Of a stretch of DNA of 64,000 nucleotides, positions 1 through 64,000 are shown piece by piece. The stretch comes from an uncultured Clostridia bacterium (lineage in GTDB: Bacteria > Bacillota > Clostridia > Oscillospirales > Ruminococcaceae): positions 60,217 to 124,216 of the forward strand of contig CANQUJ010000004.1 in NCBI GenBank assembly GCA_947627005.1, given 5' to 3'. Numbering within the stretch: the stretch's first letter is position 1; each line of letters opens with the position of its first letter. The translations under genes were made by a program, and so were the position numbers. The notes beneath the pieces were generated by a model. That model did no database searches and was not told the DNA's origin. It saw nothing but the letters and a program-made list of their open reading frames with translations.

Positions 1-212
1 TTAGATGCGAGCCCCGAGCGCGGAAATACCAGCAGCGCTACGTCCTCCTTTTCCGGGCAGACGGCGAGGCCGATGGGAAAGCTTTTGATCTCTCCGGGGT
101 CTATTGTCATCGGCTCGGGTATGCAGGCCTTAAGGTCGAGCCCGGCGCTTTGTTTGGTCGCGGCGGCGGGGATTTGCGCGCCCTCTCTTAATATTTTAAA
201 TGTCAGCTTCAT
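1..212 (-). CDS. dut: dUTP diphosphatase (dUTPase), N-terminal part, runs off window
   Basis: This gene is absent from the ORF track because its 3' end lies outside the window. Reading the minus strand from ATG at 212 gives about 70 residues beginning MKLTFKILREGAQIP. Two dUTPase signatures are visible: motif 1 AGLDLKA near residue 22 and motif 2 FPRSGLAS at the cut. The family hydrolyses dUTP to dUMP and pyrophosphate in the cytosol, keeping uracil out of DNA and feeding dTMP synthesis. An AGGAG ribosome site sits 8-9 bases upstream, inside the end of the U32 gene, so it is the third gene of the zapA-U32-dut operon. The TTA at bases 1-3 is not an in-frame stop. Confidence 0.9.
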   Translation of the reverse strand, partial: MKLTFKILREGAQIPAAATKQSAGLDLKACIPEPMTIDPGEIKSFPIGLAVCPEKEDVALLVFPRSGLAS

Positions 213-215
213 TTT

Positions 216-2273
216 TTATTCCACTCCTCTGAAGTACAGTCCGCGGGTAAAGGGCAAAGCCCCGGCCTTTTCGGCCTCGCGGTATGATTTTAAAACCTCG
301 GCGGCCTCTTCGGGGGTCTCGTCGGTAAAATAAAGGTCGCCGAAATCAAGGTTTATCCCGCCGAGCTTGTCGGCGAGCCAGATTTTCTTTGAATTTAAAA
401 GCTCGAAGACTCCCGCCTCTTTCCGGCAGATTATCGGAAATTCCGCGCCGGTGCGGTCGGTCAGCTTTTTGCGGCAGTTTTTACACCCGACCTGCGCCGA
501 GATCGGGCAGTTGCGCATGGTCATAAGCGGCAGCCTGCCGTATAAAACCGCGCCGAGCCGCCCGGGGGAGGCGATCCTTGAAGCCTGCGAAGCCCGAAGC
601 TCGGGCGATAGGAGCATAGTCTCGACCCCTTGAGAGAAATAATGCCGCGCCGCAAGCGAGTTGGTTATATTAAGCCCTATCCCGCCGACCGGCGCAAGCC
701 CGGCCTCTTTCGCGGCGGCAATCTGCCCTATTTCGGAACATTCTACCGCCTTAAAGCCGAGAGTTTTGGCGAATTTGAGGGATTCGAGCGCCTTTTTTTC
801 GTCGACCGTAAAGCAGGGCGGCGAAATAACGCAGTTTTCGGGGGAATACCCCGCCTCGAGGTATTCTTTTTCTTTCCCGAGGGGGATTATGACCGTTTCA
901 CCTTTAAGCCCCAAGAGGGAGAGCTGCGAAATATCTTCGACCCAAACCCTGAATTCGGGGTATTTTCTTATCAAAAGCATCGGGAAGTTGAAATTTAAAA
1001 CGCTTTCGTCGAAGCTTTTGGGCTTTGAAAGCTTTTCGATTCGCTTTTCGTCGAGGGCTTCTATCGCGCTCCGCCGAACGGCGTTTATCTTCGCGGCGGA
1101 GATATAAAGCCCGCTTTCGGTCTCGACTTCCACCTTTCCGGCTTCGTAGATCGTTCCGCCGAGCTTTTTAAGCCGCTCTGCGATTTCCTCCGCCGTAGTC
1201 TCGCGGGTCTGCGCCCTTTCGGGCGGATCGCCGAAAACTTCGGCCGAAATGTCGCCGTCGGTGATATAAACCGATATCGGCCCGCCGAGAGCGGCTTTGA
1301 ATTTTATGTCCGCCGAAAAGCGCTTTTCGTCTTCTTCGTAAAGCTTTCTAAGCTTCGGCAGGGCTTCGGCCGCGGCCTCGACGTCTTCCTTTCGCCTTGC
1401 GCCGAACATATCCCCTCCGAGCTTTTCGGTAAGATAGCCGTCGGTAAAGCCGCTTCGCGAAAAAGCCGCCCTAAGGGCTTCGCGGTCGAAATCGAGGCCG
1501 TCAACAGAGCATTTTACCGCGTTCGTCGCCGCGGCGACATATTCCGGCCGCTTCATTCGCCCCTCGATTTTAAGGGAATCCACCCCGGCGTCTATAAGCG
1601 CCCTTATATGCTCGCAGTAGGACATATCTTTAAGCGAGAGGGCGTAGTCGTCCTTCGGAAGGCCCTTTGCCGAAAAGGGCAGCCTGCACGCCCCGGCGCA
1701 AAGGCCGCGATTGGCGCTGCGGGTGCCTATCATCGCGCTTAGGCGGCACTGCCCCGAGACCGACATACACAGCGCGCCGTGAACGAAAACCTCAATCTCT
1801 ATCCCAAGGCCGCAAAGCTCGCCGATTTTTTTAAGCGAAAGCTCTCTCGCCAAAACCGCCCTTTTAAATCCCAGCCTTTTCGCCTCGATAACCCCGAAGG
1901 CGGTGTGTATAGTCATTTGAGTCGAGGCGTGAAGCGGCATTTCTGGGCAGGCGGCCTTCGCGGTCTCGTATACCGCCATATCCTGAATGATGATCCCGTC
2001 GACCCCGACCTCGCAGAAAAGCTTAATAAGTTCGGCGGCGGCGGGAAGTTCTTCGTCCCGCAAAAGGGTGTTTAGCGCCGAATAAACCAAAACGCCGCGC
2101 CGATGACATTCACGGACTGCGGCTTTAAGCTCGTCGTCCGAAAAATTGACGGCGTTGCGTCTTGCGGAAAAATTCCGCGCCCCAAGGTATATCGCGTCGG
2201 CCCCGCAGCGAAGCGCCGCCTCGACCGATTCCGCGCCGCCGCAGGGCGACAGTATCTCTGCTTTTTTAGTCAT
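216..2273 (-). CDS. U32 family peptidase-like protein (RNA hydroxylation type, RlhA/TrhP family)
   Basis: The sequence AEILSPCGG at the N-terminus and the U32 signature EVFVHGALCMSVSGQC around residues 170-185 place this protein in the U32 family. Further cysteines (RGLCAGAC, and NCPISAQVGCKNC near the C-terminus) could hold an iron-sulfur centre. Relatives RlhA and TrhP do prephenate-dependent hydroxylation of 23S rRNA or tRNA, so protease activity is doubtful. The middle and C-terminal length (about 685 residues) fits the long form with a DUF3656-type region. The ORF track starts 12 codons earlier inside zapA; I choose the ATG at 2273, one base after the zapA stop, giving MTKKAEILSPCGG. It is cotranscribed with zapA upstream and dut downstream. 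Confidence 0.85.
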   Translation of the reverse strand: MTKKAEILSPCGGAESVEAALRCGADAIYLGARNFSARRNAVNFSDDELKAAVRECHRRGVLVYSALNTLLRDEELPAAAELIKLFCEVGVDGIIIQDMAVYETAKAACPEMPLHASTQMTIHTAFGVIEAKRLGFKRAVLARELSLKKIGELCGLGIEIEVFVHGALCMSVSGQCRLSAMIGTRSANRGLCAGACRLPFSAKGLPKDDYALSLKDMSYCEHIRALIDAGVDSLKIEGRMKRPEYVAAATNAVKCSVDGLDFDREALRAAFSRSGFTDGYLTEKLGGDMFGARRKEDVEAAAEALPKLRKLYEEDEKRFSADIKFKAALGGPISVYITDGDISAEVFGDPPERAQTRETTAEEIAERLKKLGGTIYEAGKVEVETESGLYISAAKINAVRRSAIEALDEKRIEKLSKPKSFDESVLNFNFPMLLIRKYPEFRVWVEDISQLSLLGLKGETVIIPLGKEKEYLEAGYSPENCVISPPCFTVDEKKALESLKFAKTLGFKAVECSEIGQIAAAKEAGLAPVGGIGLNITNSLAARHYFSQGVETMLLSPELRASQASRIASPGRLGAVLYGRLPLMTMRNCPISAQVGCKNCRKKLTDRTGAEFPIICRKEAGVFELLNSKKIWLADKLGGINLDFGDLYFTDETPEEAAEVLKSYREAEKAGALPFTRGLYFRGVE

Positions 2274-2274
2274 T

Positions 2275-2631
2275 TTAAAATACGCTCTTTTGGTTAAGGC
2301 GGTCTTCAAGCTCTTCTATCCGCTTTTTAAGGGCGGAAATCTCTTTTCTGTGGCTTTCGGCGCCGGATTGAGCGCGGTTGGCGGCCGAAACGTATTCGCC
2401 GAGCTGAAGGCGGATATTGTCGGCGTCGGCGGCAGAGCGCCTTGCTTCGTCCATAGCGTCGAGCGCGCAAAGAATGGCAACGTCGAGCCCGCTTAAGGTC
2501 TGCGATTCGGAGAGCATGCCGTTCATCTTTTCGTCAAGCTCCTCCGCAAGATTAAGGGTATATTCGGGGCTGTTGTCGGTCCCCAGGGTGTATTCCCTTC
2601 CGATAATTTTAACCTTGACCTTGTTTTCCAT
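2275..2631 (-). CDS. zapA: Cell division protein ZapA
   Basis: This 118-residue protein has the ZapA arrangement: a small N-terminal beta/alpha domain (VKVKIIGREYTLGTDNS), then a predicted coiled coil from about residue 70 to the end (SHRKEISALKKRIEELEDRL). ZapA tetramers bundle FtsZ filaments at the septum. In Clostridia zapA is often followed by a U32 protein gene, as here. A good promoter sits about 50 bases upstream (TTGCAC, 17-base spacer, TATACT). Length and start match the family. Confidence 0.88.
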   Translation of the reverse strand: MENKVKVKIIGREYTLGTDNSPEYTLNLAEELDEKMNGMLSESQTLSGLDVAILCALDAMDEARRSAADADNIRLQLGEYVSAANRAQSGAESHRKEISALKKRIEELEDRLNQKSVF

Positions 2632-2680
2632 GCTAAAGACCTTCCTTTCGGGCTGCCGCCGAATTTTAGTTTATATTGTC

Positions 2681-2709
2681 AGTATATCACGCTTTTGATA
2701 TAAGTGCAA
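2681..2709 (-). promoter_or_regulatory. Sigma-A type promoter of the zapA operon
   Basis: On the minus strand TTGCAC (2709-2704) and TATACT (2686-2681) are separated by 17 bases. The site lies between the LCP gene and zapA and would drive zapA, the U32 gene and dut. Confidence 0.7.
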
Positions 2710-2723
2710 CCGTTTTTTAAGGG

Positions 2724-3677
2724 CTATTCCAAAACCGAAGCCTCTTCGACCAGCATAAAATAGGTCTGAAGCTCGTCTTTAAAGCCTTGGCTTACGGTGA
2801 AATACCCCCTTTGGTCCCATTCGCCGCCGGCGATTCGATAAGTAGCGGGGGAGGTGGAATCGTTTATAAGGTGTTCGTATGCCGAGCGGACAGAATCGAA
2901 GCTTTTTGAGGTTATATCGGTATCCGAGTTGTTGTATATAACGTTGAAAATGCTCTTGATGTTCCCCGAAACGCTGCCCGAGTTATATGTCAGCGCGGAA
3001 TTTATCAGCGCGACCGAAAGCTCGCCCAAAACCTGAACCCGCGTTTCGTTTCCGCCGTCGTAAAGGGGATAGGTTATAATCCTTCTTATGTCGTCGCCGT
3101 AAAGAGTTCTCGTCGCGGGGCCCTTTGAAAAGCTCGTGATCTCGCCGGTGTCTTCGTTTTTATAGTATAGATCCTGCGGGAAGCTGTACGCCGCAGTACC
3201 GCCGAGATAGTCCACAAGCTCGGCCCAGCCGTCGTTAGAGATCATGATGTATTTGTCGCAGACTACTCCCAAAGCGTTTTCCGCGGCGGTCTTAAGATAT
3301 GTCAGCCCGCCGGTTTCGTATAGAGAGACTATCGTCCCTTCGACGTCCCCGACCTTTGAAAGGGTATACTGCGAAAGGGGGACTATTCTTACGGTGAGCT
3401 CGTCGGGGATAACCCTTATCACCGCGAGGCCGTTTATCTTTCCGCCATCAAGCCCCGCGAAGAGAATAGTCTCTCTCGCCGAGGAAAAGTCGTCTTCGAA
3501 TATCTCGGCGGAATCCTCCGGCCGCTCGGTCTCGGCCGCCTCTCTTCTAAGCTTGGGCTGGGTCACGAAAACGTTTAAAAGAATTATCGCCGCGCCGCCG
3601 AATATGACAAGGCTGACGAGCATCGCCGCGACGTATACGATCAGAACCGGCGTTTGGTTCGGCCTTTTAACCGCCAT
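2724..3677 (-). CDS. LytR-CpsA-Psr (LCP) family-like membrane protein
   Basis: A short cytosolic N-terminus is followed by one membrane helix (about residues 11-35, IVYVAAMLVSLVIFGGAAII) and an extracytoplasmic domain. That domain has LCP-like features: an initial strand with FAGLDGGKINGLAVIRVIPD, a helix resembling LKTAAENALGVVCDKYIMI, and an arginine-containing segment DDIRRIITYPLYDGG. LCP enzymes move undecaprenyl-linked glycopolymers onto peptidoglycan. The match is divergent and the usual arginine motifs are not all obvious, so catalytic activity is uncertain. It is a single gene with a clear SD (AAAGGAG) before the ATG at 3677. Confidence 0.65.
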   Translation of the reverse strand: MAVKRPNQTPVLIVYVAAMLVSLVIFGGAAIILLNVFVTQPKLRREAAETERPEDSAEIFEDDFSSARETILFAGLDGGKINGLAVIRVIPDELTVRIVPLSQYTLSKVGDVEGTIVSLYETGGLTYLKTAAENALGVVCDKYIMISNDGWAELVDYLGGTAAYSFPQDLYYKNEDTGEITSFSKGPATRTLYGDDIRRIITYPLYDGGNETRVQVLGELSVALINSALTYNSGSVSGNIKSIFNVIYNNSDTDITSKSFDSVRSAYEHLINDSTSPATYRIAGGEWDQRGYFTVSQGFKDELQTYFMLVEEASVLE

Positions 3678-3766
3678 AACAAAATTCTCCTTTCAGATAA
3701 AAGGGGTGTGTTTTAAAATAAAGTTGCGAAATACCGTTGCAATTTTTATCCGCGGGGTGTAAAATA

Positions 3767-4336
3767 TCAGTCGTAAAGGCGATATTCCTCCGCCAATCGC
3801 GAAAGGTCTATCTCTTCCACCTTTATTCCCTTTTTTCTCGCATATGCCAAGGTCTGGCCGGTGCCGCTCCGCCTGTCGCATATCGCGCCGATTATAAGGG
3901 AGGAATTGTCAACCATAAACCGGTTGCGCTCGATAAAACACTGCGGCGAATAGGCTTCTTTTAAAGCGATAAAACCGTCGCTTTTGTCTTTAAGATCGAG
4001 ATAATCGAACTCGTCGGCCCCCTTGCGGGAAAGGATCTCTTCTCGAAAGGGCGAAACGCAGATAAGCCGAAGGTTTTCGATGTCGTTCTTCGCCCTCAAA
4101 ATCTCCTGTCCCGCCCAAATGTCGGTCCCGCGCTGCATACCGCACAAAAAGGTGTCTATCCCCGCGTCCGCCGCCTCGCGGATCCTTCTTCCGAGCTCTA
4201 TCTTAAATACCTCGAGAAAAATCGCGACTTTAGTATCGAACGGGAATTTTTCGGGCCGGTGCCCGGTAAAACAGGCCGTTTTTGAAGGGTCTATATAAAT
4301 ATCCGGGGCGAAACCGCTTCGCATCGGGGGCACCAC
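3767..4336 (-). CDS. SLOG family protein (DUF1273 / YpsA-like)
   Basis: The conserved YpsA/DUF1273 start is present at residues 21-29 as CFTGHRPEK, followed by a Rossmann-like layout with FLCGMQRGTDIWAG (about 65) and a late SGTGQTLAYARKKGI nucleotide-loop-like segment (about 158). SLOG proteins bind nucleotides or their derivatives; YpsA of Bacillus affects cell division, but no reaction is established. The gene is divergent from alr across a 105-bp gap containing AT-rich -10-like sequence on both strands. The first 18 or so residues are atypical, so the start could be internal, for example Met5. Confidence 0.7.
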   Translation of the reverse strand: MVPPMRSGFAPDIYIDPSKTACFTGHRPEKFPFDTKVAIFLEVFKIELGRRIREAADAGIDTFLCGMQRGTDIWAGQEILRAKNDIENLRLICVSPFREEILSRKGADEFDYLDLKDKSDGFIALKEAYSPQCFIERNRFMVDNSSLIIGAICDRRSGTGQTLAYARKKGIKVEEIDLSRLAEEYRLYD

Positions 4337-4441
4337 GTCTTTCTTTTTTGTATATACGATATAATTATAACACGCGCCGGCGCTTTTTTCAAGAGCTGCG
4401 CGCCGCTGCGGAAAAATTTAATCTGAATTTCGGAGGTTTTC

Positions 4442-5614
4442 ATGCGAAAATTTCAAAAAGAAGCCCTTAAGCGCGCATGGGCCGAGATAAATCTTCCCCG
4501 CCTGCGCTCTAATTTTGAAAAGTGCCGCTCGCTTTTGCCGAAGGGGGTAGAGATGATGACGGTAGTCAAGGCCAACGCCTACGGCCACGGAATCGAGACC
4601 GTCATTCCCTGCCTTGAAAACGACTGCGGGGTGAACTTTTTCGCGGTCTCTAATCTCGTCGAGGCGATAGAGCTTCGCGAACTCGGCGTATCGGGGGAGA
4701 TACTCATTTTGGGCTATACCCCGCCGAAAAACGCCCCCGAGCTTATCGAATACGACATTATCCAGGCGATAACCGAGCGCCGCTATGCCGAAGAGCTTTC
4801 GCGCTGCTGCCCGGCCGGCGAAAAGGTAAGATGCCACATCGCCGTCGACACCGGAATGACGCGGATCGGCATAAGAGGCGAGCTTTCGCCCCTTTGCGAC
4901 GAAGCCGAGGCGATATATAGGCTTCCCTCGCTTTCGGTCGAGGGGCTGTTTACCCACCTTTCGGTCGCAGACAGCGACAGCGAGAGCGACAAAGCCTATA
5001 CCGCCGCGCAGATCGAAAAGCTTGTCGCCCTAAAGACGGAGCTTAACCGCAGGTTTATCATAGTCGAGCATTTACACTTCTTAAATTCCGCCGGGGCGGC
5101 CTATCACCCCGACCCGAGGGGCGACCTTGCGCGGTTCGGGATCATGCTCTTCGGGCTTAAGCCGAATTCTGCGCTTAAACTGCCGGTCGAGCTCGAGCCG
5201 GTCATGGAGCTTAAGGCGATAGTCTCGCAGGTCAAGACGGTCGAGCCCGGGGTAGACGTGAGCTACGGCAGGACCTATACCACCGACAAAAAGACCAGGA
5301 TCGCCGTGGTGACGATAGGCTACGCCGACGGATACCCGAGGCTTCTTTCAAACAAGGCAGAGGTTTTGGTCCGCGGAAAAAGGGCCCCGATAGTCGGCCG
5401 GGTCTGTATGGACCAGCTTATGATAGACGTCACCGAAGTCGGCGAAGTCTGCGAGGGCGACGTCGTCACTCTCTTCGGAAAGGACGGCGGCGAAAGCGTT
5501 TCGGCCGACGAACTTGCGGATATGATCGGAACGATCGGATACGAAATAATCTGCGGGATAAGCCCGAGAGTTCCGAGAATCGCTGTCGACTGCGATACAA
5601 GCGGTAAAATATAA
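4442..5614 (+). CDS. alr: Alanine racemase
   Basis: This 390-residue protein has the full Alr layout. The PLP lysine lies in VVKANAYGHG (Lys43). A TIM-barrel follows with HIAVDTGMTRIGI (about 135) and GLFTHLSVADSD (about 165). The C-terminal beta domain carries the catalytic tyrosine in TIGYADGYPR and the VGRVCMDQLMID signature. It interconverts L- and D-alanine for peptidoglycan in the cytosol, using PLP. The start is the ATG at 4442, preceded by GGAGG. The reading frame continues open past the TAA stop directly into birA. Confidence 0.95.
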   Translation: MRKFQKEALKRAWAEINLPRLRSNFEKCRSLLPKGVEMMTVVKANAYGHGIETVIPCLENDCGVNFFAVSNLVEAIELRELGVSGEILILGYTPPKNAPELIEYDIIQAITERRYAEELSRCCPAGEKVRCHIAVDTGMTRIGIRGELSPLCDEAEAIYRLPSLSVEGLFTHLSVADSDSESDKAYTAAQIEKLVALKTELNRRFIIVEHLHFLNSAGAAYHPDPRGDLARFGIMLFGLKPNSALKLPVELEPVMELKAIVSQVKTVEPGVDVSYGRTYTTDKKTRIAVVTIGYADGYPRLLSNKAEVLVRGKRAPIVGRVCMDQLMIDVTEVGEVCEGDVVTLFGKDGGESVSADELADMIGTIGYEIICGISPRVPRIAVDCDTSGKI

Positions 5615-5671
5615 TATAGATATTACTATAAGTATAAGAAATGGGGCGAAAATACGAGACCGAGGAGAGAT

Positions 5672-6394
5672 TTTTTCGTCGGAAGCTTCCACGTCCGCGA
5701 ATTTGACGAGCTCGACTCGACCAACGATTTTTTAAAGCGCGAGGGAGGGCGAAACCGCGAAGTCGCGGTCGCGATCAAGCAGACGGGCGGTCGGGGGCGG
5801 CTCGGCCGAAGGTTTTTCAGCCCCGAAAGCGGGCTTTATATGTCGATATACCTTAGCGAAAGCCTCGGGCCGGAGGGGATGGGGCTTATAACCCCGATGA
5901 GCGCGGTCGCGGTCGCCGAGGCGCTTGAAGACTGCGGCTCTTCCCCCGCGGGGATAAAGTGGGTCAACGACGTTTATATCGGCGAAAAAAAGGTCTGCGG
6001 GATCCTTGCGGAGAGCTCTTTCGGCGGCAGCGGCCCGGAGCGGACGATAGTCGGGATAGGGATAAACATAAAAGAGCCGGAGGGCGGCTTTCCGGAGGAG
6101 ATATCCGGGCGAGCGGGCGCGGCGTTTTTATCCCCGACCGACGAGACCCGCGACAGGCTTTTAGAGGCGGTATTAAAAAGGTTCGCGGCGCGGCTTTCGG
6201 GGCTTAAAAGCCGGGATTTCATAAAAGAATACCGCCGCCGTTCGATTCTTGACGGCAGAACGGTAACGGTTGTAGGCCCGGGGGGCGAAAGCGAAGCGAA
6301 GGTTATCGGCATAGACGGCGACTGCCGCCTTATAGTCGAGACCGCCGAGGGCGCAAAGGCGCTATATTGCGGCGAGGTTACGATAAAGATGTAA
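5672..6394 (+). CDS. birA: Biotin-[acetyl-CoA-carboxylase] ligase, short form, no canonical start codon
   Basis: The ORF track begins at ATG 5840, but the same frame upstream encodes essential BirA sequence: EFDELDSTNDFLK and the catalytic loop QTGGRGRLGRRFFSPESGL. The substrate pocket (KWVNDVYI, KVCGILAE, GIGINI) follows, then a small C-terminal SH3-like domain. It would make biotinyl-AMP and transfer biotin to carboxylase lysines. There is no N-terminal HTH, so it is a non-repressor type. Between the alr stop (same frame) and 5840 I find no in-frame ATG, GTG or TTG. A strong SD-like GAGGAGAG at 5662-5670 puts the expected start near 5675-5680, where the in-frame codon is GTC. Start placed there provisionally. 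Confidence 0.85.
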   Translation, partial: FFVGSFHVREFDELDSTNDFLKREGGRNREVAVAIKQTGGRGRLGRRFFSPESGLYMSIYLSESLGPEGMGLITPMSAVAVAEALEDCGSSPAGIKWVNDVYIGEKKVCGILAESSFGGSGPERTIVGIGINIKEPEGGFPEEISGRAGAAFLSPTDETRDRLLEAVLKRFAARLSGLKSRDFIKEYRRRSILDGRTVTVVGPGGESEAKVIGIDGDCRLIVETAEGAKALYCGEVTIKM

Positions 6395-6395
6395 A

Positions 6396-6417
6396 AAGCA
6401 GCCGAAAGGCTGCTTTT
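6396..6417 (+). terminator. Intrinsic terminator after birA
   Basis: A six-base stem GCAGCC / GGCTGC with a GAAA tetraloop, flanked by an A-run and a T-run, lies 2 bases after the birA stop. The A/T flanks make it work in both directions, serving the convergent acyltransferase gene too. Confidence 0.85.
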
Positions 6418-6493
6418 CAGATATCAGAAATCAGATTGTCAGAGAACAGAATTTGTTTTTGGGGCTTTCTGCGATTTCGGCCTTTCTGTCCTT

Positions 6494-7783
6494 TTAACTT
6501 CCGATTTCTGTCTTCTGTTTTCTATTTTCCGTCTTCAGTTCTTCCTCTTTTTTGCTCATTTCAAGCTTATGAAGCTCTTCGGTCGCGAAGTGAAGCTTGG
6601 TCAAAACGTTTCTCGCGGTGAGCGGGAAGACGAAATAGGTGTCTTCAAGGGTGCAAAGGTCTATCGCGTCGCCGCGGCCCTTAAAGTCGTATTCGATGTG
6701 AACCGAGCGCATCGAGGCGACCGAGCGGTTGAACTCGAAGCGGCCGTCCAAAATGTCGCCGCTCATCGTAAAGCCGTTTTCGTCGTGGACAAGCTTTACC
6801 TCTCCGAGCGTGCTGAACCCGACTTTGCCGTTTACGAGCCGCTCGAGCCTTGCGACGTCTTCAAAGCGATATCGCCCCTCTTCGACCTCTTTTCTGACGT
6901 TTTCGCGCTCCCATCTGTACCAATCCGGGACGTGGGTGAAGATATCCGGGCCGTTTTCGCGGTGAAGCCGGCAATATTCGTCCATCTCCCAAATCGCGCC
7001 GCACTCGGAGCACCAAAGCTTGGTGCCCTTTGAGTCGGTAGAAAATTCTTTCCCGCAGGCCGGGCACTGATACAGAATTTTGTGGATATTCTGGGCCCGC
7101 TGCTCGCAGGTTATGCGGATCTTATTGTCGCGGATATAGGCGAAGTCGTCGTATTCAAACGCCGACTGGATTCGGCTTTGTATCTCGTCGGCAGAGAGCT
7201 TTTCAACCTCCTGCCGGGTGACTATCTGTTTAAAAACGCCCTCGATCGGGACTTTGCGGTAGGGGTGTTTACACCACTGGGGCGAGCGGATAAAGTTCCC
7301 CTTTGTGATGAACACGCAGACCGGCACCTTGGCCTTTTTCGCAAGCTTGCCGAGGGCGCCGTCTATCTGCTCGTTTATCCCCGCGAGGGAATACCTCGCC
7401 TCGGGATAGATGGTGCAGCAGACCTTCTGGCGGGTCAGCGCGTTTAAAATGTGGCGGACTACCGTCAAGTCGGCGGTGAATTTGCGCTTATATATCCCGC
7501 CGACGCCCCTCATCAGCCATTCCTTGCCGATAAATTCTTCTATCGAGATAACCCAGCTCGTTCGATAGGGGAATATCGCCTTTATAACGAGCGGGAAATC
7601 GACGAAAGAGGCGTGGTTGCAAAGGATAAGAAACGGGGGCTTAAGCCCCTCGCAGCCGAGCTTTTCTATCTTCGCGCCGCCGGCGACTTTTGAATAAAAG
7701 CTCGTTCCGCCCCACTCGAGGGGCATCAAAAACGGCAGCGGCTTTTTGGGCTTTTTCTTGGTATCGAATTTTTCCGAAGACAT
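6494..7783 (-). CDS. Lysophospholipid acyltransferase family protein with zinc ribbon
   Basis: The N-terminal half is a PlsC-type acyltransferase: the catalytic NHASFVD (HX4D, about residue 56) and a YPEARYS segment (about 127) corresponding to the PEG-type glycerol-phosphate-binding motif. The C-terminal half has a four-cysteine ribbon (CPACGKEF at about 240 and WCSECGAIWEM at about 255) and a soluble region of unknown role. It probably acylates a lysophospholipid or glycerolipid at the membrane; the substrate cannot be read from sequence. The last 13 residues (KTENRKQKTEIGS) come from a low-complexity CTTCTG/TTTTCT-type repeat, so the C-terminus seems extended by repeat DNA. Confidence 0.82.
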   Translation of the reverse strand: MSSEKFDTKKKPKKPLPFLMPLEWGGTSFYSKVAGGAKIEKLGCEGLKPPFLILCNHASFVDFPLVIKAIFPYRTSWVISIEEFIGKEWLMRGVGGIYKRKFTADLTVVRHILNALTRQKVCCTIYPEARYSLAGINEQIDGALGKLAKKAKVPVCVFITKGNFIRSPQWCKHPYRKVPIEGVFKQIVTRQEVEKLSADEIQSRIQSAFEYDDFAYIRDNKIRITCEQRAQNIHKILYQCPACGKEFSTDSKGTKLWCSECGAIWEMDEYCRLHRENGPDIFTHVPDWYRWERENVRKEVEEGRYRFEDVARLERLVNGKVGFSTLGEVKLVHDENGFTMSGDILDGRFEFNRSVASMRSVHIEYDFKGRGDAIDLCTLEDTYFVFPLTARNVLTKLHFATEELHKLEMSKKEEELKTENRKQKTEIGS

Positions 7784-7820
7784 AAAGATCGACCTTCTTT
7801 CTTAAAATTTATCGCGAAAA

Positions 7821-8666
7821 TTATTTTTTATAGAACATTATCCCGAGGGTCCCGGCCCCGCAGTGGCTCGAGATGGTGCTTCCGGCGTCGGTCTCGTAAA
7901 TCTTCTCGAATCCGTAGTCTTTTACCATCTGTTTGACTTCTTCGACCGCGGCCGGCTCGGCGTAGGTGTTGACCACGAAGACGAGCGACTTGTCTATGTC
8001 GTCGCGGCCCTCAAGCCTTCCGCGAACATAGTCGGTTATCGACTTTTCGGCGCTGCCGCGATATTTCTTTCCGACTTCCATCGAACCGTCAGGCTGCAAA
8101 ACTATCTCCGGCCTAAGCTTTAAAAGGTTCGCCCCGAATGCGAGAACGCTTGAGCAGCGGCCGCCCTTTTGAAGGTATTCGAGGGTTTGCAAAACGAAGC
8201 TTACGTCGAGCTTTGAGCGCCAGATTTCGACCTCTTTGACTATTTCTTCGGCAGAAAGCCCGCTCTCTCTAAGCTCTGCCGCCTTAAGAACCAACATTCC
8301 CGAGCCGCTCGAAAGGCTTAAAGAATCTATCGGATAGACGTTTTTAAGCTCGGAAGCCGCGAGCTTTGCGTTTTGGTGGCAGGCCGAAATCGCGCTGCCG
8401 ATGTTTATATGTATAACGCTGTAACCCTGCTCTACATAAGGGCGCCATTTTTCAAGATATTCAAACTCCGAAATCGCCGAGGTCTTCGGCAAAACGCCGG
8501 TCTTTGCGACGTAGTCGTAAAGCTCTTGAACCGTAACGTCGACTCCGTCGCGGCGAAGCTCTTCTCCGAGCAAAACCCCGAGGGGAATGACGTCTACGTT
8601 ATATTTTTCGTAGAGCTCTGCGGTAAGGTCGCAGGTAGAGTCGCAGGTGATTTTGATTTTAGACAT
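7821..8666 (-). CDS. DegV family (fatty-acid-binding FakB-like) protein
   Basis: The protein begins KITCDSTCDL, the DegV strand-loop that binds the fatty-acid carboxylate region, and carries PKTSAISEFEY (about 60), TLEYLQKGGRCS (about 162) and a C-terminal STISSHCGAGTLGIMF motif. DegV/FakB proteins hold a fatty acid and present it to the kinase FakA for phosphorylation and entry into phospholipid synthesis. The length (281) is normal. No fakA lies nearby, but the acyltransferase gene immediately downstream fits a lipid role. Confidence 0.9.
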   Translation of the reverse strand: MSKIKITCDSTCDLTAELYEKYNVDVIPLGVLLGEELRRDGVDVTVQELYDYVAKTGVLPKTSAISEFEYLEKWRPYVEQGYSVIHINIGSAISACHQNAKLAASELKNVYPIDSLSLSSGSGMLVLKAAELRESGLSAEEIVKEVEIWRSKLDVSFVLQTLEYLQKGGRCSSVLAFGANLLKLRPEIVLQPDGSMEVGKKYRGSAEKSITDYVRGRLEGRDDIDKSLVFVVNTYAEPAAVEEVKQMVKDYGFEKIYETDAGSTISSHCGAGTLGIMFYKK

Positions 8667-8705
8667 AATATAAGATACCTCCGTGGTAAATTGTAGCGAA
8701 AAATT

Positions 8706-11198
8706 TTACCAACCCCAGTTTCCCCATTGCGGAAGCTCCGCCTCGAGGATACGGTCTTTATAGCTGCAGGGGGATTCGTTATAAAGGCCGGTATAAGGGT
8801 CGAGCGAAAGCGAAGTCCTTCGGTGGGCAGGGCGCAAAAATACCGAGGAAAGCTCTTTTCCGCTTTGAGAGATAAGCGAGACGGTCTCGCCCTCTTTAAG
8901 GTTAAAGTCGCATTCCACCGCGCCGAGAGCGTCGAACTTTGTATAGTTCTTGCCGATTATTTTAATCGACTGCCCTGCGGCGAGGTTTAAGGTCGGCAAA
9001 ATAAAGCTGTTGTCGCCGTCCGAAAGGGTCATGCCCGAGGTCGTTTGGGCGGTGGAGGAATAGTTTTTCAAGACCACGAAATCCCCGCCGGCCGAGGCTT
9101 TATATGCCGCCTCTTCGATTTTTATCCCGGCGTTTTGCTCGATATAAAGCTCGATTTTAATAAATTCGCCGTATTTTTCAAACGAAACCGTCGTCTCCGG
9201 CTCGGTCACGGTCTCGCCGTTGATCTCCCATCTTAAAAACTTCGCGCCCTGCTCAAGCTCGCAGGAAAGCTTTACTTCGGTGCCGTTAAAGAACCAGCCG
9301 TCATACCCCGCGCCGCCCGGAACGACCTTCGCCGCGCCGATGCTGACTTTTGCGCCGTCGACAGGCTCGTATTTAACGGTGAAGTAGCTGCTCTTTTCGT
9401 AATTGTCCGGGAATATGCTCGCAAGCTGAAGCCTTGCGGAGTAGGGCCGCTTGTCTATCCAGTCTTTGCATCTTTCAAGCTCTCCCGCAACGCTCCAGAC
9501 GTTGGCCTTGCCGTTTTCGGACGCCGCGACAAGCTCGTGAAGCCGCATTTCGTGGTATTCGTCGAGATAGGCGGCGGTGCGCTCGGCGTTGAAATAATAG
9601 CCCGAGATCGCGCAGAGAATATCGACGAACCGCTCTCTTATGTCGTCCCGCTTGCAGAGGGAGATCAAAAGGTCCGAGCGCTTGTAATACATATCGCCCT
9701 TGTCGTGAACGTCGTCCCGCCAGTCTTGCGGCATAATCCCGAAGTTTTCCTCTTTGAAAAGCTGTTTTATATGGGAAGACAGAAAGTCGGTATTGTAAAG
9801 CCCGAAGGCAAAGTCGGTGTCGTACAGCATAAAGCGCCACCTGCCGTCAAAGACCGGGTTGTCGTCGTCTTTAATTCCGCCGGTATAGCGGAAGACCTTG
9901 TAGTTGTTGTTCGGCCAGTCGCCGTTGCCGATATATGAATTAAGGGCGTAATAGGTCAAAAAATTGTCAATGTCGATAAGCTGCGAAAGCTCTTCAAAAT
10001 TTTTGTCGTCGGTAAGGTCTTTATAGGCATAGTCGTACATCTCGCGCCAGGCGGCGTTCTTTTCCGCCCAGTCGGGGTCGTCTTCATCCTCTATCATCAT
10101 ATACTCGCAGCCCTTGATTATATCCCAACAGCCCTCTTCGCCGGGGTTTTTCTCTTCGACGTTATACTTGTGGTCCAAAAGGTCTTCCGAGAATACCTGC
10201 TGAAGCCATGCGAAGCCGTAGTATTCGCCGTTTAAAAACACGGCGGCGGGGCGGGATTTTTTGACCTCTATCCCGGTTGCCTCGGCAAGGGCCGAGATCG
10301 CGTCGTCGCGGGCATAGAGATATCCGGCGTCGTTGGCGCAAGCGCGCAGCGCGAGCTTTTTATATGATACTATCTTGTTCCCCTGCGAATCCGAAGCGTT
10401 TGGGAAAAATTCGTAGCGGAAGCGGTTGTTTGTTTCGTCGTATTCGCTTCGGGCGTATAACTTAAGGTTCTTTTGGTCGTTCGATCTGCTCCACCCGCCG
10501 AAAATCCTTAAGCCGCAGTCCCGCGATATAACGCAGCTTCCGTCGTATTCAAAGACCTCGACATGGGCGGGGCGCTCTCCGGCCATGCCGCGCTGATTCC
10601 AGTTGGCCGGGTCGGTCGGCTGAATCTCCCTCGTCGGGTTGGTGGCAAGATAGTCGTCCCTCATCTTCCCCGCGATGAAAATACCGTCTTCATAGTTATA
10701 AAGGTTGTCCGGGTCGGTGGTGATCGAAAAAACAAGGCAGTCGAAGCGGTTGGAAATATCTCCTCCGCAGATATACGAGCGGGTTACCGGCTCGGAAAAG
10801 CTGCCGTCGGGGTATACCGCGCAGGCGGAGATGGTATACGACTCTGTCTCCGAGGCAGGCGAGCGCAAAGTTATCTCTTTTTTATACTGCCTGCCGCCGG
10901 TTCGCGGGTCGGTTCCGTCGCGGGTATATAGAATCTTCTCGGCGCCCTCGGCGTATAGGCCGAGATATTGGGTAGAGGAATAAAACCCCGAGTCGACCGA
11001 AAACCTTACCGGCAGGCCGTCGGTCGAGCCGACTTCCGGCTCGGTTTCTTCATATCCGTTTTGGGCCGAGGCCGGCAAAACCGGCAGGGGGTTGGCGTTT
11101 ATATATCTTTCGCCGAAAAACACGGCCAAAGAGCCCGCGGCAAGCAGGGCCGCCATCGAAGCGGCGAGCGCGGCTTTTTTGATTTTTCCGGCGTTCAT
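8706..11198 (-). CDS. CotH kinase family protein, secreted/anchored, multidomain
   Basis: A signal or membrane helix (about residues 8-28) is followed by a chitobiase-C-terminal-like domain with LYTRDGTDPRTG (about 85), then the CotH kinase domain. Its putative catalytic aspartates lie in WRFMLYDTDFAFG, preceded by GDWPNNNYKVFR. A Bacterial-repeat-type domain (DGWFFNGTEVKLSCELEQGA) and a lamin-tail-like domain (about 700-810) close the protein. CotH proteins are atypical kinases that phosphorylate spore-coat proteins. The ORF track starts 7 codons upstream inside the SD; I use the ATG at 11198, with AGGGGGA just before it. It is divergent from a VTC and a DUF4956 gene, a recurrent partnership. 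Confidence 0.88.
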   Translation of the reverse strand: MNAGKIKKAALAASMAALLAAGSLAVFFGERYINANPLPVLPASAQNGYEETEPEVGSTDGLPVRFSVDSGFYSSTQYLGLYAEGAEKILYTRDGTDPRTGGRQYKKEITLRSPASETESYTISACAVYPDGSFSEPVTRSYICGGDISNRFDCLVFSITTDPDNLYNYEDGIFIAGKMRDDYLATNPTREIQPTDPANWNQRGMAGERPAHVEVFEYDGSCVISRDCGLRIFGGWSRSNDQKNLKLYARSEYDETNNRFRYEFFPNASDSQGNKIVSYKKLALRACANDAGYLYARDDAISALAEATGIEVKKSRPAAVFLNGEYYGFAWLQQVFSEDLLDHKYNVEEKNPGEEGCWDIIKGCEYMMIEDEDDPDWAEKNAAWREMYDYAYKDLTDDKNFEELSQLIDIDNFLTYYALNSYIGNGDWPNNNYKVFRYTGGIKDDDNPVFDGRWRFMLYDTDFAFGLYNTDFLSSHIKQLFKEENFGIMPQDWRDDVHDKGDMYYKRSDLLISLCKRDDIRERFVDILCAISGYYFNAERTAAYLDEYHEMRLHELVAASENGKANVWSVAGELERCKDWIDKRPYSARLQLASIFPDNYEKSSYFTVKYEPVDGAKVSIGAAKVVPGGAGYDGWFFNGTEVKLSCELEQGAKFLRWEINGETVTEPETTVSFEKYGEFIKIELYIEQNAGIKIEEAAYKASAGGDFVVLKNYSSTAQTTSGMTLSDGDNSFILPTLNLAAGQSIKIIGKNYTKFDALGAVECDFNLKEGETVSLISQSGKELSSVFLRPAHRRTSLSLDPYTGLYNESPCSYKDRILEAELPQWGNWGW

Positions 11199-11395
11199 AT
11201 AAATCCCCCTAAAAAGCAAGATATAGTTATTATAGCATATTTTTTTGATGTTGTAAAGGATTCAAGCGAAAATTGCCGTATTTTACGCATATTTTGACGA
11301 ATAAACGATTTTTCGGTTAAATTTTAAAAAGCCCTTGAAACGCGCGGATATTTATTATATACTGGATTATATAGATCGTCGCGGGGGGTTATGAT

Positions 11396-12097
11396 TTGAA
11401 CGGGTTCAGACATGAGATAAAGCTTCTTATCTCTAACGCGGAATATCTTGCCATTCGGCCCAAGCTTTCGGCCCTTTTGTCGGCCGACCCTAACGCCCCC
11501 GAGAGCGGCGAATATTTTATCCGAAGCCTTTATTTCGACGACGTAAACAAAACCTCATACCGCGAAAAGCTCGCAGGGGTGGCGGACAGAAAAAAATACC
11601 GCCTTCGGATATACAACAACTCCGACTCGGCCATAAAGCTCGAATGTAAAGAAAAGCGGGGGGACAGGATCAGAAAGCGCTCGGCAGAAGTATCGAGGGA
11701 TTGCGCCGATGGGCTTGTTCGCGGCGATTTCTCTTCGCTTGAAGATAAATCCGACCCGCTTATAAAAGAGGTCTTCGCGCTTTCAAAATCAAAGGGGCTT
11801 GCGCCGTCTGTCGTGGTCGACTACGACCGAGAAGCGTATCTATACCCTATCTCAAACGTAAGGCTTACCTTTGACAAAGCGCTTCACGCCGGCGTCGAGG
11901 GGGCGGATATCTTTGACCAAAGCCTCGCGAGCGTTCCGGTCTTTGCGGACGAAAGCGTTATATTCGAGATAAAATACGACGATTTCCTCCCGGCTTTTAT
12001 AAGAGATATCCTCGCAGGGGCGCGGGGCTCGCGGCTCGCGCTTTCAAAGTTCACCCTCTGCCGCGACGAGCTTTTAAAATTCAAGCCGAAATATTAA
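11396..12097 (+). CDS. VTC domain (polyphosphate polymerase-type) protein
   Basis: The 233-residue protein shows the triphosphate-tunnel layout of VTC domains: FRHEIKLLIS at the start, YFIRSLYFDD (about 41), KKYRLRIY (about 66), IKLECKEKRGD (about 79), VVVDYDREAY (about 142) and VIFEIKYDDFLP (about 193). In yeast Vtc4 this tunnel makes polyphosphate; in bacteria next to CotH its substrate is not settled. The start codon is TTG at 11396, with a GGGGGG SD; the nearer ATG at 11391 hits a stop after two codons. It begins a three-gene plus-strand operon. Confidence 0.85.
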   Translation: MNGFRHEIKLLISNAEYLAIRPKLSALLSADPNAPESGEYFIRSLYFDDVNKTSYREKLAGVADRKKYRLRIYNNSDSAIKLECKEKRGDRIRKRSAEVSRDCADGLVRGDFSSLEDKSDPLIKEVFALSKSKGLAPSVVVDYDREAYLYPISNVRLTFDKALHAGVEGADIFDQSLASVPVFADESVIFEIKYDDFLPAFIRDILAGARGSRLALSKFTLCRDELLKFKPKY

Positions 12098-12152
12098 GAT
12101 TTAACCGGCGCAACGCCGAAAGATAAATTTAACCCCCGAAAGGAAGATCGCA

Positions 12153-12815
12153 ATGCAATCAATTCGTTCGGTTCTTCGCGAATCAATCGAACAGCTCGGC
12201 CTCGTCGAGCATTTAACCGTCGCCTATATTTTGGTGTCGCTTCTTTGCGCCGCAATCTGCGGGCTTATCATCTATTTCGTGTATAAGCTCTTTTATCGCG
12301 GCGCGGTATACAGCGAGAATTTCGCCGTTCTGATCGTTATGACGACCGTCATCACCGCGTTTATCGTTATAACCATCGGCTCGAATCTCGTTCTGTCGCT
12401 CGGAATGGTCGGCGCGCTTTCGATAGTCCGCTTCCGCTCCGCAGTCAAAGACCCTTTGGATGTGGGCTTTTTGTTCTGGGGGATAGCGGTCGGAATAACC
12501 TCCGGCGCGGGGCTCTATCCCTTCGCGCTTATCGCCACCGCCGCGATCGCGCTTGTATACATACTCTTCTCGGTTCTCGGAAAGGGCAGAAGAACCTTCG
12601 TCGTGGTGGTTAAATATCAGGATTCCGCCGAGGAGGAAGTCTCTAAACTCTTGAAAGAGACCAAGGCCAAGCTTCGCGGAAAGGCGAAATATAAGGGCGA
12701 AAACGAAGTCACCGCGGATATTAAGTTCAAGAAAAAATCCGCCGATATTTTAGACCGCTTTTTGAAGTTAGAGGGCGTGAGCAGCGCCGTTATGGTCGAA
12801 TATACCGGCGATTAA
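12153..12815 (+). CDS. DUF4956 domain membrane protein
   Basis: Three or four membrane helices occupy residues 20-150 and include the DUF4956 signature GALSIVRFRSAVKDPLDVGFLFWG. A basic soluble C-terminal domain follows (about 155-220, KLLKETKAKLRGKAKYKG). No biochemical role is established for the family. It is regularly encoded beside VTC and CotH genes, which suggests a membrane component of the same pathway. It sits 55 bases after the VTC gene with an AAAGGAAG SD. Confidence 0.85.
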   Translation: MQSIRSVLRESIEQLGLVEHLTVAYILVSLLCAAICGLIIYFVYKLFYRGAVYSENFAVLIVMTTVITAFIVITIGSNLVLSLGMVGALSIVRFRSAVKDPLDVGFLFWGIAVGITSGAGLYPFALIATAAIALVYILFSVLGKGRRTFVVVVKYQDSAEEEVSKLLKETKAKLRGKAKYKGENEVTADIKFKKKSADILDRFLKLEGVSSAVMVEYTGD

Positions 12816-12829
12816 GGGGGGATTGAAAA

Positions 12830-13045
12830 ATGACGGTATCTCCCACAAGAAAAAGGCTCGACCGCCGGCGCGGAAGGCTTCTTTTGGCGCTCGGGATAAC
12901 CGAGATAATCTCGGCGCTTTTGTGGCGGAATATCACCGACCTCGACTTTGCCGAGGGAAGAAAGGCGACCGGGATTTTAAGCGCGATTTTAACCGCCGCG
13001 TTTTTGTTCGTCGGCGTCTCGCATATCCGCGACTCTAAAGACTGA
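12830..13045 (+). CDS. Small membrane protein (71 aa), last gene of VTC operon
   Basis: Starts at ATG 12830 behind a strong AAGGGGGGA SD, 14 bases after the DUF4956 stop. An arginine-rich N-terminus (TRKRLDRRRGR) is followed by two predicted helices (LLLALGITEIISALLW and GILSAILTAAFLFVGV). I do not recognise a family. Operon position suggests an accessory membrane subunit for the VTC/DUF4956 system. The overlapping 12823-13038 ORF is a frame shadow. Confidence 0.7.
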   Translation: MTVSPTRKRLDRRRGRLLLALGITEIISALLWRNITDLDFAEGRKATGILSAILTAAFLFVGVSHIRDSKD

Positions 13046-13077
13046 CGGTAATAATCTTATAATAATTTACGAAAAGT

Positions 13078-13113
13078 AAAGTCCCCCGACCAGATCGAGG
13101 GACTTATTTTTAT
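13078..13113. terminator. Terminator between the VTC operon and convergent gyrA
   Basis: AAGTCCC and GGGACTT form a stem, extended by CGA/TCG with one mismatch, followed by a T-rich run on the plus side and preceded by A-rich sequence that serves gyrA on the minus strand. Confidence 0.75.
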
Positions 13114-13120
13114 GTCCGAT

Positions 13121-15676
13121 TTATTCTTCCTCGTCGGGCTCGGCCGGTTCCTCCGGCTCCTGCGCCTCGGCGGCCTCTTCGGCGGCCTCGGCCTCGGCTA
13201 TCGCCCTAAGCTCTTCCTCCGAAAGCTGCTCGACCTCTTCTATCTCGGCGTCTTCGTCGTGCGCCGCAGATGTGAACGCGACAACCCTGCGGTCGGGCGT
13301 TCCCTTGGTCCGCATAATTGTAACTCCGCCCGAATAGCGCCCCATAACGCTTATATCCGCCGCGCGAACGCGGATTATGATTCCGTCGTTCGAGATGAGA
13401 ATTATGTCTTCGTCGTCGTCGACAACTTTTATCCCGCAGACTGTCCCTTTTGCGCCGACCTTATAGTTGAGTATTCCGTAGCCGCCGCGTTTTTGGCGCC
13501 TATAAAGCTCGGGCTCGACCCTTCTTCCGAAGCCCATATCCGTAACGGTGAGTATCTTCGCGCCCTCTCTGATAGTTTCGAGCGAGACGACCTCGTCGTC
13601 GCCGCGAAGTTTTATCGCCCTAACGCCGTGGGCCGAGCGGCTCATCGCCCTAAGCTCTTCCTCGGCAAAGCGGATAATTCTTCCGTTTTTGGTCGCGACC
13701 AAAATTTCGTCGCCGCCCGAAGTAAGCAAAGCGCCCTTGATTTCGTCCCCTTCGTCGAGGCCGATCGCGATAAGCCCGTTCTTTCTTACGTTCTGATAGG
13801 AAGAAAGCGGCGTGCGCTTGATCTTTCCGGCGCGGGTGACCATAGTCACGAAGCTGTCGTCGTCAAATTCGCGGCAATAGAGCATAGCCGCGACCTTTTC
13901 GCCGTTTTGAAGCGGAAGGAGATTTATAACGTTTGTCCCGCGCGAAGCCTTCGAGCCCTCGGGTATCTCGAAGCATTTGAGTTTATACATAATTCCGCGG
14001 TCGGTGACGAACAGAACGTTGTCGTGGGTCGAGCAGACGTGCATCGAGGCGACAAAGTCTTCTTCCCGCTGCTTCATTCCCGAAACGCCCTTGCCGCCGC
14101 GCTTCTGAACGCTGTATTCCGAAGAGCTGGTGCGCTTGATGTATCCGTTGTCGGTAAGCGCGATTACGTTCATGTCCTCGGGGATAAGGTCTTCGATGTC
14201 GACCTCGCCGGAGATCGCCTGAATTTCGGTCCTGCGGTCGTCCGAGAATTTCGCGGCGATCTCTTCGCTCTCGGTGATAACGATGTCTATAACCCTCTGC
14301 CGGTTCGCGAGAATGTCTTCAAAGTCCTTGATCTTCTCCTCGAGTGCTGCCAGCTCGTCGTATATCTTCTGCCTTTCAAGGCCGGAGAGTTGGATAAGCC
14401 TCATATTCGCGATATATTCGGCCTGAATCTCGGTGATCCCGAACCGCTCGATAAGCGCGGCCTTTGCCTCTGCCGGCCCGGCCGATGCGCGGATAATCTT
14501 TATAACCTCGTCGATGTAGTCGAGCGCGATGACGAGGCCCTGCAAGATGTGTTCGCGCTCTTTCGCCTTTTTAAGGTCGTATTGCGTCCGCCTCGTGATG
14601 ACCTCGATCTGGAACTTAAGGTATTCTTCGAGTATCTCCTTAAGGCTCATGACCTTCGGCACGCCGTTTACCAGCGCAAGCATGATGACCCCGACGGTGT
14701 CCTGAAGCTGGGTAAAGCTGAACAGGCGGTTTAAGACTATCTGCGGGTTGGCCTCTTTTTTAAGCTCGATGACTATCCTCATTCCCGAGCGGTCGGATTC
14801 GTCGCGAAGGTTATGTATTCCGTCTATCCTCTTGTCTTTGACGAGCTGGGCGATAGACTCTATAAGCCTCGCCTTGTTGACCATATAGGGTATCTCGGTC
14901 ACGATGATGCAGTTTCTGCCGTGAATTTCCTCGATGTTGGTCTTTGAGCGCAGGGTGATCTTTGCCCTGCCGGTCGCATAGGCCGCGCGGATACCCGCCT
15001 TGCCCATAATAATTCCGCCCGTCGGGAAATCCGGGCCCTTGATCTTTTCCATAAGCTCTTCAAGGGTGCAGTCGGGGTTGTGGGCGACAAGCTTAAGCCC
15101 CTCGATGACCTCGCCGAGATTGTGCGGCGGAATGTTGGTCGCCATACCTACCGCGATACCGACCGAGCCGTTTACCAGAATGTTCGGATAGCGCGAGGGC
15201 AGAACCACCGGCTCCTGAAGTCTGTCGTCATAGTTCGGCATCCAGTCTACGGTATCCTTGTCGATGTCGGTGAGCATATTCATCGCCATCTTGGCCATCT
15301 TGGATTCGGTATAACGATAGGCCGCGGGCGGGTCGCCGTCGACCGAGCCGAAGTTTCCGTGGCCGTCGACCAAAGGATATCTCATCGAGAATTTTTGCGC
15401 AAGTCTTACCATCGCGTCGTAAACCGAAGCGTCGCCGTGGGGGTGATATCGGCCGAGAGTGTCGCCGACGGTGGTCGCGCACTTTAAATATTTTTTATCG
15501 GGGGTAAGCCCGTCTTCATACATCGTATATAGAATCCTGCGGTGGACCGGCTTTAATCCGTCCCTGACGTCGGGCAGGGCGCGCTGGATTATTACCGACA
15601 TCGAATATGCCAAAAAGCTCGACCGCATTTCGTCGTTAAGCTCTTGCAAAACTATCTTTTTATCTTCGGCGAACAA
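13121..15676 (-). CDS. gyrA: DNA gyrase subunit A
   Basis: Full-length GyrA of 851 residues. The winged-helix/tower domain holds the catalytic region ([39 protein letters not shown]). The quinolone region reads [14 protein letters not shown], so the position equivalent to E. coli Ser83 is alanine. The C-terminal beta-pinwheel contains the GyrA-box-like QKRGGKG, and the protein ends in an acidic alanine/glutamate tail of about 45 residues. With GyrB it introduces negative supercoils. The start is TTG at 15676: no ATG lies upstream in frame before a stop, and the protein begins at the expected [17 protein letters not shown]. Confidence 0.97.
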
Positions 15677-15705
15677 AAAATCAACTTCTTTCTTCTGTTT
15701 TTATA

Positions 15706-16257
15706 TTAAATCTTAAGCGCGGTTTTTAATACGTCAAGGTCGTTATCGTTAAGCCCCGACTTCGGTATAACGCAGCTTATCGCCTTTGTGAACACCCCGA
15801 TGATCGAGTCGGTCTCGGTCGCTCTAAGGCTTTTGTCCGAAAGGGGAATGACGGTCGGCTCTATCTTCGGAAGGGGTATCGGCTCGCCGTTTTCGTCCTT
15901 GTCGAGGTATTTTTCCTCCCCCTCGGGGATTATCGTCTCGATCTTAAGCCGGTCTTCGTAAAGGGTAAGGCAGTAGATATCCCCGCTCAACGAGTCGAGC
16001 GCGCGCTCGGCGGTTCGTCTTTCCATCTTCGGCGTCGCGAAAATACAAACTATCGCGCCGATGCAAACCGCCACGCAGACGTAGCCCATTTTAAAATGAG
16101 GGTCGCGGAAGAGCTGTTCGATAAAAAGCAGCAGCGGAATCAGAAAAACGGCCGCTTTTATATAGGTGAATTTCTTCCTAAAGAGCGAATAGCTAAGGTC
16201 GTAGCCCTCAAGCCATTCCTCTTTTTTGATCGAATATGTCAGTTTTAACTTCTCCAT
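15706..16257 (-). CDS. YcxB-like membrane protein between gyrB and gyrA
   Basis: A 183-residue protein with an N-terminal beta strand segment, two adjacent membrane helices (about residues 33-50 and 57-75, AAVFLIPLLLFIEQLF and GYVCVAVCIGAIVCIFA), and a soluble C-terminal domain similar in layout to YcxB (ending IPKSGLNDNDLDVLKTAL). No function is known. It lies in the gyrB-gyrA interval, 46 bases after gyrB and 29 before gyrA, so it is probably cotranscribed with both. Confidence 0.7.
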   Translation of the reverse strand: MEKLKLTYSIKKEEWLEGYDLSYSLFRKKFTYIKAAVFLIPLLLFIEQLFRDPHFKMGYVCVAVCIGAIVCIFATPKMERRTAERALDSLSGDIYCLTLYEDRLKIETIIPEGEEKYLDKDENGEPIPLPKIEPTVIPLSDKSLRATETDSIIGVFTKAISCVIPKSGLNDNDLDVLKTALKI

Positions 16258-16303
16258 TTACTATCCTCACAGTATATTGATATATAAAATATACAAATTG
16301 TAG

Positions 16304-19300
<2,997 letters not shown>

Positions 19301-19310
19301 TCCCCGCTCT

Positions 19311-19568
19311 CTAAACCCTCTCTTTAACCCTCTTCCTCAAAGTCTCCGCCGAGACCCCGCAGATATAAACTCGCTCGGTAAGGTCTTCGTCAAGGCTTAC
19401 AACAAAGCTCTTCGGCAGGTCGAGCGTGCAGCTGACAACTCTGCCGGCCTTTCCGGCCTTTGCAAGATATTCGCGGGTATACCGCTGGGTCGAGGCCTTT
19501 TCTATGTCCATTATCGCGACGATGTTTTTTTTAAAGACAGTCATACCGCTGCCGAGGTGAAGTATCAT
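19311..19568 (-). CDS. remB: Extracellular matrix regulator RemB / DUF370 (YaaB)
   Basis: An 85-residue DUF370 protein beginning MILHLGSGMTVFKKNIVAIMD. Its place between recF and gyrB matches yaaB (remB) of Bacillus, whose product is a DNA-binding regulator of matrix genes. The start has a GGAGAAA SD, and only 13 bases separate it from the recF stop. Confidence 0.85.
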   Translation of the reverse strand: MILHLGSGMTVFKKNIVAIMDIEKASTQRYTREYLAKAGKAGRVVSCTLDLPKSFVVSLDEDLTERVYICGVSAETLRKRVKERV

Positions 19569-19581
19569 TTTTTTCTCCGAT

Positions 19582-20739
19582 TTATTCGATTTGTTCTTCG
19601 ATTTTTTCGTTTTTTGACTTTTTTACTCTTGTTTTGTTGAAAGTTTCGCCGTTTTTCATCTCAAACCTGCGGCCTTTAAGCTTTCCCGCCGGTTCGCAGC
19701 AGGTTATAAAAATCTGCATTCCGCCGAGCTTGTTTATAATAAACTCTCTGCGCGATTTGTCCAGCTCGGACAAAACGTCGTCCAAGAGTATAACCGGCAT
19801 CTCGCCGGTCTCCTCCGAGAGGATATACGCCTGCGCAAGCTTCATTGAAAGGGCCGCCGAGCGGTTTTGCCCCTGCGAGCCGAAGTCTTTGGCGGCGGAG
19901 CCGTTAATATAGACCCCGACGTCGTCTCGGTGAACGCCGATAAGCGTAAACCCGAGCCTTATATCCTCGACGCGGTTTTTCTTTAAAAGAGAAAGATATT
20001 CGCCCGCCATCTCGCCGGACCAATCCTCCCGCCCTTCTAAATTTTCATAGACCGTCGAGCAATATTTTAGGCCGAAGCTTTCGGCCCCGCCGGAGATCTC
20101 TTCATACAGCTTTTTCGCAAAAATATTGAGCTTTTTGGTGTATTGATATTTTAGGACCGAAATATACGCCCCGAGTCGCGCCATCTGCTCGTCCCAAACG
20201 TCTAAATCCGAGGCGGGCGATACCCCCTGCGAAATGTTTTTTAAAAGGGTGTTGCGCTGCAAAAGAACGTTTTCGTATTTTAAGACCGTCCGCGAATATG
20301 CGGGCTTTATCTGCGAAACGCAGAGGTCGATAAAATCTCTTCGATTATCCGGCGACCCCTTTGAAAGTTCGAGGTCTTCGGGGGTGAATACAACGCATTT
20401 AAGCGCCCCGAACAGTCCGGAAAGATATCTTTGTTTAACTCCGTTTAGGGTGATTTTTCGCTCCCGCGGGTTTTTTGAGATAACCGCCTCGATCTTCTGT
20501 TCTCTCTCGCTGTCGATCAAAGTAAGCCCGAGGCGGGCAAATTCTCCCCCAAAAGCGACCATATCCCTTTCTTTCGTCCCGCGAAAGCTTTTCGCGCCCG
20601 AAAGTATCCATATCGCCTCGATAAGGTTGGTTTTGCCCTGCGCGTTCCGGCCGTGGATAACGTTTACGCCCTCCGCCGGCGAGATATTTATATTTTTAAG
20701 ATTTTTAAAGCCGTCGACGGTAAAGTTGGTTATTGTCAT
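19582..20739 (-). CDS. recF: DNA replication and repair protein RecF
   Basis: An SMC-like ATPase of 385 residues: Walker A GRNAQGKTNLIEAIWILSG (about 30-48), signature region SQGQNRSAALSMKLAQ (about 291) and Walker B VILLDDVLSELD (about 318). RecF with RecO and RecR loads RecA at gaps. The C-terminus (KTRVKKSKNEKIEEQIE) is a basic extension beyond the usual family end. Confidence 0.95.
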   Translation of the reverse strand: MTITNFTVDGFKNLKNINISPAEGVNVIHGRNAQGKTNLIEAIWILSGAKSFRGTKERDMVAFGGEFARLGLTLIDSEREQKIEAVISKNPRERKITLNGVKQRYLSGLFGALKCVVFTPEDLELSKGSPDNRRDFIDLCVSQIKPAYSRTVLKYENVLLQRNTLLKNISQGVSPASDLDVWDEQMARLGAYISVLKYQYTKKLNIFAKKLYEEISGGAESFGLKYCSTVYENLEGREDWSGEMAGEYLSLLKKNRVEDIRLGFTLIGVHRDDVGVYINGSAAKDFGSQGQNRSAALSMKLAQAYILSEETGEMPVILLDDVLSELDKSRREFIINKLGGMQIFITCCEPAGKLKGRRFEMKNGETFNKTRVKKSKNEKIEEQIE

Positions 20740-20807
20740 AGTTTTCTTTCAAAAATCATATTTAAAAAACTTTCAGCCGCCGAAAACACAGCGGCGTGAA
20801 AAAAATA

Positions 20808-21029
20808 TTACCCTACCTCAATCTCCGTCCCGATTTCCTCTATCGAAACTATATCCCCTTGCCGAAGCTTTTTTCCGCGCTGCGCGCAGACCTCGCCGTT
20901 CACCTTGACCTTCCCGCTTTGGATTATCTCCTTCGCGATGCCGCCGGTCTCGGTTATCCCGGAAAATTTCAAAAGCGAATCCAGCTTGATGTATTCCCCG
21001 GAAATTTCTGTCTTTATCCTCTCCATCAT
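20808..21029 (-). CDS. rlbA: S4-domain protein RlbA/YaaA
   Basis: A 73-residue protein with an S4 RNA-binding core: IKLDSLLKFSGITETGG, then IIQSGKVKVNGEVCAQRGKKLRQGDIV. It is the small conserved gene always found between dnaN and recF; the Bacillus protein is linked to ribosome assembly. Its ATG at 21029 overlaps the dnaN stop by 4 bases (ATGA type coupling). Confidence 0.87.
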   Translation of the reverse strand: MMERIKTEISGEYIKLDSLLKFSGITETGGIAKEIIQSGKVKVNGEVCAQRGKKLRQGDIVSIEEIGTEIEVG

Positions 21030-22135
21030 TCGCTCCTAAGCCTTACCGGCAGGACGAGATAGGTGTAATCCTCGCCTTTAAGGGGAACTATCTTCATCGG
21101 CAGGTTTCCGCCGTTCATCAAAAGCTTGATCTTGTCGTCGTTGATGACCTTAAGCGGGTCGAGCAAAAACTTGCAGTTAAAGCCTATCTCGATTTTCGGG
21201 CCGGAGATATCCGCCTCAATCTCGTCGTTTATCTTTCCCAAAGAGGTCTGGCAGTTAAGTTTAAGGCTTCCGCTGTCAAAAAGGCATTTGACCGGGCTTT
21301 TAATCCTCTCGTTGATGAAAAGCGAAGCCCTTTCAAGACATTCGATAAGCTCTTTTTTGTCGATGATAACTTCGGTGACGCTGTTTTGCGGGATCGACCC
21401 GCGATAGTTGTGGAACTCGCCCTCCAAAAGTCTCGAAAATACGGTATACCCAGAAAAGTCGAATACTACCTGTTTTTTCGTGACTCTCACGGCGCACTCC
21501 GACTCGTCCTCGTCCTTCAAAAGTCTCGACACCTCGAGCAGCGTCTTCGCCGGAACGATGAATTTAAAGTCGCCGTCCTGCTTGACCGTCTCGGTCCTCA
21601 CCGCAAGCCTAAAGCCGTCTATCGCGACAACGTTAAGTCTGTGGTCGGATATTTCAAAGAGCTCGCCCTTTAAAATCGGCTTGGTGTCGTTTGTCGATAC
21701 CGCGAAAACAGTCTCGGAAATGAGGCTTTTTAATACCCCCTGCGAAAGCTTTATCTCGTCGCCCTCGCCGAGCTCCGGTATAGCGGGGTATTCGTCGGCT
21801 TTGATGGCGTTTATCGTATACTGCGCCTTTCCGCCGATGATGTTGACGGTCATATTTTCAAGCGCTTCCATCTCGATTTCTTCGGACGGCAGCCTTCTTA
21901 TCATATCCGAAAATCTTTTCGCGTCGTTGACTATGATCTCGCCGCTGTCGGAGGATACCACCGGGATAGAGGTGTTTATCCCTATTTCAAGGTCGTAGCC
22001 GGTCATAGTCAGAACCGAGTCGCAAAGCCTAAGCTTAACTCCCTCTAAAGCCGGAATCGCGGATTTATCCGCTACCACCTTCGAGACGTTCACCAAAGCT
22101 TCGTAAAAAGCCTGTTTGCTGCAAATAAATTTCAT
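21026..22135 (-). CDS. dnaN: DNA polymerase III beta subunit (sliding clamp)
   Basis: A 369-residue three-domain clamp. Recognisable segments are MKFICSKQAF, the first-domain LEGVKLRLCDSVLTMTGYDLE, and the C-terminal LPMKIVPLKGEDYTYLVLPVRL that matches the family's final MPM-R/L region. It encircles DNA and tethers polymerase. The gene follows the oriC-like gap downstream of dnaA and has an AAGGAGGA SD. Confidence 0.96.
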   Translation of the reverse strand: MKFICSKQAFYEALVNVSKVVADKSAIPALEGVKLRLCDSVLTMTGYDLEIGINTSIPVVSSDSGEIIVNDAKRFSDMIRRLPSEEIEMEALENMTVNIIGGKAQYTINAIKADEYPAIPELGEGDEIKLSQGVLKSLISETVFAVSTNDTKPILKGELFEISDHRLNVVAIDGFRLAVRTETVKQDGDFKFIVPAKTLLEVSRLLKDEDESECAVRVTKKQVVFDFSGYTVFSRLLEGEFHNYRGSIPQNSVTEVIIDKKELIECLERASLFINERIKSPVKCLFDSGSLKLNCQTSLGKINDEIEADISGPKIEIGFNCKFLLDPLKVINDDKIKLLMNGGNLPMKIVPLKGEDYTYLVLPVRLRSE

Positions 22136-22545
22136 TGGTTGTCCTCCTTGTCAAGGCCGAGAGAATAAAGGTTGAAAACAAAATCACCGTCGGCCGGTTT
22201 TTCGGGAAAATAAAAGAATATAGAATATATATTTTACAGTATTAGTATTAGAGGCGGCGAAAAAGTTGAAAACTCATGGGGCGGCGGCTTTTATTCGCGG
22301 TTTGCGCTTCAACTTATTTTCAACCCGAATTTTTGAAATCTTTGAAAAGTAAAATCGGCTTTGAAAATTTGAAAGACGGTCGGTTAAATGTTAAAAACCG
22401 ATTTGAAAATTCGCCGCAGTTTAAAAGATTTTTTGTTGAAAGCTTTGAAAAAACCGGCCGAACGCCCGATTTCGACGTTTTTATTGTTGAAAACTTTGTT
22501 GAATCGTTGATAAATCCGCGATTTTACACGGTTTTATCACAATTT
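22136..22545. other. Putative oriC: dnaA-dnaN intergenic region with TTTTCAACA-like DnaA boxes
   Basis: This 410-bp AT-rich gap lies in the usual origin position. I see no perfect TTATCCACA box. Instead GTTGAAAA-type words recur: GGTTGAAAA (22170), AGTTGAAAA (22264), TTTTCAACC (22317), TGTTGAAAG (22434), TGTTGAAAA (22485), TGTTGAATC (22497) and CGTTGATAA (22505). The last three are nearly contiguous. An A/T-only-like tract at 22205-22250 is a candidate unwinding element. Read as boxes, the consensus is TT(T/A)TCAACA. Function is inferred from position and repetition. Confidence 0.75.
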
Positions 22546-23922
22546 TCACACCGTTTTAAGGTTGTTCATCAAATCCTCGACGGTTTCTCTAAGGTCGCCG
22601 TTCTTTTTCATCATTTCCTTGACGTCGGCATAGCTTATCGTCATAGTCGAGTGGTTTCTTCTGAATTCTTCTCCGATCGCGGTAAAGGACATTCCTTTTA
22701 CCTCGCGGACTATGTATATCGCGACCTTTCTCGCCAAAGAGATCTGCGCGTTGCGGTTTGCGGATCTCAAATCCTCGGCCTGAACGCCGAACGCCGCGCC
22801 GACGTCGTTTAAAATCCTTTCGACGGTGATCTCCGCGGGCTGAGAGTCGATCAAAGTCTCTTTTATAACCCTTTGCGCCATAGAGATAGAGGGCGATTCG
22901 TTAGAGAACATAGTAAGCCCTTTTATTTTGTTGACGGCACCCTCGAGCTGGCGGATATTGTTCTTTATTTTCTCGGAAATAATCCTCGCGACCGGGTCGG
23001 GAAGGTTAAGGTCCAAAAGCTCGGCCTTGCGCTTTACTATCGCCATTCTGGTCTCAAAATCCGGGGGCTGAACGTCTGCCTGAACTCCGAGGGCGAATCT
23101 CGTCTTGATCCTCTCTTCAAGCTTTTTTATTCTGTTCGGAGAAATGTCCGAGGTTATGACTATCTGCTTTCCGGCGTTGTAAAGCTCGTTGAAGGTGTGG
23201 AAAAATTCCTCCTGCGTCATTTCCTTTCCGGCGATAAACTGAATGTCGTCGACCAGCAAAAAGTCGGCCTTTCGGTATTTTTCGTGGAAGGAATAGGTGT
23301 CTTCGTCGGTGATGGCCTTTACAAGCTCGTTTGTAAAGCTTTCGCCGGTGGTGTATATAACCGTAAGATCCGGGAAATTTTTCTTGACTTCGTGCTCGAT
23401 CGCTCTTAAAAGGTGGGTCTTCCCGAGGCCGGAGTCGCCGTAGATGAACAGGGGGTTAAAGACGGTCCTCGAAGTCTGGTTTGAAAGGTTGTTCTTGCCC
23501 GAGACCGCGATGCAGTAGGCGTAGGCCAATTCGTTCGACTTGCCTTTTATGAAGTTTTCAAAGGTAAGCTCGTAGTCGCTGCGCTGGTGGTTAGAAAAAA
23601 GGGCCTCCATTCGCTTTTCGATTTCGGTAAAACCGTCTGTCGGCTGGTCGGCGGCCGGGGCGGGGGCGTTTTGGTTGACTACGAACTCGACTTCTACCGG
23701 AAATCCGAGAACCTGTTCAAAGGCGCGCTTAATGGTGTCTGCGTAAGCTTCTTCGGTGGTGCGGCGCATAAAGTCGTTAGAGGCGGCCAAAACCGCCACG
23801 CCGTTCTCGAATTTTTTGGCTTCAAGGCTTTTTATCCATTTATTGTATCCGACTTCGCTTACCTTCGGATCTGCCTGACATACGCGCTTTACGTTTTCAA
23901 AGAGTTCGTAGAACGAATCCAT
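22546..23922 (-). CDS. dnaA: Chromosomal replication initiator DnaA
   Basis: A 458-residue DnaA with domain I (residues 1-85), a linker rich in proline and alanine (NAPAPAADQ), an AAA+ domain with Walker A GDSGLGKTHLL (about 145) and Walker B FLLVDDIQF (about 205), and the C-terminal helix-turn-helix domain. The recognition loop reads RRNHSTM where most DnaA proteins have GRDHTTV or GRDHSTV, so the aspartate is replaced by asparagine. The SD is AGAGAGG before the ATG. Gene order rpmH-dnaA-dnaN is the standard Bacillota origin. Confidence 0.96.
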   Translation of the reverse strand: MDSFYELFENVKRVCQADPKVSEVGYNKWIKSLEAKKFENGVAVLAASNDFMRRTTEEAYADTIKRAFEQVLGFPVEVEFVVNQNAPAPAADQPTDGFTEIEKRMEALFSNHQRSDYELTFENFIKGKSNELAYAYCIAVSGKNNLSNQTSRTVFNPLFIYGDSGLGKTHLLRAIEHEVKKNFPDLTVIYTTGESFTNELVKAITDEDTYSFHEKYRKADFLLVDDIQFIAGKEMTQEEFFHTFNELYNAGKQIVITSDISPNRIKKLEERIKTRFALGVQADVQPPDFETRMAIVKRKAELLDLNLPDPVARIISEKIKNNIRQLEGAVNKIKGLTMFSNESPSISMAQRVIKETLIDSQPAEITVERILNDVGAAFGVQAEDLRSANRNAQISLARKVAIYIVREVKGMSFTAIGEEFRRNHSTMTISYADVKEMMKKNGDLRETVEDLMNNLKTV

Positions 23923-24156
23923 TTAAAAATCCTCTCTTTCAAAGGTGTGATATATTTATAAACGCCGAGATATTTTTTAAAAAAAGCGATTCTCCCCATA
24001 ATCGGGTTTACATAAACTATGATACCATATTCGCCCGGATTTTTCAAGCCCTATATATTATAAATAGTATAGTTTTTAAGACCGAAATTCTTGTGTAAAT
24101 CCACGAATCCCGAAACCGCGGGAAAATTATTTTAAGAAAAATTCCGCCTTTTCCTA
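23923..24156. other. dnaA-rpmH divergent intergenic region
   Basis: This AT-rich gap holds the dnaA and rpmH promoters. I see the rpmH promoter clearly (annotated separately) and several TATA-like words for dnaA on the minus strand near 23950-23970, but no clear DnaA-box cluster. Confidence 0.5.
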
Positions 24157-24186
24157 TTGACAAGAGCGATTCGATTGTTATATAAT
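24157..24186 (+). promoter_or_regulatory. Consensus sigma-A promoter of rpmH
   Basis: TTGACA (24157-24162) and TATAAT (24181-24186) separated by 18 bases, about 75 bases before the rpmH start. Both hexamers are perfect, fitting a highly expressed ribosomal protein gene. Confidence 0.9.
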
Positions 24187-24259
24187 ACTACTTTGTAAGG
24201 GTATCTACTGAATTTCAGTAAACGATTGCCCATATTTTATGGACAAGGAGGCAAGAAAA

Positions 24260-24403
24260 ATGGCTCAGATCAAAAGAACCTATCAGCCTAAGAAGATACA
24301 CAGAAAGAAGGAGCACGGCTTCTTCAAAAGAATGGCTACCAAGAACGGTCGTAAGGTTTTGGCGCGCAGGCGCGCTAAGGGCAGAGCAAGGCTCACCTAC
24401 TGA
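24260..24403 (+). CDS. rpmH: Large ribosomal subunit protein bL34
   Basis: A 47-residue gene too short for the ORF track. It reads [20 protein letters not shown], then [18 protein letters not shown] and ends RARLTY, the full bL34 pattern with a slightly longer N-terminus than the usual MKRT start. An AAGGAGG SD lies 9 bases upstream. It is the first plus-strand gene right of the origin and is driven by a perfect promoter. Confidence 0.97.
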
Positions 24404-24569
24404 TCGGAATAGCGGAGGATCGAAACAAAAGGCGGCGTTTTGCCCCATACTATCCTTTTCGGCGGCGCCGTTACAACTTAATATCCTTTCGGGTTCCGTC
24501 CTCTGATATTCAAACTTCTGATGACCACATCAAAGTATGTGGTCTTTAATTTTAGAAGCGGTGATCACA

Positions 24570-24905
24570 ATGCTTTATACCGAGATTCTTAAAGACCCTT
24601 CCGTATTTTCAAAGATATATAAAAAGGGCGCCCGGGCCTCGGGTTCGGGCTTATGCGCATACTTCGTCCAAAATCGCCGCCCATATAACCGCTTCGGAAT
24701 TACCGCCGGAAAGAAGGTCGGCGGGGCGGTAGAGCGAAACCGCGCCAAAAGAATAATTCGCGCGGCATACCGAAAAAACGAGCTTTTGCTCCCCCTCGGG
24801 TATGATATAGTCGTAGTCGCGAGGGCGGATATTATCGCTAAAAAATCCACCGAGCTTGACGGCTTTATGCTTAAGCTCTCGAAAGAAATGAACAACCGCC
24901 GGTGA
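24570..24905 (+). CDS. rnpA: Ribonuclease P protein component
   Basis: The RNase P protein signature RNRAKRIIRAAYR (about residue 60) is intact, with GITAGKKVGGAVE before it. It binds RNase P RNA and helps recognise the pre-tRNA leader. The ORF track begins at 24537; I prefer the ATG at 24570, which gives MLYTEILKDPSVFSKIYKKG, the usual N-terminus, and a 111-residue protein. The stop overlaps the yidD start. Confidence 0.93.
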   Translation: MLYTEILKDPSVFSKIYKKGARASGSGLCAYFVQNRRPYNRFGITAGKKVGGAVERNRAKRIIRAAYRKNELLLPLGYDIVVVARADIIAKKSTELDGFMLKLSKEMNNRR

Positions 24906-25174
24906 AAAAGCTTTTAATCGGTCTTATCAACGTCTACCGAAAACGCGTCTCTCCGTTAAAAAGGCCATGCTGCAAATATTATCCCTCCTGCTCCGAATAC
25001 GCGGTCACGGCGATCGAGCGCTTCGGGGCGATAAAGGGCCTTGTTCTCTCAATATGGAGAATACTGCGCTGCAACCCTTTCAGCGGCGGCGGGATAGACT
25101 ACGTTCCCGAAAAGTTTTATATTTACACCTTAAAATCGCGCCGGCGCCGCGAAGAAAAACCCACTGAAAGGTAG
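24902..25174 (+). CDS. yidD: Membrane protein insertion efficiency factor YidD
   Basis: A 90-residue YidD with the conserved cysteines and motif CCKYYPSCSEYAVTAIERFG and RILRCNPFSGGGIDYVP. YidD assists YidC-dependent membrane insertion. The start is GTG at 24902, overlapping the rnpA stop by 4 bases. Confidence 0.94.
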   Translation: MKKLLIGLINVYRKRVSPLKRPCCKYYPSCSEYAVTAIERFGAIKGLVLSIWRILRCNPFSGGGIDYVPEKFYIYTLKSRRRREEKPTER

Positions 25175-25181
25175 AAATTTT

Positions 25182-26504
25182 ATGTTCAGAATAATCGCCA
25201 TTCCGTTCGGCTGGATAATGAAGGGCTGTTATATACTCGTAAAAAACTACGGCGTCGCCCTGTTTTTGTTCACCCTTATCATCAAGCTTATAATGCTTCC
25301 CTCGGCCTTAAAACAACAAAAATCCACCGCCAAGACCGCAAGGCTTCAGCCCAAGCTTGAACAGATCAAGAAAAAATACGCCAACAACCGCGACAAATTG
25401 AACGAAGCCACGATGGAGCTTTATAACCAAGAGGGAATAAGCCCCACGAGCGGCTGTCTTTCGCTTGTTTTAACCTATATCATCCTCTTCGCGGTCATCG
25501 AGGTAGTCTACGCGCCGATGACCTTTATCTCCGGCCTTCCGACCGACAAGATCGAGCAGGCTTCGCAGACGGTCGTGGACCTCTACAAGGTCTCGCAAAA
25601 GATCGCCGGCGACGTCGCCGAGGGAGAGACTTCGGCTTTGACCCTTTCGGAGAGGCTTGAAAACGGCACCAACCTTCGCGAGCTTCTTGAGGGCTATAAC
25701 GCCGACCTTAAGTTTACCGACGAGCGCCTTGAAGAGATTGCGACGATATTTGAAAGCGACCCTTCGCTCGACGAATACTTCAACGATGGAAAAAAGGTCT
25801 CTACCCGCCTTCTTGCCGGGGGGACAACCGCCCGCGCGCAGCTTATCGTTCTATCGGTCGGCGACGACCACCCCGAGCTGTTCGACCCGGAGGTAGCCGA
25901 CTTCTGCCGCGACTTTGACTACTCGTTTTTGGGCTTCTACCTCGGCGAATACCCGAGCTGGAAGACCGTATACATTTTAATCCCGATTATTTCGCTCGTC
26001 TCACAGCTTATGCTGACTATTCTCTCGCAGTTCTTTATGAAGCGCAACGGCCAGAATATGTCTGCCGGCAAGGGAATGATGGGCATGCTCTACGCGATGC
26101 CGATAATCTCGTTCTTGATCGCGTTCAGCTTCCCCGCGGGCATCGGTATCTACTGGATATTCAGCTCGGTCCTCTCGCTGGTACAGACCGTCGCGGTGAA
26201 TCTGTACTTCACCCCCGCGCGGCTGGATAAAATTTTGGCGAAGGAATCAAAGAAGAAATCCCGCAGGCCGTCTCTGTATCAGATGGCGCTTGAGCAGCAA
26301 AAGGCCCAACAGGCCGCCGCGAACGGCCAAAGCCTTCTTGACGACCTCGATTCGCCGGAAGTCAAACTTTCAAAGAGCGAGCGAAAAGAAGTCGAGCGGC
26401 AAAAGATCAACGAGGCGAGAAAGAAGCTCGTCGAAGACGACGAAGACGAAGACCCGCGAGTTCTTGAAGCGAGAAAGCGCATGGCCGAAAAATACGGGGA
26501 CTGA
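25182..26504 (+). CDS. yidC: Membrane protein insertase YidC/OxaA (SpoIIIJ type)
   Basis: A 440-residue insertase. Hydrophobic segments occur at about 24-42 (VALFLFTLIIKLIMLPSAL), 90-115, 265-290 and 300-345, with the LKQQKSTAKTARLQPKLEQIKKKYA cytosolic loop typical of the family. A poorly conserved 120-residue insert (about 118-235) and a long charged C-terminal tail rich in lysine and glutamate (after 355) follow. No lipobox is seen. It acts alone or with SecYEG. Confidence 0.93.
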   Translation: MFRIIAIPFGWIMKGCYILVKNYGVALFLFTLIIKLIMLPSALKQQKSTAKTARLQPKLEQIKKKYANNRDKLNEATMELYNQEGISPTSGCLSLVLTYIILFAVIEVVYAPMTFISGLPTDKIEQASQTVVDLYKVSQKIAGDVAEGETSALTLSERLENGTNLRELLEGYNADLKFTDERLEEIATIFESDPSLDEYFNDGKKVSTRLLAGGTTARAQLIVLSVGDDHPELFDPEVADFCRDFDYSFLGFYLGEYPSWKTVYILIPIISLVSQLMLTILSQFFMKRNGQNMSAGKGMMGMLYAMPIISFLIAFSFPAGIGIYWIFSSVLSLVQTVAVNLYFTPARLDKILAKESKKKSRRPSLYQMALEQQKAQQAAANGQSLLDDLDSPEVKLSKSERKEVERQKINEARKKLVEDDEDEDPRVLEARKRMAEKYGD

Positions 26505-26579
26505 CCTTAATATTTAAACACGTCAAACTCTCCGCGCAGGAGTAGAATAGAAGTCGTTCAAACAGGAGGTTTAAAGAGA

Positions 26580-27395
26580 ATGAAACAGATTTTTACGGCA
26601 AAAACAGTCGACGAAGCCAAAGAGCTTGCCGCCAAGGAATTTAACGCGAGCATAGAAAAGATCGCGTTCACTATTCTCGAAGAGCCCAAAAAGGGCCTTT
26701 TCGGCGGGGTCAAGGGCGAAGCGAAAGTAGAGGCGGAATATGAAAAGTCTAAGCCGGAGCTTGCGGCCGACTATATCGTTACGGTTATGGAATCTATGGG
26801 ATTTGAGACCCCGACGATAGAGATCTCGGATATCGAGGGCGGCTCGCTTCTTGAGATCAAGGGCGAAGGGGTCGAAGGCATCATCGGCCGCAGAGGGGAG
26901 ACTCTCGACGCGCTTCAATATCTTGCGTCCCTCGTCGCGAACCGCAGCGACAAGAACTACTACCGCATCGCGACCGACTGCTGCGGCTTTAGGGCTAAAA
27001 GAAAGGTCCAGCTCGAAGAGCTTGCCGCAAAGATGGTCGCCAAGGCGAAAAGGACCGGAAGAACCGTCGCGCTCGAGCCTATGAACCCCTATGAAAGAAG
27101 AATCATCCACGCCGCAGTCTCCGAGATCGAAAACGCCACAAGCCGCTCGGTCGGCGAAGAGCCTTACAGAAAGGTTCTGATCTCTTCGACAGAGCACACC
27201 GGCGGATATCGCGGAAGAAGAAACGACGGCAAGGGCGGGGACCGCAGAAACGGCGGAAACCGCAGAAACGGCCGCCGCCGCGAGGAATTTAAGGCGCGCA
27301 GCCTTGACATCTCCTCGAGCTTTGAAAAAGACTATAAAAAGCCGAAGCCCGAAGACGAAATGGGCAGCGGGCTATATTCCAAGATCGAATTTTAA
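26580..27395 (+). CDS. jag: RNA-binding protein Jag/KhpB (SpoIIIJ-associated)
   Basis: Three domains in order: Jag-N (residues 1-50, MKQIFTAKTVDEAKELAAKE ... KKGLFGG), KH (about 75-145, IIGRRGETLDALQYLASLV) and R3H (about 150-210, LEPMNPYERRIIHAAVS). The C-terminal 60 residues are an arginine/glycine/asparagine-rich tail (GGDRRNGGNRRNGRRR) that could add RNA binding. KhpB pairs with KhpA to affect cell division and elongation. The start follows a CAGGAGG SD, 75 bases after yidC. Confidence 0.93.
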   Translation: MKQIFTAKTVDEAKELAAKEFNASIEKIAFTILEEPKKGLFGGVKGEAKVEAEYEKSKPELAADYIVTVMESMGFETPTIEISDIEGGSLLEIKGEGVEGIIGRRGETLDALQYLASLVANRSDKNYYRIATDCCGFRAKRKVQLEELAAKMVAKAKRTGRTVALEPMNPYERRIIHAAVSEIENATSRSVGEEPYRKVLISSTEHTGGYRGRRNDGKGGDRRNGGNRRNGRRREEFKARSLDISSSFEKDYKKPKPEDEMGSGLYSKIEF

Positions 27396-27404
27396 ATTTA
27401 TAAA

Positions 27405-27435
27405 GAGGCGGTTTCATCGAGGAGCCGCCTTTTTA
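27405..27435 (+). terminator. Terminator after jag
   Basis: AGGCGG and CCGCCT pair across a 13-base loop and are followed by TTTTT, between jag and mnmE. Confidence 0.6.
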
Positions 27436-27453
27436 AAACCGGAGGTGTAAAGA

Positions 27454-28812
27454 TTGTCTACCGCAGCCGCGATATCTACCCCGCCGGCGGCAGGGGGAAT
27501 ATCGGTTATAAGAATAAGCGGCGAAAGGGCGATAGATATCGCCTCGGCGCTTTTTAAGCCGTTCGGGAGAATCCCGGTATCGGATATGCCGGGGCACACC
27601 TGCGCCTATGGGCGGATAGTCGCCAAAGACGGCGAGATTTTGGACGACGTTTTGCTGACTGTTTTCCGCGCGCCAAAAAGCTATACCGGCGAGGACACCG
27701 CCGAAATCTCCTGCCACGGCGGCCTTTACGTCACCAAAAGGATTCTCCGCGAGGTCATCTCCGCCGGGGCGGAGCCCGCGGCCGCCGGGGAATTTACAAA
27801 GCGCGCGTTTTTAAACGGCAAACTTTCGCTGACCCAGGCCGAGGCGGTCGCCGATTTGATTTCGGCAGAGGGCGAAAGCGCCCTTAAAAGCGCGAATATG
27901 ATGCGCGAGGGCGCGCTTTTCCGCTCGATAAAATCCGTCTGCGACAAACTTGTTTCGCTCTTGGGCGGCCTCGCCGCCTGGACGGACTACCCCGACGAGG
28001 ACATTCCCGAGACCGAGCCGGAAGCCATCGAAGCCTCGCTAATCGAGGCCGAATCGGCGCTTAAAAAGATAGTTTCGGACTATGACGGCGGCAGAATTTT
28101 CCGCGAGGGGATAGACAGCGTTATCGTCGGGCGGCCGAACGTCGGAAAATCAACCCTTATGAACGCGCTTTTGGGCTACGATCGCTCGATAGTGACCCCG
28201 ACCGCCGGGACGACCCGGGACGTAGTCGAAGAAAGCCTTCGCCTCGGCGACGTTGTTTTGAGAATTTCCGACACCGCCGGGCTTCGCGAGTCACCGGACG
28301 AGATAGAAAGACTCGGGGTTCGACTTGCCGAAAAGGCCCTCGAGCGCGCGCAGCTCGTCTTCGCGGTTCTGGACGGCTCGTCGCCCCTTTGCGACGAGGA
28401 TCGCGAAATTCTTGAAAAAATCAAAAATAAGCGGCACATCGTGGTCATAAACAAGTCCGATCTGCCGCAAAAATTAGACGAAAAGTATATTCATAGCGAA
28501 TATATACTAAAAGTATCGGCAAAAGAAGGCTCAGGGCTTGAAAAGCTCCGCGAGGCGGTATATGAGATGTGGGGGCTTTCGGGATATGCCGAGAACCCGA
28601 CCGTCTTCGCCAACGAGCGCCAAAAGCTCTGCTGCGACAAAGCGCTTAGTCATATCGCCGAGGCGATAGCGGCGCTTAAAAGCGGAGAGACCCTCGACGC
28701 GGTGACCGTCTGTATAGACGGCGCGGCGAACTCGCTTTTGGAGCTTACCGGCGAGAAGGCGACGGAAGCCGTAGTCGACGACGTTTTTTCAAGATTTTGC
28801 GTCGGAAAGTGA
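27454..28812 (+). CDS. mnmE: tRNA uridine-5-carboxymethylaminomethyl(34) synthesis GTPase MnmE
   Basis: A 452-residue MnmE with the folate-binding N-terminal domain (TIAAISTP-like AAAISTPPAAGGISVIRISG), a helical domain interrupted by the G domain (G1 GRPNVGKSTLMNALL, G3 DTAGLR, G4 NKSD) and the C-terminal CVGK motif that holds the catalytic cysteine. With MnmG it modifies wobble uridine. Start is TTG at 27454 behind GGAGGT; no ATG fits. Confidence 0.96.
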   Translation: MSTAAAISTPPAAGGISVIRISGERAIDIASALFKPFGRIPVSDMPGHTCAYGRIVAKDGEILDDVLLTVFRAPKSYTGEDTAEISCHGGLYVTKRILREVISAGAEPAAAGEFTKRAFLNGKLSLTQAEAVADLISAEGESALKSANMMREGALFRSIKSVCDKLVSLLGGLAAWTDYPDEDIPETEPEAIEASLIEAESALKKIVSDYDGGRIFREGIDSVIVGRPNVGKSTLMNALLGYDRSIVTPTAGTTRDVVEESLRLGDVVLRISDTAGLRESPDEIERLGVRLAEKALERAQLVFAVLDGSSPLCDEDREILEKIKNKRHIVVINKSDLPQKLDEKYIHSEYILKVSAKEGSGLEKLREAVYEMWGLSGYAENPTVFANERQKLCCDKALSHIAEAIAALKSGETLDAVTVCIDGAANSLLELTGEKATEAVVDDVFSRFCVGK

Positions 28813-28834
28813 GCAAAAGGCGGCTTTTGCTCTT
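28811..28834 (+). terminator. Hairpin between mnmE and mnmG
   Basis: A perfect 9-bp stem GAGCAAAAG / CTTTTGCTC with GCGG loop followed by only two or three T. It is probably an attenuator or processing site rather than a full stop, as mnmG follows directly. Confidence 0.55.
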
Positions 28835-28851
28835 TAGGAGGAAGATAAACG

Positions 28852-30729
28852 GTGAATATCGGAAGCTATGACGTTGCGGTTATCGGGGCGGGTCACGCCG
28901 GGGTCGAGGCCGCGCTCGCCTGCGCCCGGCTTGGGCTTAAAACCGCGATTTTTACGATAAGCCTCGATTCTATCGCGAATATGCCCTGCAACCCCTCTAT
29001 CGGCGGGACCGCGAAGGGCCACCTTGTTCGCGAAATAGATGCTTTGGGAGGGGAGATGGCCAAGGCCGCCGACGCGACTTTTTTACAGAGCCGTGTTTTA
29101 AACCTCGGCAAGGGCCCGGCGGTCCACAGCCACCGCGTTCAGGCCGACCGCGTGAAATATCACACCTATATGAAAAAGGTCCTCGAATCGGAGCCGAATC
29201 TCGACATCAAACAGGCCGAGGTCGTAAAGGTCGAGGTCGACGGGCGCGGCGCCGTATGTGAGATAGAGACCAAGCTCGGCTCGCGCTACGGCGTTAAAGC
29301 CGTGATAATCTGCACGGGGACTTATTTGAAGGGCGTCGTTCACGTCGGGGAGACTTCTTACGAGTCCGGCCCAGATTCAACTCTTCCGGCAAACGGGCTT
29401 TCTAAAAGTCTTAGAGAGCTCGGGATAACTCTGCGAAGATTCAAGACCGGCACCCCGGCGAGGGTTCACCGCAGAAGCATAGATTTTTCTAAATTAGAGC
29501 GGCAGGACGGCGACGACGACATCTCGCCGATGTCGTTTGAAACTAAAGGCGAGTTAAAAAACACCGTCTCCTGCTATATAAGCTACACCAACGCCGAGAC
29601 CCATAAGGTAATACTCGAAAACTTAGACCGCTCGCCGCTCTATTCCGGCAGGATAGAGGGGATAGGGCCGAGATATTGCCCCTCGATTGAGGACAAGGTG
29701 GTAAGATTTTCGGACAAGCCCCGCCACCAGCTTTTTATCGAGCCGATGGGGCTTGACACCGAGGAATATTATTTGCAGGGGATGTCTTCGTCGCTGCCCG
29801 AAGAGGTTCAGCTTAAGTTTTTGCGGACGATAGAGGGGCTTGAAAACGTAGAGATAATGCGCAACGCCTACGCCATCGAATACGACTGCTGCGATTCGCT
29901 CGAGCTTTTGCCGACTTTGGAATTTAAAGCGGTTTCGGGGCTATACGGCGCGGGGCAGTTTAACGGAACCTCGGGATATGAAGAGGCGGCCGCGCAGGGG
30001 TTAGTCGCCGGAATTAACGCAGCCTTGAAAATTCTGGAAAAAGAGCCGCTTATTTTAGACCGCACGACATCGTATATCGGAACGCTTATCGACGACCTTG
30101 TCACCAAAGGGGTTCAGGACCCCTACCGAATGATGACCTCGCGGAGCGAATATCGGCTTATTCTTAGAGAAGACAACGCCGACGAGCGGCTTACGCCCTT
30201 CGGCTATAAGGTCGGGCTTATATCGAAAGAGCGCTACGACCGGCTTTTGGCCAAGCTTAGCGCCGTAGACTCGGAGATAAAGCGGCTTAGAGAGACGAAT
30301 ATTTCGCCGAGCGACGAGCTTTCAGCGCTTTTTGTTTCACGTGGAACAATGCCGATAACCGAGGCTTGCTCGATCGAAAAGCTTTTAAAGCGCCCGCAGA
30401 TCACATACGCCGACCTTGCGCCCTTCGACCCAACCCGCCCGAAGCTTTTAAAAGAGGTTTATGAGCAGGCGGAGATTAGGATCAAATACGAGGGGTATAT
30501 AAAGCTTCAACAAGAGCAGGTCGAGAAGACGAGAAAGCTTGAAAGCCGCCTTTTGCCGGAGGATATAGACTATTCCGCGATTCGCGGGCTTAGGCTTGAG
30601 GCCGCCGAGAAGCTTTCAAAGGTTAGGCCGAGGAGCGTAGGGCAGGCGTCGAGAATCTCGGGGGTAAACCCTGCGGACATATCGGTTCTGCTTATCTGGC
30701 TCGAGCAAAAGGGCAGGGCGGAAAGATAG
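28852..30729 (+). CDS. mnmG: tRNA uridine-5-carboxymethylaminomethyl(34) synthesis enzyme MnmG
   Basis: A 625-residue flavoprotein. The FAD dinucleotide fold is [20 protein letters not shown]; the MnmG signature [12 protein letters not shown] appears as [15 protein letters not shown] (about 270), and [21 protein letters not shown] (about 425) and the helical C-terminal end complete it. Start is GTG at 28852 behind TAGGAGGA. The coding sequence carries an exact parS word near codon 495. Confidence 0.97.
30333..30348. other. parS centromere site inside mnmG
   Basis: TGTTTCACGTGGAACA; its reverse complement TGTTCCACGTGAAACA matches the Bacillus consensus TGTTNCACGTGAAACA exactly. It would load the ParB encoded 3 kb downstream. 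Confidence 0.9.
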
Positions 30730-30739
30730 AGCGAAAGGT

Positions 30740-30810
30740 GCGGCCCGCCGCCCCCCGCAGGGGGGCGGGCGCGCCGAAGGCGCGCCTCGCGCGAAGCGCG
30801 TGCGGGCCGC
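30740..30810. repeat. Cloverleaf palindrome 1 (mnmG-rsmG gap)
   Basis: Outer arms GCGGCCCGC (30740-30748) and GCGGGCCGC (30802-30810) are perfect complements. They enclose three hairpins with triloops: CGCCCCCC/GGGGGGCG with GCA, GGCGCGCC/GGCGCGCC with GAA, and CGCGC/GCGCG with GAA. See the related finding. Confidence 0.8.
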
Positions 30811-30838
30811 GAAAAAATGCGCGAAAGGGGAGGAACGG

Positions 30839-31552
30839 ATGGAATTTGTTATACGCGAGAAATTCGAGGAGCTTTTTAACGCCGCGGGAATAAAGCTTTT
30901 AAGCGGCGAGTATGATAAGTTCGCGGAATATGCGCGGCTTTTGGCCGAAAAAAACGCGGTCATGAACCTTACGGCGATTCGTGAGCCGGGCGAAGTCGCG
31001 GAAAAGCATTTTTTAGACAGCGTTTTGCCGCTGAAGCTCTGCGAAGTCCCCCTCGGCGCAAGTCTTTGCGACGTCGGCTCGGGGGCGGGTTTTCCGGGGG
31101 TTCCGATAGCGATTCATCGGCCGGACATCAAGCCCGCGCTCATCGACAGCTTAAACAAGCGTGTCGTTTTTTTGCTCGAGCTCTGCGAAAAAATCGGCGT
31201 CGAAGCGGAGTGCTATCATCTTCGGGCGGAAGAAGCCGGCAGGGGAGCGCTTCGCGAAAAATTCGACGTCGCGACCGCGCGCGCGGTCAGCGGAATGAGG
31301 GTTTTGTGCGAATATTGCTTGCCGCTCGTAAAAGTCGGCGGGGTTTTTTTGGCGCTAAAGGGCGGCGACTGCGCCGACGAGCTTAAAGAGGCTTCGGGCG
31401 CGATCAAAACCCTCGGCGGAAAGGTCGAAAAATCGATCGAATACGCCCTGCCGAGCGGCGACCGCAGAACGCTTGTCGTCGTTAAAAAGCTCGCGCCCAC
31501 ACCCGCCGCCTATCCCCGCGCTTCGGGGAAAATCAGCGCAAAACCGCTTTAG
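30839..31552 (+). CDS. rsmG: 16S rRNA (guanine527-N7)-methyltransferase RsmG
   Basis: A SAM-dependent methyltransferase with AEKNAVMNLTAIREPGEVAEKHFLDS (about 40-65) and motif I LCDVGSGAGFPGVPIAI (about 75). It methylates G527 of 16S rRNA. The ORF track starts at 30800; the ATG at 30839 with a GGGGAGG SD gives the standard 237-residue protein. The first 13 codons of the longer ORF lie next to the cloverleaf palindrome and are not conserved in type. Confidence 0.94.
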   Translation: MEFVIREKFEELFNAAGIKLLSGEYDKFAEYARLLAEKNAVMNLTAIREPGEVAEKHFLDSVLPLKLCEVPLGASLCDVGSGAGFPGVPIAIHRPDIKPALIDSLNKRVVFLLELCEKIGVEAECYHLRAEEAGRGALREKFDVATARAVSGMRVLCEYCLPLVKVGGVFLALKGGDCADELKEASGAIKTLGGKVEKSIEYALPSGDRRTLVVVKKLAPTPAAYPRASGKISAKPL

Positions 31553-31563
31553 TGCGCTTTCGG

Positions 31564-31654
31564 GGCGGAGCCCCCGCCTGCGGCTTCGCCGCAGGCGCCC
31601 CGCGCGCTTCGCGCGCGGGGGCCGCGCCCGTAGGCGGGCGCGGCGGGCTTCGCC
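31564..31654. repeat. Cloverleaf palindrome 2 (rsmG-noc gap)
   Basis: Outer arms GGCGGAGCCC (31564-31573) and GGGCTTCGCC (31645-31654) pair with one mismatch. Inside are GCCTGCGGC-TTC-GCCGCAGGC, CCCCGCGCGC-TTC-GCGCGCGGGG and GCCGCGCCCG-TAGG-CGGGCGCGGC. The remaining 170 bases to noc hold nothing recognisable. Confidence 0.8.
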
Positions 31655-31834
31655 GTCGCTATGCCAAAAACTTTCGCGCGTTTTCCCCTTCGGTCGACTC
31701 AAAATTCTGCCGGTTTATCGCGGCTGCGGTCTTAAAGGCCGCTTTTTTGGCGCTTTTTCGCGGTTTTGCGCGATATTTTCCTCTGGAAATTTCCGAAAAA
31801 CGGTGCTATCCTTTAACCGAAGGAAGTGACAAAA

Positions 31835-32647
31835 ATGGCGGTAATTTTTCAGCAAAAAAAGGAAAAAACCCTCGCGCGGGTGGTCGAGATCCCATGCGAA
31901 CAGATCGCCCCGAACCCCTATCAGCCGCGGCAGGATTTCGGGCAAAACGAGCTTTTGTCCCTCGCGGCGAGCATCAAAACCGACGGCATTTTGCAGCCGC
32001 TTTCGGTAAGAAAAATCGGCGACGGCTACGAGCTCATCGCCGGGGAAAGGCGGCTTCGGGCGGCCATTATCGCGGGTTTAGAGGCAGTGCCATGCATAGT
32101 TTCCGAGGTCTCGGACCGCAACTCGGCGCTGCTCGCCCTCGTCGAAAATATCCAGCGGCGCGACCTCGGATTTTTTGAAGAGGCAGACGCCATCTCGCGG
32201 CTCATCGACTTTTACGGCATGACCCAGGAAGACGCTGCGCTTAGGCTCGGCTACGCACAGTCTACCCTCGCGAATAAGCTTCGGCTTCGCAAGCTCGGCG
32301 CCGAAGAGAGGCGGCTGATCGTCGAAAACGGCCTTACCGAGCGCCACGCCAGAGCGCTCTTGCGGCTCGACGACCCCGACAAGCGCGTCTCGGCGATAAA
32401 TACCATCGCCCGCCGAAAGCTCAACGTCGAAAATTCCGAAAAGCTTATCGACTCGATGATCGAATACGACAAATACAAAGAGCGCATCCGCAAGGGCGGC
32501 GCGATTTTTCGCGATCTCCGCCTTTTTATGAACACAGTAAACAAGGCGGTCGAAACTATGCAAATCGCCGGGGTCGACGTAAACGTCGACAAAAAACAGT
32601 CCGACGACTACCTCGACTACCACATTCGCATTCCCCTGAATAAATAG
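31835..32647 (+). CDS. noc: Noc-like ParB family nucleoid occlusion protein
   Basis: A ParB/Spo0J-type protein: ParB box I YELIAGERRLRAAIIAG (about 68), box II ALVENIQRRDLGFFEEA (about 105), then an HTH with GYAQSTLANKLRLRKL (about 145). Its place between rsmG and parA is that of noc, and the C-terminus differs from the parB copy downstream. Noc binds its own DNA sites and the membrane to block FtsZ over the nucleoid. I use the ATG at 31835, 9 bases after AAGGAAG, in place of the GTG at 31826. Whether it is Noc or a second ParB needs its DNA-binding residues compared. Confidence 0.83.
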   Translation: MAVIFQQKKEKTLARVVEIPCEQIAPNPYQPRQDFGQNELLSLAASIKTDGILQPLSVRKIGDGYELIAGERRLRAAIIAGLEAVPCIVSEVSDRNSALLALVENIQRRDLGFFEEADAISRLIDFYGMTQEDAALRLGYAQSTLANKLRLRKLGAEERRLIVENGLTERHARALLRLDDPDKRVSAINTIARRKLNVENSEKLIDSMIEYDKYKERIRKGGAIFRDLRLFMNTVNKAVETMQIAGVDVNVDKKQSDDYLDYHIRIPLNK

Positions 32648-32654
32648 TGTTTTC

Positions 32655-32684
32655 GGTCGCCGATTTTCGGCGGCCTGTTTTTTC
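32655..32684 (+). terminator. Terminator after noc
   Basis: GGTCGCCGA and TCGGCGGCC pair (one T-G wobble) and are followed by TGTTTTTTC, 8 bases after the noc stop. Confidence 0.8.
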
Positions 32685-32696
32685 GCGCCTTGACCC

Positions 32697-32784
32697 GGGC
32701 TTTGCGCGCGCGTTGCCGCAGGCAACGCGCCGGCAGCGCGGCTTTGCCGCGCGGCCCCGCCCGCTTCGCGGGCGGGCGAAGCCC
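32697..32784. repeat. Cloverleaf palindrome 3 (noc-parA gap)
   Basis: Outer arms GGGCTTTG (32697-32704) and CGAAGCCC (32777-32784) pair with one wobble. Three hairpins lie inside: GCGCGTTGCC-GCA-GGCAACGCGC, GCGCGGC-TTT-GCCGCGC and CCCGCCCGC-TTC-GCGGGCGGG. A parS-like word starts 13 bases later. Confidence 0.8.
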
Positions 32785-32796
32785 CCCTTCCCGCAA

Positions 32797-32812
32797 TGTT
32801 TCACATGAAACA
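32797..32812. other. parS-like site upstream of parA
   Basis: TGTTTCACATGAAACA differs from the parS consensus TGTTTCACGTGAAACA at one central base. Position just before parA supports function. Confidence 0.7.
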
Positions 32813-32897
32813 TTCAAAAAAATTGCCGAAACCCGTTGCAATCTATAAATTTTGTGCTATACTGAAAGGTAGCAACATTTTTTATAGGAGGCGGAGC

Positions 32898-33677
32898 ATG
32901 GGCAGGATCATCGCCGTATCGAATCAAAAGGGCGGGGTCGGAAAGTCTACCACCGTGGTGAATTTGGCCGCGGCTTTAGGCGGAAAGAACAAAAAAGTTC
33001 TGGTAGTAGACGTCGACGCCCAAGGAAACACAACAACCGGCCTCGGGGTCCGCAAAAGGGCGATAACCCAGACCGTCTACGAGGTTATAATCGGCGCATG
33101 CCGCGCGCAAGACGCCATAGTTCAGACCGCGTTTAAAGGCGTTTCGCTGATAACCTCGGCGCAAAAGCTTGCCGGGGCGGAAATCGAGCTCGCCGGGCTC
33201 GAAAATCGTCTCGTAAGGCTTAAAATGCAGCTTCTTGCGGTAAAAGACCGCTACGACTTCATTCTTATCGACTGTCCGCCGTCGCTAAGCTTGATAACCC
33301 TTAACGCGCTGACCGCCTGCGATTCGGTCTTGATCCCGATCCAGTGCGAGTTCTATTCGCTCGAGGGGCTCGTCCAGCTTATGGACACCATCAAGCGGAT
33401 AAAGGACGGCTACAACTCAAAGATGTATATCGAGGGGATTTTGTTCACGATGTACGTCGGGCGATATAACCTCACCGCGCAGGTAGTTAGCGAGGTTAAA
33501 AAATATTTCCCGAAGGACGTCTACGAAACCGTCATTCCCCGAAACGTCTCACTTTCCGAAGCGCCGAGCCACGGCAAGCCGATAATGTATTACGACCGCG
33601 CTTCACGCGGGGCCGAGGCTTACGAGAGCTTTTGCGTTGAATTTTTACAGAGGATCCGCGAGCGCGGAAAAAAATAA
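32898..33677 (+). CDS. parA: Chromosome partitioning ATPase ParA/Soj
   Basis: A 259-residue deviant Walker ATPase: SNQKGGVGKSTTVVNLAAAL, VDVDAQGNTTTGLG and LIDCPPSLSLITLNAL. It binds DNA as an ATP dimer and works with ParB on origin segregation and DnaA control. The ORF track starts 34 codons early; the ATG at 32898, 6 bases after AGGAGG, is the natural start. Confidence 0.96.
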   Translation: MGRIIAVSNQKGGVGKSTTVVNLAAALGGKNKKVLVVDVDAQGNTTTGLGVRKRAITQTVYEVIIGACRAQDAIVQTAFKGVSLITSAQKLAGAEIELAGLENRLVRLKMQLLAVKDRYDFILIDCPPSLSLITLNALTACDSVLIPIQCEFYSLEGLVQLMDTIKRIKDGYNSKMYIEGILFTMYVGRYNLTAQVVSEVKKYFPKDVYETVIPRNVSLSEAPSHGKPIMYYDRASRGAEAYESFCVEFLQRIRERGKK

Positions 33678-33707
33678 TCGGGCAAACCCCCGAAAAGGAG
33701 TGAATTT

Positions 33708-34574
33708 ATGGCACGGACAAAGGCGCTCGGAATGGGCATGGACGCCCTGTTTTCCGAAAACGGCACCGAAAATTCGCAGCCGCAGAACCTTAAGTTGACC
33801 GAAATTTTTCCCAATAAATCCCAGCCGAGGCGCGATTTCGACGACAAGGCGCTCGAGGCCCTCGCCGATTCGATCAAGCAGCACGGCGTTTTGCAGCCGA
33901 TTCTGGTTCGCCCGCTTTCAAGCGGCGGATATCGCATAGTCGCAGGAGAGAGGCGCTGGCGGGCTTCTCGTCTCGCGGGGCTTGAAGAGATCCCCGTCTA
34001 TATCCGCGAGCTTTCGGATATTCAGGCGGCGCAGGTCGCGCTCGTAGAAAATCTTCAGCGCGAGGATTTGAACCCGATCGAAGAGGCCCTCGGATATAAA
34101 GCCCTTATGGAGCAGACCGGCTGCACGCAGGACGACGTCGCGAAGGCGGTGGGCAAATCCCGCCCCGCGATAGCAAATTCATTGAGGCTTCTCGGGCTTG
34201 ACAGGAAGATTCTGGAATTTATCAAGAACGGCGAGCTCTCCTCCGGCCACGCGCGCGCCCTTTTGGCGACAGAGGACCCGAAGTTGCGCGAAGAGATCGC
34301 GAAAAAGGCGATACGCGAGGGGCTGACGGTCAGGCAGGTTGAAGAGCTTGTTAAAAAAGAGAGCGCCGAGCCGAAAAAGAAGCCGGAGAAGAAGCGCCGC
34401 GAGTCGATATATCACGAAGTCGAGCTTTCGATAAAAGAGACCGCCGGAAGGGTATGTTCCGTCAAAGAAAAGCGCGGCGGCGGCGGAACTCTTTCGGTAG
34501 AGTTTTACGACAAAGACGACCTTATGGCGATTGCGCGGCTTTTCGAGCAGCTTCGCGGCGCCGAAGAAAAATAA
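33708..34574 (+). CDS. parB: Chromosome partitioning protein ParB/Spo0J
   Basis: A 288-residue ParB: LGMGMDALF at the start (ParA-interacting), PNKSQPRRDFD, box I GYRIVAGERRWRASRLAGL, box II VALVENLQREDLNPIEEA and an HTH (VGKSRPAIANSLRLLGL), followed by a C-terminal dimer domain. It is a CTP-dependent clamp loading at parS. A basic linker (EPKKKPEKKRRES, about 222-235) precedes the dimer domain. It is 31 bases after parA. Confidence 0.96.
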   Translation: MARTKALGMGMDALFSENGTENSQPQNLKLTEIFPNKSQPRRDFDDKALEALADSIKQHGVLQPILVRPLSSGGYRIVAGERRWRASRLAGLEEIPVYIRELSDIQAAQVALVENLQREDLNPIEEALGYKALMEQTGCTQDDVAKAVGKSRPAIANSLRLLGLDRKILEFIKNGELSSGHARALLATEDPKLREEIAKKAIREGLTVRQVEELVKKESAEPKKKPEKKRRESIYHEVELSIKETAGRVCSVKEKRGGGGTLSVEFYDKDDLMAIARLFEQLRGAEEK

Positions 34575-34596
34575 ACACACGGGAAGGTATTAAAAA

Positions 34597-35877
34597 ATGA
34601 TCGACATCAAATTTTTAAGGGAGAACCCCGAAATAGTCAAAGAAAACATCAAGAAGAAGTTTCAGGACCAAAAGCTTCCGCTCGTAGACGAAGTCATCGA
34701 GCTCGACAAGCGCTATCGCGCCGCGATAACCGAGGCGGACGGCCTTAGAGCCGACAGAAACCGCCTTTCAAAGCAGATAGGCGGACTTATGGCAAAGGGC
34801 GAGAAAGAGGAAGCCGAGAAGGTCAAAAAACAGGTCGCGGACAGTGCGAAGCGCCTTGAAGAGCTTGAAAAGCTTGAAGAAGAGCTCCAGCAAAAGGTCA
34901 ACGACATAATGATGATTATCCCGAACATCATCGACCCGGACGTTCCGATCGGAAAGGACGACACCGAAAACGTCGAGTTAGAACGCTTCGGCGAACCCAA
35001 GGTTCCGGATTTCGAGATACCCTATCACACCGAAATTATGGAGAGCCTTTCGGGCATCGACCTTGACAGCGCAAGAAAAGTCGCCGGAAACGGCTTCTAC
35101 TACCTTATGGGCGACATTGCGCGTCTCCATTCGGCGGTTTTAAGCTATGCGAGAGATTTTATGATCGACCGCGGCTTCACCTACGTCGTCCCGCCGTTTA
35201 TGATCCGCTCCGACGTCGCCAAGGGCGTTATGAGCTTCGCCGAGATGGACGCGATGATGTATAAGATCGAAGGGGAAGACCTCTACCTTATCGGCACGAG
35301 CGAACACTCGATGATAGGCCGGTTTATAGACAGAATCGTCCCCGAAGAGAGCCTGCCGATCACATTGACGAGCTATTCTCCCTGCTTCAGAAAAGAAAAG
35401 GGCGCCCACGGCCTTGAAGAGCGCGGAGTTTACAGGATCCACCAGTTTGAAAAGCAGGAGATGATCGTAGTCTGCAAGCCGGAGGAGAGCCGCGAATGGT
35501 TTAAAAAGCTTTGGCAGAATACCGTCGACCTCTTCCGCTCGCTCGATATCCCGGTAAGAACCCTCGAGTGCTGCTCGGGCGACCTCGCCGACCTTAAAGT
35601 CAAGTCGGTAGACGTCGAGGCCTGGAGCCCGAGGCAGAAAAAATACTTCGAGGTCGGCTCCTGCTCTAACCTCTCCGACGCCCAGGCAAGGCGCTTAAGA
35701 ATCAGAGTCAGCGGCGAAAACGGCAAATATCTCGCGCATACCCTTAACAACACCGTCGTCGCACCGCCGAGAATGTTGATAGCCTTCCTCGAAAACAACC
35801 TCAACGCCGACGGCAGCGTAAGGATCCCCGAGGTCCTGCGGCCGTATATGGGCGGAAAAGAGGTCATCGGAAAGTAA
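34597..35877 (+). CDS. serS: Serine-tRNA ligase
   Basis: A 426-residue class II synthetase: the N-terminal antiparallel coiled coil (about 25-105, charged KGEKEEAEKVKKQVADSAKR) that grips tRNA-Ser, motif 2 CFRKEKGAHGLEERGVYRIHQF, and motif 3-containing VGSCSNLSDAQARRLRIR. It charges tRNA-Ser. GGAAGG SD precedes the ATG. It follows parB by 22 bases. Confidence 0.96.
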   Translation: MIDIKFLRENPEIVKENIKKKFQDQKLPLVDEVIELDKRYRAAITEADGLRADRNRLSKQIGGLMAKGEKEEAEKVKKQVADSAKRLEELEKLEEELQQKVNDIMMIIPNIIDPDVPIGKDDTENVELERFGEPKVPDFEIPYHTEIMESLSGIDLDSARKVAGNGFYYLMGDIARLHSAVLSYARDFMIDRGFTYVVPPFMIRSDVAKGVMSFAEMDAMMYKIEGEDLYLIGTSEHSMIGRFIDRIVPEESLPITLTSYSPCFRKEKGAHGLEERGVYRIHQFEKQEMIVVCKPEESREWFKKLWQNTVDLFRSLDIPVRTLECCSGDLADLKVKSVDVEAWSPRQKKYFEVGSCSNLSDAQARRLRIRVSGENGKYLAHTLNNTVVAPPRMLIAFLENNLNADGSVRIPEVLRPYMGGKEVIGK

Positions 35878-35896
35878 TTCCGGAAAGGACGCCACC

Positions 35897-36949
35897 ATGA
35901 AAACCCTCAAAGAAGCTTATAAAAACTACTTCACCGTCGGCGCGGCGGTTTCGGCCCACTGGCTTGACGAGGCGGCCGAGACGGTCGCCGCTCATTTCGA
36001 CACCGTAACCTGCGAGAACGAGATGAAGTATAACAGTATCCACCCGCACGACTACCCCCGCCCCGATTTTTGGGCGATGCGCCATGGCGAAAAGCCCGCC
36101 CCGCCCGAAATAACCCGACGCGAGAGGTTTGTTCACCCCGCGCTCGAGACCGATTTTTCTGCGGCGGATAAAATCTATGACTTCGCGAAATCTCGCGGAC
36201 TGAAAATTCGCGGCCATAACCTGATGTGGCACGCGAGTTACCCATGGGGAATCTTCGAGCAGCTTACCGCCGACGAGCTTATGACCAACACGCTTGAACA
36301 CTTCGGCCTCGTCGCCGAGCATTTCCCGGGCTGCTACTGCTGGGACGTAGTCAACGAAGCCATCGACGACAAACACGGCGGATACCTCCGCGAGACCGTC
36401 TTCAAAGAAAAATTCGGCGAGGACTACCTCTTCGAAATCTACGCCCTCGCGAGGAAATTTTTCCCGAAGGCGGAGCTTTGCTGCAACGACTATAACGAGT
36501 TCGACCCGGTCAAGAGCGAGAATATATTAAAGCTGGTCAATTCTTTGAAAGTGCGCGGCCTCGTCGACGTCGTCGGCTGCCAGTGCCACCTTAACGCGAT
36601 GATGACCGACAAGCAGTTCGACGATGTTCGCCGCGGACTTGAAAGATACGCCGAGACCGGCCTTAAGCTTCATATAACCGAGCTCGACGTAAACGCGATC
36701 GACTGGAAGAACCCCGAGATCGCCCCGCCCGAGGACCTTAACCGCAAGGTGGCAGAGACTTATGCGAAGCTCTTCGCCATCTTCCGCGAGTTTAAGGGCG
36801 CGATCGAAAACGTCACCGTTTGGGGCGTTTCGGATAAATACAGCTGGCTCAACCACTTTAAGAACGCCGAAAGGCGCCCGAACTTCCCGCTTTTGTTTGA
36901 CTCCGAGTATAAACCTAAAGAGGCTTTACAAGCGGTAATTGATTTTTAA
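35897..36949 (+). CDS. Glycoside hydrolase family 10 endo-1,4-beta-xylanase, intracellular
   Basis: A GH10 domain of 350 residues with no signal peptide. FDTVTCENEMKYNSI (about 36), GHNLMWHASYP (about 104), the acid/base glutamate in CWDVVNEAID (about 148) and the nucleophile in LHITELDV (about 258) are intact. WGVSDKYSWL near the C-terminus is the conserved substrate-binding tryptophan region. It probably trims xylo-oligosaccharides imported into the cell. It sits alone after serS with a GGAAAGGA SD. Confidence 0.92.
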   Translation: MKTLKEAYKNYFTVGAAVSAHWLDEAAETVAAHFDTVTCENEMKYNSIHPHDYPRPDFWAMRHGEKPAPPEITRRERFVHPALETDFSAADKIYDFAKSRGLKIRGHNLMWHASYPWGIFEQLTADELMTNTLEHFGLVAEHFPGCYCWDVVNEAIDDKHGGYLRETVFKEKFGEDYLFEIYALARKFFPKAELCCNDYNEFDPVKSENILKLVNSLKVRGLVDVVGCQCHLNAMMTDKQFDDVRRGLERYAETGLKLHITELDVNAIDWKNPEIAPPEDLNRKVAETYAKLFAIFREFKGAIENVTVWGVSDKYSWLNHFKNAERRPNFPLLFDSEYKPKEALQAVIDF

Positions 36950-36976
36950 GACATTTCCACGCAAGGTTTTCTTCCG

Positions 36977-37017
36977 CGGCCCGACGAGCAAAACGCTTTT
37001 CGGGCTGCATTTTTTGT
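36977..37017 (+). terminator. Terminator after the xylanase gene
   Basis: GCGGCCCGA and TCGGGCTGC form a nine-base stem with one wobble, followed by ATTTTTTG. Confidence 0.75.
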
Positions 37018-37157
37018 GAAAATTCCGCCGCAAAACACCACATATTGTGCTATTTAAATTTAGATACCGCTATATTTCGACTTTTTGCCTCTAACCCTCA
37101 ACGAAAAAACCTACCGCCTTTTGTATAATCCTCCGAAATTTCGTTTTTCACTTGATT

Positions 37158-37180
37158 ATTTTACCATATTCTGGTAAAAT
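37158..37180. promoter_or_regulatory. Perfect inverted repeat upstream of spo0A
   Basis: ATTTTACCA (37158-37166) and TGGTAAAAT (37172-37180) are exact complements five bases apart, 58 bases before spo0A. It looks like a dimeric regulator operator. Confidence 0.65.
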
Positions 37181-37190
37181 ATGGAGCAGA

Positions 37191-37216
37191 TAAGGAAAAT
37201 ATTGTAAATTTCCTTA
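37191..37216. promoter_or_regulatory. Second inverted repeat before spo0A
   Basis: TAAGGAAA (37191-37198) and TTTCCTTA (37209-37216) flank a ten-base spacer just upstream of the SD. It could be an operator or an mRNA leader hairpin. Confidence 0.55.
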
Positions 37217-37237
37217 AAAAGAACGGAGGACATAAAT

Positions 37238-38017
37238 ATGACAAAGAAAATCAAAGTTTTGATCGGCGACGATTCGCGGGAATTCGGGGTCTCGGCCGCC
37301 GACGTTTTAAGGGGGATGGGCTTTTTCTGCATAACCCGCCCGAAGGACGGCGCGATCTTGTTCGAGGCGATAAAAGACGAGTCGCCGGACGTTGCGATCT
37401 TAGACCTTTCTATGCCGAATTTGGACGCGATAGAGCTTATGAAGAAGGTCGGCCGCTCGGGAATAAAGAAGCCGCTGTTTATAGTCACCACCCCCTGCGA
37501 CAACTCTTTCGCCCAAAAACAGGCCGCCCAGGCCGGCGCGGCGTATTATCTTATACGCCCCTTCGACTCGAAAATGCTCGGCGACAGGATAAACGGCCTT
37601 TTGGGCTATGATTTTATCGAGGATCCTTCCCCGGCAATACCCTCGGCCCGAGAGCTCAGTATAGAGGTCATCGTCACCGAGATGATACACCAGCTCGGGG
37701 TCCCGGCGCATATAAAAGGGTATCACTATCTTCGCAGCGCGATACTTCATTGCGTTGAAGACAGCGAGATGCTGGAATGTGTCACCAAGCTTTTATATCC
37801 GACAGTCGCGGAAGAATTTCAGACCACGCCTTCGCGGGTAGAGCGAGCGATCCGCCACGCGATAGAGATCGCCTGGGACAGGGGAGACATCGAAACGCTT
37901 AATTCGTATTTCGGGTTTACCGTAAACACCGGCAAGGGCAAGCCCACCAACAGCGAGTTTATCGCGCTGATCGCCGACAGGATCAAGCTTAGATATAAAG
38001 AGGCGATAAAGCTTTAA
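37238..38017 (+). CDS. spo0A: Sporulation master regulator Spo0A
   Basis: A 259-residue response regulator. The receiver has the acidic pair at 11-12 (IGDDS) and the phospho-acceptor Asp56 in ILDLSMPNLD. The usual receiver lysine is arginine here (YYLIRPFD). The Spo0A DNA-binding domain is highly typical: GVPAHIKGYHYLRSAIL, TTPSRVERAIRHAIEIAWDRG and KGKPTNSEFIALIADRI. It controls entry to sporulation. It starts behind AACGGAGGA, with no spoIVB next to it. Confidence 0.96.
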   Translation: MTKKIKVLIGDDSREFGVSAADVLRGMGFFCITRPKDGAILFEAIKDESPDVAILDLSMPNLDAIELMKKVGRSGIKKPLFIVTTPCDNSFAQKQAAQAGAAYYLIRPFDSKMLGDRINGLLGYDFIEDPSPAIPSARELSIEVIVTEMIHQLGVPAHIKGYHYLRSAILHCVEDSEMLECVTKLLYPTVAEEFQTTPSRVERAIRHAIEIAWDRGDIETLNSYFGFTVNTGKGKPTNSEFIALIADRIKLRYKEAIKL

Positions 38018-38019
38018 GC

Positions 38020-38048
38020 TTGACAAATCGCCGAGAAAGGCATATAAT
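38020..38048 (+). promoter_or_regulatory. Consensus promoter of tRNA-Pro
   Basis: TTGACA (38020-38025), 17-base spacer, TATAAT (38043-38048), starting 3 bases after the spo0A stop. Confidence 0.9.
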
Positions 38049-38077
38049 AAGCCCGAGGAGAGATCCTCGGGGAATTT

Positions 38078-38153
38078 CGGGGTGTAGCGCAGCTGGCAGC
38101 GCGCCTGCTTTGGGAGCAGGATGTCGGGGGTTCAAATCCCTTCACTCCGACCA
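38078..38153 (+). tRNA. tRNA-Pro (TGG anticodon)
   Basis: A 76-nt cloverleaf with CGGGGTG/CACTCCG acceptor stem, anticodon stem CCTGC/GCAGG with loop TTTGGGA (anticodon TGG), T arm containing GGTTCAAATCC, and encoded CCA. Copies of its 3' end recur at 38390 and 38731. Confidence 0.96.
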
Positions 38154-38184
38154 TGAAAAAAGCGCCTTTAGGCGCTTTTTTCAT
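38154..38184 (+). terminator. Terminator of tRNA-Pro
   Basis: A near-perfect palindrome with arms ATGAAAAAAGCGCC and GGCGCTTTTTTCAT and a TTTA loop immediately after the CCA. Confidence 0.85.
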
Positions 38185-38389
38185 GGCTGACGTCGTTGGG
38201 TGCGGGGACCCCGTCAAAGCGCAGGCTCATTTTGAAAAACGCAGAGAGAACGAAAATTGCAAAAGCTTCAAATTAAGCAATCGTACGAGCGCTTTGGATC
38301 GGATGGAAGCATTATTTCTCCGCGAGCACGAGCAGGGCAAAAATATACGCCCGCGAAGTGCGAGCGGCAAGAAATAACGCTTCCATTGG

Positions 38390-38415
38390 GGTTACAAATC
38401 CCTTCACTCCGACCA
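38390..38415 (+). repeat. Duplicate of tRNA-Pro 3' end (att-like scar)
   Basis: GGTTACAAATCCCTTCACTC then CGACCA matches the tRNA T-arm/acceptor 3' end with one inserted base. It is followed, like the tRNA, by a strong hairpin (AAAGAAAAAGCACC / GGTGCTTTTTCTTT, 38416-38454). Confidence 0.8.
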
Positions 38416-38454
38416 AAAGAAAAAGCACCGCAAGGGTGCTTTTTCTTTTGGTCT
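38416..38454 (+). terminator. Terminator after the duplicated tRNA end
   Basis: CCAAAAGAAAAAGCACC and GGTGCTTTTTCTTTTGG pair around GCAAG. It mirrors the arrangement after the intact tRNA. Confidence 0.7.
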
Positions 38455-38459
38455 AAGTA

Positions 38460-38540
38460 GTTGGGTACGGAAGCCCACCGCAATCAGAAACAAAGTTTGG
38501 CGAAGCCGAAGGCTTCGCAGAGGCATCGTGCCGGCAGTAA
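38460..38540. repeat. 81-bp direct repeat, copy 1
   Basis: Starts GTTGGGTACGGAAGCCCACC and ends CCGGCAGTAA; 38624-38704 is the second copy with only a few changes. No gene is supported in either copy. Confidence 0.85.
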
Positions 38541-38623
38541 CACATCGAACTTTGTTTTGGCGACGCCTTTTCGGCTTTGGCTGTGCGTTAGCGCCTTTAG
38601 GCGCTTTTGTCATGGCTGACGTC

Positions 38624-38704
38624 GTTGGGTGAGGAAGCCCACCGCAATCAGAAACAAAGTTTGGCGAAGCCGAAGGCTTCGCAGAGGCGTCGTGACGGCA
38701 GTAA
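38624..38704. repeat. 81-bp direct repeat, copy 2
   Basis: Second copy, preceded by a copy of the tRNA terminator module (GCGCCTTTAGGCGCTTTT at 38591-38608, then CATGGCTGACGTCGTTGGGT). Confidence 0.85.
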
Positions 38705-38730
38705 TCTTGTCGCTATGTATCGTCGACGCC

Positions 38731-38751
38731 TTATCCCTATCACTCCGACCA
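38731..38751 (+). repeat. Second, shorter copy of the tRNA-Pro 3' end
   Basis: ATCCCTATCACTCCGACCA resembles the terminal 18 bases of tRNA-Pro. It ends a repeated unit. Confidence 0.6.
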
Positions 38752-39010
38752 CGCCGTCGCGGACTACGTATCGTTCGCGGCGGATTATCACGCTTACGCG
38801 CTCAATGTCGCCTCTCACTCGCTCCGTGCAAAGATGCGATTGCTTTTCCGCAAGACGACCGAGCCAAGCCTCTATGGCGAGGGAAGTCGGCAAAAAGCAA
38901 CGCTTTTTGCCGACTTCTCCCCACAAACGCAGAAAGCAAGGCCAAGTCACAAATTTCAAAGAGCGCAAAAGTTAGGGCTTTGGATTGCCATTTAACGTTC
39001 CGGAAATTGA
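38752..39010. other. Non-coding stretch after tRNA remnants
   Basis: I see no credible gene here. One hairpin is present with arms AAGTCGGCAAAAAGC and GCTTTTTGCCGACTT (38883-38917). Confidence 0.5.
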
Positions 39011-39760
39011 ACAATAGATAGTCCCCGCCCGCCGTCCCATTGCTAAGAGGAATTCGCTGCGCTCATGCTATTTGAATCGCTCCTCCCGGAGTAGGGAGAC
39101 CGCCGAAGGCGGGCTCGCAGCGACGCTGACAAAAGAAATCTTTATCACAAAGTTTTGGGCGTCGCTTGCGCCCACCCCTGCCCCCTCCCGCGGGGAGGGG
39201 GAATAAAAGGAAATAAAGAGATTCAAGAAAGCAAAGCGCTTGCGGCAACAGTTAAAAGGTATCGCGCTCCGCACGATGACATTCTAAAGCCACCCCACCC
39301 CTCTCGCTTCGCTCGCGCCCCCGCCCCTCGAGGGGCGGGGGCTTTGCTATTTTATACTTTCGTTCAAAGCTTTATGGGGGTGGGTGACTAAAAATAGTAT
39401 ACCCCCGAACGAGCGGTTAGCGAGTTCGTGGGTATACCTTTTTGCAATGGGCTGACGCCGGCGTGCCTGATTTTCCATTTTTCTCTGTACCGTCCAAACG
39501 CTTTAAAGCATCGCTCTCGCCCTGCTTTCTTTCAGCACTCTTTTCCTTTGCCCCCTCCCTGCGGGAGGGGGCAGGGGGTGGGCGTCTTAAAATAGTATGA
39601 GCGAAGCGAATACCTTTTAGCAGCGGGCAGCGGCGGGCGGGGACTCGTCATATTTCTAAGTGTGCACAGTGGGTATGCAATAAAAATCGCCCTCGTCTCC
39701 GCCGAGCACCATTTAACCGTGGCGCAGTCAGACGAAAGCCCCCTCCCCCCCGGCCGGGTG
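39010..39760. repeat. Intergenic repeat island B
   Basis: This gap shares modules with island A: CCCCCGCCCCTCGAGGGG then CGGGGGCTTTGCTATTTTAT (39318 onward), AAATAGTATGAGCGAAGCG then AATACCTTTTAGCAG (39590-39622) and CCCCCTCCCTGCGGGAGGGG (39551-39570). Inverted module pieces lie at 39042-39080. The following 39760-39960 stretch shows nothing I can name. Confidence 0.8.
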
Positions 39761-39966
39761 CCTCCCTCCCTTAAAGCCCCTTACCCATTCTCACGCTTAC
39801 AATCAAAGTAAAACAGTCCAATCAATCCGGCACATTCTTTCGGAAATGTGCAGGTGTCAACCCTATATAGCCAAAAATCCATAATCCGAGCCTCCGCTTT
39901 GTGCCGTCCGCTGATCGTTTATCTCTACCGCAAATTCGCTGCCCCTGTACGCGCTTCAAAACGCTC

Positions 39967-40017
39967 TTGCACCTTGGCGCCCTTTGTGGTATAATACATC
40001 ATACATCAACGTATTAT
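39967..40017 (+). promoter_or_regulatory. Promoter and likely TetR operator
   Basis: TTGCAC (39967-39972), 17 bases, TATAAT (39990-39995). The inverted repeat ATAATAC (39991-39997) / GTATTAT (40011-40017) overlaps the -10 and the start point, the place an autoregulating TetR repressor would bind. Confidence 0.75.
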
Positions 40018-40046
40018 GTAACTACAACGCCCTTAGGAGATTAGCC

Positions 40047-40604
40047 ATGTCAAACTTCACGAAGAAAGCAATTCAAGAGTCCTTTCTGAAACTGCTGACG
40101 GAACGGCCGCTGTCCAAAATCACGGTGAAAGATATTGTGGCGGACTGCGGTGTCAATCGCAACACCTTTTACTACTATTTTGAGGATATGCCGAAGCTTA
40201 TTGAAAGTATTGTCGAGGAGGACGCCGCCGAGATCATTCAGTCCTATCCCACAATTGAAAAATTCGAGGACTGTCTGGAGGCTGCAATTACGCTTGCGCT
40301 TGCGAAAAAGCGCGCGGTGCTGCATATTTATCACTCGGCAAATCGGGAAATCTATGAGATGTACTTATGGAAAGTCTGCGATCACACGGTCAACGCCTAT
40401 GTTACATCTGTCCTGCAAGGAAAAAGCGTTCGGGAAAGCGACCTTTTCATCGTAAAAGAGTATCTGTCAGGTCTTGCTTTCGGGCTCTTCTCAAGATGGC
40501 TGAAAAACGATATGAACGATGATATTCGGAGTATGCTTTCACGTTTGACGGAGATCAAAAAAGGAATGATCGAGGAGATGATACTGCGCTGCGTGGAAGA
40601 ATAA
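40047..40604 (+). CDS. TetR/AcrR family transcriptional regulator
   Basis: A 185-residue TetR with N-terminal HTH: KKAIQESFLKLLTERPLSKITVKDIVADCGVNRNTFYYYFEDM. The C-terminal ligand domain resembles the DhaS/YvdT-type group. I use the ATG at 40047 behind AGGAGA instead of the 39984 start. It heads a plus-strand module with an HdeD-like protein, an MMPL transporter and a heptad-repeat protein, which it probably represses along with itself. Confidence 0.9.
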   Translation: MSNFTKKAIQESFLKLLTERPLSKITVKDIVADCGVNRNTFYYYFEDMPKLIESIVEEDAAEIIQSYPTIEKFEDCLEAAITLALAKKRAVLHIYHSANREIYEMYLWKVCDHTVNAYVTSVLQGKSVRESDLFIVKEYLSGLAFGLFSRWLKNDMNDDIRSMLSRLTEIKKGMIEEMILRCVEE

Positions 40605-40649
40605 ACAGACAAATGCAGCCGTTTGCCTGAAAATCGGTCATTTTTATAT

Positions 40650-40683
40650 CCTGTGTCTGATTATCGGACACGGGACTTTTTTT
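40650..40683 (+). terminator. Terminator after tetR
   Basis: CCTGTGTC and GACACGGG arms pair, followed by seven T. It separates tetR from the HdeD-MMPL operon, which has its own TATAAT at about 40712. Confidence 0.75.
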
Positions 40684-40746
40684 GTCCGTATGCAAATCAA
40701 AACGCGAAGGATATAATATAAACAAACGAGCAAAGGAGGCTTTTGT

Positions 40747-41361
40747 ATGAAGATGCGCTCGGTAACGCCGATGAGAATTGCTAAGATCGGATACATCGTT
40801 ATGTCCGTCCTGTTTTGCTTGGCAGGCGTTTTGTTTATCGCTATGCCCGAAATTTCGGCGAAAATTATCGGAATTTGTATCGGTATCTCGATGATCCTCT
40901 TCGGCACTGTCAGACTGATCGGATATTTTTCAAAGGACCTGTACCGATTGGCGTTTCAGTTTGATCTGGAATTCGGAATACTGATGATGATTCTTGGGGT
41001 GACAGTCCTGTTTAATCCCGAGAACCTGATGGCGTTTATCTGCGTAGCCATCGGCATTTCCATTCTGCTTGACGGACTGTTCAAAATTCGGATAGCTCTC
41101 GATTCAAAACAGTTCGGCATCAAAAGCTGGTGGCTGATTTTAGCTCTTGCGATTGTGACAGGGGTGATCGGAGTATTCCTGATTTTTGATTCGGCGACAG
41201 GCTCCGAGCTGATGACCGTTATACTCGGGCTCACCCTTCTTTCGGAGGGCATTCTGAACCTGTCTACGGTTATCAGCACCGTTTTAATTGTCAAAAATCA
41301 GGCGCCCGACATCATCGAAACGGACATCATTGACATTGACTTTGACGGAAAGGAAAGGTGA
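40747..41361 (+). CDS. HdeD-like (DUF308) membrane protein
   Basis: 204 residues with about six membrane helices in three pairs (for example IVMSVLFCLAGVLFIAMP, IIGICIGISMILFGTVRLIG, FGILMMILGVTVLFNP). The pairing and the NPE/P-x-x motifs between helices fit DUF308/HdeD. The acidic C-terminus ends DIIDIDFDGKER. Its role is unknown; it precedes the MMPL gene with only 4 bases between. It has an AAAGGAGG SD. Confidence 0.82.
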   Translation: MKMRSVTPMRIAKIGYIVMSVLFCLAGVLFIAMPEISAKIIGICIGISMILFGTVRLIGYFSKDLYRLAFQFDLEFGILMMILGVTVLFNPENLMAFICVAIGISILLDGLFKIRIALDSKQFGIKSWWLILALAIVTGVIGVFLIFDSATGSELMTVILGLTLLSEGILNLSTVISTVLIVKNQAPDIIETDIIDIDFDGKER

Positions 41362-41365
41362 AAGC

Positions 41366-43462
41366 ATGAAATTTTCAAAAGCGGTCGTAAAATTCAGAAT
41401 ACCGATTCTGATCTTGGCACTTTTACTCATGATCCCCTCGGTTTTGGGGATTATGGGAACGCGAATCAACTATGATATGCTTACATATCTGCCCGAGGAT
41501 ATGGAAACCGTCATCGGGCAAAACGAACTCTTAGAGGACTTCGACAAGGGCGCTTTTGCGTTTTTAATTGTGGAAGATATGCCGGAAAAGGACGTCGCGG
41601 CTCTGAAAGAGCAGATCTCTGAGGTCGATCATGTGGATACCGTCCTGTGGTACGACTCTTTTGCAGATATTTCCGTCCCGATGGAGCTGCTGCCCGACAA
41701 AATCTATAAAGAATTCAATACGGAAAATGCCACCATGATGGCGCTGTTCTTTGACGGCTCCACATCCTCCGACGTCACCATGGACGCGGTGCGTCAGATT
41801 CGCAAAATCGCGGGAAAACAGTGTTTCCTGTCGGGGCTTACCGCCATGGTGGTGGATTTAAAAGACCTTTGTGAGCGGGAAGAACCTATCTATGTGGGAA
41901 TTGCAGTTGCGCTCGCGCTTTTAGTCATGCTGCTTCTTTTGGACAACTGGCTTACGCCGTTTGTATTTCTTATGAGCATCGGCATGATGATCCTGATAAA
42001 TCTCGGCAGCAATTATTTCCTTGGAGAGATTTCATATATCACAAAGGCGCTCTCCGCCGTTTTACAGCTTGCCGTGACCATGGATTATTCCATCTTTTTA
42101 TGGCACAGCTACAATGAACAGCTTACCAAACAAACCGACCATAGGGAAGCTATGGCAAGCGCGATTCAAAAAACGCTGACTTCCATCGTCGGAAGCTCGA
42201 TAACTACCGTCGCGGGATTTATCGCCCTTTGCTTTATGTCCTTCACACTCGGCCGCGACCTCGGAATCGTGATGGCGAAAGGCGTTATTTTGGGAGTACT
42301 TGGCTGCGTGACCGTTCTGCCCGCCATGATACTTATACTGGATAAACCGCTTCAGAAGGCAAAGCACCGCTCGCTCATTCCGAATATGCGCCGTTTTGCA
42401 GGCGGCACGGTAAAGGTTTTCCCGATTTTTCTCTGCCTGTTTGTTATGCTGATTCCGCCGGCGCTTTACGGATATAACAAAACCAACGACGAAACATATT
42501 ACAATCTGGCAAAGTCCCTGCCCGACGATATGGAATATGTGATTGCAAACAGCAAGCTGTCGGAGGATTTTGACATCGCCTCGACGCACATGCTCCTTAT
42601 CGACAAAAATCTTTCGCCCAAATCCGTTCGGGAAATGACGGACGAAATGGAGCAGGTGGACGGCGTAAAATATGTGCTGGGACTTGAATCGGTTATCGGC
42701 CCGCGCGTGCCGGAGGAGATCCTGCCCGAATCGGTTACGGGTCTTTTGGAGAGCGACAAATGGGAGCTTTGGCTTCTTAACTCCGAATATCCCGTGGCAA
42801 GCGATGAAGTCGGCGCGCAAATTGAATCTTTAAATGCCATTCTGAAAAAATACGACCCGACAGGAATGCTCATCGGAGAAGCGCCCTGCATGAAGGATAT
42901 GATCGACGTCACCTCCCACGATTTTGAGGTCGTCAACGCTATTTCAATCGTCGCGATTTTCCTCATCATCGCCTTGGTGGAACGCAGCGTTTCTCTGCCG
43001 TTTATTCTGATTTCCGTCATTGAACTTGCGATTTTCATTAACCTCGGACTGCCGCATTACCTAGGGCAAAGCCTGCCGTTTATCGCACCGATCTGCATCA
43101 GCACTATCCAGCTTGGCGCGACCGTTGACTACGCCATTTTGATGACTACGAGGTACAAGTCGGAACGCTCACGCGGGGCGGATAAGAAAGAAGCGGTAAC
43201 GACCGCGCTCGCATCGTCGATCCCCTCCATAATCGTTTCGGGCATGGGGCTGTTCGCCGCCACATTCGGCGTTGCGCTCTACTCAAAAATCGACATGATA
43301 AGCTCGATTTGTATGCTTCTTGCCCGCGGCGCGCTGATCAGTATGCTCTGCGTGATTTTGATCCTTCCCGCGCTTCTTATGCTGCTTGACAGGGTCATTT
43401 GCGCGACCACGCTCGGAATGAAAAAGAAAAACAATACCGAACAGGAGGTAGTTTTGAAATGA
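41366..43462 (+). CDS. MMPL family RND-type transporter
   Basis: A 698-residue transporter with the duplicated RND topology: TM1 (IPILILALLLMIPSVLGI), an extracellular loop (about 40-190), TM2-6, then a second half (TM7 at about 345, loop, TM8-12). VTMDYSIFLWHSYNEQ and GATVDYAILMTTRYKSE are the paired proton-relay-type MMPL motifs (D-Y). The substrate is unknown but MMPL proteins export lipids or peptides. The ORF track's 41288 start lies within the upstream gene; I use 41366 with AAAGGTGA. Confidence 0.9.
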   Translation: MKFSKAVVKFRIPILILALLLMIPSVLGIMGTRINYDMLTYLPEDMETVIGQNELLEDFDKGAFAFLIVEDMPEKDVAALKEQISEVDHVDTVLWYDSFADISVPMELLPDKIYKEFNTENATMMALFFDGSTSSDVTMDAVRQIRKIAGKQCFLSGLTAMVVDLKDLCEREEPIYVGIAVALALLVMLLLLDNWLTPFVFLMSIGMMILINLGSNYFLGEISYITKALSAVLQLAVTMDYSIFLWHSYNEQLTKQTDHREAMASAIQKTLTSIVGSSITTVAGFIALCFMSFTLGRDLGIVMAKGVILGVLGCVTVLPAMILILDKPLQKAKHRSLIPNMRRFAGGTVKVFPIFLCLFVMLIPPALYGYNKTNDETYYNLAKSLPDDMEYVIANSKLSEDFDIASTHMLLIDKNLSPKSVREMTDEMEQVDGVKYVLGLESVIGPRVPEEILPESVTGLLESDKWELWLLNSEYPVASDEVGAQIESLNAILKKYDPTGMLIGEAPCMKDMIDVTSHDFEVVNAISIVAIFLIIALVERSVSLPFILISVIELAIFINLGLPHYLGQSLPFIAPICISTIQLGATVDYAILMTTRYKSERSRGADKKEAVTTALASSIPSIIVSGMGLFAATFGVALYSKIDMISSICMLLARGALISMLCVILILPALLMLLDRVICATTLGMKKKNNTEQEVVLK

Positions 43463-45174
43463 AAAAAATCTCAATGAAAATCATCGCGCTCTGCCTTTGT
43501 GCGATTTTGGCGGCGAGCGGCATAACGGCGACTGCTTTCGCCGTGAATTCCGACGGAGATGAAGCCGAAAATCAAGAAGAAACCGCAGCCGAAACTGTCG
43601 TCGCCGAAGATGAAGCGAGCGCCGACATATCCAAAGACGAAACCGTTTATGTTCTTGCTGGCGCCGACGGCTCGGCTAAAAAAATCATTGTCAGCGATTG
43701 GCTCAGAAACTCCCTCGGCAGCGATACGCTGAGCGATAAATCGGAGCTTACGGATATAGAAAATGTCAAGGGCGATGAGTCGTATTCCGTAAGCGGCGAT
43801 GGTGAGATGATTTGGAACGCCGATGGCGGCGATATTTACTATCAAGGCAGCACCGAAAAAGCTCTTCCCGTTGACCTGAGCGTTACATATACGCTCGACG
43901 GAAAGCCAATCTCGGCAAACGATCTGGCCGGAAAGAGCGGCAGGGTGACGATTCGCTTTGACTATCAAAACAAGCAGTACGAAACCGTGGAGATCGACGG
44001 CAAGCAGGAAAAAATCTATGTTCCGTTTGCGACGCTGAACTGCGTTATCTTAGACGACGACGTGTTCACAAATGTAACTGTTACTAACGGCAAACTTATA
44101 AACGACGGCGGCCGCACCGTTGTTATCGGAACGGCTTTCCCGGGACTTCGTGAAAATCTTGCAATATCCGAAGATAAGCTGAAAATTCCCGATTATGTCG
44201 AAATATCCGCAGACGCAAAAGACTTTAAGCTCGGCAATACCGTGACCGTTGCCACAAACGAGCTTTTCAACAGTCTTGATACGGACAAATTCGGTTCAAT
44301 AACCAAGTTGAGCGATTCAATGAAACAGCTGCCGAGCGCTATGGCTCAACTTTTGGACGGCTCTTCGCAGCTTTATGACGGGCTCAACGAATTGCTTGAA
44401 AAATCAGGCGATCTGGCGGCGGGTATAGATCAGCTTGCTGCCGGATCGGAGAATCTTAAAAGCGGCGCCGAGAGCCTTGATTCCGGCGCCGAAGAGCTTC
44501 AGGCAGGCACTGCGCAGCTGAGCGAGGGACTGAATACCTTGACCGCAAGTAACGACGTATTAAACGGCGGCGCGAAACAGGTATTTGACACGCTTTTAGA
44601 GTCGGCGAACACCCAACTTGCCGCCGCAGGACTTGAAGTCCCGACCTTGACGGCTGAAAACTATGGGCAGATTCTTGACGGCGTCATCGCAAAATCAGGC
44701 GGGAGTACCTCGGAAGCAGCAAAGCCGATTGTCGCGCTTAAATCCTCTCTTGACAGCTACAACACTTTTTATCTCGGCCTGCAAAGCTATACGGCAGGCG
44801 TTGCCGACGCGGCGGCAGGTGCAACTGCTTTAAAAGCGGGAACGGATAACCTGAAATCCGGCGCTTCCCGGCTTTCCGCCGGGGCTTCGGAGCTTAGCAG
44901 CGGTATCCTCGACCTTAAAAATGCAACGCCGGCTCTGGCGGACGGCATCAGCCAACTTCGCGACGGCTCGATGCAGCTTTCCGACGGATTGAATGAATTC
45001 AATGAGCAGGGAATCCAAAAGCTGGCGGACGCTATGGGCGGCAACCTCGATGGGCTTATGAGCAGATTCCGCGCGACCAAAGACGTTTCGCTGCGCTATA
45101 AGAATTTTGCAGGCGCGGGCGAAGATGCGGACGGTCAGGTGAAATTTATTTATAGGACGGAGGCTGTTGAGTAA
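43459..45174 (+). CDS. Secreted heptad-repeat (YhgE/Pip-like) protein
   Basis: 571 residues. A signal peptide (MKKISMKIIALCLCAILAAS, cleavage after AFA) precedes a beta-rich domain (about 50-270) and a long region of x-x-x-L-x-x-G heptads (DGSSQLYDGLNELLEKSGDLA, then AAGSENLKSGAESLDSGAEELQAG). This pattern is typical of YhgE/Pip-associated partners of MMPL exporters and would form an elongated coiled coil outside the membrane. No C-terminal membrane anchor is seen. Its ATG overlaps the MMPL stop (ATGA) behind CAGGAGG. Confidence 0.88.
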   Translation: MKKISMKIIALCLCAILAASGITATAFAVNSDGDEAENQEETAAETVVAEDEASADISKDETVYVLAGADGSAKKIIVSDWLRNSLGSDTLSDKSELTDIENVKGDESYSVSGDGEMIWNADGGDIYYQGSTEKALPVDLSVTYTLDGKPISANDLAGKSGRVTIRFDYQNKQYETVEIDGKQEKIYVPFATLNCVILDDDVFTNVTVTNGKLINDGGRTVVIGTAFPGLRENLAISEDKLKIPDYVEISADAKDFKLGNTVTVATNELFNSLDTDKFGSITKLSDSMKQLPSAMAQLLDGSSQLYDGLNELLEKSGDLAAGIDQLAAGSENLKSGAESLDSGAEELQAGTAQLSEGLNTLTASNDVLNGGAKQVFDTLLESANTQLAAAGLEVPTLTAENYGQILDGVIAKSGGSTSEAAKPIVALKSSLDSYNTFYLGLQSYTAGVADAAAGATALKAGTDNLKSGASRLSAGASELSSGILDLKNATPALADGISQLRDGSMQLSDGLNEFNEQGIQKLADAMGGNLDGLMSRFRATKDVSLRYKNFAGAGEDADGQVKFIYRTEAVE

Positions 45175-45217
45175 ATCGGCAGTTGAGAATTGATCGGCAA
45201 CAAAATTAGGCGGTTTG

Positions 45218-45251
45218 AAGCAGCAAGTCTAAAAAAGATTTGCTGCTTTTT
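45218..45251 (+). terminator. Terminator of the MMPL operon
   Basis: AGCAGCAAGTC and GATTTGCTGCT pair, followed by TTTTT. Confidence 0.8.
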
Positions 45252-45352
45252 GATTGCGATGCGACCATGTTAAGAGGGAAAAACGCGAGATCCCGAAAAT
45301 TTTGAATCTTTCGGCGGTATTGGGAGTAAGGGGAAATGAGGCCGGGGGAAAA

Positions 45353-45446
45353 GCAGATTTTATAGAGCAAGATTCTACCGCGGGAGCAAATTTGGCTGCG
45401 CGGAATCTTGTTGGAGTTTACTTTCAAAAAAGAAACTAAAATCTGC
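45353..45446. repeat. Nested inverted-repeat element
   Basis: Outer arms GCAGATTTTA (45353-45362) and TAAAATCTGC (45437-45446) enclose inner arms CAAGATTC...CGCG (45368-45382) and CGCGGAATCTTG (45399-45410). The antisense 45206-45532 ORF crosses this structure and is not convincing. Confidence 0.65.
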
Positions 45447-45587
45447 GCCCATGTTAATTGCAGAAATAAGCCTTTCGGAAAACGCTGAAAGGCACAATCG
45501 GTTATAACCCTCGGTTCTAACTGCTGAACCAATCAAGACTTCCTTTGCCGGTCTGCGGCGTGATATAATCGTATTAAAGGAGGCACT

Positions 45588-45749
45588 ATGAAAAAATTTG
45601 CGATTTTAGCCGCTTTTGCGGTTGTTTTGAGTTCGTGCGGGGCAGAACCTGCCATGGAAATCTCGCGGGTCGAGCCTGCCGAGGCGGAAATTGTCGCGGG
45701 GGATTCTCCTGCCGAAACCGAAAATATTGTCGAGGAGGACCCGAAATGA
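45588..45749 (+). CDS. Small lipoprotein leader (53 aa), possibly the severed N-terminus of the esterase
   Basis: A 53-residue frame too short for the track: a signal peptide with lipobox LSSC (MKKFAILAAFAVVLSSCGAE), then an acidic, glutamate-rich linker ending VEEDPK. An AAGGAGG SD lies 5 bases upstream and a TATAAT at 45564. Its TGA overlaps the ATG of the next gene. Neighbouring lipoproteins (DUF362, flavodoxin) have the same leader-plus-acidic-linker fused to an enzyme, so this may be the N-terminus of the esterase separated by a one-base frame difference. Confidence 0.75.
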   Translation: MKKFAILAAFAVVLSSCGAEPAMEISRVEPAEAEIVAGDSPAETENIVEEDPK

Positions 45750-47500
45750 ACATTCCGCAGACCGGTTGGACGGAGGCCGTTCCCGCCGAATACACCTCGC
45801 CCGCCGACGAGCAAGGAAGCGTCGAGCGGCTCGACTACGCCTCGAAAGACTATGTTCGCGACGAGTCGGACATCACAAAAACCGCATACGTCTATACCCC
45901 ATATGGGTATGACGAATCGGGCGATGAACAGTACAATATTTTGTACTTAATGCACGGCTGGGGCGGGCGCGCGGGCGAATATTTCGACTTCACCGCGACG
46001 AAAAATATGTTTGACAACTTAATCGAAAAGGGCGATATTCCCCCGATAATCATCGTTTCCGCGACGTTTTACAACGAGAACAGCCGCACCGATTTTTCAA
46101 GCTCGATCGCCGAATTTCGGAAGTTTCACCGCGATTTTGAGGAGAATCTGATGCCCGCGGTCGAGGGGAAATACCGCACCTACGCCGCCTCGACGTCTTC
46201 GGAGGACTTGAAAGCCTCCCGCGACCACCGCGCCTTCGGCGGCTTCTCGCTCGGTTCAGTGACCACATGGTTACAGTTCTGCTACGACTACGATTATATC
46301 CGCTGGTTCCTGCCGATGAGCGGCTCCTGCTGGTACTACGGCACCTACGGCGATTTCCGCTTCGAGGAAAACGTGGACTTCATCGAGCAGCTCGTGCGGG
46401 ACGAAAACCTCGACGAGCGCGGGTATTTTATCTATCATGCCGTCGGCACCGAGGACGCGGTCAAGAGTCAGTCGATCAATATGGCCGAGGAAATGCTTTC
46501 GCGCAAGATTTTCACGCCCGAACACTATGTTTTCTATCAGAAAGACGGCGGCTACCACGACTTCAACGCCGTGCAGGAGTACCTTTATAACGCGCTGCCG
46601 CTGTTTTTTAGGAGTGATGATTCCGCGCAAGAAAACACCTCGTCATACACCGCCGACACCCCCATTTCAGACGTCATAAACGACCCCGCTTTCGGAGATT
46701 GGGGCAGGCTTATTTTCCCCGTCGACGAGGGGTATATGAGCGGCGAGACCTTGGGCGATCTGCGCCTGACTTGGTATTCAAACATCGACCCGAACAAGAC
46801 CGTCGAAATCTGCAACTACCTCAAAAACCACGCAGATACGGCGTTTTACGACATCTACACCGACGAGGAAAAGGCCGCCGACCCCGATAAAGCCGACACC
46901 GGGCTGTTCTTTTTCAAGGGCGATGAGGGCGCGAAATTCGCCGTGTGCAACGCGGGAGGCGGGTTCGCCTATGTCGGCGCGATGCATGACAGCTTCCCGC
47001 ACGCGCTGGAGCTCTCGAAGATGGGCTACAACGCCTTCGCGCTGATTTACCGCCCGGGCTGGGACACCGCGAACGAGGACCTTGCGCGGGCGATAAGCTT
47101 TATTTTTGAGAACGCCGACGAGCTTGGGGTCGACACCTCCGGCTACTCGCTCTGGGGCGGTTCTGCGGGCGCGAGAATGGCTGCCGACGTCGGCTCATAC
47201 GGCACTGCCTACTTCGGCGGCGACGACCTGCCGAAGCCCGCTGCGGTGATTATGCAGTACACCGGTCACAGCGACTTTTCCGCCTCCGACCCGCCGACCT
47301 ACGCCTGCGTCGGGACGCGGGACGGCATCGCAAACTGGCGGACGATGAAATCGCGGCTCGATAATATGTCCGCGCTCGGTATCCCGACCGAATTTCACGC
47401 CTACGAGGGGCTTTCCCACGGCTTCGGACTCGGCACGGGAACGGTCGCCGAGGGGTGGATAAACGACGCGGTGGAGTTCTGGGAAGAGCAAATGAAGTAA
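45746..47500 (+). CDS. Tandem esterase (feruloyl/acetyl-xylan esterase-like), two alpha/beta hydrolase domains
   Basis: 584 residues from ATG 45746. Domain 1 (about 30-295) resembles feruloyl esterases: NILYLMHGWGG and nucleophile elbow GGFSLGS. Domain 2 (about 325-580) is a second alpha/beta hydrolase with ALIYRPGWDTANEDLARAI, elbow WGGSAGARMA and the histidine region YEGLSHGFG. Each could remove ester groups from xylan. The start overlaps the lipoprotein leader in another frame; without that leader the protein has no secretion signal. Residues 3-20 already resemble a linker (QTGWTEAVPAEYTSPADEQG). Confidence 0.82.
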   Translation: MNIPQTGWTEAVPAEYTSPADEQGSVERLDYASKDYVRDESDITKTAYVYTPYGYDESGDEQYNILYLMHGWGGRAGEYFDFTATKNMFDNLIEKGDIPPIIIVSATFYNENSRTDFSSSIAEFRKFHRDFEENLMPAVEGKYRTYAASTSSEDLKASRDHRAFGGFSLGSVTTWLQFCYDYDYIRWFLPMSGSCWYYGTYGDFRFEENVDFIEQLVRDENLDERGYFIYHAVGTEDAVKSQSINMAEEMLSRKIFTPEHYVFYQKDGGYHDFNAVQEYLYNALPLFFRSDDSAQENTSSYTADTPISDVINDPAFGDWGRLIFPVDEGYMSGETLGDLRLTWYSNIDPNKTVEICNYLKNHADTAFYDIYTDEEKAADPDKADTGLFFFKGDEGAKFAVCNAGGGFAYVGAMHDSFPHALELSKMGYNAFALIYRPGWDTANEDLARAISFIFENADELGVDTSGYSLWGGSAGARMAADVGSYGTAYFGGDDLPKPAAVIMQYTGHSDFSASDPPTYACVGTRDGIANWRTMKSRLDNMSALGIPTEFHAYEGLSHGFGLGTGTVAEGWINDAVEFWEEQMK

Positions 47501-47527
47501 ACATTTTCAAATACACGGAGGTATCTT

Positions 47528-48787
47528 ATGAAAAAACTTTTGTCTTTAATTCTCTGCGCTTGCCTTTTGCTGACGGCGTGCGCGTCGGGCGCGAACGAGC
47601 CTGTTTCGGGCGATCACGAATCCCACAAGGTCGGCGAGTATACGCTTTCTTCGGGCGACGGTGAGCAAGCCCCGCCCGAGACATCTGCCGAAACCGAGGC
47701 GACCACCGAATCAACCACCGAACCGACCACGGAATCGACCACAGAATCAACCACCGAACCCGCTGCCGAGCCGGCGACTGAACCCACTACCGAGCCCGCG
47801 ACCGAGGCGACAACGGAATCGACGACAGCCGCGACCACTACCGAGGCGACGACCACCCCCGTCCCCGAAACCGAACCCGAGGAGACCGAGCAGGTCGCCG
47901 ACGACATCGAAATCCCCGAGGGCAGCTCGGCAGTCTACATGACCACAGACATCTCGCCGGAGGGTCTGATGAAGGTCTACGAGGCGCTCGGAGTTGAGCT
48001 TTCGGGCGACAACATCGCGGTCAAGCTTTCGACAGGCGAGCCGCCCGCCTCGAACTACCTCGACCCCGACCTTATCCGCGATTTGGTCGAGCTTGTCGAC
48101 GGCACGATAGTCGAGTGCAACACGGCATACGGCGGGTCGCGCAGTGAAACGGCGATGCACTATCAGGTCGCCGAGGACCACGGCTTTACCACGCTCGGCA
48201 AGGGCTTTGTCATTATGGACGAGGACGGCTCGATGATACTTCCCGTCGAGGGCGGCAATCAGCTTAAAGAAAACTACGTCGGCGCGCATTTCGGCGACTT
48301 TGACGGCTTTTTGGTGCTGTCGCACTTCAAGGGGCATATGATCGCGGGCTTCGGCGGGGCGATAAAGAACATCTCCATCGGAATCGGCTCGCAGGAGGGC
48401 AAAAACCTCATTCACACCGCAGGGCGCAGCCATACGAGCTGGTTCGGCGGCGAGCAGGACGCTTTCCTCGAATCAATGGCGGACGCGGGAAAATCGGTCG
48501 TTGACGCTCTCGACGGCAACATTCTCTTCATCAACGTGATGAACCGCCTCTCTATCGACTGCGACTGCAACGGCAACCCCGCCGAGCCGGACATTCACGA
48601 CATCGGAATACTTGCCTCGACCGACCCGGTCGCGCTCGACCAAGCCTGCGTCGACTTGATCTACGAGGCCGAGGGCAACGAGAGCTTTGTCCGCAGAATG
48701 GAGGGGCAGCACGCCGTTCACGTCCTCGAAGCGGACGAGGAGATAGGGCTCGGCAATCGCGACTATGTTATCATCAATGTTGATTGA
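47528..48787 (+). CDS. DUF362 domain lipoprotein with threonine/glutamate repeat linker
   Basis: 419 residues. Signal peptide with lipobox LLTAC (residue 17), then a linker of about 75 residues of repeated TTE(S/P) units (residues 55-115), then a DUF362 domain (about 130-415) with AYGGSRSETAMHYQVAEDHG, VLSHFKGHMIAGFGGAIKNI and DIGILASTDPVALDQACVD. DUF362 proteins are often linked to iron-sulfur or redox chemistry, but this one has no clustered CxxC motif, so its activity is unknown. AGGAGG-like ribosome site (CGGAGG) precedes the ATG. Confidence 0.85.
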   Translation: MKKLLSLILCACLLLTACASGANEPVSGDHESHKVGEYTLSSGDGEQAPPETSAETEATTESTTEPTTESTTESTTEPAAEPATEPTTEPATEATTESTTAATTTEATTTPVPETEPEETEQVADDIEIPEGSSAVYMTTDISPEGLMKVYEALGVELSGDNIAVKLSTGEPPASNYLDPDLIRDLVELVDGTIVECNTAYGGSRSETAMHYQVAEDHGFTTLGKGFVIMDEDGSMILPVEGGNQLKENYVGAHFGDFDGFLVLSHFKGHMIAGFGGAIKNISIGIGSQEGKNLIHTAGRSHTSWFGGEQDAFLESMADAGKSVVDALDGNILFINVMNRLSIDCDCNGNPAEPDIHDIGILASTDPVALDQACVDLIYEAEGNESFVRRMEGQHAVHVLEADEEIGLGNRDYVIINVD

Positions 48788-48873
48788 CATTTTCTCTCTC
48801 ATTTCCCACCCGAATAAGGGCTCTTGCGCACTGCGCGGGGCTCTTGTTCTTTTAGAGGTTAGATATTCTTTTC

Positions 48874-49219
48874 CCGAGTTTTGTGGATTTTAAGCATAAT
48901 ACGCATAATTGGTGCAATAATGCTTAAAATGCGTATTATTCATGAAACAGGAGAAAATAATATGATTCTACGATTTAAATTATTAAAGTAAATTTCGGTA
49001 TTTATATCTTCATGAATAATAAACATAATACGCATAATTGGGGCAATAATGTTTAAAATGCGTATTATTCATAAAAGTACAGCTCCGATTTCTGTTAGTA
49101 CCAAAAGTAATAACTGATGAACTATCCGAGACTTCCGCAAGGGTCTCGGTTTTGTTATAATAGAGGCAAGAAGATAGAGGATAGAAGATAGAAATGCTCG
49201 TCCGAGTTTTGTGGATTTT
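48874..49219. repeat. Repeat block between DUF362 gene and permease remnant
   Basis: No gene is seen in 48788-49275. An 18-bp direct repeat CCGAGTTTTGTGGATTTT occurs at 48874-48891 and 49202-49219. Inside are two 57-bp near-identical palindromic copies, starting AAGCATAATACGCATAATTG (48892) and AAACATAATACGCATAATTG (49021), each with arms AATACGCAT / ATGCGTATT. A GAAGATAGA-type low-complexity tract follows at 49166-49194. Confidence 0.8.
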
Positions 49220-49275
49220 CCGCATTTTGCACACTTTCTAACTTCTAATCATCTAACATCTATCCTCTAAAAGGG

Positions 49276-49626
49276 GGGCTGCTTGGAGTTCTGCTGTCCG
49301 CGCTGTTTCAGAGATACGTCCCCGCGGACGGCTTTGTGAGGCTGTTTGGCGAGGCTAACGAGGGCTTCGGTGTCTTGATGGCTGCGACGATCGGGGTACC
49401 GCTCTACGCCTGCGGCGGCGGAACGATACCGCTGATTCGCGAGTGGCTCTATTCGGGAATGAGCATGGGCAGCGCGGCGGCCTTTATGCTGACGGGGCCG
49501 TCGACGAAGATAACAAACTTAGGCGCGCTGAAAATCGTCCTCGGACTTAAACATTTCGTTCTCTACCTCGCGTTCGTGATGATTTTCTCGTTCGCGACGG
49601 GAATGATAGTAAACCTTGTTATCTGA
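49276..49626 (+). pseudogene. 5'-truncated permease (YraQ/DUF318 type), C-terminal remnant
   Basis: The frame from 49276 (before any start codon) encodes GLLGVLLSALFQRYVPADGF and continues through the ORF at 49336 (VPLYACGGGTIPLIREWL, GPSTKITNLGALKIVLG) to a final membrane helix. These match the C-terminal part of the YraQ/UPF0718 permease family, which exports small solutes. The first half is missing and the homology begins exactly beside the low-complexity CTAACATCTATCCTCTAAAA tract. Normal length is about 300 or more residues; about 116 remain. Confidence 0.8.
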
Positions 49627-49640
49627 AAGGAGCAACTAAA

Positions 49641-50330
49641 ATGAAGAAATTTTTTGCGATTTTTGTCTGTTTTGTCATGACTTTGACCTTGGCCGCCTGC
49701 GGGGATACGCCGACCGAAAACATCGAACCCGCCGACAATCTCGAAACGGAAAATACCGCCGAGCCTGCGGAAAATGTTCCCGAAGCCCCCGAAGAATCGC
49801 CCGAAGGAGCTCCAGAGGAGTCGACCGAAGAAGCCCCCGCAGAGGGCGGCAAAACGCTTGTCGTCTACTTCTCCGCGACTAACAACACCGAGGCGGTTGC
49901 GGGCTACATCGCCGAGGCGACCGGCGCTGACATCTTTGAGCTTATCCCGACCGAGCCGTACACCTCGGCCGACCTCGACTGGACCGACCGCGACAGCCGC
50001 GTCTCCCGCGAGCACGACGACGAATCCCTGCGCGCGGTCGAGCTTGAAAACGCCGTACCCGACAACTGGGGCGACTACGACACCGTTTTTGTGGGCTACC
50101 CGATTTGGTGGGGCATTGCTGCGTGGCCGGTAAACGGCTTCATCGCGGCAAACGATTTCACCGGCAAGACCGTGATACCCTTCTGCACGTCCTCTTCATC
50201 GGGCCTCGGCGAGAGCGGCGAACTTCTTGAAGAAGCCGCAGGAACCGGCAACTGGCTCGAGGGTCAGCGGTTCCGCTCGGGCGCTTCGGAAGACGACGTG
50301 AAGGACTGGGTAGCCGGCTTGGAACTATAA
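49641..50330 (+). CDS. Flavodoxin-domain lipoprotein
   Basis: 229 residues: lipoprotein signal with lipobox LAAC (residue 20), an acidic proline/glutamate linker (residues 25-70, many EAPEES-like units), and a flavodoxin domain with VVYFSATNNTEAVAGYIAE (FMN phosphate loop), VGYPIWWGIAAWPVNGF and FCTSSSSGLGES. It would be a surface-exposed FMN electron carrier or reductase. An AAAGGAGC SD precedes it. A truncated hydrolase starts right after. Confidence 0.88.
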   Translation: MKKFFAIFVCFVMTLTLAACGDTPTENIEPADNLETENTAEPAENVPEAPEESPEGAPEESTEEAPAEGGKTLVVYFSATNNTEAVAGYIAEATGADIFELIPTEPYTSADLDWTDRDSRVSREHDDESLRAVELENAVPDNWGDYDTVFVGYPIWWGIAAWPVNGFIAANDFTGKTVIPFCTSSSSGLGESGELLEEAAGTGNWLEGQRFRSGASEDDVKDWVAGLEL

Positions 50331-50380
50331 ACGGTTCCGACGCGCGAGTTGACGTCGGGACCGAAACCTACCGCGGGTTT

Positions 50381-51070
50381 GTGATTGACAATATCTACCA
50401 CTCGCCGAGCGACGGCGACATTCATTTTAATGTATACGTCCCCGAAAGCTATGACGGAAGCCGTCCCTACGCGCTGTTTTTCACGCTTCCGGGGTATGAG
50501 GGGCTGTATTTTCAAGGCGTGGCGGAGAATCTTCACGCCGAGGCGTTCGGCTTCGAGGCGCAGAAGTACAATCCCGAGATGATAATCGTCGCCCCGCAGC
50601 TTTCGGATTGGCGGGAAACCTCGGCGAATCAAACGATCGCCCTGCTCGAGTATTTTCTTGAAGCGTACAACATTGACCGCGCGAAAATCTACGCGAACGG
50701 CTATTCGGGCGGCGGGGAGACGATGTCGCTCGTCATGGGCATGCGCCCCGAGCTTTTCACCGCGTATCTGCACTGCTCTTCCCAGTGGGACGGCGACCTT
50801 GAAGTCTTGGCGCAGAGCCGCACGCCGGTATATCTTGTCATCGGCGAGGACGACGAATATTACGGCTCGGAGCCGACGAAGCGCGCCTATAACGAGCTTT
50901 ATGAGCTTTATTCCGCGCAGGGTCTTTCGGAGGACGAAATTGCGGAGCTGCTTGTTTTGGACGTCAAACCCGGCGAATATTTTGAAGAAAGGGGCATGAA
51001 CAACCGGCACGGCGGGGGCGGCCTGTTCGCCTACGATGAGAACATCATGGGCTGGCTGTTCGGAAAATAA
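50381..51070 (+). CDS. Alpha/beta hydrolase, start uncertain (N-terminus likely truncated)
   Basis: From GTG 50381 the protein reads IDNIYHSPSDGDIHFNVYVPESYDG and continues with TLPGYEGLYFQG, the nucleophile elbow NGYSGGGETMSLVMG and a late histidine in NNRHGGGG. It resembles secreted prolyl-oligopeptidase-like esterases. The frame is open upstream and encodes NGSDARVDVGTETYRGFV, which looks like genuine family sequence, reaching back to the flavodoxin stop where the two frames overlap by one base. No ATG or SD is seen for it, so translation may depend on the flavodoxin gene or the 5' end has been deleted. Confidence 0.72.
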   Translation: MIDNIYHSPSDGDIHFNVYVPESYDGSRPYALFFTLPGYEGLYFQGVAENLHAEAFGFEAQKYNPEMIIVAPQLSDWRETSANQTIALLEYFLEAYNIDRAKIYANGYSGGGETMSLVMGMRPELFTAYLHCSSQWDGDLEVLAQSRTPVYLVIGEDDEYYGSEPTKRAYNELYELYSAQGLSEDEIAELLVLDVKPGEYFEERGMNNRHGGGGLFAYDENIMGWLFGK

Positions 51071-51071
51071 A

Positions 51072-51779
51072 ATGGACAGACCTTATGTTATTTGCCATAT
51101 TTTAACAGCACTCGACGGGAAAATCGACGGCGAATTTTTCGCGATGCCCGAGACGCTTCCCGCGCTGAAAAAGTACGGCGAAATCAGGCAGATTTACGCC
51201 TGCAAAGCGACGATTTACGGCACGACGACTATCGCCGAGGGCTACTCCGACGGATATCTCACCGAGCCGCCGACATGCGAAAAAGTTTACCCGCATGAGG
51301 ATCATATCGCGGATAAGAGCGCGGAAAATTACATTATCTCGCTCGACCCGAGGGGCGTTTTGAGGTGGAGCGGCGCCTATCTCGAAAAGAAAAACCGCCC
51401 AAAGGCGCATGTTGTCGAGGTGCTGACCGACGGCGCCGCGGACGGCTATATCGGCTATCTTCGCGGGCTCGGGGTGTCGTATATTTTCGCGGGAAATGAT
51501 ACCGTCGACTGCGGACTGCTTCTCAAAAAGCTGAAAGCGCTGCTCGGTCTCGAGCGCGTTATGCTCGCGGGCGGCGGGGTCACAAACCAGTCCTTCGCGG
51601 CGGCGGGATTGATCGACGAGCTTAGCATTGTCATAGCCCCGACAGCCGACGGCGACAGCGGCAGCGCCTCGCTCTTTGAAACGGGAGGATTTTCAACACC
51701 GTCGCCGAAAGCATATAAGCTGAAAGCGGCGGAGCAGATTGAAAATGATACGCTTTGGATAAGATATATTAAAAAATAG
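51072..51779 (+). CDS. RibD C-terminal domain (dihydrofolate reductase-like) protein
   Basis: 235 residues from ATG 51072. YVICHILTALDGKIDG at the start, CKATIYGTTTIAEGY, ISLDPRGVLRWS, and LLLKKLKALLGLERVMLAGGG are typical of the NADPH-binding fold of RibD reductase-domain proteins. No deaminase domain is present, so a role in riboflavin synthesis is not assured. The start lies 2 bases after the hydrolase stop; the 51036 start is inside that gene. Confidence 0.85.
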   Translation: MDRPYVICHILTALDGKIDGEFFAMPETLPALKKYGEIRQIYACKATIYGTTTIAEGYSDGYLTEPPTCEKVYPHEDHIADKSAENYIISLDPRGVLRWSGAYLEKKNRPKAHVVEVLTDGAADGYIGYLRGLGVSYIFAGNDTVDCGLLLKKLKALLGLERVMLAGGGVTNQSFAAAGLIDELSIVIAPTADGDSGSASLFETGGFSTPSPKAYKLKAAEQIENDTLWIRYIKK

Positions 51780-51791
51780 GAGGAATAATCA

Positions 51792-51986
51792 ATGAGAAAG
51801 AATTTCGGAGCAAAACCGTGGGTCTACCCGCAGCCGGTGCTGATGATCGGCACATACGACGAGAGCGGCAAGCCCAACCTTATGAACGCGGCTTGGGGCG
51901 GTCAGTACGGCGCGAACACCGTCATGCTCTGCCTTAGCCGTCACAAGACCACCGACAACATCAAGGCGACAGGCGCGTTTACCCTT
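51792..51986 (+). pseudogene. Flavin reductase-like protein, truncated at prophage junction
   Basis: The first 64 residues (MRKNFGAKPWVYPQPVLMIG, PNLMNAAWGGQYG, CLSRHKTTDNIKATGAFT) are the N-terminal strand region of flavin reductase-type FMN-binding proteins, which are normally 170-200 residues. The sequence then loses similarity: the frame runs another 25 codons to 52067 as LLLFFIDYPSCL, which is antisense phage DNA. An AGGAGGAA SD sits before the ATG. Confidence 0.85.
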
Positions 51987-52000
51987 CTGTTGTTCTTCAT
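51984..52000 (-). pseudogene. Phage gene start, cut off at the junction
   Basis: On the minus strand a strong SD (AGGAGGG) lies 5-12 bases before ATG at 52000, reading MKNNR and then into the flavin reductase DNA. It follows the XkdF stop, exactly where a downstream structural gene such as the capsid should begin. Confidence 0.55.
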
Positions 52001-52016
52001 TGATTATCCCTCCTGT

Positions 52017-53375
52017 TTAGATAATGCCGTGGAGGTAGTGCTCCTCCTCGGCCTCTTTCTCGATTGAGCCGTTAAGGTTGTTCGGGACGCCTCTGCTCTT
52101 GAGGAGAGGGGCAATAGCCTTTTCGACTGCCTTGCCTATCTTCTCGTCAAGGTCCTCGGCGGTGATTGGAGCCTCGGGCTCTTCGTCTTCGTCCTCGTCA
52201 CCCATAGCCTTCTTGATGGCTGCGTCTATCATATTCTGAATACGTTCGACGGTGATGGGCTCGGTGGTCTTCTTTTCGACCGCGGCGGTCTTGGGCTCCG
52301 CCGGTTCGGTGGTCTTGGGGTCGGCGCCTGCCGTTGCCTTAGCTATTGCCGCAGCTACGACCTGCTCTAACTCTTCTTTTGTCATGTCGATATCCTCCTT
52401 TTGGACGTTGTTGTTTCCGGCTTTGCCGTCGTCGTTTCCGCCGTCGGGTTCCGGTTCATCAAATTCTTTCAAAAAAGCGCCAAAGGCGTCGTAAATGCCT
52501 TTGAGCGTTTCTTTGTTCTTTGTGCTGAGAGCCTTGCCGCTCTTCTCGACCGGCCTGCTCTCTTCCAGCGCTTTGATAACGCTGTCTTTGGCAAGGACGT
52601 CGGTTATCGTCTGGCTGAACTCTCCGAGTACCTCCCTGATGGTGGCCTCGTCGGTTTCCAGACAATAAATGCCCCTGCGCTCGTCGTAGTGGTATAAGAT
52701 GTCAGTGAGTGAGTTGATCGCCGTCCAAAAATTGTTGCGTTTGGCTGCGTCCTCGTACACCTCTGCGAAATCTCCCTTTTCCACTACTTCGAGGCCGAGG
52801 AGTTTTCCCAGCTGCTTAAGCAGCCCTCTCTTTTCCTTGCCTCCGCTTTCCTTTTCGATTGTAGACAAGTCCACATCCTCCTCGCTGTAATGGCCGACAC
52901 CGCCCATGCTGAATCCGGTAATTTCGCCTTTCTGAATCTTGTCCCATACGTTGGGGTCCGTGACTTCTACCGTCATTAGCCATGTGCCTTTTTTGATTGT
53001 TTCGCCGTTGAGCTCGAAATCGGCTTTGGCTATCCAGTTTTCCACGACCTCGACCGCTGATTTTGCAAGTGGCTCAAAGCTGTGCTGAATATCCACCTTG
53101 TCCCCGTTCTTGGTGTACCAAAGAAACGCCTTGACGATTTCCTCCTCGGTCATGTAGTTGCCTTGGCTGTCTTCTACCATCGGCTCGTACACAATTCCGG
53201 TGACGAAATGGCTCGCGGTGTCCGCCTTGATAATCCTTCCGTAGGTCACGAATGACGCCTCGCCGTTCTCTGCTTTGGTGATTAGAAATTTGCGCTTGTT
53301 TGCGGCCTTGTCGACCAAGCTCACGAATGAAATTTTCGCGTCTGTTATTGCGTATGCTTTCTGTACTGTCCGCAT
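52017..53375 (-). CDS. Phage XkdF-type head protease/scaffold fusion
   Basis: 452 residues. The N-terminal domain (about 1-180) resembles PBSX XkdF-type putative proteases: ISFVSLVDKAANKR, GRIIKADTASHFVTGIVYEP, GNYMTEEEIVKAFLWY, DIQHSFEP and FSMGGVGHYSEEDVD. A helical and low-complexity region rich in glutamate, proline and lysine (about 300-430) may act as scaffold. It lies after portal and head morphogenesis genes, the expected order for the head protease. It ends 17 bases before the truncated phage gene. Confidence 0.8.
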   Translation of the reverse strand: MRTVQKAYAITDAKISFVSLVDKAANKRKFLITKAENGEASFVTYGRIIKADTASHFVTGIVYEPMVEDSQGNYMTEEEIVKAFLWYTKNGDKVDIQHSFEPLAKSAVEVVENWIAKADFELNGETIKKGTWLMTVEVTDPNVWDKIQKGEITGFSMGGVGHYSEEDVDLSTIEKESGGKEKRGLLKQLGKLLGLEVVEKGDFAEVYEDAAKRNNFWTAINSLTDILYHYDERRGIYCLETDEATIREVLGEFSQTITDVLAKDSVIKALEESRPVEKSGKALSTKNKETLKGIYDAFGAFLKEFDEPEPDGGNDDGKAGNNNVQKEDIDMTKEELEQVVAAAIAKATAGADPKTTEPAEPKTAAVEKKTTEPITVERIQNMIDAAIKKAMGDEDEDEEPEAPITAEDLDEKIGKAVEKAIAPLLKSRGVPNNLNGSIEKEAEEEHYLHGII

Positions 53376-53404
53376 AATTACACCTCCCTTCGGTAATTGA
53401 CTAA

Positions 53405-53433
53405 AATATAAAAAGCGGTACCGAAATACCGCT
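53405..53433 (-). terminator. Hairpin upstream of XkdF
   Basis: AGCGGTA / TACCGCT stem with T-run on the minus strand, in the 180-bp gap between head morphogenesis and XkdF genes. The rest of this gap holds nothing recognisable. Confidence 0.6.
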
Positions 53434-53555
53434 CTCTACCGTGTATGAATTTTAAGGGGTCTGCGCGACGCTCTGGCGAGCTTTGGAAATAGGCGTAACT
53501 TTTCCTGTCGGAACGCCTAAAACGCTTTGACGGCTCCGTCGCTGCGTTCTCGCGC

Positions 53556-54524
53556 TTATTCCTCAGTTATGCCCGCTCGGGCTTTGTTTTTAGCGTCGAG
53601 TTCCTTCTCCCAACCGTCGTCCGCCTCGTCGATGGCCTCCTGCTGCAACCTCTTCCGCTCTTCGAGCGAGAGGCCGAGAATCTCCTCGCTTACTATCGGC
53701 TGGGAAATACAATGGCAATTCGCCGTTTCTCCGACCGGGAGTATCGGGTCTCTCGGGTACATCGGGTAATATGTTTCCCCGTCGGCTCCGATGAGGGTGT
53801 AAACCGAGTTTTTGGGGACGGTCTGGCCGTCCATATCGACGTGGTTCTCTCTCGGCTCGTTTTTGTGGGCTCCGGTGTGTTTCCAACTCTTACTCTCCAC
53901 CGCGGGGCTCTGCATATACGCCTCCTGTTGAGCGACGCTGTGAGCCCTCAATACCTCGGTGACGGCGACGGTTCGGGCTCGGTAATACTCGTCGCGTATT
54001 CCGCTCTCGCGTATCTGCCGGGTAAATTCCGCTATGCCCTGTCCCTCTTTCAAGCCGTCTGTCAAAATCTTCTCTATCTGGTTCCCGCTGTTGAGCTGCA
54101 TAATTTCGGCAAGCTGCTCGCTCCAAGATACTACCCACGCCGTCGTCCTTTTCGACACCTGCTCCAAGAACAGGTCCCGATCGGTCTGCTGAATATAGTA
54201 GCCGATAAAGTCCGGCATAAAAGCCGAAAAACGCTCTTTGAAAATCTTGACGAGCTTTGCCCGCAGCGGGTCGTTGATTTTTACTCCGGGCCAAACTTTT
54301 TTTGCGTAGGTCTTAAGGTCTACCGCCTTCTCCGCTGACTTGATGAAATAATCGGTTTCGTCTACGAGGGCTTCTGCGACCTCGTCCTCGATTTCCTGCG
54401 CGTGTTTCAATGTTTCTTTCGGCTTGATGTAGCCCTCTTTCCCGAGCTGGTCTTTGAGTTTGTCGTCCGCCTTGCTGATGTATGCGTCTATCGCCTTAAT
54501 CAGGGGCTCGCAGTATGAGCACAT
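53556..54524 (-). CDS. Phage head morphogenesis protein (SPP1 gp7/Mu F type)
   Basis: 322 residues. A helical N-terminal half is followed by the conserved C-terminal domain: RTVAVTEVLRAHSVAQQEAY, ESKSWKHTGAHKNEPRENHVDMDGQ and GETANCHCISQPI. Such proteins enter the procapsid with the portal. It lies between a zinc ribbon protein and XkdF. Confidence 0.88.
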   Translation of the reverse strand: MCSYCEPLIKAIDAYISKADDKLKDQLGKEGYIKPKETLKHAQEIEDEVAEALVDETDYFIKSAEKAVDLKTYAKKVWPGVKINDPLRAKLVKIFKERFSAFMPDFIGYYIQQTDRDLFLEQVSKRTTAWVVSWSEQLAEIMQLNSGNQIEKILTDGLKEGQGIAEFTRQIRESGIRDEYYRARTVAVTEVLRAHSVAQQEAYMQSPAVESKSWKHTGAHKNEPRENHVDMDGQTVPKNSVYTLIGADGETYYPMYPRDPILPVGETANCHCISQPIVSEEILGLSLEERKRLQQEAIDEADDGWEKELDAKNKARAGITEE

Positions 54525-54545
54525 AAAATATCCCGCCTCCTAACG

Positions 54546-54578
54546 AAAAACGGCCTGCGCGTTCACGCAAGCCGTTTG
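54546..54578 (-). terminator. Hairpin between zinc-ribbon and head genes
   Basis: AAACGGC and GCCGTTT arms enclose a 16-base loop; on the minus strand the distal arm is followed by TTTTCG. Confidence 0.5.
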
Positions 54579-54583
54579 TTTCT

Positions 54584-54814
54584 TTATTCTGGAATAATGT
54601 CGCCGCGGGCTTTTCTCTCTTTGGCAAATGTTGTGAGCGCTCCGCAGTAGCAGCAAAATGTGTCGTCGTCCTCGAATACGGCGTCCTTGCACAGCGGCGT
54701 GCGCTGCTCCGAGCAACGGTTTTTGTCGTTTACAAGCTCTACCCCGCATTTCGAGCAGTATCTCGCAAGCCCTTTGTACCTCTTGCCGCAGTTGGGGCAA
54801 ATTCTGTCGGGCAT
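54584..54814 (-). CDS. Zinc-ribbon phage protein (76 aa)
   Basis: Two CxxC pairs, CPNCGKRYKGLARYCSKC, form a ribbon near the N-terminus; a second set CCYC occurs near residue 56. No function is evident. It lies between the portal and head genes, with an AGGAGG SD (CATAGGAGG). Confidence 0.75.
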   Translation of the reverse strand: MPDRICPNCGKRYKGLARYCSKCGVELVNDKNRCSEQRTPLCKDAVFEDDDTFCCYCGALTTFAKERKARGDIIPE

Positions 54815-54840
54815 TTTTATACCTCCTATGTTTTGTCTGC

Positions 54841-55098
54841 TTAGAAAGACATCTCGAGGTCGTATGCGATTGCCGAGGGGCGACCGATTTTGAAAACGCC
54901 TATCGGGATTTTCCCGGCCTCGTAATCCTTTTTCGCCTCTTCGTACATATTCTCAATATATCCGTCCTCAAACAGGTATTTTCGTACCTCTTCGTCGGTA
55001 ACCCCGTTAGCCTTTATGCAGGCTCCGCGTCCCTTTACGAAATGGTCGTAGATATACTTTTTCCAATCTTCTAACGTGGGTATCTTCTCTTTGCTCAT
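54841..55098 (-). CDS. Small phage protein (85 aa), unknown
   Basis: Acidic-lysine mix: LEDWKKYIYDHFVKGRGAC, EEVRKYLFEDGYIENMYEEAKKDYEAG, then a short beta end. I do not recognise it. Conserved-type position downstream of portal; AGGAGGC SD. Confidence 0.7.
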   Translation of the reverse strand: MSKEKIPTLEDWKKYIYDHFVKGRGACIKANGVTDEEVRKYLFEDGYIENMYEEAKKDYEAGKIPIGVFKIGRPSAIAYDLEMSF

Positions 55099-55110
55099 CT
55101 GCTTGCCTCC

Positions 55111-57330
55111 TTACATGGCGCTGTTTCTGGCGTTCATTGCGTTCTCGTATCCGTCATCGCCGCTGAATCCGGTTGTCGATGAAAGAAATCCGTTCATTTC
55201 GGCTTTTAGCTCATTTGTGGAAAGAGTGGATTTGTCCCCGGTGTACTTCCAAAAGATGATAGGCTCCTCTTCGTCCCGGCCTTCTTTCCAACCGGGAGGG
55301 GCAAAGTCCTTGCTAAATTCGCACCAGCTTACCGGCTCGAACCCGCATTTTCTGTAAAATCCGTACAAGCCCGAAAAGGCGTCGAGCTTTGTGCCGCCGT
55401 TGTCTACTGCCATTTGCAGTAAATCTCTGCCCTTCGTGCTGTCGCTTGCGTTTCCACAAACGCTGATTATGTCGCCGTCTTCCGTGACTGCGACGACGCT
55501 GCCGCCCTCGGTCGAATAGAGCTTATCGCTCCCGTACTCTTCGGCGGTGTGCGAATAGTCGTCTACGCGCCATGCTATATCGGCAGGCTGCGACTGTTTG
55601 GCGTCCTTCAAGAGGGACATAAACCTTTCCGGGGTCGGGCATTGAAACTCGACGCCGGTGCTGCTTATGGCCGAGCCTCCGCCGCTTGTAAATCTCCCGT
55701 GCTCGTCGCGGGGGTGGGCGTCTTCGTTCCAGTCCCCTTTAATTATGCTCCCTTTTTTCAGAAAAGTAAAGTCTTTTTCAAAATTTTTCAAAAAATTTTT
55801 TACTTCCTTAAGTATCGCCACGATTTCGGTGTCGTTCTTTTCGAGGGCCTTCGCTATCTGGCTGTCTACCTGCTGGGCTATCTGTTGGTTCTGCTGGGGC
55901 TGCTGCTGCGCTGCGTTAGCCTGCTTTGAGATGGCGAGCGGTATATCTCCCCACGGTTCCGTGTAGTCCTCTGAAACTTCTCCGAGGGCCTTGTAGAGTA
56001 TCTCTTTCGCCTTATTCGGCGTAAGCCCTCCGGCGGCGTTCGTTATGGTGAGCATTCTTGCAAGGTCGTCCGGGTTGTTGATGTCTGGCGCCTTGAAGTA
56101 CACCTCGACTTCCTTGAACTGATAGTCGTTGAGAAGAAGGTGGTTTATCCTCCACGCGAGGCGTCCGCGCTCCGGCTGGAATACCTGTTGTTCGGTAACT
56201 TCCTGCGCTGTCTGGGCCGTGGCTCTGTTGAAGTCGGTCGTGTAGCCGACGTAAAGGTCTGGGAGGAGGAAAGAGGACTGAACTTTTTTCCGGTGGTTGT
56301 CGATGTAGTCTTGGAATAGCTCGTCTTTCTGCAAAATCCCGGCGAGGTCCTTTATCTCGATTTCCGGTTTTGGCTCCTGCTCGAAATCGAGCGAGCCGTT
56401 GGTGCCTTCTGCCTCGAGGATTAAGAATGCGTGTTGTCCGCTCTCGCCCTTTATCTCGTCAACGTAGGTTTGGAGCTTTGTAAACGATTCCTCGGTGAGC
56501 GTTCCGCCTCGAACGACTATCAGCAGAGGGGTGTGCCTGCCGTTGATGAAGTAGTTGTTGTTGAGCTCTTCGGCCCGTCTGGCTCCGTCTACGCCGAGAA
56601 TCTGGCCTATCCATCGAACTTGCCCGTATGGCGCGGTCCCGATTTTAAATTCGAGGATTTCGTTCGCCTGTTTGTCGATTTCAAGCGTTTCGCCGTCGGC
56701 GAGGTATTTGCCGGTGGTCGCGTCCATTATGCGCGGGTCGCCGAACTCTTTGAAGTACACGGTGCTCCCGCTTATAGTCTGCTTATACTTACGGAATCGC
56801 TTCTTGCGCTCGGTCGCTTGCCCGTGGTGGTAAAAGGTCGTTTCTATGTAGGGGTCGAGAGGTATGGATTTTCTTATCGACGGTGTTTCCTCGATGAAGT
56901 CCGCCTGTACGACTTCTCCGGCCGGGTCCCTGATAATTTCGAGGTACGCTATGCCGTAGGTTTCTCTGGCCTCTATGACGTTCTCTATCAGCTCTTTGGT
57001 GTCCTGCTCCAAGGTGAGGAGCTCGACGATCTCGGTCATTCGCTCGAACTCCGCTGCCATCTCCGGCGTTTCGTCTTTGTCTTCGATGTATTTCACGCCT
57101 ATGCCGAATCCGGCGATATTGTTTCGGTAGGCGTTTATGCACTGGGGCAGGATTGAGCTATGCTCTACAAACTGTTTGAGCCCTTTGAGGTCGAGGGGCG
57201 GCGTAATCCATATATCCGCGTCGTTTCCCTTTTCCGCGGTGAGCTGTACCGGCGCCTCTGCCTTTGCTATCCCTCCGGTGCTCGACTTTATGAGCCTGAC
57301 CTCCATTGACGCTGGCTTTTTAGCGTTCAC
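55111..57330 (-). CDS. Phage portal protein fused to a GNAT-like C-terminal domain
   Basis: 739 residues. The first ~480 match PBSX-type portals (SSILPQCINAYRNNIAGFG, AYLEIIRDPAGEVVQADFI, FGDPRIMDATTGKY, TDFNRATAQTAQEVTEQQVFQPER). A glutamine-rich stretch (AAQQQPQQNQQIAQQ) and a coiled helix follow. Then the linker DAHPRDEHGRFTSGGGS leads to a GNAT-like fold (about 570-700) with GGTKLDAFSGLYGFYRKCGFEPV. The linker motif is typical of phage polyvalent proteins. Start is GTG at 57330 behind GGAGGAG; it overlaps the SbcD-like gene by 11 bases. Confidence 0.86.
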   Translation of the reverse strand: MNAKKPASMEVRLIKSSTGGIAKAEAPVQLTAEKGNDADIWITPPLDLKGLKQFVEHSSILPQCINAYRNNIAGFGIGVKYIEDKDETPEMAAEFERMTEIVELLTLEQDTKELIENVIEARETYGIAYLEIIRDPAGEVVQADFIEETPSIRKSIPLDPYIETTFYHHGQATERKKRFRKYKQTISGSTVYFKEFGDPRIMDATTGKYLADGETLEIDKQANEILEFKIGTAPYGQVRWIGQILGVDGARRAEELNNNYFINGRHTPLLIVVRGGTLTEESFTKLQTYVDEIKGESGQHAFLILEAEGTNGSLDFEQEPKPEIEIKDLAGILQKDELFQDYIDNHRKKVQSSFLLPDLYVGYTTDFNRATAQTAQEVTEQQVFQPERGRLAWRINHLLLNDYQFKEVEVYFKAPDINNPDDLARMLTITNAAGGLTPNKAKEILYKALGEVSEDYTEPWGDIPLAISKQANAAQQQPQQNQQIAQQVDSQIAKALEKNDTEIVAILKEVKNFLKNFEKDFTFLKKGSIIKGDWNEDAHPRDEHGRFTSGGGSAISSTGVEFQCPTPERFMSLLKDAKQSQPADIAWRVDDYSHTAEEYGSDKLYSTEGGSVVAVTEDGDIISVCGNASDSTKGRDLLQMAVDNGGTKLDAFSGLYGFYRKCGFEPVSWCEFSKDFAPPGWKEGRDEEEPIIFWKYTGDKSTLSTNELKAEMNGFLSSTTGFSGDDGYENAMNARNSAM

Positions 57331-58291
57331 TGTTATCTCCTCCGTTCTTCCTTATGGTACCGCCCTTTGCCCTTGCCGGTTTGAGCGGTAGGCATAAAAG
57401 CATAACGCAGTCCGCCTCGTCCGGGCTCGGTATGGTGAGAAATTCCCTTGTTGGGAGCTCCTCAAAATCGGAGTTTACCGTTCCGTCGTCGCTTACCGTG
57501 TGAATCCAAAATCCGCGTTTCTGTCCCTCATCGTTAAAATTGAATTGGGAAATCGCTCCGCAGTAGAATGCGTTTTTGCAGCCTTCAAGCTGTTGGGGGC
57601 GGTGTATGTGGCCGAAACAGGTGAGGTCGAAATCCGCCGCCGCAAGCGTGTCGGGATAAACAATCGGCTCGAACTGGCTGAAAAATGCCGTTTGACCGCT
57701 CTCCATGTTGCAACCGGCTACCGTGAAATGCGAAACGAGTATCGACGGCTCGTAGGGGTTGCACTGCGCTTTGAGACCTAAAATCATCTCGGTAATCGCT
57801 TTGGTGAATACCTCGTTTTCTTCTTCTTTGGAAAGCCCGGGGTGTTTCGCTCTGTAATATCCGCGGTCGAATCCGGGGAGGCAGGCGACCTGTACGGTGG
57901 CTCCCGTGTATGTGTGAATGGTCTGTACGCCGGGCTCGGTGACGATTGTAATGCTGCTGTCGCCCTCTAAGGCGGTTCTGAGCATATTGAACTGCTCGTC
58001 ACTATCGTGGTTCGGGGTGCCTCTCATCACGACTACCGGGCAAATCTTTGCGAGCTTGCGGATAAAGTTTACCGCAGCCCGGTTTTCTTTGAGGCCTCTG
58101 TCGCTCCAAACTCTCGCTTGATGGAAAACGTCCCCGGCGATAATTGCTATGTCGGCACCGGTGGTCAATGCCGTGCAAACGAGTGAATCGAGCGCGTGGA
58201 GCGTGTCGAGGTATCTGGCGTTCTCGCCGTTCTTCTCCGGTCCCGGGTAGCTCCCTATGTGAAGGTCGCCGGTGTGTAGAACTCTAATCAT
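57320..58291 (-). CDS. Phage SbcD/Mre11-like metallophosphoesterase, shortened C-terminus
   Basis: 323 residues. Metal-binding motifs are complete: HTGDLHIG, AGDVFHQ, RGTPNHD, LVSHFTV and FGHIHRP. These fit an Mre11/SbcD nuclease core. The family usually has a longer C-terminal capping domain; here the sequence after about residue 280 (LPTREFLTI) shifts to PLKPARAKGGTIRKNGG, which I do not recognise as SbcD. No SbcC partner is present in this window. Confidence 0.82.
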   Translation of the reverse strand: MIRVLHTGDLHIGSYPGPEKNGENARYLDTLHALDSLVCTALTTGADIAIIAGDVFHQARVWSDRGLKENRAAVNFIRKLAKICPVVVMRGTPNHDSDEQFNMLRTALEGDSSITIVTEPGVQTIHTYTGATVQVACLPGFDRGYYRAKHPGLSKEEENEVFTKAITEMILGLKAQCNPYEPSILVSHFTVAGCNMESGQTAFFSQFEPIVYPDTLAAADFDLTCFGHIHRPQQLEGCKNAFYCGAISQFNFNDEGQKRGFWIHTVSDDGTVNSDFEELPTREFLTIPSPDEADCVMLLCLPLKPARAKGGTIRKNGGDNSER

Positions 58292-58303
58292 CTGCTTACC
58301 CCC

Positions 58304-59281
58304 TTATCCGCGTTTGCGCTGGCATTCCATGCACAGCGTTTCGCCGTATTGGCTCTGGCTGAACCTGACAACCCCGCTGCTGCACTTCTTTCCGCAGTCG
58401 ACGCAAATGGTCGGGTCGTAGTCCGGGGCCGCCTCTGCCTCTTCTCTCTGCCTCTGCTGTAACTGCCTCGGGGGCTCCGGCTGGGGCTCGGCGTATGCTC
58501 TGCTGTCCGGCTCTGCTATGGGGGTGGGCTGCGCCTCGTAGGCTGCGTCTTCGGTGTCCTGCTCCACGAATATGGCTTTTCGGGTGTCGGAGAGGTTCCC
58601 GCTGCCGTATAGCTCCTGCGAGGTCGAGAAGAAGTGACGGACGGCCTCTGCCTTAACCGCCTCGTTGTCGAGGTTCGGGACAAGGTATGCGACCACGAAC
58701 GGCTTTCTAAGCTCTTGCAGGCTGTATGTCCCTTTGATGTGCATTGCTGCTCTTAAGGCTCGGTTTATCGCCTTTGTTTCGCACATCTCGTTTCGGAATT
58801 TCATAAATTCCTTTGCCTGCCGCTCGGTCATTCCCACGATGGCGTCCTTGACGGTGATCTCCTTATGGGCGACTATCTCGATGTTCTCTCCGGTGAGCTG
58901 GGGGACTGAAATTCTCGCCTCGAATTTCACGTCTTGGTTTCCGCACTGACCGCAGTTGACCGGTCTGCCGATATTCTTGTTGATTTCGCAGCATTTCTGG
59001 CAAGTCGTCGGGATTATCGGTCTGGTGCCGAGTATCTTGATTCCGGCGGCTCTCATCAACTTGTTGAGGCCCTTTTTGGTGAGAGCCCAGCCGTCGCTCT
59101 GCTCCTTGCTTTTATCCTGCAAGTATATTTCTTTGTCTGCCGGGTTGGTTGAAATCTGAACGCAGTTCATAACCGGCTTGTGTATTTCCGCAATCTCCGC
59201 TACCGTCTGCATTGGGACGAGAAGATTGTATTTTTCTGCGGGGTATTGTGCTGTTATCTGTAAAGAATTTTTATTTTCCAT
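58304..59281 (-). CDS. Phage protein with two zinc-binding motifs, probably recombination-linked
   Basis: 325 residues. After a globular start (LVPMQTVAEIAEIHKPVMNC) there is a four-cysteine cluster (CQKCCEINKNIGRPVNCGQC, about 95-115), an ETKAINRALRAAMHIKG helix (about 185) reminiscent of single-strand annealing protein motifs, a glutamine/proline-rich linker, and a C-terminal CVDCGKKCSSG ... CMEC ribbon. Placement beside the SbcD-like gene fits DNA recombination, but the family is not certain. Confidence 0.65.
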   Translation of the reverse strand: MENKNSLQITAQYPAEKYNLLVPMQTVAEIAEIHKPVMNCVQISTNPADKEIYLQDKSKEQSDGWALTKKGLNKLMRAAGIKILGTRPIIPTTCQKCCEINKNIGRPVNCGQCGNQDVKFEARISVPQLTGENIEIVAHKEITVKDAIVGMTERQAKEFMKFRNEMCETKAINRALRAAMHIKGTYSLQELRKPFVVAYLVPNLDNEAVKAEAVRHFFSTSQELYGSGNLSDTRKAIFVEQDTEDAAYEAQPTPIAEPDSRAYAEPQPEPPRQLQQRQREEAEAAPDYDPTICVDCGKKCSSGVVRFSQSQYGETLCMECQRKRG

Positions 59282-59309
59282 AAAAAATTTTCACGCTCCT
59301 ATTGCAATT

Positions 59310-59639
59310 TCAAAAACTTTGTGCTACAATAGGGTCATAGGCTTTTGAGCGATTCGCGTCTTTGGGCGCGGGTCGTTCTTTTTTTGTGACCCATTCTGTA
59401 AAATTCCGTTTTGCCTCTTCCACGGTCGCCATGTATTCGGCGAGCCTCCGCTCCCGAAGGTCTTCGGCTATAAGCTGCGCCAAATACCACGGTTCCCGTC
59501 TTTCTCCTCCGGCGTCGCCCTCACGCTTGATAATCCGTTCGAGCTTAAGCTTTGACCGCGTAAGTGCGGGACGCCATAGTCGCTCTGGTATCTTCGCACC
59601 GAGGTATCTTTCGGCCTCCTCTTTCAGCACGTCTGCCAT
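59310..59639 (-). CDS. Phage protein (109 aa), unknown
   Basis: Helical and strongly charged (ALTRSKLKLERIIKREGDAG, YLAQLIAEDLRERRLAEYM). Its AAGGAGGCG SD and ATG at 59639 lie within the preceding zinc-ribbon gene. No function is recognised. Confidence 0.68.
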   Translation of the reverse strand: MADVLKEEAERYLGAKIPERLWRPALTRSKLKLERIIKREGDAGGERREPWYLAQLIAEDLRERRLAEYMATVEEAKRNFTEWVTKKERPAPKDANRSKAYDPIVAQSF

Positions 59640-59760
59640 AGTGTTCTGCGCCTCCTTCCTTTTCGGCAGTGGGGTGCTGCTCGGGCTCCCGCTTGCAGTC
59701 GCAGGATTCTCCGGGGTCTAAGTTGCTGCCGCAAATCGGGCAAGTGTGATATATCGCCAT
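59545..59760 (-). CDS. Small zinc-ribbon phage protein (71 aa)
   Basis: MAIYHTCPICGSNLDPGESCDC gives two CxxC-like pairs. I start at ATG 59760, 8 bases after GGAGGTGG; the track's earlier start reads through the upstream gene's end. Its 3' third overlaps the next gene in another frame, so the exact end may include non-conserved tail. Confidence 0.72.
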   Translation of the reverse strand: MAIYHTCPICGSNLDPGESCDCKREPEQHPTAEKEGGAEHYGRRAERGGRKIPRCEDTRATMASRTYAVKA

Positions 59761-59773
59761 TCGTTCCACCTCC

Positions 59774-60421
59774 TCACTTGTAGAATTTGTGTCCGCCGTA
59801 TTGGAAAAGAAAATCAAGGTTGCGGGAGTGCCATGTGTCGCCCTCTCCGCTCTCGAAGTATAGGGCTCCCTGACTTTCGTCCCAACCGTGCTTTACCATG
59901 TCGAGCGCCTCGTAGCACTCTTGGTCCGGTGTTTCGGTGTAGTACCGTCCGCCCTCCCGAACGGGGGAAAACTGATTTTTTTCAAATACAACGTCCTTGA
60001 TGTTGTCGGGGAACTTCTCGTAATTTACCCGGTTCATCACGACGCACATCACGAGCGCCTTGCCTTCGGTCCCTTCGCCCTCGGCCTCCGCCATAGCGAT
60101 TCGTAAGAGTATCTCGTCGTCCTCGCTTAACTCCGGCTCCGTGCAGACTTCCATGTCGTTCTCCTGCGCTCTCGGCTCGCCCATAGCCATGTCTACCTCG
60201 ACCGCCTCGTATTTTTCCTCCGGCTCTTTCGGGGGCACCGTGTACGTCGGTATGTTCGGGTCTGCCGGTTCCGTAACCGCTGCCGCGACCGGTATCGTTC
60301 TCATGCGCTCGTATCTCTTGCTTTCGCACCGGAGTGCGTAGGCGAAGATTCCCATAAGCGCCAAAATCGCCGCGAATGCTAAAACGATTTCAATAATTGC
60401 TTGCTTGTCCTGATTTTTCAT
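59774..60421 (-). CDS. Membrane-anchored cell wall hydrolase, SleB/Hydrolase_2 type
   Basis: 215 residues from ATG 60421. A membrane helix (about 10-30, IVLAFAAILALMGIFAYAL), a proline/glutamate spacer, and the SleB-type catalytic domain (about 105-210): EILLRIAMAEAEGEGTEGKALVMCVVMNRV, FEKNQFSPVR. It is a lytic-transglycosylase-like muramidase domain. In a phage early region it may aid wall entry or lysis. The ORF track start at 60484 overlaps the upstream gene; MKNQDKQ is more natural. Confidence 0.83.
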   Translation of the reverse strand: MKNQDKQAIIEIVLAFAAILALMGIFAYALRCESKRYERMRTIPVAAAVTEPADPNIPTYTVPPKEPEEKYEAVEVDMAMGEPRAQENDMEVCTEPELSEDDEILLRIAMAEAEGEGTEGKALVMCVVMNRVNYEKFPDNIKDVVFEKNQFSPVREGGRYYTETPDQECYEALDMVKHGWDESQGALYFESGEGDTWHSRNLDFLFQYGGHKFYK

Positions 60422-60590
60422 TTCTTTCTCTGGCCGAGGCCGCTGCTGTAAAACTTCTTTGCAGCTGCCGGGACAGTCGTTCAAGAATTGCGTTCACGTC
60501 CTCCGGGGTCTTGTCGCGGCAGTAGTCGTCCGCGATTTTTATCCGGGTGTTGCCTATGTAAAAATCCTTTACGATGTGTCCCTCGGCCAT
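60390..60590 (-). CDS. Small phage protein (66 aa)
   Basis: MAEGHIVKDFYIGNTRIKIADDYCRDKTPEDVNAIL then a basic tail. This short pattern (YIGNTRIKIADDYC) is repeatedly found in clostridial mobile elements; function is unknown. Overlaps the hydrolase start by 32 bases. Confidence 0.72.
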   Translation of the reverse strand: MAEGHIVKDFYIGNTRIKIADDYCRDKTPEDVNAILERLSRQLQRSFTAAASARERNEKSGQASNY

Positions 60591-60602
60591 TGTTTCGCCT
60601 CC

Positions 60603-61097
60603 TTACTCAAATTTTCCTTTCGCCTCTGCGCTCTTGAGCGCGGCGAGAATTTCTTCCGAGCGGTTCCTGATACCGGTTATCTTGCTTTTTAGCTCCGGTA
60701 TGAGCGGCCGCTCTTCGTCTGTAATTTTGCCGTCGTCCATAATCCGCGAAATCTGCTTGAAAATTCCGTCGAGCCCATCGACAGCGTTTTGGAGCCTTAA
60801 CAGGGCTCGCTCCGGCGGCATTTCCGGTATCTCCTCGAAATCCCTTCCGAGCGGACACTCGTGTACGCAATACCACGGTCTGAGCGTCGGGTCGTTGTAG
60901 GCGTCCGCCATGAGCGCTACCACGTCGTTCGGCGGTCTGGTGATGTCGAGCTCGTATTTTTTGAGGCTGTCCTCTGTAACTCCGGGTAAGCACTCCGCGG
61001 CTCCAGCTCTTGTCAAGAGCTTTTCGCTGTACTCTGCCGCCTTCATTCGTGCTTTGTAGTACCTATTCCCGGTGGCTTTTGTAGCCTGTCTTGGCAT
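60603..61097 (-). CDS. Phage helical protein with putative HTH (164 aa)
   Basis: An N-terminal part (EKLLTRAGAAECLPGVTEDSLKKYEL) resembles a degenerate XRE helix-turn-helix and is followed by TRPPNDVVALMADAYND and a long helical end (LLRLQNAVDGLDGIFKQISRIM). It may be a regulator or transcription-linked phage protein. Upstream 61098-61220 holds nothing recognisable. Confidence 0.65.
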   Translation of the reverse strand: MPRQATKATGNRYYKARMKAAEYSEKLLTRAGAAECLPGVTEDSLKKYELDITRPPNDVVALMADAYNDPTLRPWYCVHECPLGRDFEEIPEMPPERALLRLQNAVDGLDGIFKQISRIMDDGKITDEERPLIPELKSKITGIRNRSEEILAALKSAEAKGKFE

Positions 61098-61220
61098 TTA
61101 TTTTCACCCCCAAATCGGCTATAATGAAGTTACTGAAACGGGCGTGACACAAATAGCGGCGAAAATCTTAAAATTTTGGATTTTGTCGCTTTTCGCGTCC
61201 CAAAAGGGTAAAAAAATATC

Positions 61221-61457
61221 TTACCCCGGGTGTTTGGCGAACGGCCTACCGCGGTGCGGCTTGATGTCTGCATTGTCGAAAAGGTCGTCCCCGTCGTATC
61301 TCAAAAGTCGCTTGATTCGGAGGACCACTTTGTAGCTCGGCTGCTTTGTCCCGAGTTCTATCTGCGAATAGGTGGTTCGGGCTATATCCAGCGCGGCCGC
61401 TATGGTGTACTGCGTGTAGCCGCAGGCCTTTCTGAGGTTCTTCAACTTTTCCCGCAT
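61221..61457 (-). CDS. XRE-family Cro-like regulator
   Basis: 78 residues from ATG 61457: KLKNLRKACGYTQYTIAAALDIARTTYSQIELG is a full XRE helix-turn-helix, then TKQPSYKVVLRIKRLL. A short basic tail (PHRGRPFAKHPG) follows. Divergent from the CI-like gene across shared operators; it likely starts the minus-strand phage operon. Confidence 0.88.
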   Translation of the reverse strand: MREKLKNLRKACGYTQYTIAAALDIARTTYSQIELGTKQPSYKVVLRIKRLLRYDGDDLFDNADIKPHRGRPFAKHPG

Positions 61458-61504
61458 TGACTTGTCCCTCCCTTCTGGTGACGCTCCACGGGGTCTACAA
61501 GTCA

Positions 61505-61610
61505 ATTATAGTCCCTTTTTGCGTCGTTGTCAAGTCTTTTTCAAAAAATTTTTTGATTCAGCCGTTTTTTGGGTCATTATATTCCCTTTTTGGGTCTTTA
61601 GTGATATAAT
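61505..61610. promoter_or_regulatory. CI/Cro divergent control region with repeated operators
   Basis: Minus promoter: TTGACA (61533-61528), 17 bases, TATAAT (61510-61505). Plus promoter -10 TATAAT at 61605-61610. GTCCCTTTTTGCGTC (61511-61525) and TCCCTTTTTGGGTC (61583-61596) are nearly the same word, and a half-copy TTTTTTGGGTC lies at 61565-61575. They sit over both promoters and look like repressor operators of the form CCC-N5-GGG. Confidence 0.75.
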
Positions 61611-61629
61611 ATCCTTTGGAGGTGTTCTT

Positions 61630-62232
61630 ATGGAAAAATTCTCTAAGCGTCTTGTCGCTCTTCGGCGCGAACGCGGTCTAACTCAAAGCGAGATGGCCGA
61701 GGTCCTCTCGCGTAAACGGTCTACCTACTCCGGGTACGAGGTCGAGGGAAAGGAGCCTGACTTTGAAACGGTCTGCCTGCTGGCTGATTACTTCGGCGTG
61801 ACGACCGACTATCTGCTTGGCTACTCAAACAACCGCACGAGCGTCGATACGGTCTTTTGTAACGACCATGTGAATTTCAAGGAGCATTTCGAGGCTTTGC
61901 ACGAGGACCTTCGTCCTATCGTGGAGCAGTCGTTCGACGCTTTCTATTTGCTCCTCTGCCGCGATATGCAGTCGGAGCGTCCCGAGCGGCTTCTGCTTTA
62001 CCGCAAGCTGTTCCAAACTCTGCAAACTCTTCGTTCCGAAATCCGGAAAAGGATTGAACGCTCCGGCGGTCAGGTTTCGGACGCCGTGGAGCTGTCTAAT
62101 CTTATCACTATGCAAAATCAGCTTAAGAGCGAAATGTCTGTCGTTCTCGATGAGCTTATGCAGGCGGATATGGCTATTGCGTTCGACATCAAGAAGGGCG
62201 AAGACGTGTCGTCCGAGAAGACGGCAATGTAA
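61630..62232 (+). CDS. XRE-family CI-like repressor
   Basis: 200 residues from ATG 61630 behind GGAGGTG. The XRE domain FSKRLVALRRERGLTQSEMAEVLSRKRSTYSGYEVEGKEPDF is followed by the common LADYFGVTTDYLLGYS hinge and a long helical C-terminal domain with no LexA-type protease motif. Probably the maintenance repressor of the prophage. Track start 61462 is an in-frame artefact across operators. Confidence 0.87.
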   Translation: MEKFSKRLVALRRERGLTQSEMAEVLSRKRSTYSGYEVEGKEPDFETVCLLADYFGVTTDYLLGYSNNRTSVDTVFCNDHVNFKEHFEALHEDLRPIVEQSFDAFYLLLCRDMQSERPERLLLYRKLFQTLQTLRSEIRKRIERSGGQVSDAVELSNLITMQNQLKSEMSVVLDELMQADMAIAFDIKKGEDVSSEKTAM

Positions 62233-62286
62233 TCTACTTTTCCTTCGGCCCCTCTGTGTGAGGGGTCGAGCCTTTTGAGGTGTGCT

Positions 62287-63870
62287 ATGGCTTACTGTAT
62301 GTATCTAAGAAAGTCCCGCGCCGACCTTGAGGCCGAGGCTCACGGTGAGGGCGAAACGCTCGCCCGCCATGAGCGGCTCCTGCTTGAAGTTGCTAAGCGG
62401 GGTCACTACGATGTAACCGAAATCTATCGCGAGGTCGTTTCCGGTGAAACGATCGCCGCCCGCCCTATGGTTCAGCGTCTTCTCCAAGAGGTCGAAGACG
62501 GTCTGTGGGAGGGCGTCCTCGTCGTTGAGGTCGAACGTCTTGCCCGCGGCGATACCATCGACCAGGGGATAATGGCGCAGGCGTTCAAATACTCAAATAC
62601 CCGGATTATTACTCCGCTAAAGGTCTACGACCCGGCGAATGAAATCGACGAGGAGTATTTTGAGTTCGGGTTGTTTATGTCCCGCCGTGAATACAAAACT
62701 ATCAACCGTCGTCTGGTCCGCGGCCGGTTCGCCTCCTCCAAAGAGGGAAAGTGGGTTGCAAGCTATGCTCCCTATGGCTATGAGCGTGTCCGGGTTTCCG
62801 GCGGTAAGGGGTGGACACTCCGTCCGGTCGATGGGGAGGTCGAGGTCGTTCGGCTTATCTACCGGCTTTATACCTCCGGCGAAGAAACCGGCTCCGGTGA
62901 AGTAAAGCGGCTCGGAGCATATGCTATTACCAAGCGGCTCGATGAGCTTAAGATTCGCTCTCCCCACTCTTCGCCTTGCTGGAGCGTAAGTACCGTGCAG
63001 GGGATTCTCTCAAATCCCGTCTACATCGGAAAGGTTCGGTACGGCGTCAATAGGACGAAAAAGAAAATCGTCGATAAATCCGTCGTAGTCGAACACTATA
63101 AATCTCCTCCCGAAGATGTCGTTTTGGTGAACGGTCTTCACCCTGCTATCGTTGATGAGGCCGTCTTCAACATGGCGCAGGAGCTTACCCAGTCGCGTGG
63201 TCTGCCTGCCGTCCCTCTCAGCTCCGGAACGGTGAATCCTCTTGCCGGGCTGATCGTCTGCGCTAAGTGCGGCCGCCGCCTTACGCTCCGGCCTAACTTG
63301 TACGACGGAACGCTCATGTGTCCGAATCGCGCTTGCGATACCATCGGTGCTAAATTCTCTCTGGTGGAAAAACGTGTGCTCAAAGGTCTTGCCGAATGGG
63401 TTGGGAAATACCGGCTCTCTTGGTCTGAAACTCCCGAGGAAGATGGTACTGCTCTCGACATCAAGTCGAAGGCTTTGAAATCTGCCTCCTCCGAGCTGGC
63501 TACCCTCCACAAGCAGCTCGACCGGACACACGACCTCTTGGAGCAAGGCGTCTATGATACCGATACGTTCCTCGCCCGGTCGCGGCTCCTCTCTGCTAAA
63601 ATCGCCGACGCCGAAAAGTCGGTTGAATCTCTTCGGGGAGAGGTTGAGGAAGAACGCCTCCGGGCCGAAAGTCGGAAAAACTTTGTCCCTAAGGTCGAAC
63701 ACCTGCTCGAAGTCTATGACGCGGCTCCGTCTGCCCAAGCGAAGAATGATTTGCTGAAAGAGGTCCTCGAAAAGGCTGTTTACTCTCGCGACGTTCGGGG
63801 CAGCCGGTGGGGCGCTCTTGATAATTTCGAGCTCGTTCTCTTCCCTAAACTCCCGCCGAAAGAAAAATAA
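62287..63870 (+). CDS. Large serine recombinase (site-specific integrase)
   Basis: About 527 residues from ATG 62287 (GAGGTG SD). The catalytic serine lies in YLRKSRADLE; VVEVERLARGD and MSRREYKTINRRLVRGR complete the resolvase domain. Recombinase domain (about 165-300) has YAPYGYERVRV and VQGILSNPVYIGKVRYGV. A zinc ribbon (CAKCGRRLTL ... CPNRAC) and a coiled-coil tail (about 390-460) follow. It would integrate or excise the element; no attachment core can be read from one end alone. Confidence 0.94.
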   Translation: MAYCMYLRKSRADLEAEAHGEGETLARHERLLLEVAKRGHYDVTEIYREVVSGETIAARPMVQRLLQEVEDGLWEGVLVVEVERLARGDTIDQGIMAQAFKYSNTRIITPLKVYDPANEIDEEYFEFGLFMSRREYKTINRRLVRGRFASSKEGKWVASYAPYGYERVRVSGGKGWTLRPVDGEVEVVRLIYRLYTSGEETGSGEVKRLGAYAITKRLDELKIRSPHSSPCWSVSTVQGILSNPVYIGKVRYGVNRTKKKIVDKSVVVEHYKSPPEDVVLVNGLHPAIVDEAVFNMAQELTQSRGLPAVPLSSGTVNPLAGLIVCAKCGRRLTLRPNLYDGTLMCPNRACDTIGAKFSLVEKRVLKGLAEWVGKYRLSWSETPEEDGTALDIKSKALKSASSELATLHKQLDRTHDLLEQGVYDTDTFLARSRLLSAKIADAEKSVESLRGEVEEERLRAESRKNFVPKVEHLLEVYDAAPSAQAKNDLLKEVLEKAVYSRDVRGSRWGALDNFELVLFPKLPPKEK

Positions 63871-63872
63871 AT

Positions 63873-63898
63873 TGAGCCGTCCTTCCGGGCGGCTCTTC
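63873..63898 (+). terminator. Terminator after the recombinase gene
   Basis: GAGCCGTCC and GGGCGGCTC pair around TTCC, followed by TTCTTTG, 3 bases after the stop. The final 100 bases hold no gene I can support. Confidence 0.8.
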
Positions 63899-64000
63899 TT
63901 TGTGATAACCTTACCTGTTCGATAGAACATCGAAAAGGTCAACACCTTTTGAGCGAAGAAAGACACGAAATTGAAGTTCGATTGAAAGATGGCTGGTCGC

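Follow-up and report, generated by a model that had tools for sequence, protein, structure and literature searches.

Asparagine at DnaA residue 433 is associated with adenine at position 6 of the DnaA box in clostridial replication origins

In a comparison of about 275 replication origins, we found that Asn at the DnaA residue aligned with E. coli Asp433 is associated with A at position 6 of the DnaA box (A6; boxes with C at this position are termed C6). We read this link as a real bias and not as an absolute rule. The relation is one-way: Asp is found with A or C, Asn almost only with A, and A6 boxes are possible without Asn. As the best overall explanation we consider it probable that the window, i.e., the whole analysed stretch of 64,000 nucleotides, contains an origin with A6-type boxes, that residue 433 biases position 6, and that the box changed before the protein. 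The window comes from an uncultured gut bacterium of the Oscillospiraceae-type Clostridia and is situated at one end of contig C4; the genome measures 2.07 Mb. Its close relatives that bear names are Candidatus Faeciplasma and uncultured Clostridia of the rabbit gut, which NCBI places in Clostridia, Oscillospiraceae.

The dnaA-dnaN gap and its DnaA boxes

Around 22-24 kb of the window, rpmH is followed by the minus-strand genes dnaA and dnaN; the coordinates given in the initial annotation were correct (Table 1). DnaA is encoded by a single gene in this genome (one PF08299 match in G000) and is a bacterial DnaA with AAA+ domain, HTH domain IV and N-terminal domain I (three Pfam families above cut-off); its domain IV can be aligned with 8btg, 3pvp and 1j1v. 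GC skew had been proposed for placing the origin. The cumulative GC skew indeed has its minimum at ~24 kb, near the dnaA-dnaN gap, and the AT skew changes sign at ~24 kb as well. Elsewhere in the window, from 52 kb to ~62 kb, the AT skew is strongly negative (about -0.3), and the long ORFs of this region are mostly on the minus strand.

The gap is an oriC in the sense of an intergenic DnaA-box cluster between dnaA and dnaN near the skew minimum. The initial annotation had counted at least seven GTTGAWAA-type words; there are seven box-like words in all, but only five match TTWTCAAC/GTTGAWAA exactly, the other two being variants. Its claim that the canonical box is missing was borne out, as neither TTATCCACA nor TTWTNCACA (C at position 6) has any match in the 410-bp gap. 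The word TTTTCAAC occurs eight times in the 64 kb, four times inside the gap. When the gap was shuffled, TTWTCAAC occurred 0.06 times on average and none of 5000 shuffles reached the observed five. A6 words were present in every genus member sampled. At position 5, C is found in 5/5 exact boxes, and the T of the epsilonproteobacterial type is absent. Three relatives (loci L008, L009, L012) have much longer dnaA-dnaN gaps of 789-1275 bp; in L008 and L012 these hold several hundred extra repeat-like bases, which leave the unwinding module untouched.

Table 1. Features of the origin region, in window coordinates.
Feature	Position	Strand	Evidence or remark
dnaN, DNA polymerase III beta subunit	21026..22135	-	gene adjoining the gap
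oriC, the region between dnaA and dnaN, with A6-type DnaA boxes	22136..22545	.	410 bp; box cluster, nearby skew minimum
DnaA box TTTTCAACC	22170..22178	-	exact TTWTCAAC
AT-rich stretch beside trios, likely duplex unwinding element	22206..22236	.	sequence
Five DnaA-trios, CAG TAT TAG TAT TAG (5'-3' on +)	22237..22251	+	conserved in most genus members listed
GC-rich spacer, 12-bp, between trio and box	22252..22263	.	published spacer peak 10-13 bp (PMC8287927)
DnaA box TTTTCAACT, adjoins DnaA-trios	22264..22272	-	exact TTWTCAAC; position conserved in genus
DnaA box TTTTCAACC	22317..22325	+	exact TTWTCAAC
Variant box CTTTCAACA	22434..22442	-	box-like word
DnaA box TTTTCAACA, sole full match to TTTTCAACA	22485..22493	-	exact TTWTCAAC
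Variant box GATTCAACA	22497..22505	-	box-like word
DnaA box TTATCAACG	22505..22513	-	exact TTWTCAAC
dnaA, initiator protein, 458 aa	22546..23922	-	Pfam Bac_DnaA 6.4e-60, Bac_DnaA_C 5e-17, DnaA_N 1.6e-08
Codon AAC, Asn423 in loop RRNHSTM	22654..22656	-	aligns with E. coli Asp433, B. subtilis Asp413

The published basal unwinding system consists of a box, a 10-13 bp spacer and DnaA-trios with a middle A (PMC8287927; PMC10721633). In the window, the order toward dnaN is TTTTCAACT, twelve GC-rich bases, CTA ATA CTA ATA CTG and AT-rich DNA. This agrees with the definition of such a system by a DnaA box no more than 16 bp away from three or more NAN trios (here a 12-bp spacer and five trios). Most of the listed genus members have kept this layout of box, spacer and trios, often carrying two A6 boxes in tandem, e.g., TTTTCAACATTTCAACAGCCCCTACTACTAATACTA. 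Since an A6 word adjoins the trios in the published arrangement, the A6 words occupy the site of the functionally most important box of B. subtilis. The gap is a chromosomal origin with a well-formed predicted unwinding module, at which DnaA-dependent strand opening would occur.

Residue 433 and box position 6 across origins

The DnaA of the window has the loop RRNHSTM (residues 421-427). The Asp-to-Asn change pointed out in the initial annotation was confirmed, Asn423 aligning with E. coli Asp433 and B. subtilis Asp413; a conserved Asp at this site, a feature not strictly defining for DnaA, is thus replaced here. The form RNHST[MI] was found in 24/24 genus loci read, including the window's own. 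Compared with that of E. coli, the loop lacks one residue, and in length it equals that of M. tuberculosis DnaA; therefore, a short loop is nothing special. Residue 433 has been described as highly conserved in bacteria; in Clostridia, and especially in this order, N, H, S, T and K variants occur, and outside Clostridia it is nearly always Asp in our phylum sample. The dnaA of one relative (G023, contig C7, 9627-11272; L025, L161) is matched as two overlapping pieces and looks frameshifted, which is probably an assembly error because dnaA is essential.

Covariation of domain IV and boxes, an analysis suggested in the initial annotation, was assessed in the sample of about 275 origins using a phylogenetic model (PGLS) that allowed for sampling error and included GC as a covariate. 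Any TTWTC-N-ACA word was taken as a box, one mismatch being tolerated except at position 6; the region scanned was the gap, limited by dnaN starts placed with tblastn, plus 450 bp upstream. The pooled A:C counts at position 6 were 425:51 for Asn, 845:904 for Asp and 43:60 for His. With Asn433, the log-odds of A6 over C6 were shifted by +1.28 (s.e. 0.26) in the 275 origins, with a phylogenetically corrected LR of 23.7, a statistic matched by none of 1000 null simulations. The LR stayed at or above 18.0 after dropping any single one of 12 Asn origins, and was 18.3 without the window's whole clade and 13.3 without that clade and family f19 together. Strict boxes only gave an LR of 22.0 (raw A:C, Asn 80:6 vs. 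others 261:373). When the trio-adjacent box alone was considered, Asn origins had 33 A and 1 C, and Asp origins 33 A and 51 C; in five Asn cases the base was G, most of these coming from a degenerate proximal box. Over all boxes, G at position 6 (TTTTCGACA-like) was seen 24 times in Asn (RNH-type) origins, with about 7 expected, in part owing to the degenerate box beside the spacer.

None of the other box positions exceeded an LR of 3.8. For words of the dnaA coding region the LR was 0.9, and for a decoy word 3.3. GC content itself has a strong effect on A6. Base composition alone was nevertheless rejected as an explanation, as the effect holds with locus or gap GC as covariate and the coding and decoy controls lack a signal of this size. 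A blind scan of 759 domain IV residue indicators ranked Pro373 first, Asn433 second (LR 17.0) and Ala435 third. Ala435, present in RDHAT loops, is associated with A6 independently of Asn433 (LR ~14-15). Many Asp DnaAs have mostly A6 boxes, and thus other factors matter, GC content and Ala435 among them.

Residue 433 was also read blindly, using two 92-aa queries differing only at this residue (bit difference ~+2.3 for Asn, -2.2 for Asp). In this way, six further Asn genomes of the class and one of a different class were picked out ahead of any look at their boxes. Those with enough boxes had A:C counts of 4:0, 10:0, 3:1, 4:3, 5:0 and 2:5; the genome of the other class (G545, Asn by bit difference) has five A6 and zero C6 boxes. 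Clear exceptions, with Asn and more C6, are L297 (KNHTTVMH, 2:5) and L086 (QNHSS, 3:5). Comparison with the nearest Asp sister in the 12 parsimony origins of Asn gave nine for and three against the association, a one-sided sign test (p ~0.07) that is only suggestive. Ser or Thr at 433 goes with A6 and no C6 (13:0, 4:0, 4:0 and 1:0 in L342, L343, L057 and L069), which fits a switch, although three usable origins are few. His at 433 was rejected as an equivalent switch, as it has no A6 preference (beta 0.08, s.e. 0.28).

Order of change and alternative readings

The initial annotation had proposed that the C6-to-A change of the box and the Asp-to-Asn change of the loop may have co-evolved. Across the class, the two are indeed linked (PGLS LR 23.7), but a paired change in this lineage is not supported. 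Asp relatives with the same A6 cluster, named beforehand as counter-evidence, were looked for in sister genera and turned up in four groups with RDHSTM (L032-L034, L157, L098/L100, L095), whose clusters are A6-only or nearly so. Strict co-evolution in this lineage is consequently rejected. Family members with the canonical GGRDHST loop are often mostly A6, too, e.g., L108 (9:1) and L113 (10:2). In a tree of DnaA without domain IV, some deep branches of which have low support, the 52-origin clade of the window has a support of 1.0. Its outermost branches carry Asp, with A:C counts of 27:4 and 15:1, followed by Asn branches with 141:10 and 186:5, and most RDHSTM lineages branch outside the Asn lineages. 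Since Asp lineages with A6 branch below those with Asn, A6 preceded Asn in this clade. In the window's lineage, the box changed first and the DnaA residue later.

An unlikely alternative is relaxed constraint, in which A6 boxes and substitutions at 433 both accumulate in fast-evolving gut Clostridia with no specificity link. The wide variation of residue 433 in this order (D, N, H, S, T), set against nearly constant Asp elsewhere in the phylum sample, and the frequency of A6 boxes with Asp would suit this explanation. However, the equally derived His433 loci have no A6 preference (beta 0.08, s.e. 0.28), and the effect is seen at position 6 only and persists after phylogenetic and GC correction. 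A little less likely still is that position 6 is set by another domain IV residue linked to 433, e.g., Ala435, Met437/Thr438 or the one-residue shorter loop. The independent association of Ala435 (LR 14-15) points this way, as does the window's clade, which has HSTMT and is A6-only with either Asp or Asn. Yet the Asn effect stays when Ala435 and Thr435 are modelled as well (t 4.2) and is found outside the HSTMT clade (LR 18.3), and in M. tuberculosis DnaA a loop of this short length occurs together with Asp. That the A6 words are another repeated signal or AT-rich background and not DnaA boxes is very improbable: they are predicted boxes and only one of them is the full TTTTCAACA, but they adjoin conserved DnaA-trios at the published spacing, recur in all genus members sampled and far outnumber what shuffling yields.

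Proposed mechanism and comparison with known systems

Returning to a bias exerted by residue 433, we propose that DnaA binds A6-type boxes (TTWTCAAC) and that the trio-adjacent box at 22264-22272 would anchor a DnaA filament, which would cross the GC-rich spacer onto the DnaA-trios and open the adjacent AT-rich DNA. Residue 433 would bias the base accepted at position 6, Asp tolerating A or C and Asn (in few cases Ser/Thr) almost only A. Boxes would have turned A6 while DnaA still had Asp, Asn would have followed once the C6 boxes were gone, and Asn433 may now prevent their return. Chemically, the amino group of C as well as that of A could donate a hydrogen bond to Asp, and Asn would pair best with A. 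In the literature, the contact of residue 433 is placed at base pair 7, not 6 (PMC8235120), and the recognition helix reads TnCACA (PMC5742627); taken together, residue 433 should lie near position 6. What the data show directly is the layout of the origin and its conservation, the sequence of changes on the DnaA tree and the association after phylogenetic correction; box binding, the causal role of residue 433 and the hydrogen-bond chemistry are what we infer, and indirect effects are possible. More tentatively, and with about as much room for doubt as for belief, residue 433 may be a natural specificity switch for position 6 (Asp, A or C; Asn/Ser/Thr, A only) that was crossed about a dozen times in Clostridia, usually toward A6-only origins.

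DnaA and its box are commonly regarded as almost universal, a conservation for which domain IV was proposed in 2024 as a broad antibacterial target (PMC11511705). A repeated one-way link between a residue and a base would be a natural recognition rule of the initiator. If true, there are bacteria whose initiators no longer make good use of the textbook box, and an essential protein-DNA pair could change without loss of function, box first and protein later. Origin prediction in gut Clostridia would improve, as searches for TTATCCACA miss A6 boxes.

We found no open-access paper reporting TTTTCAACA as a DnaA box or linking residue 433 with position 6, subscription literature being outside the scope of the search. 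A known precedent comes from Epsilonproteobacteria. The epsilonproteobacterial DnaA shares with the window's a lineage-specific box and changes at the helix 5 N-terminus of domain IV (PMC5043019, PMC8235120). There, however, the altered base is a T at box position 5, the variable residues are 435, 438 and 439, and Asp-His is kept (PMC5043019); in the window's lineage, position 6 and residue 433 are affected. C. difficile oriC likewise has a clostridial DnaA with boxes and trios near dnaA, but, unlike in the window, all base-contacting residues including Asp433 are kept and the boxes are described as TTWTNCACA (PMC7561715). The basal unwinding system of B. subtilis, also beside dnaA, has in common with the window a co-oriented box, a GC-rich spacer of usual length, trios and AT-rich DNA (PMC6669920, PMC8287927, PMC10721633). 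It differs in its boxes, which are TTATCCACA in B. subtilis and TTTTCAAC(A) in the window, and in the residue at the start of the recognition helix, which is Asp in B. subtilis and Asn in the window.
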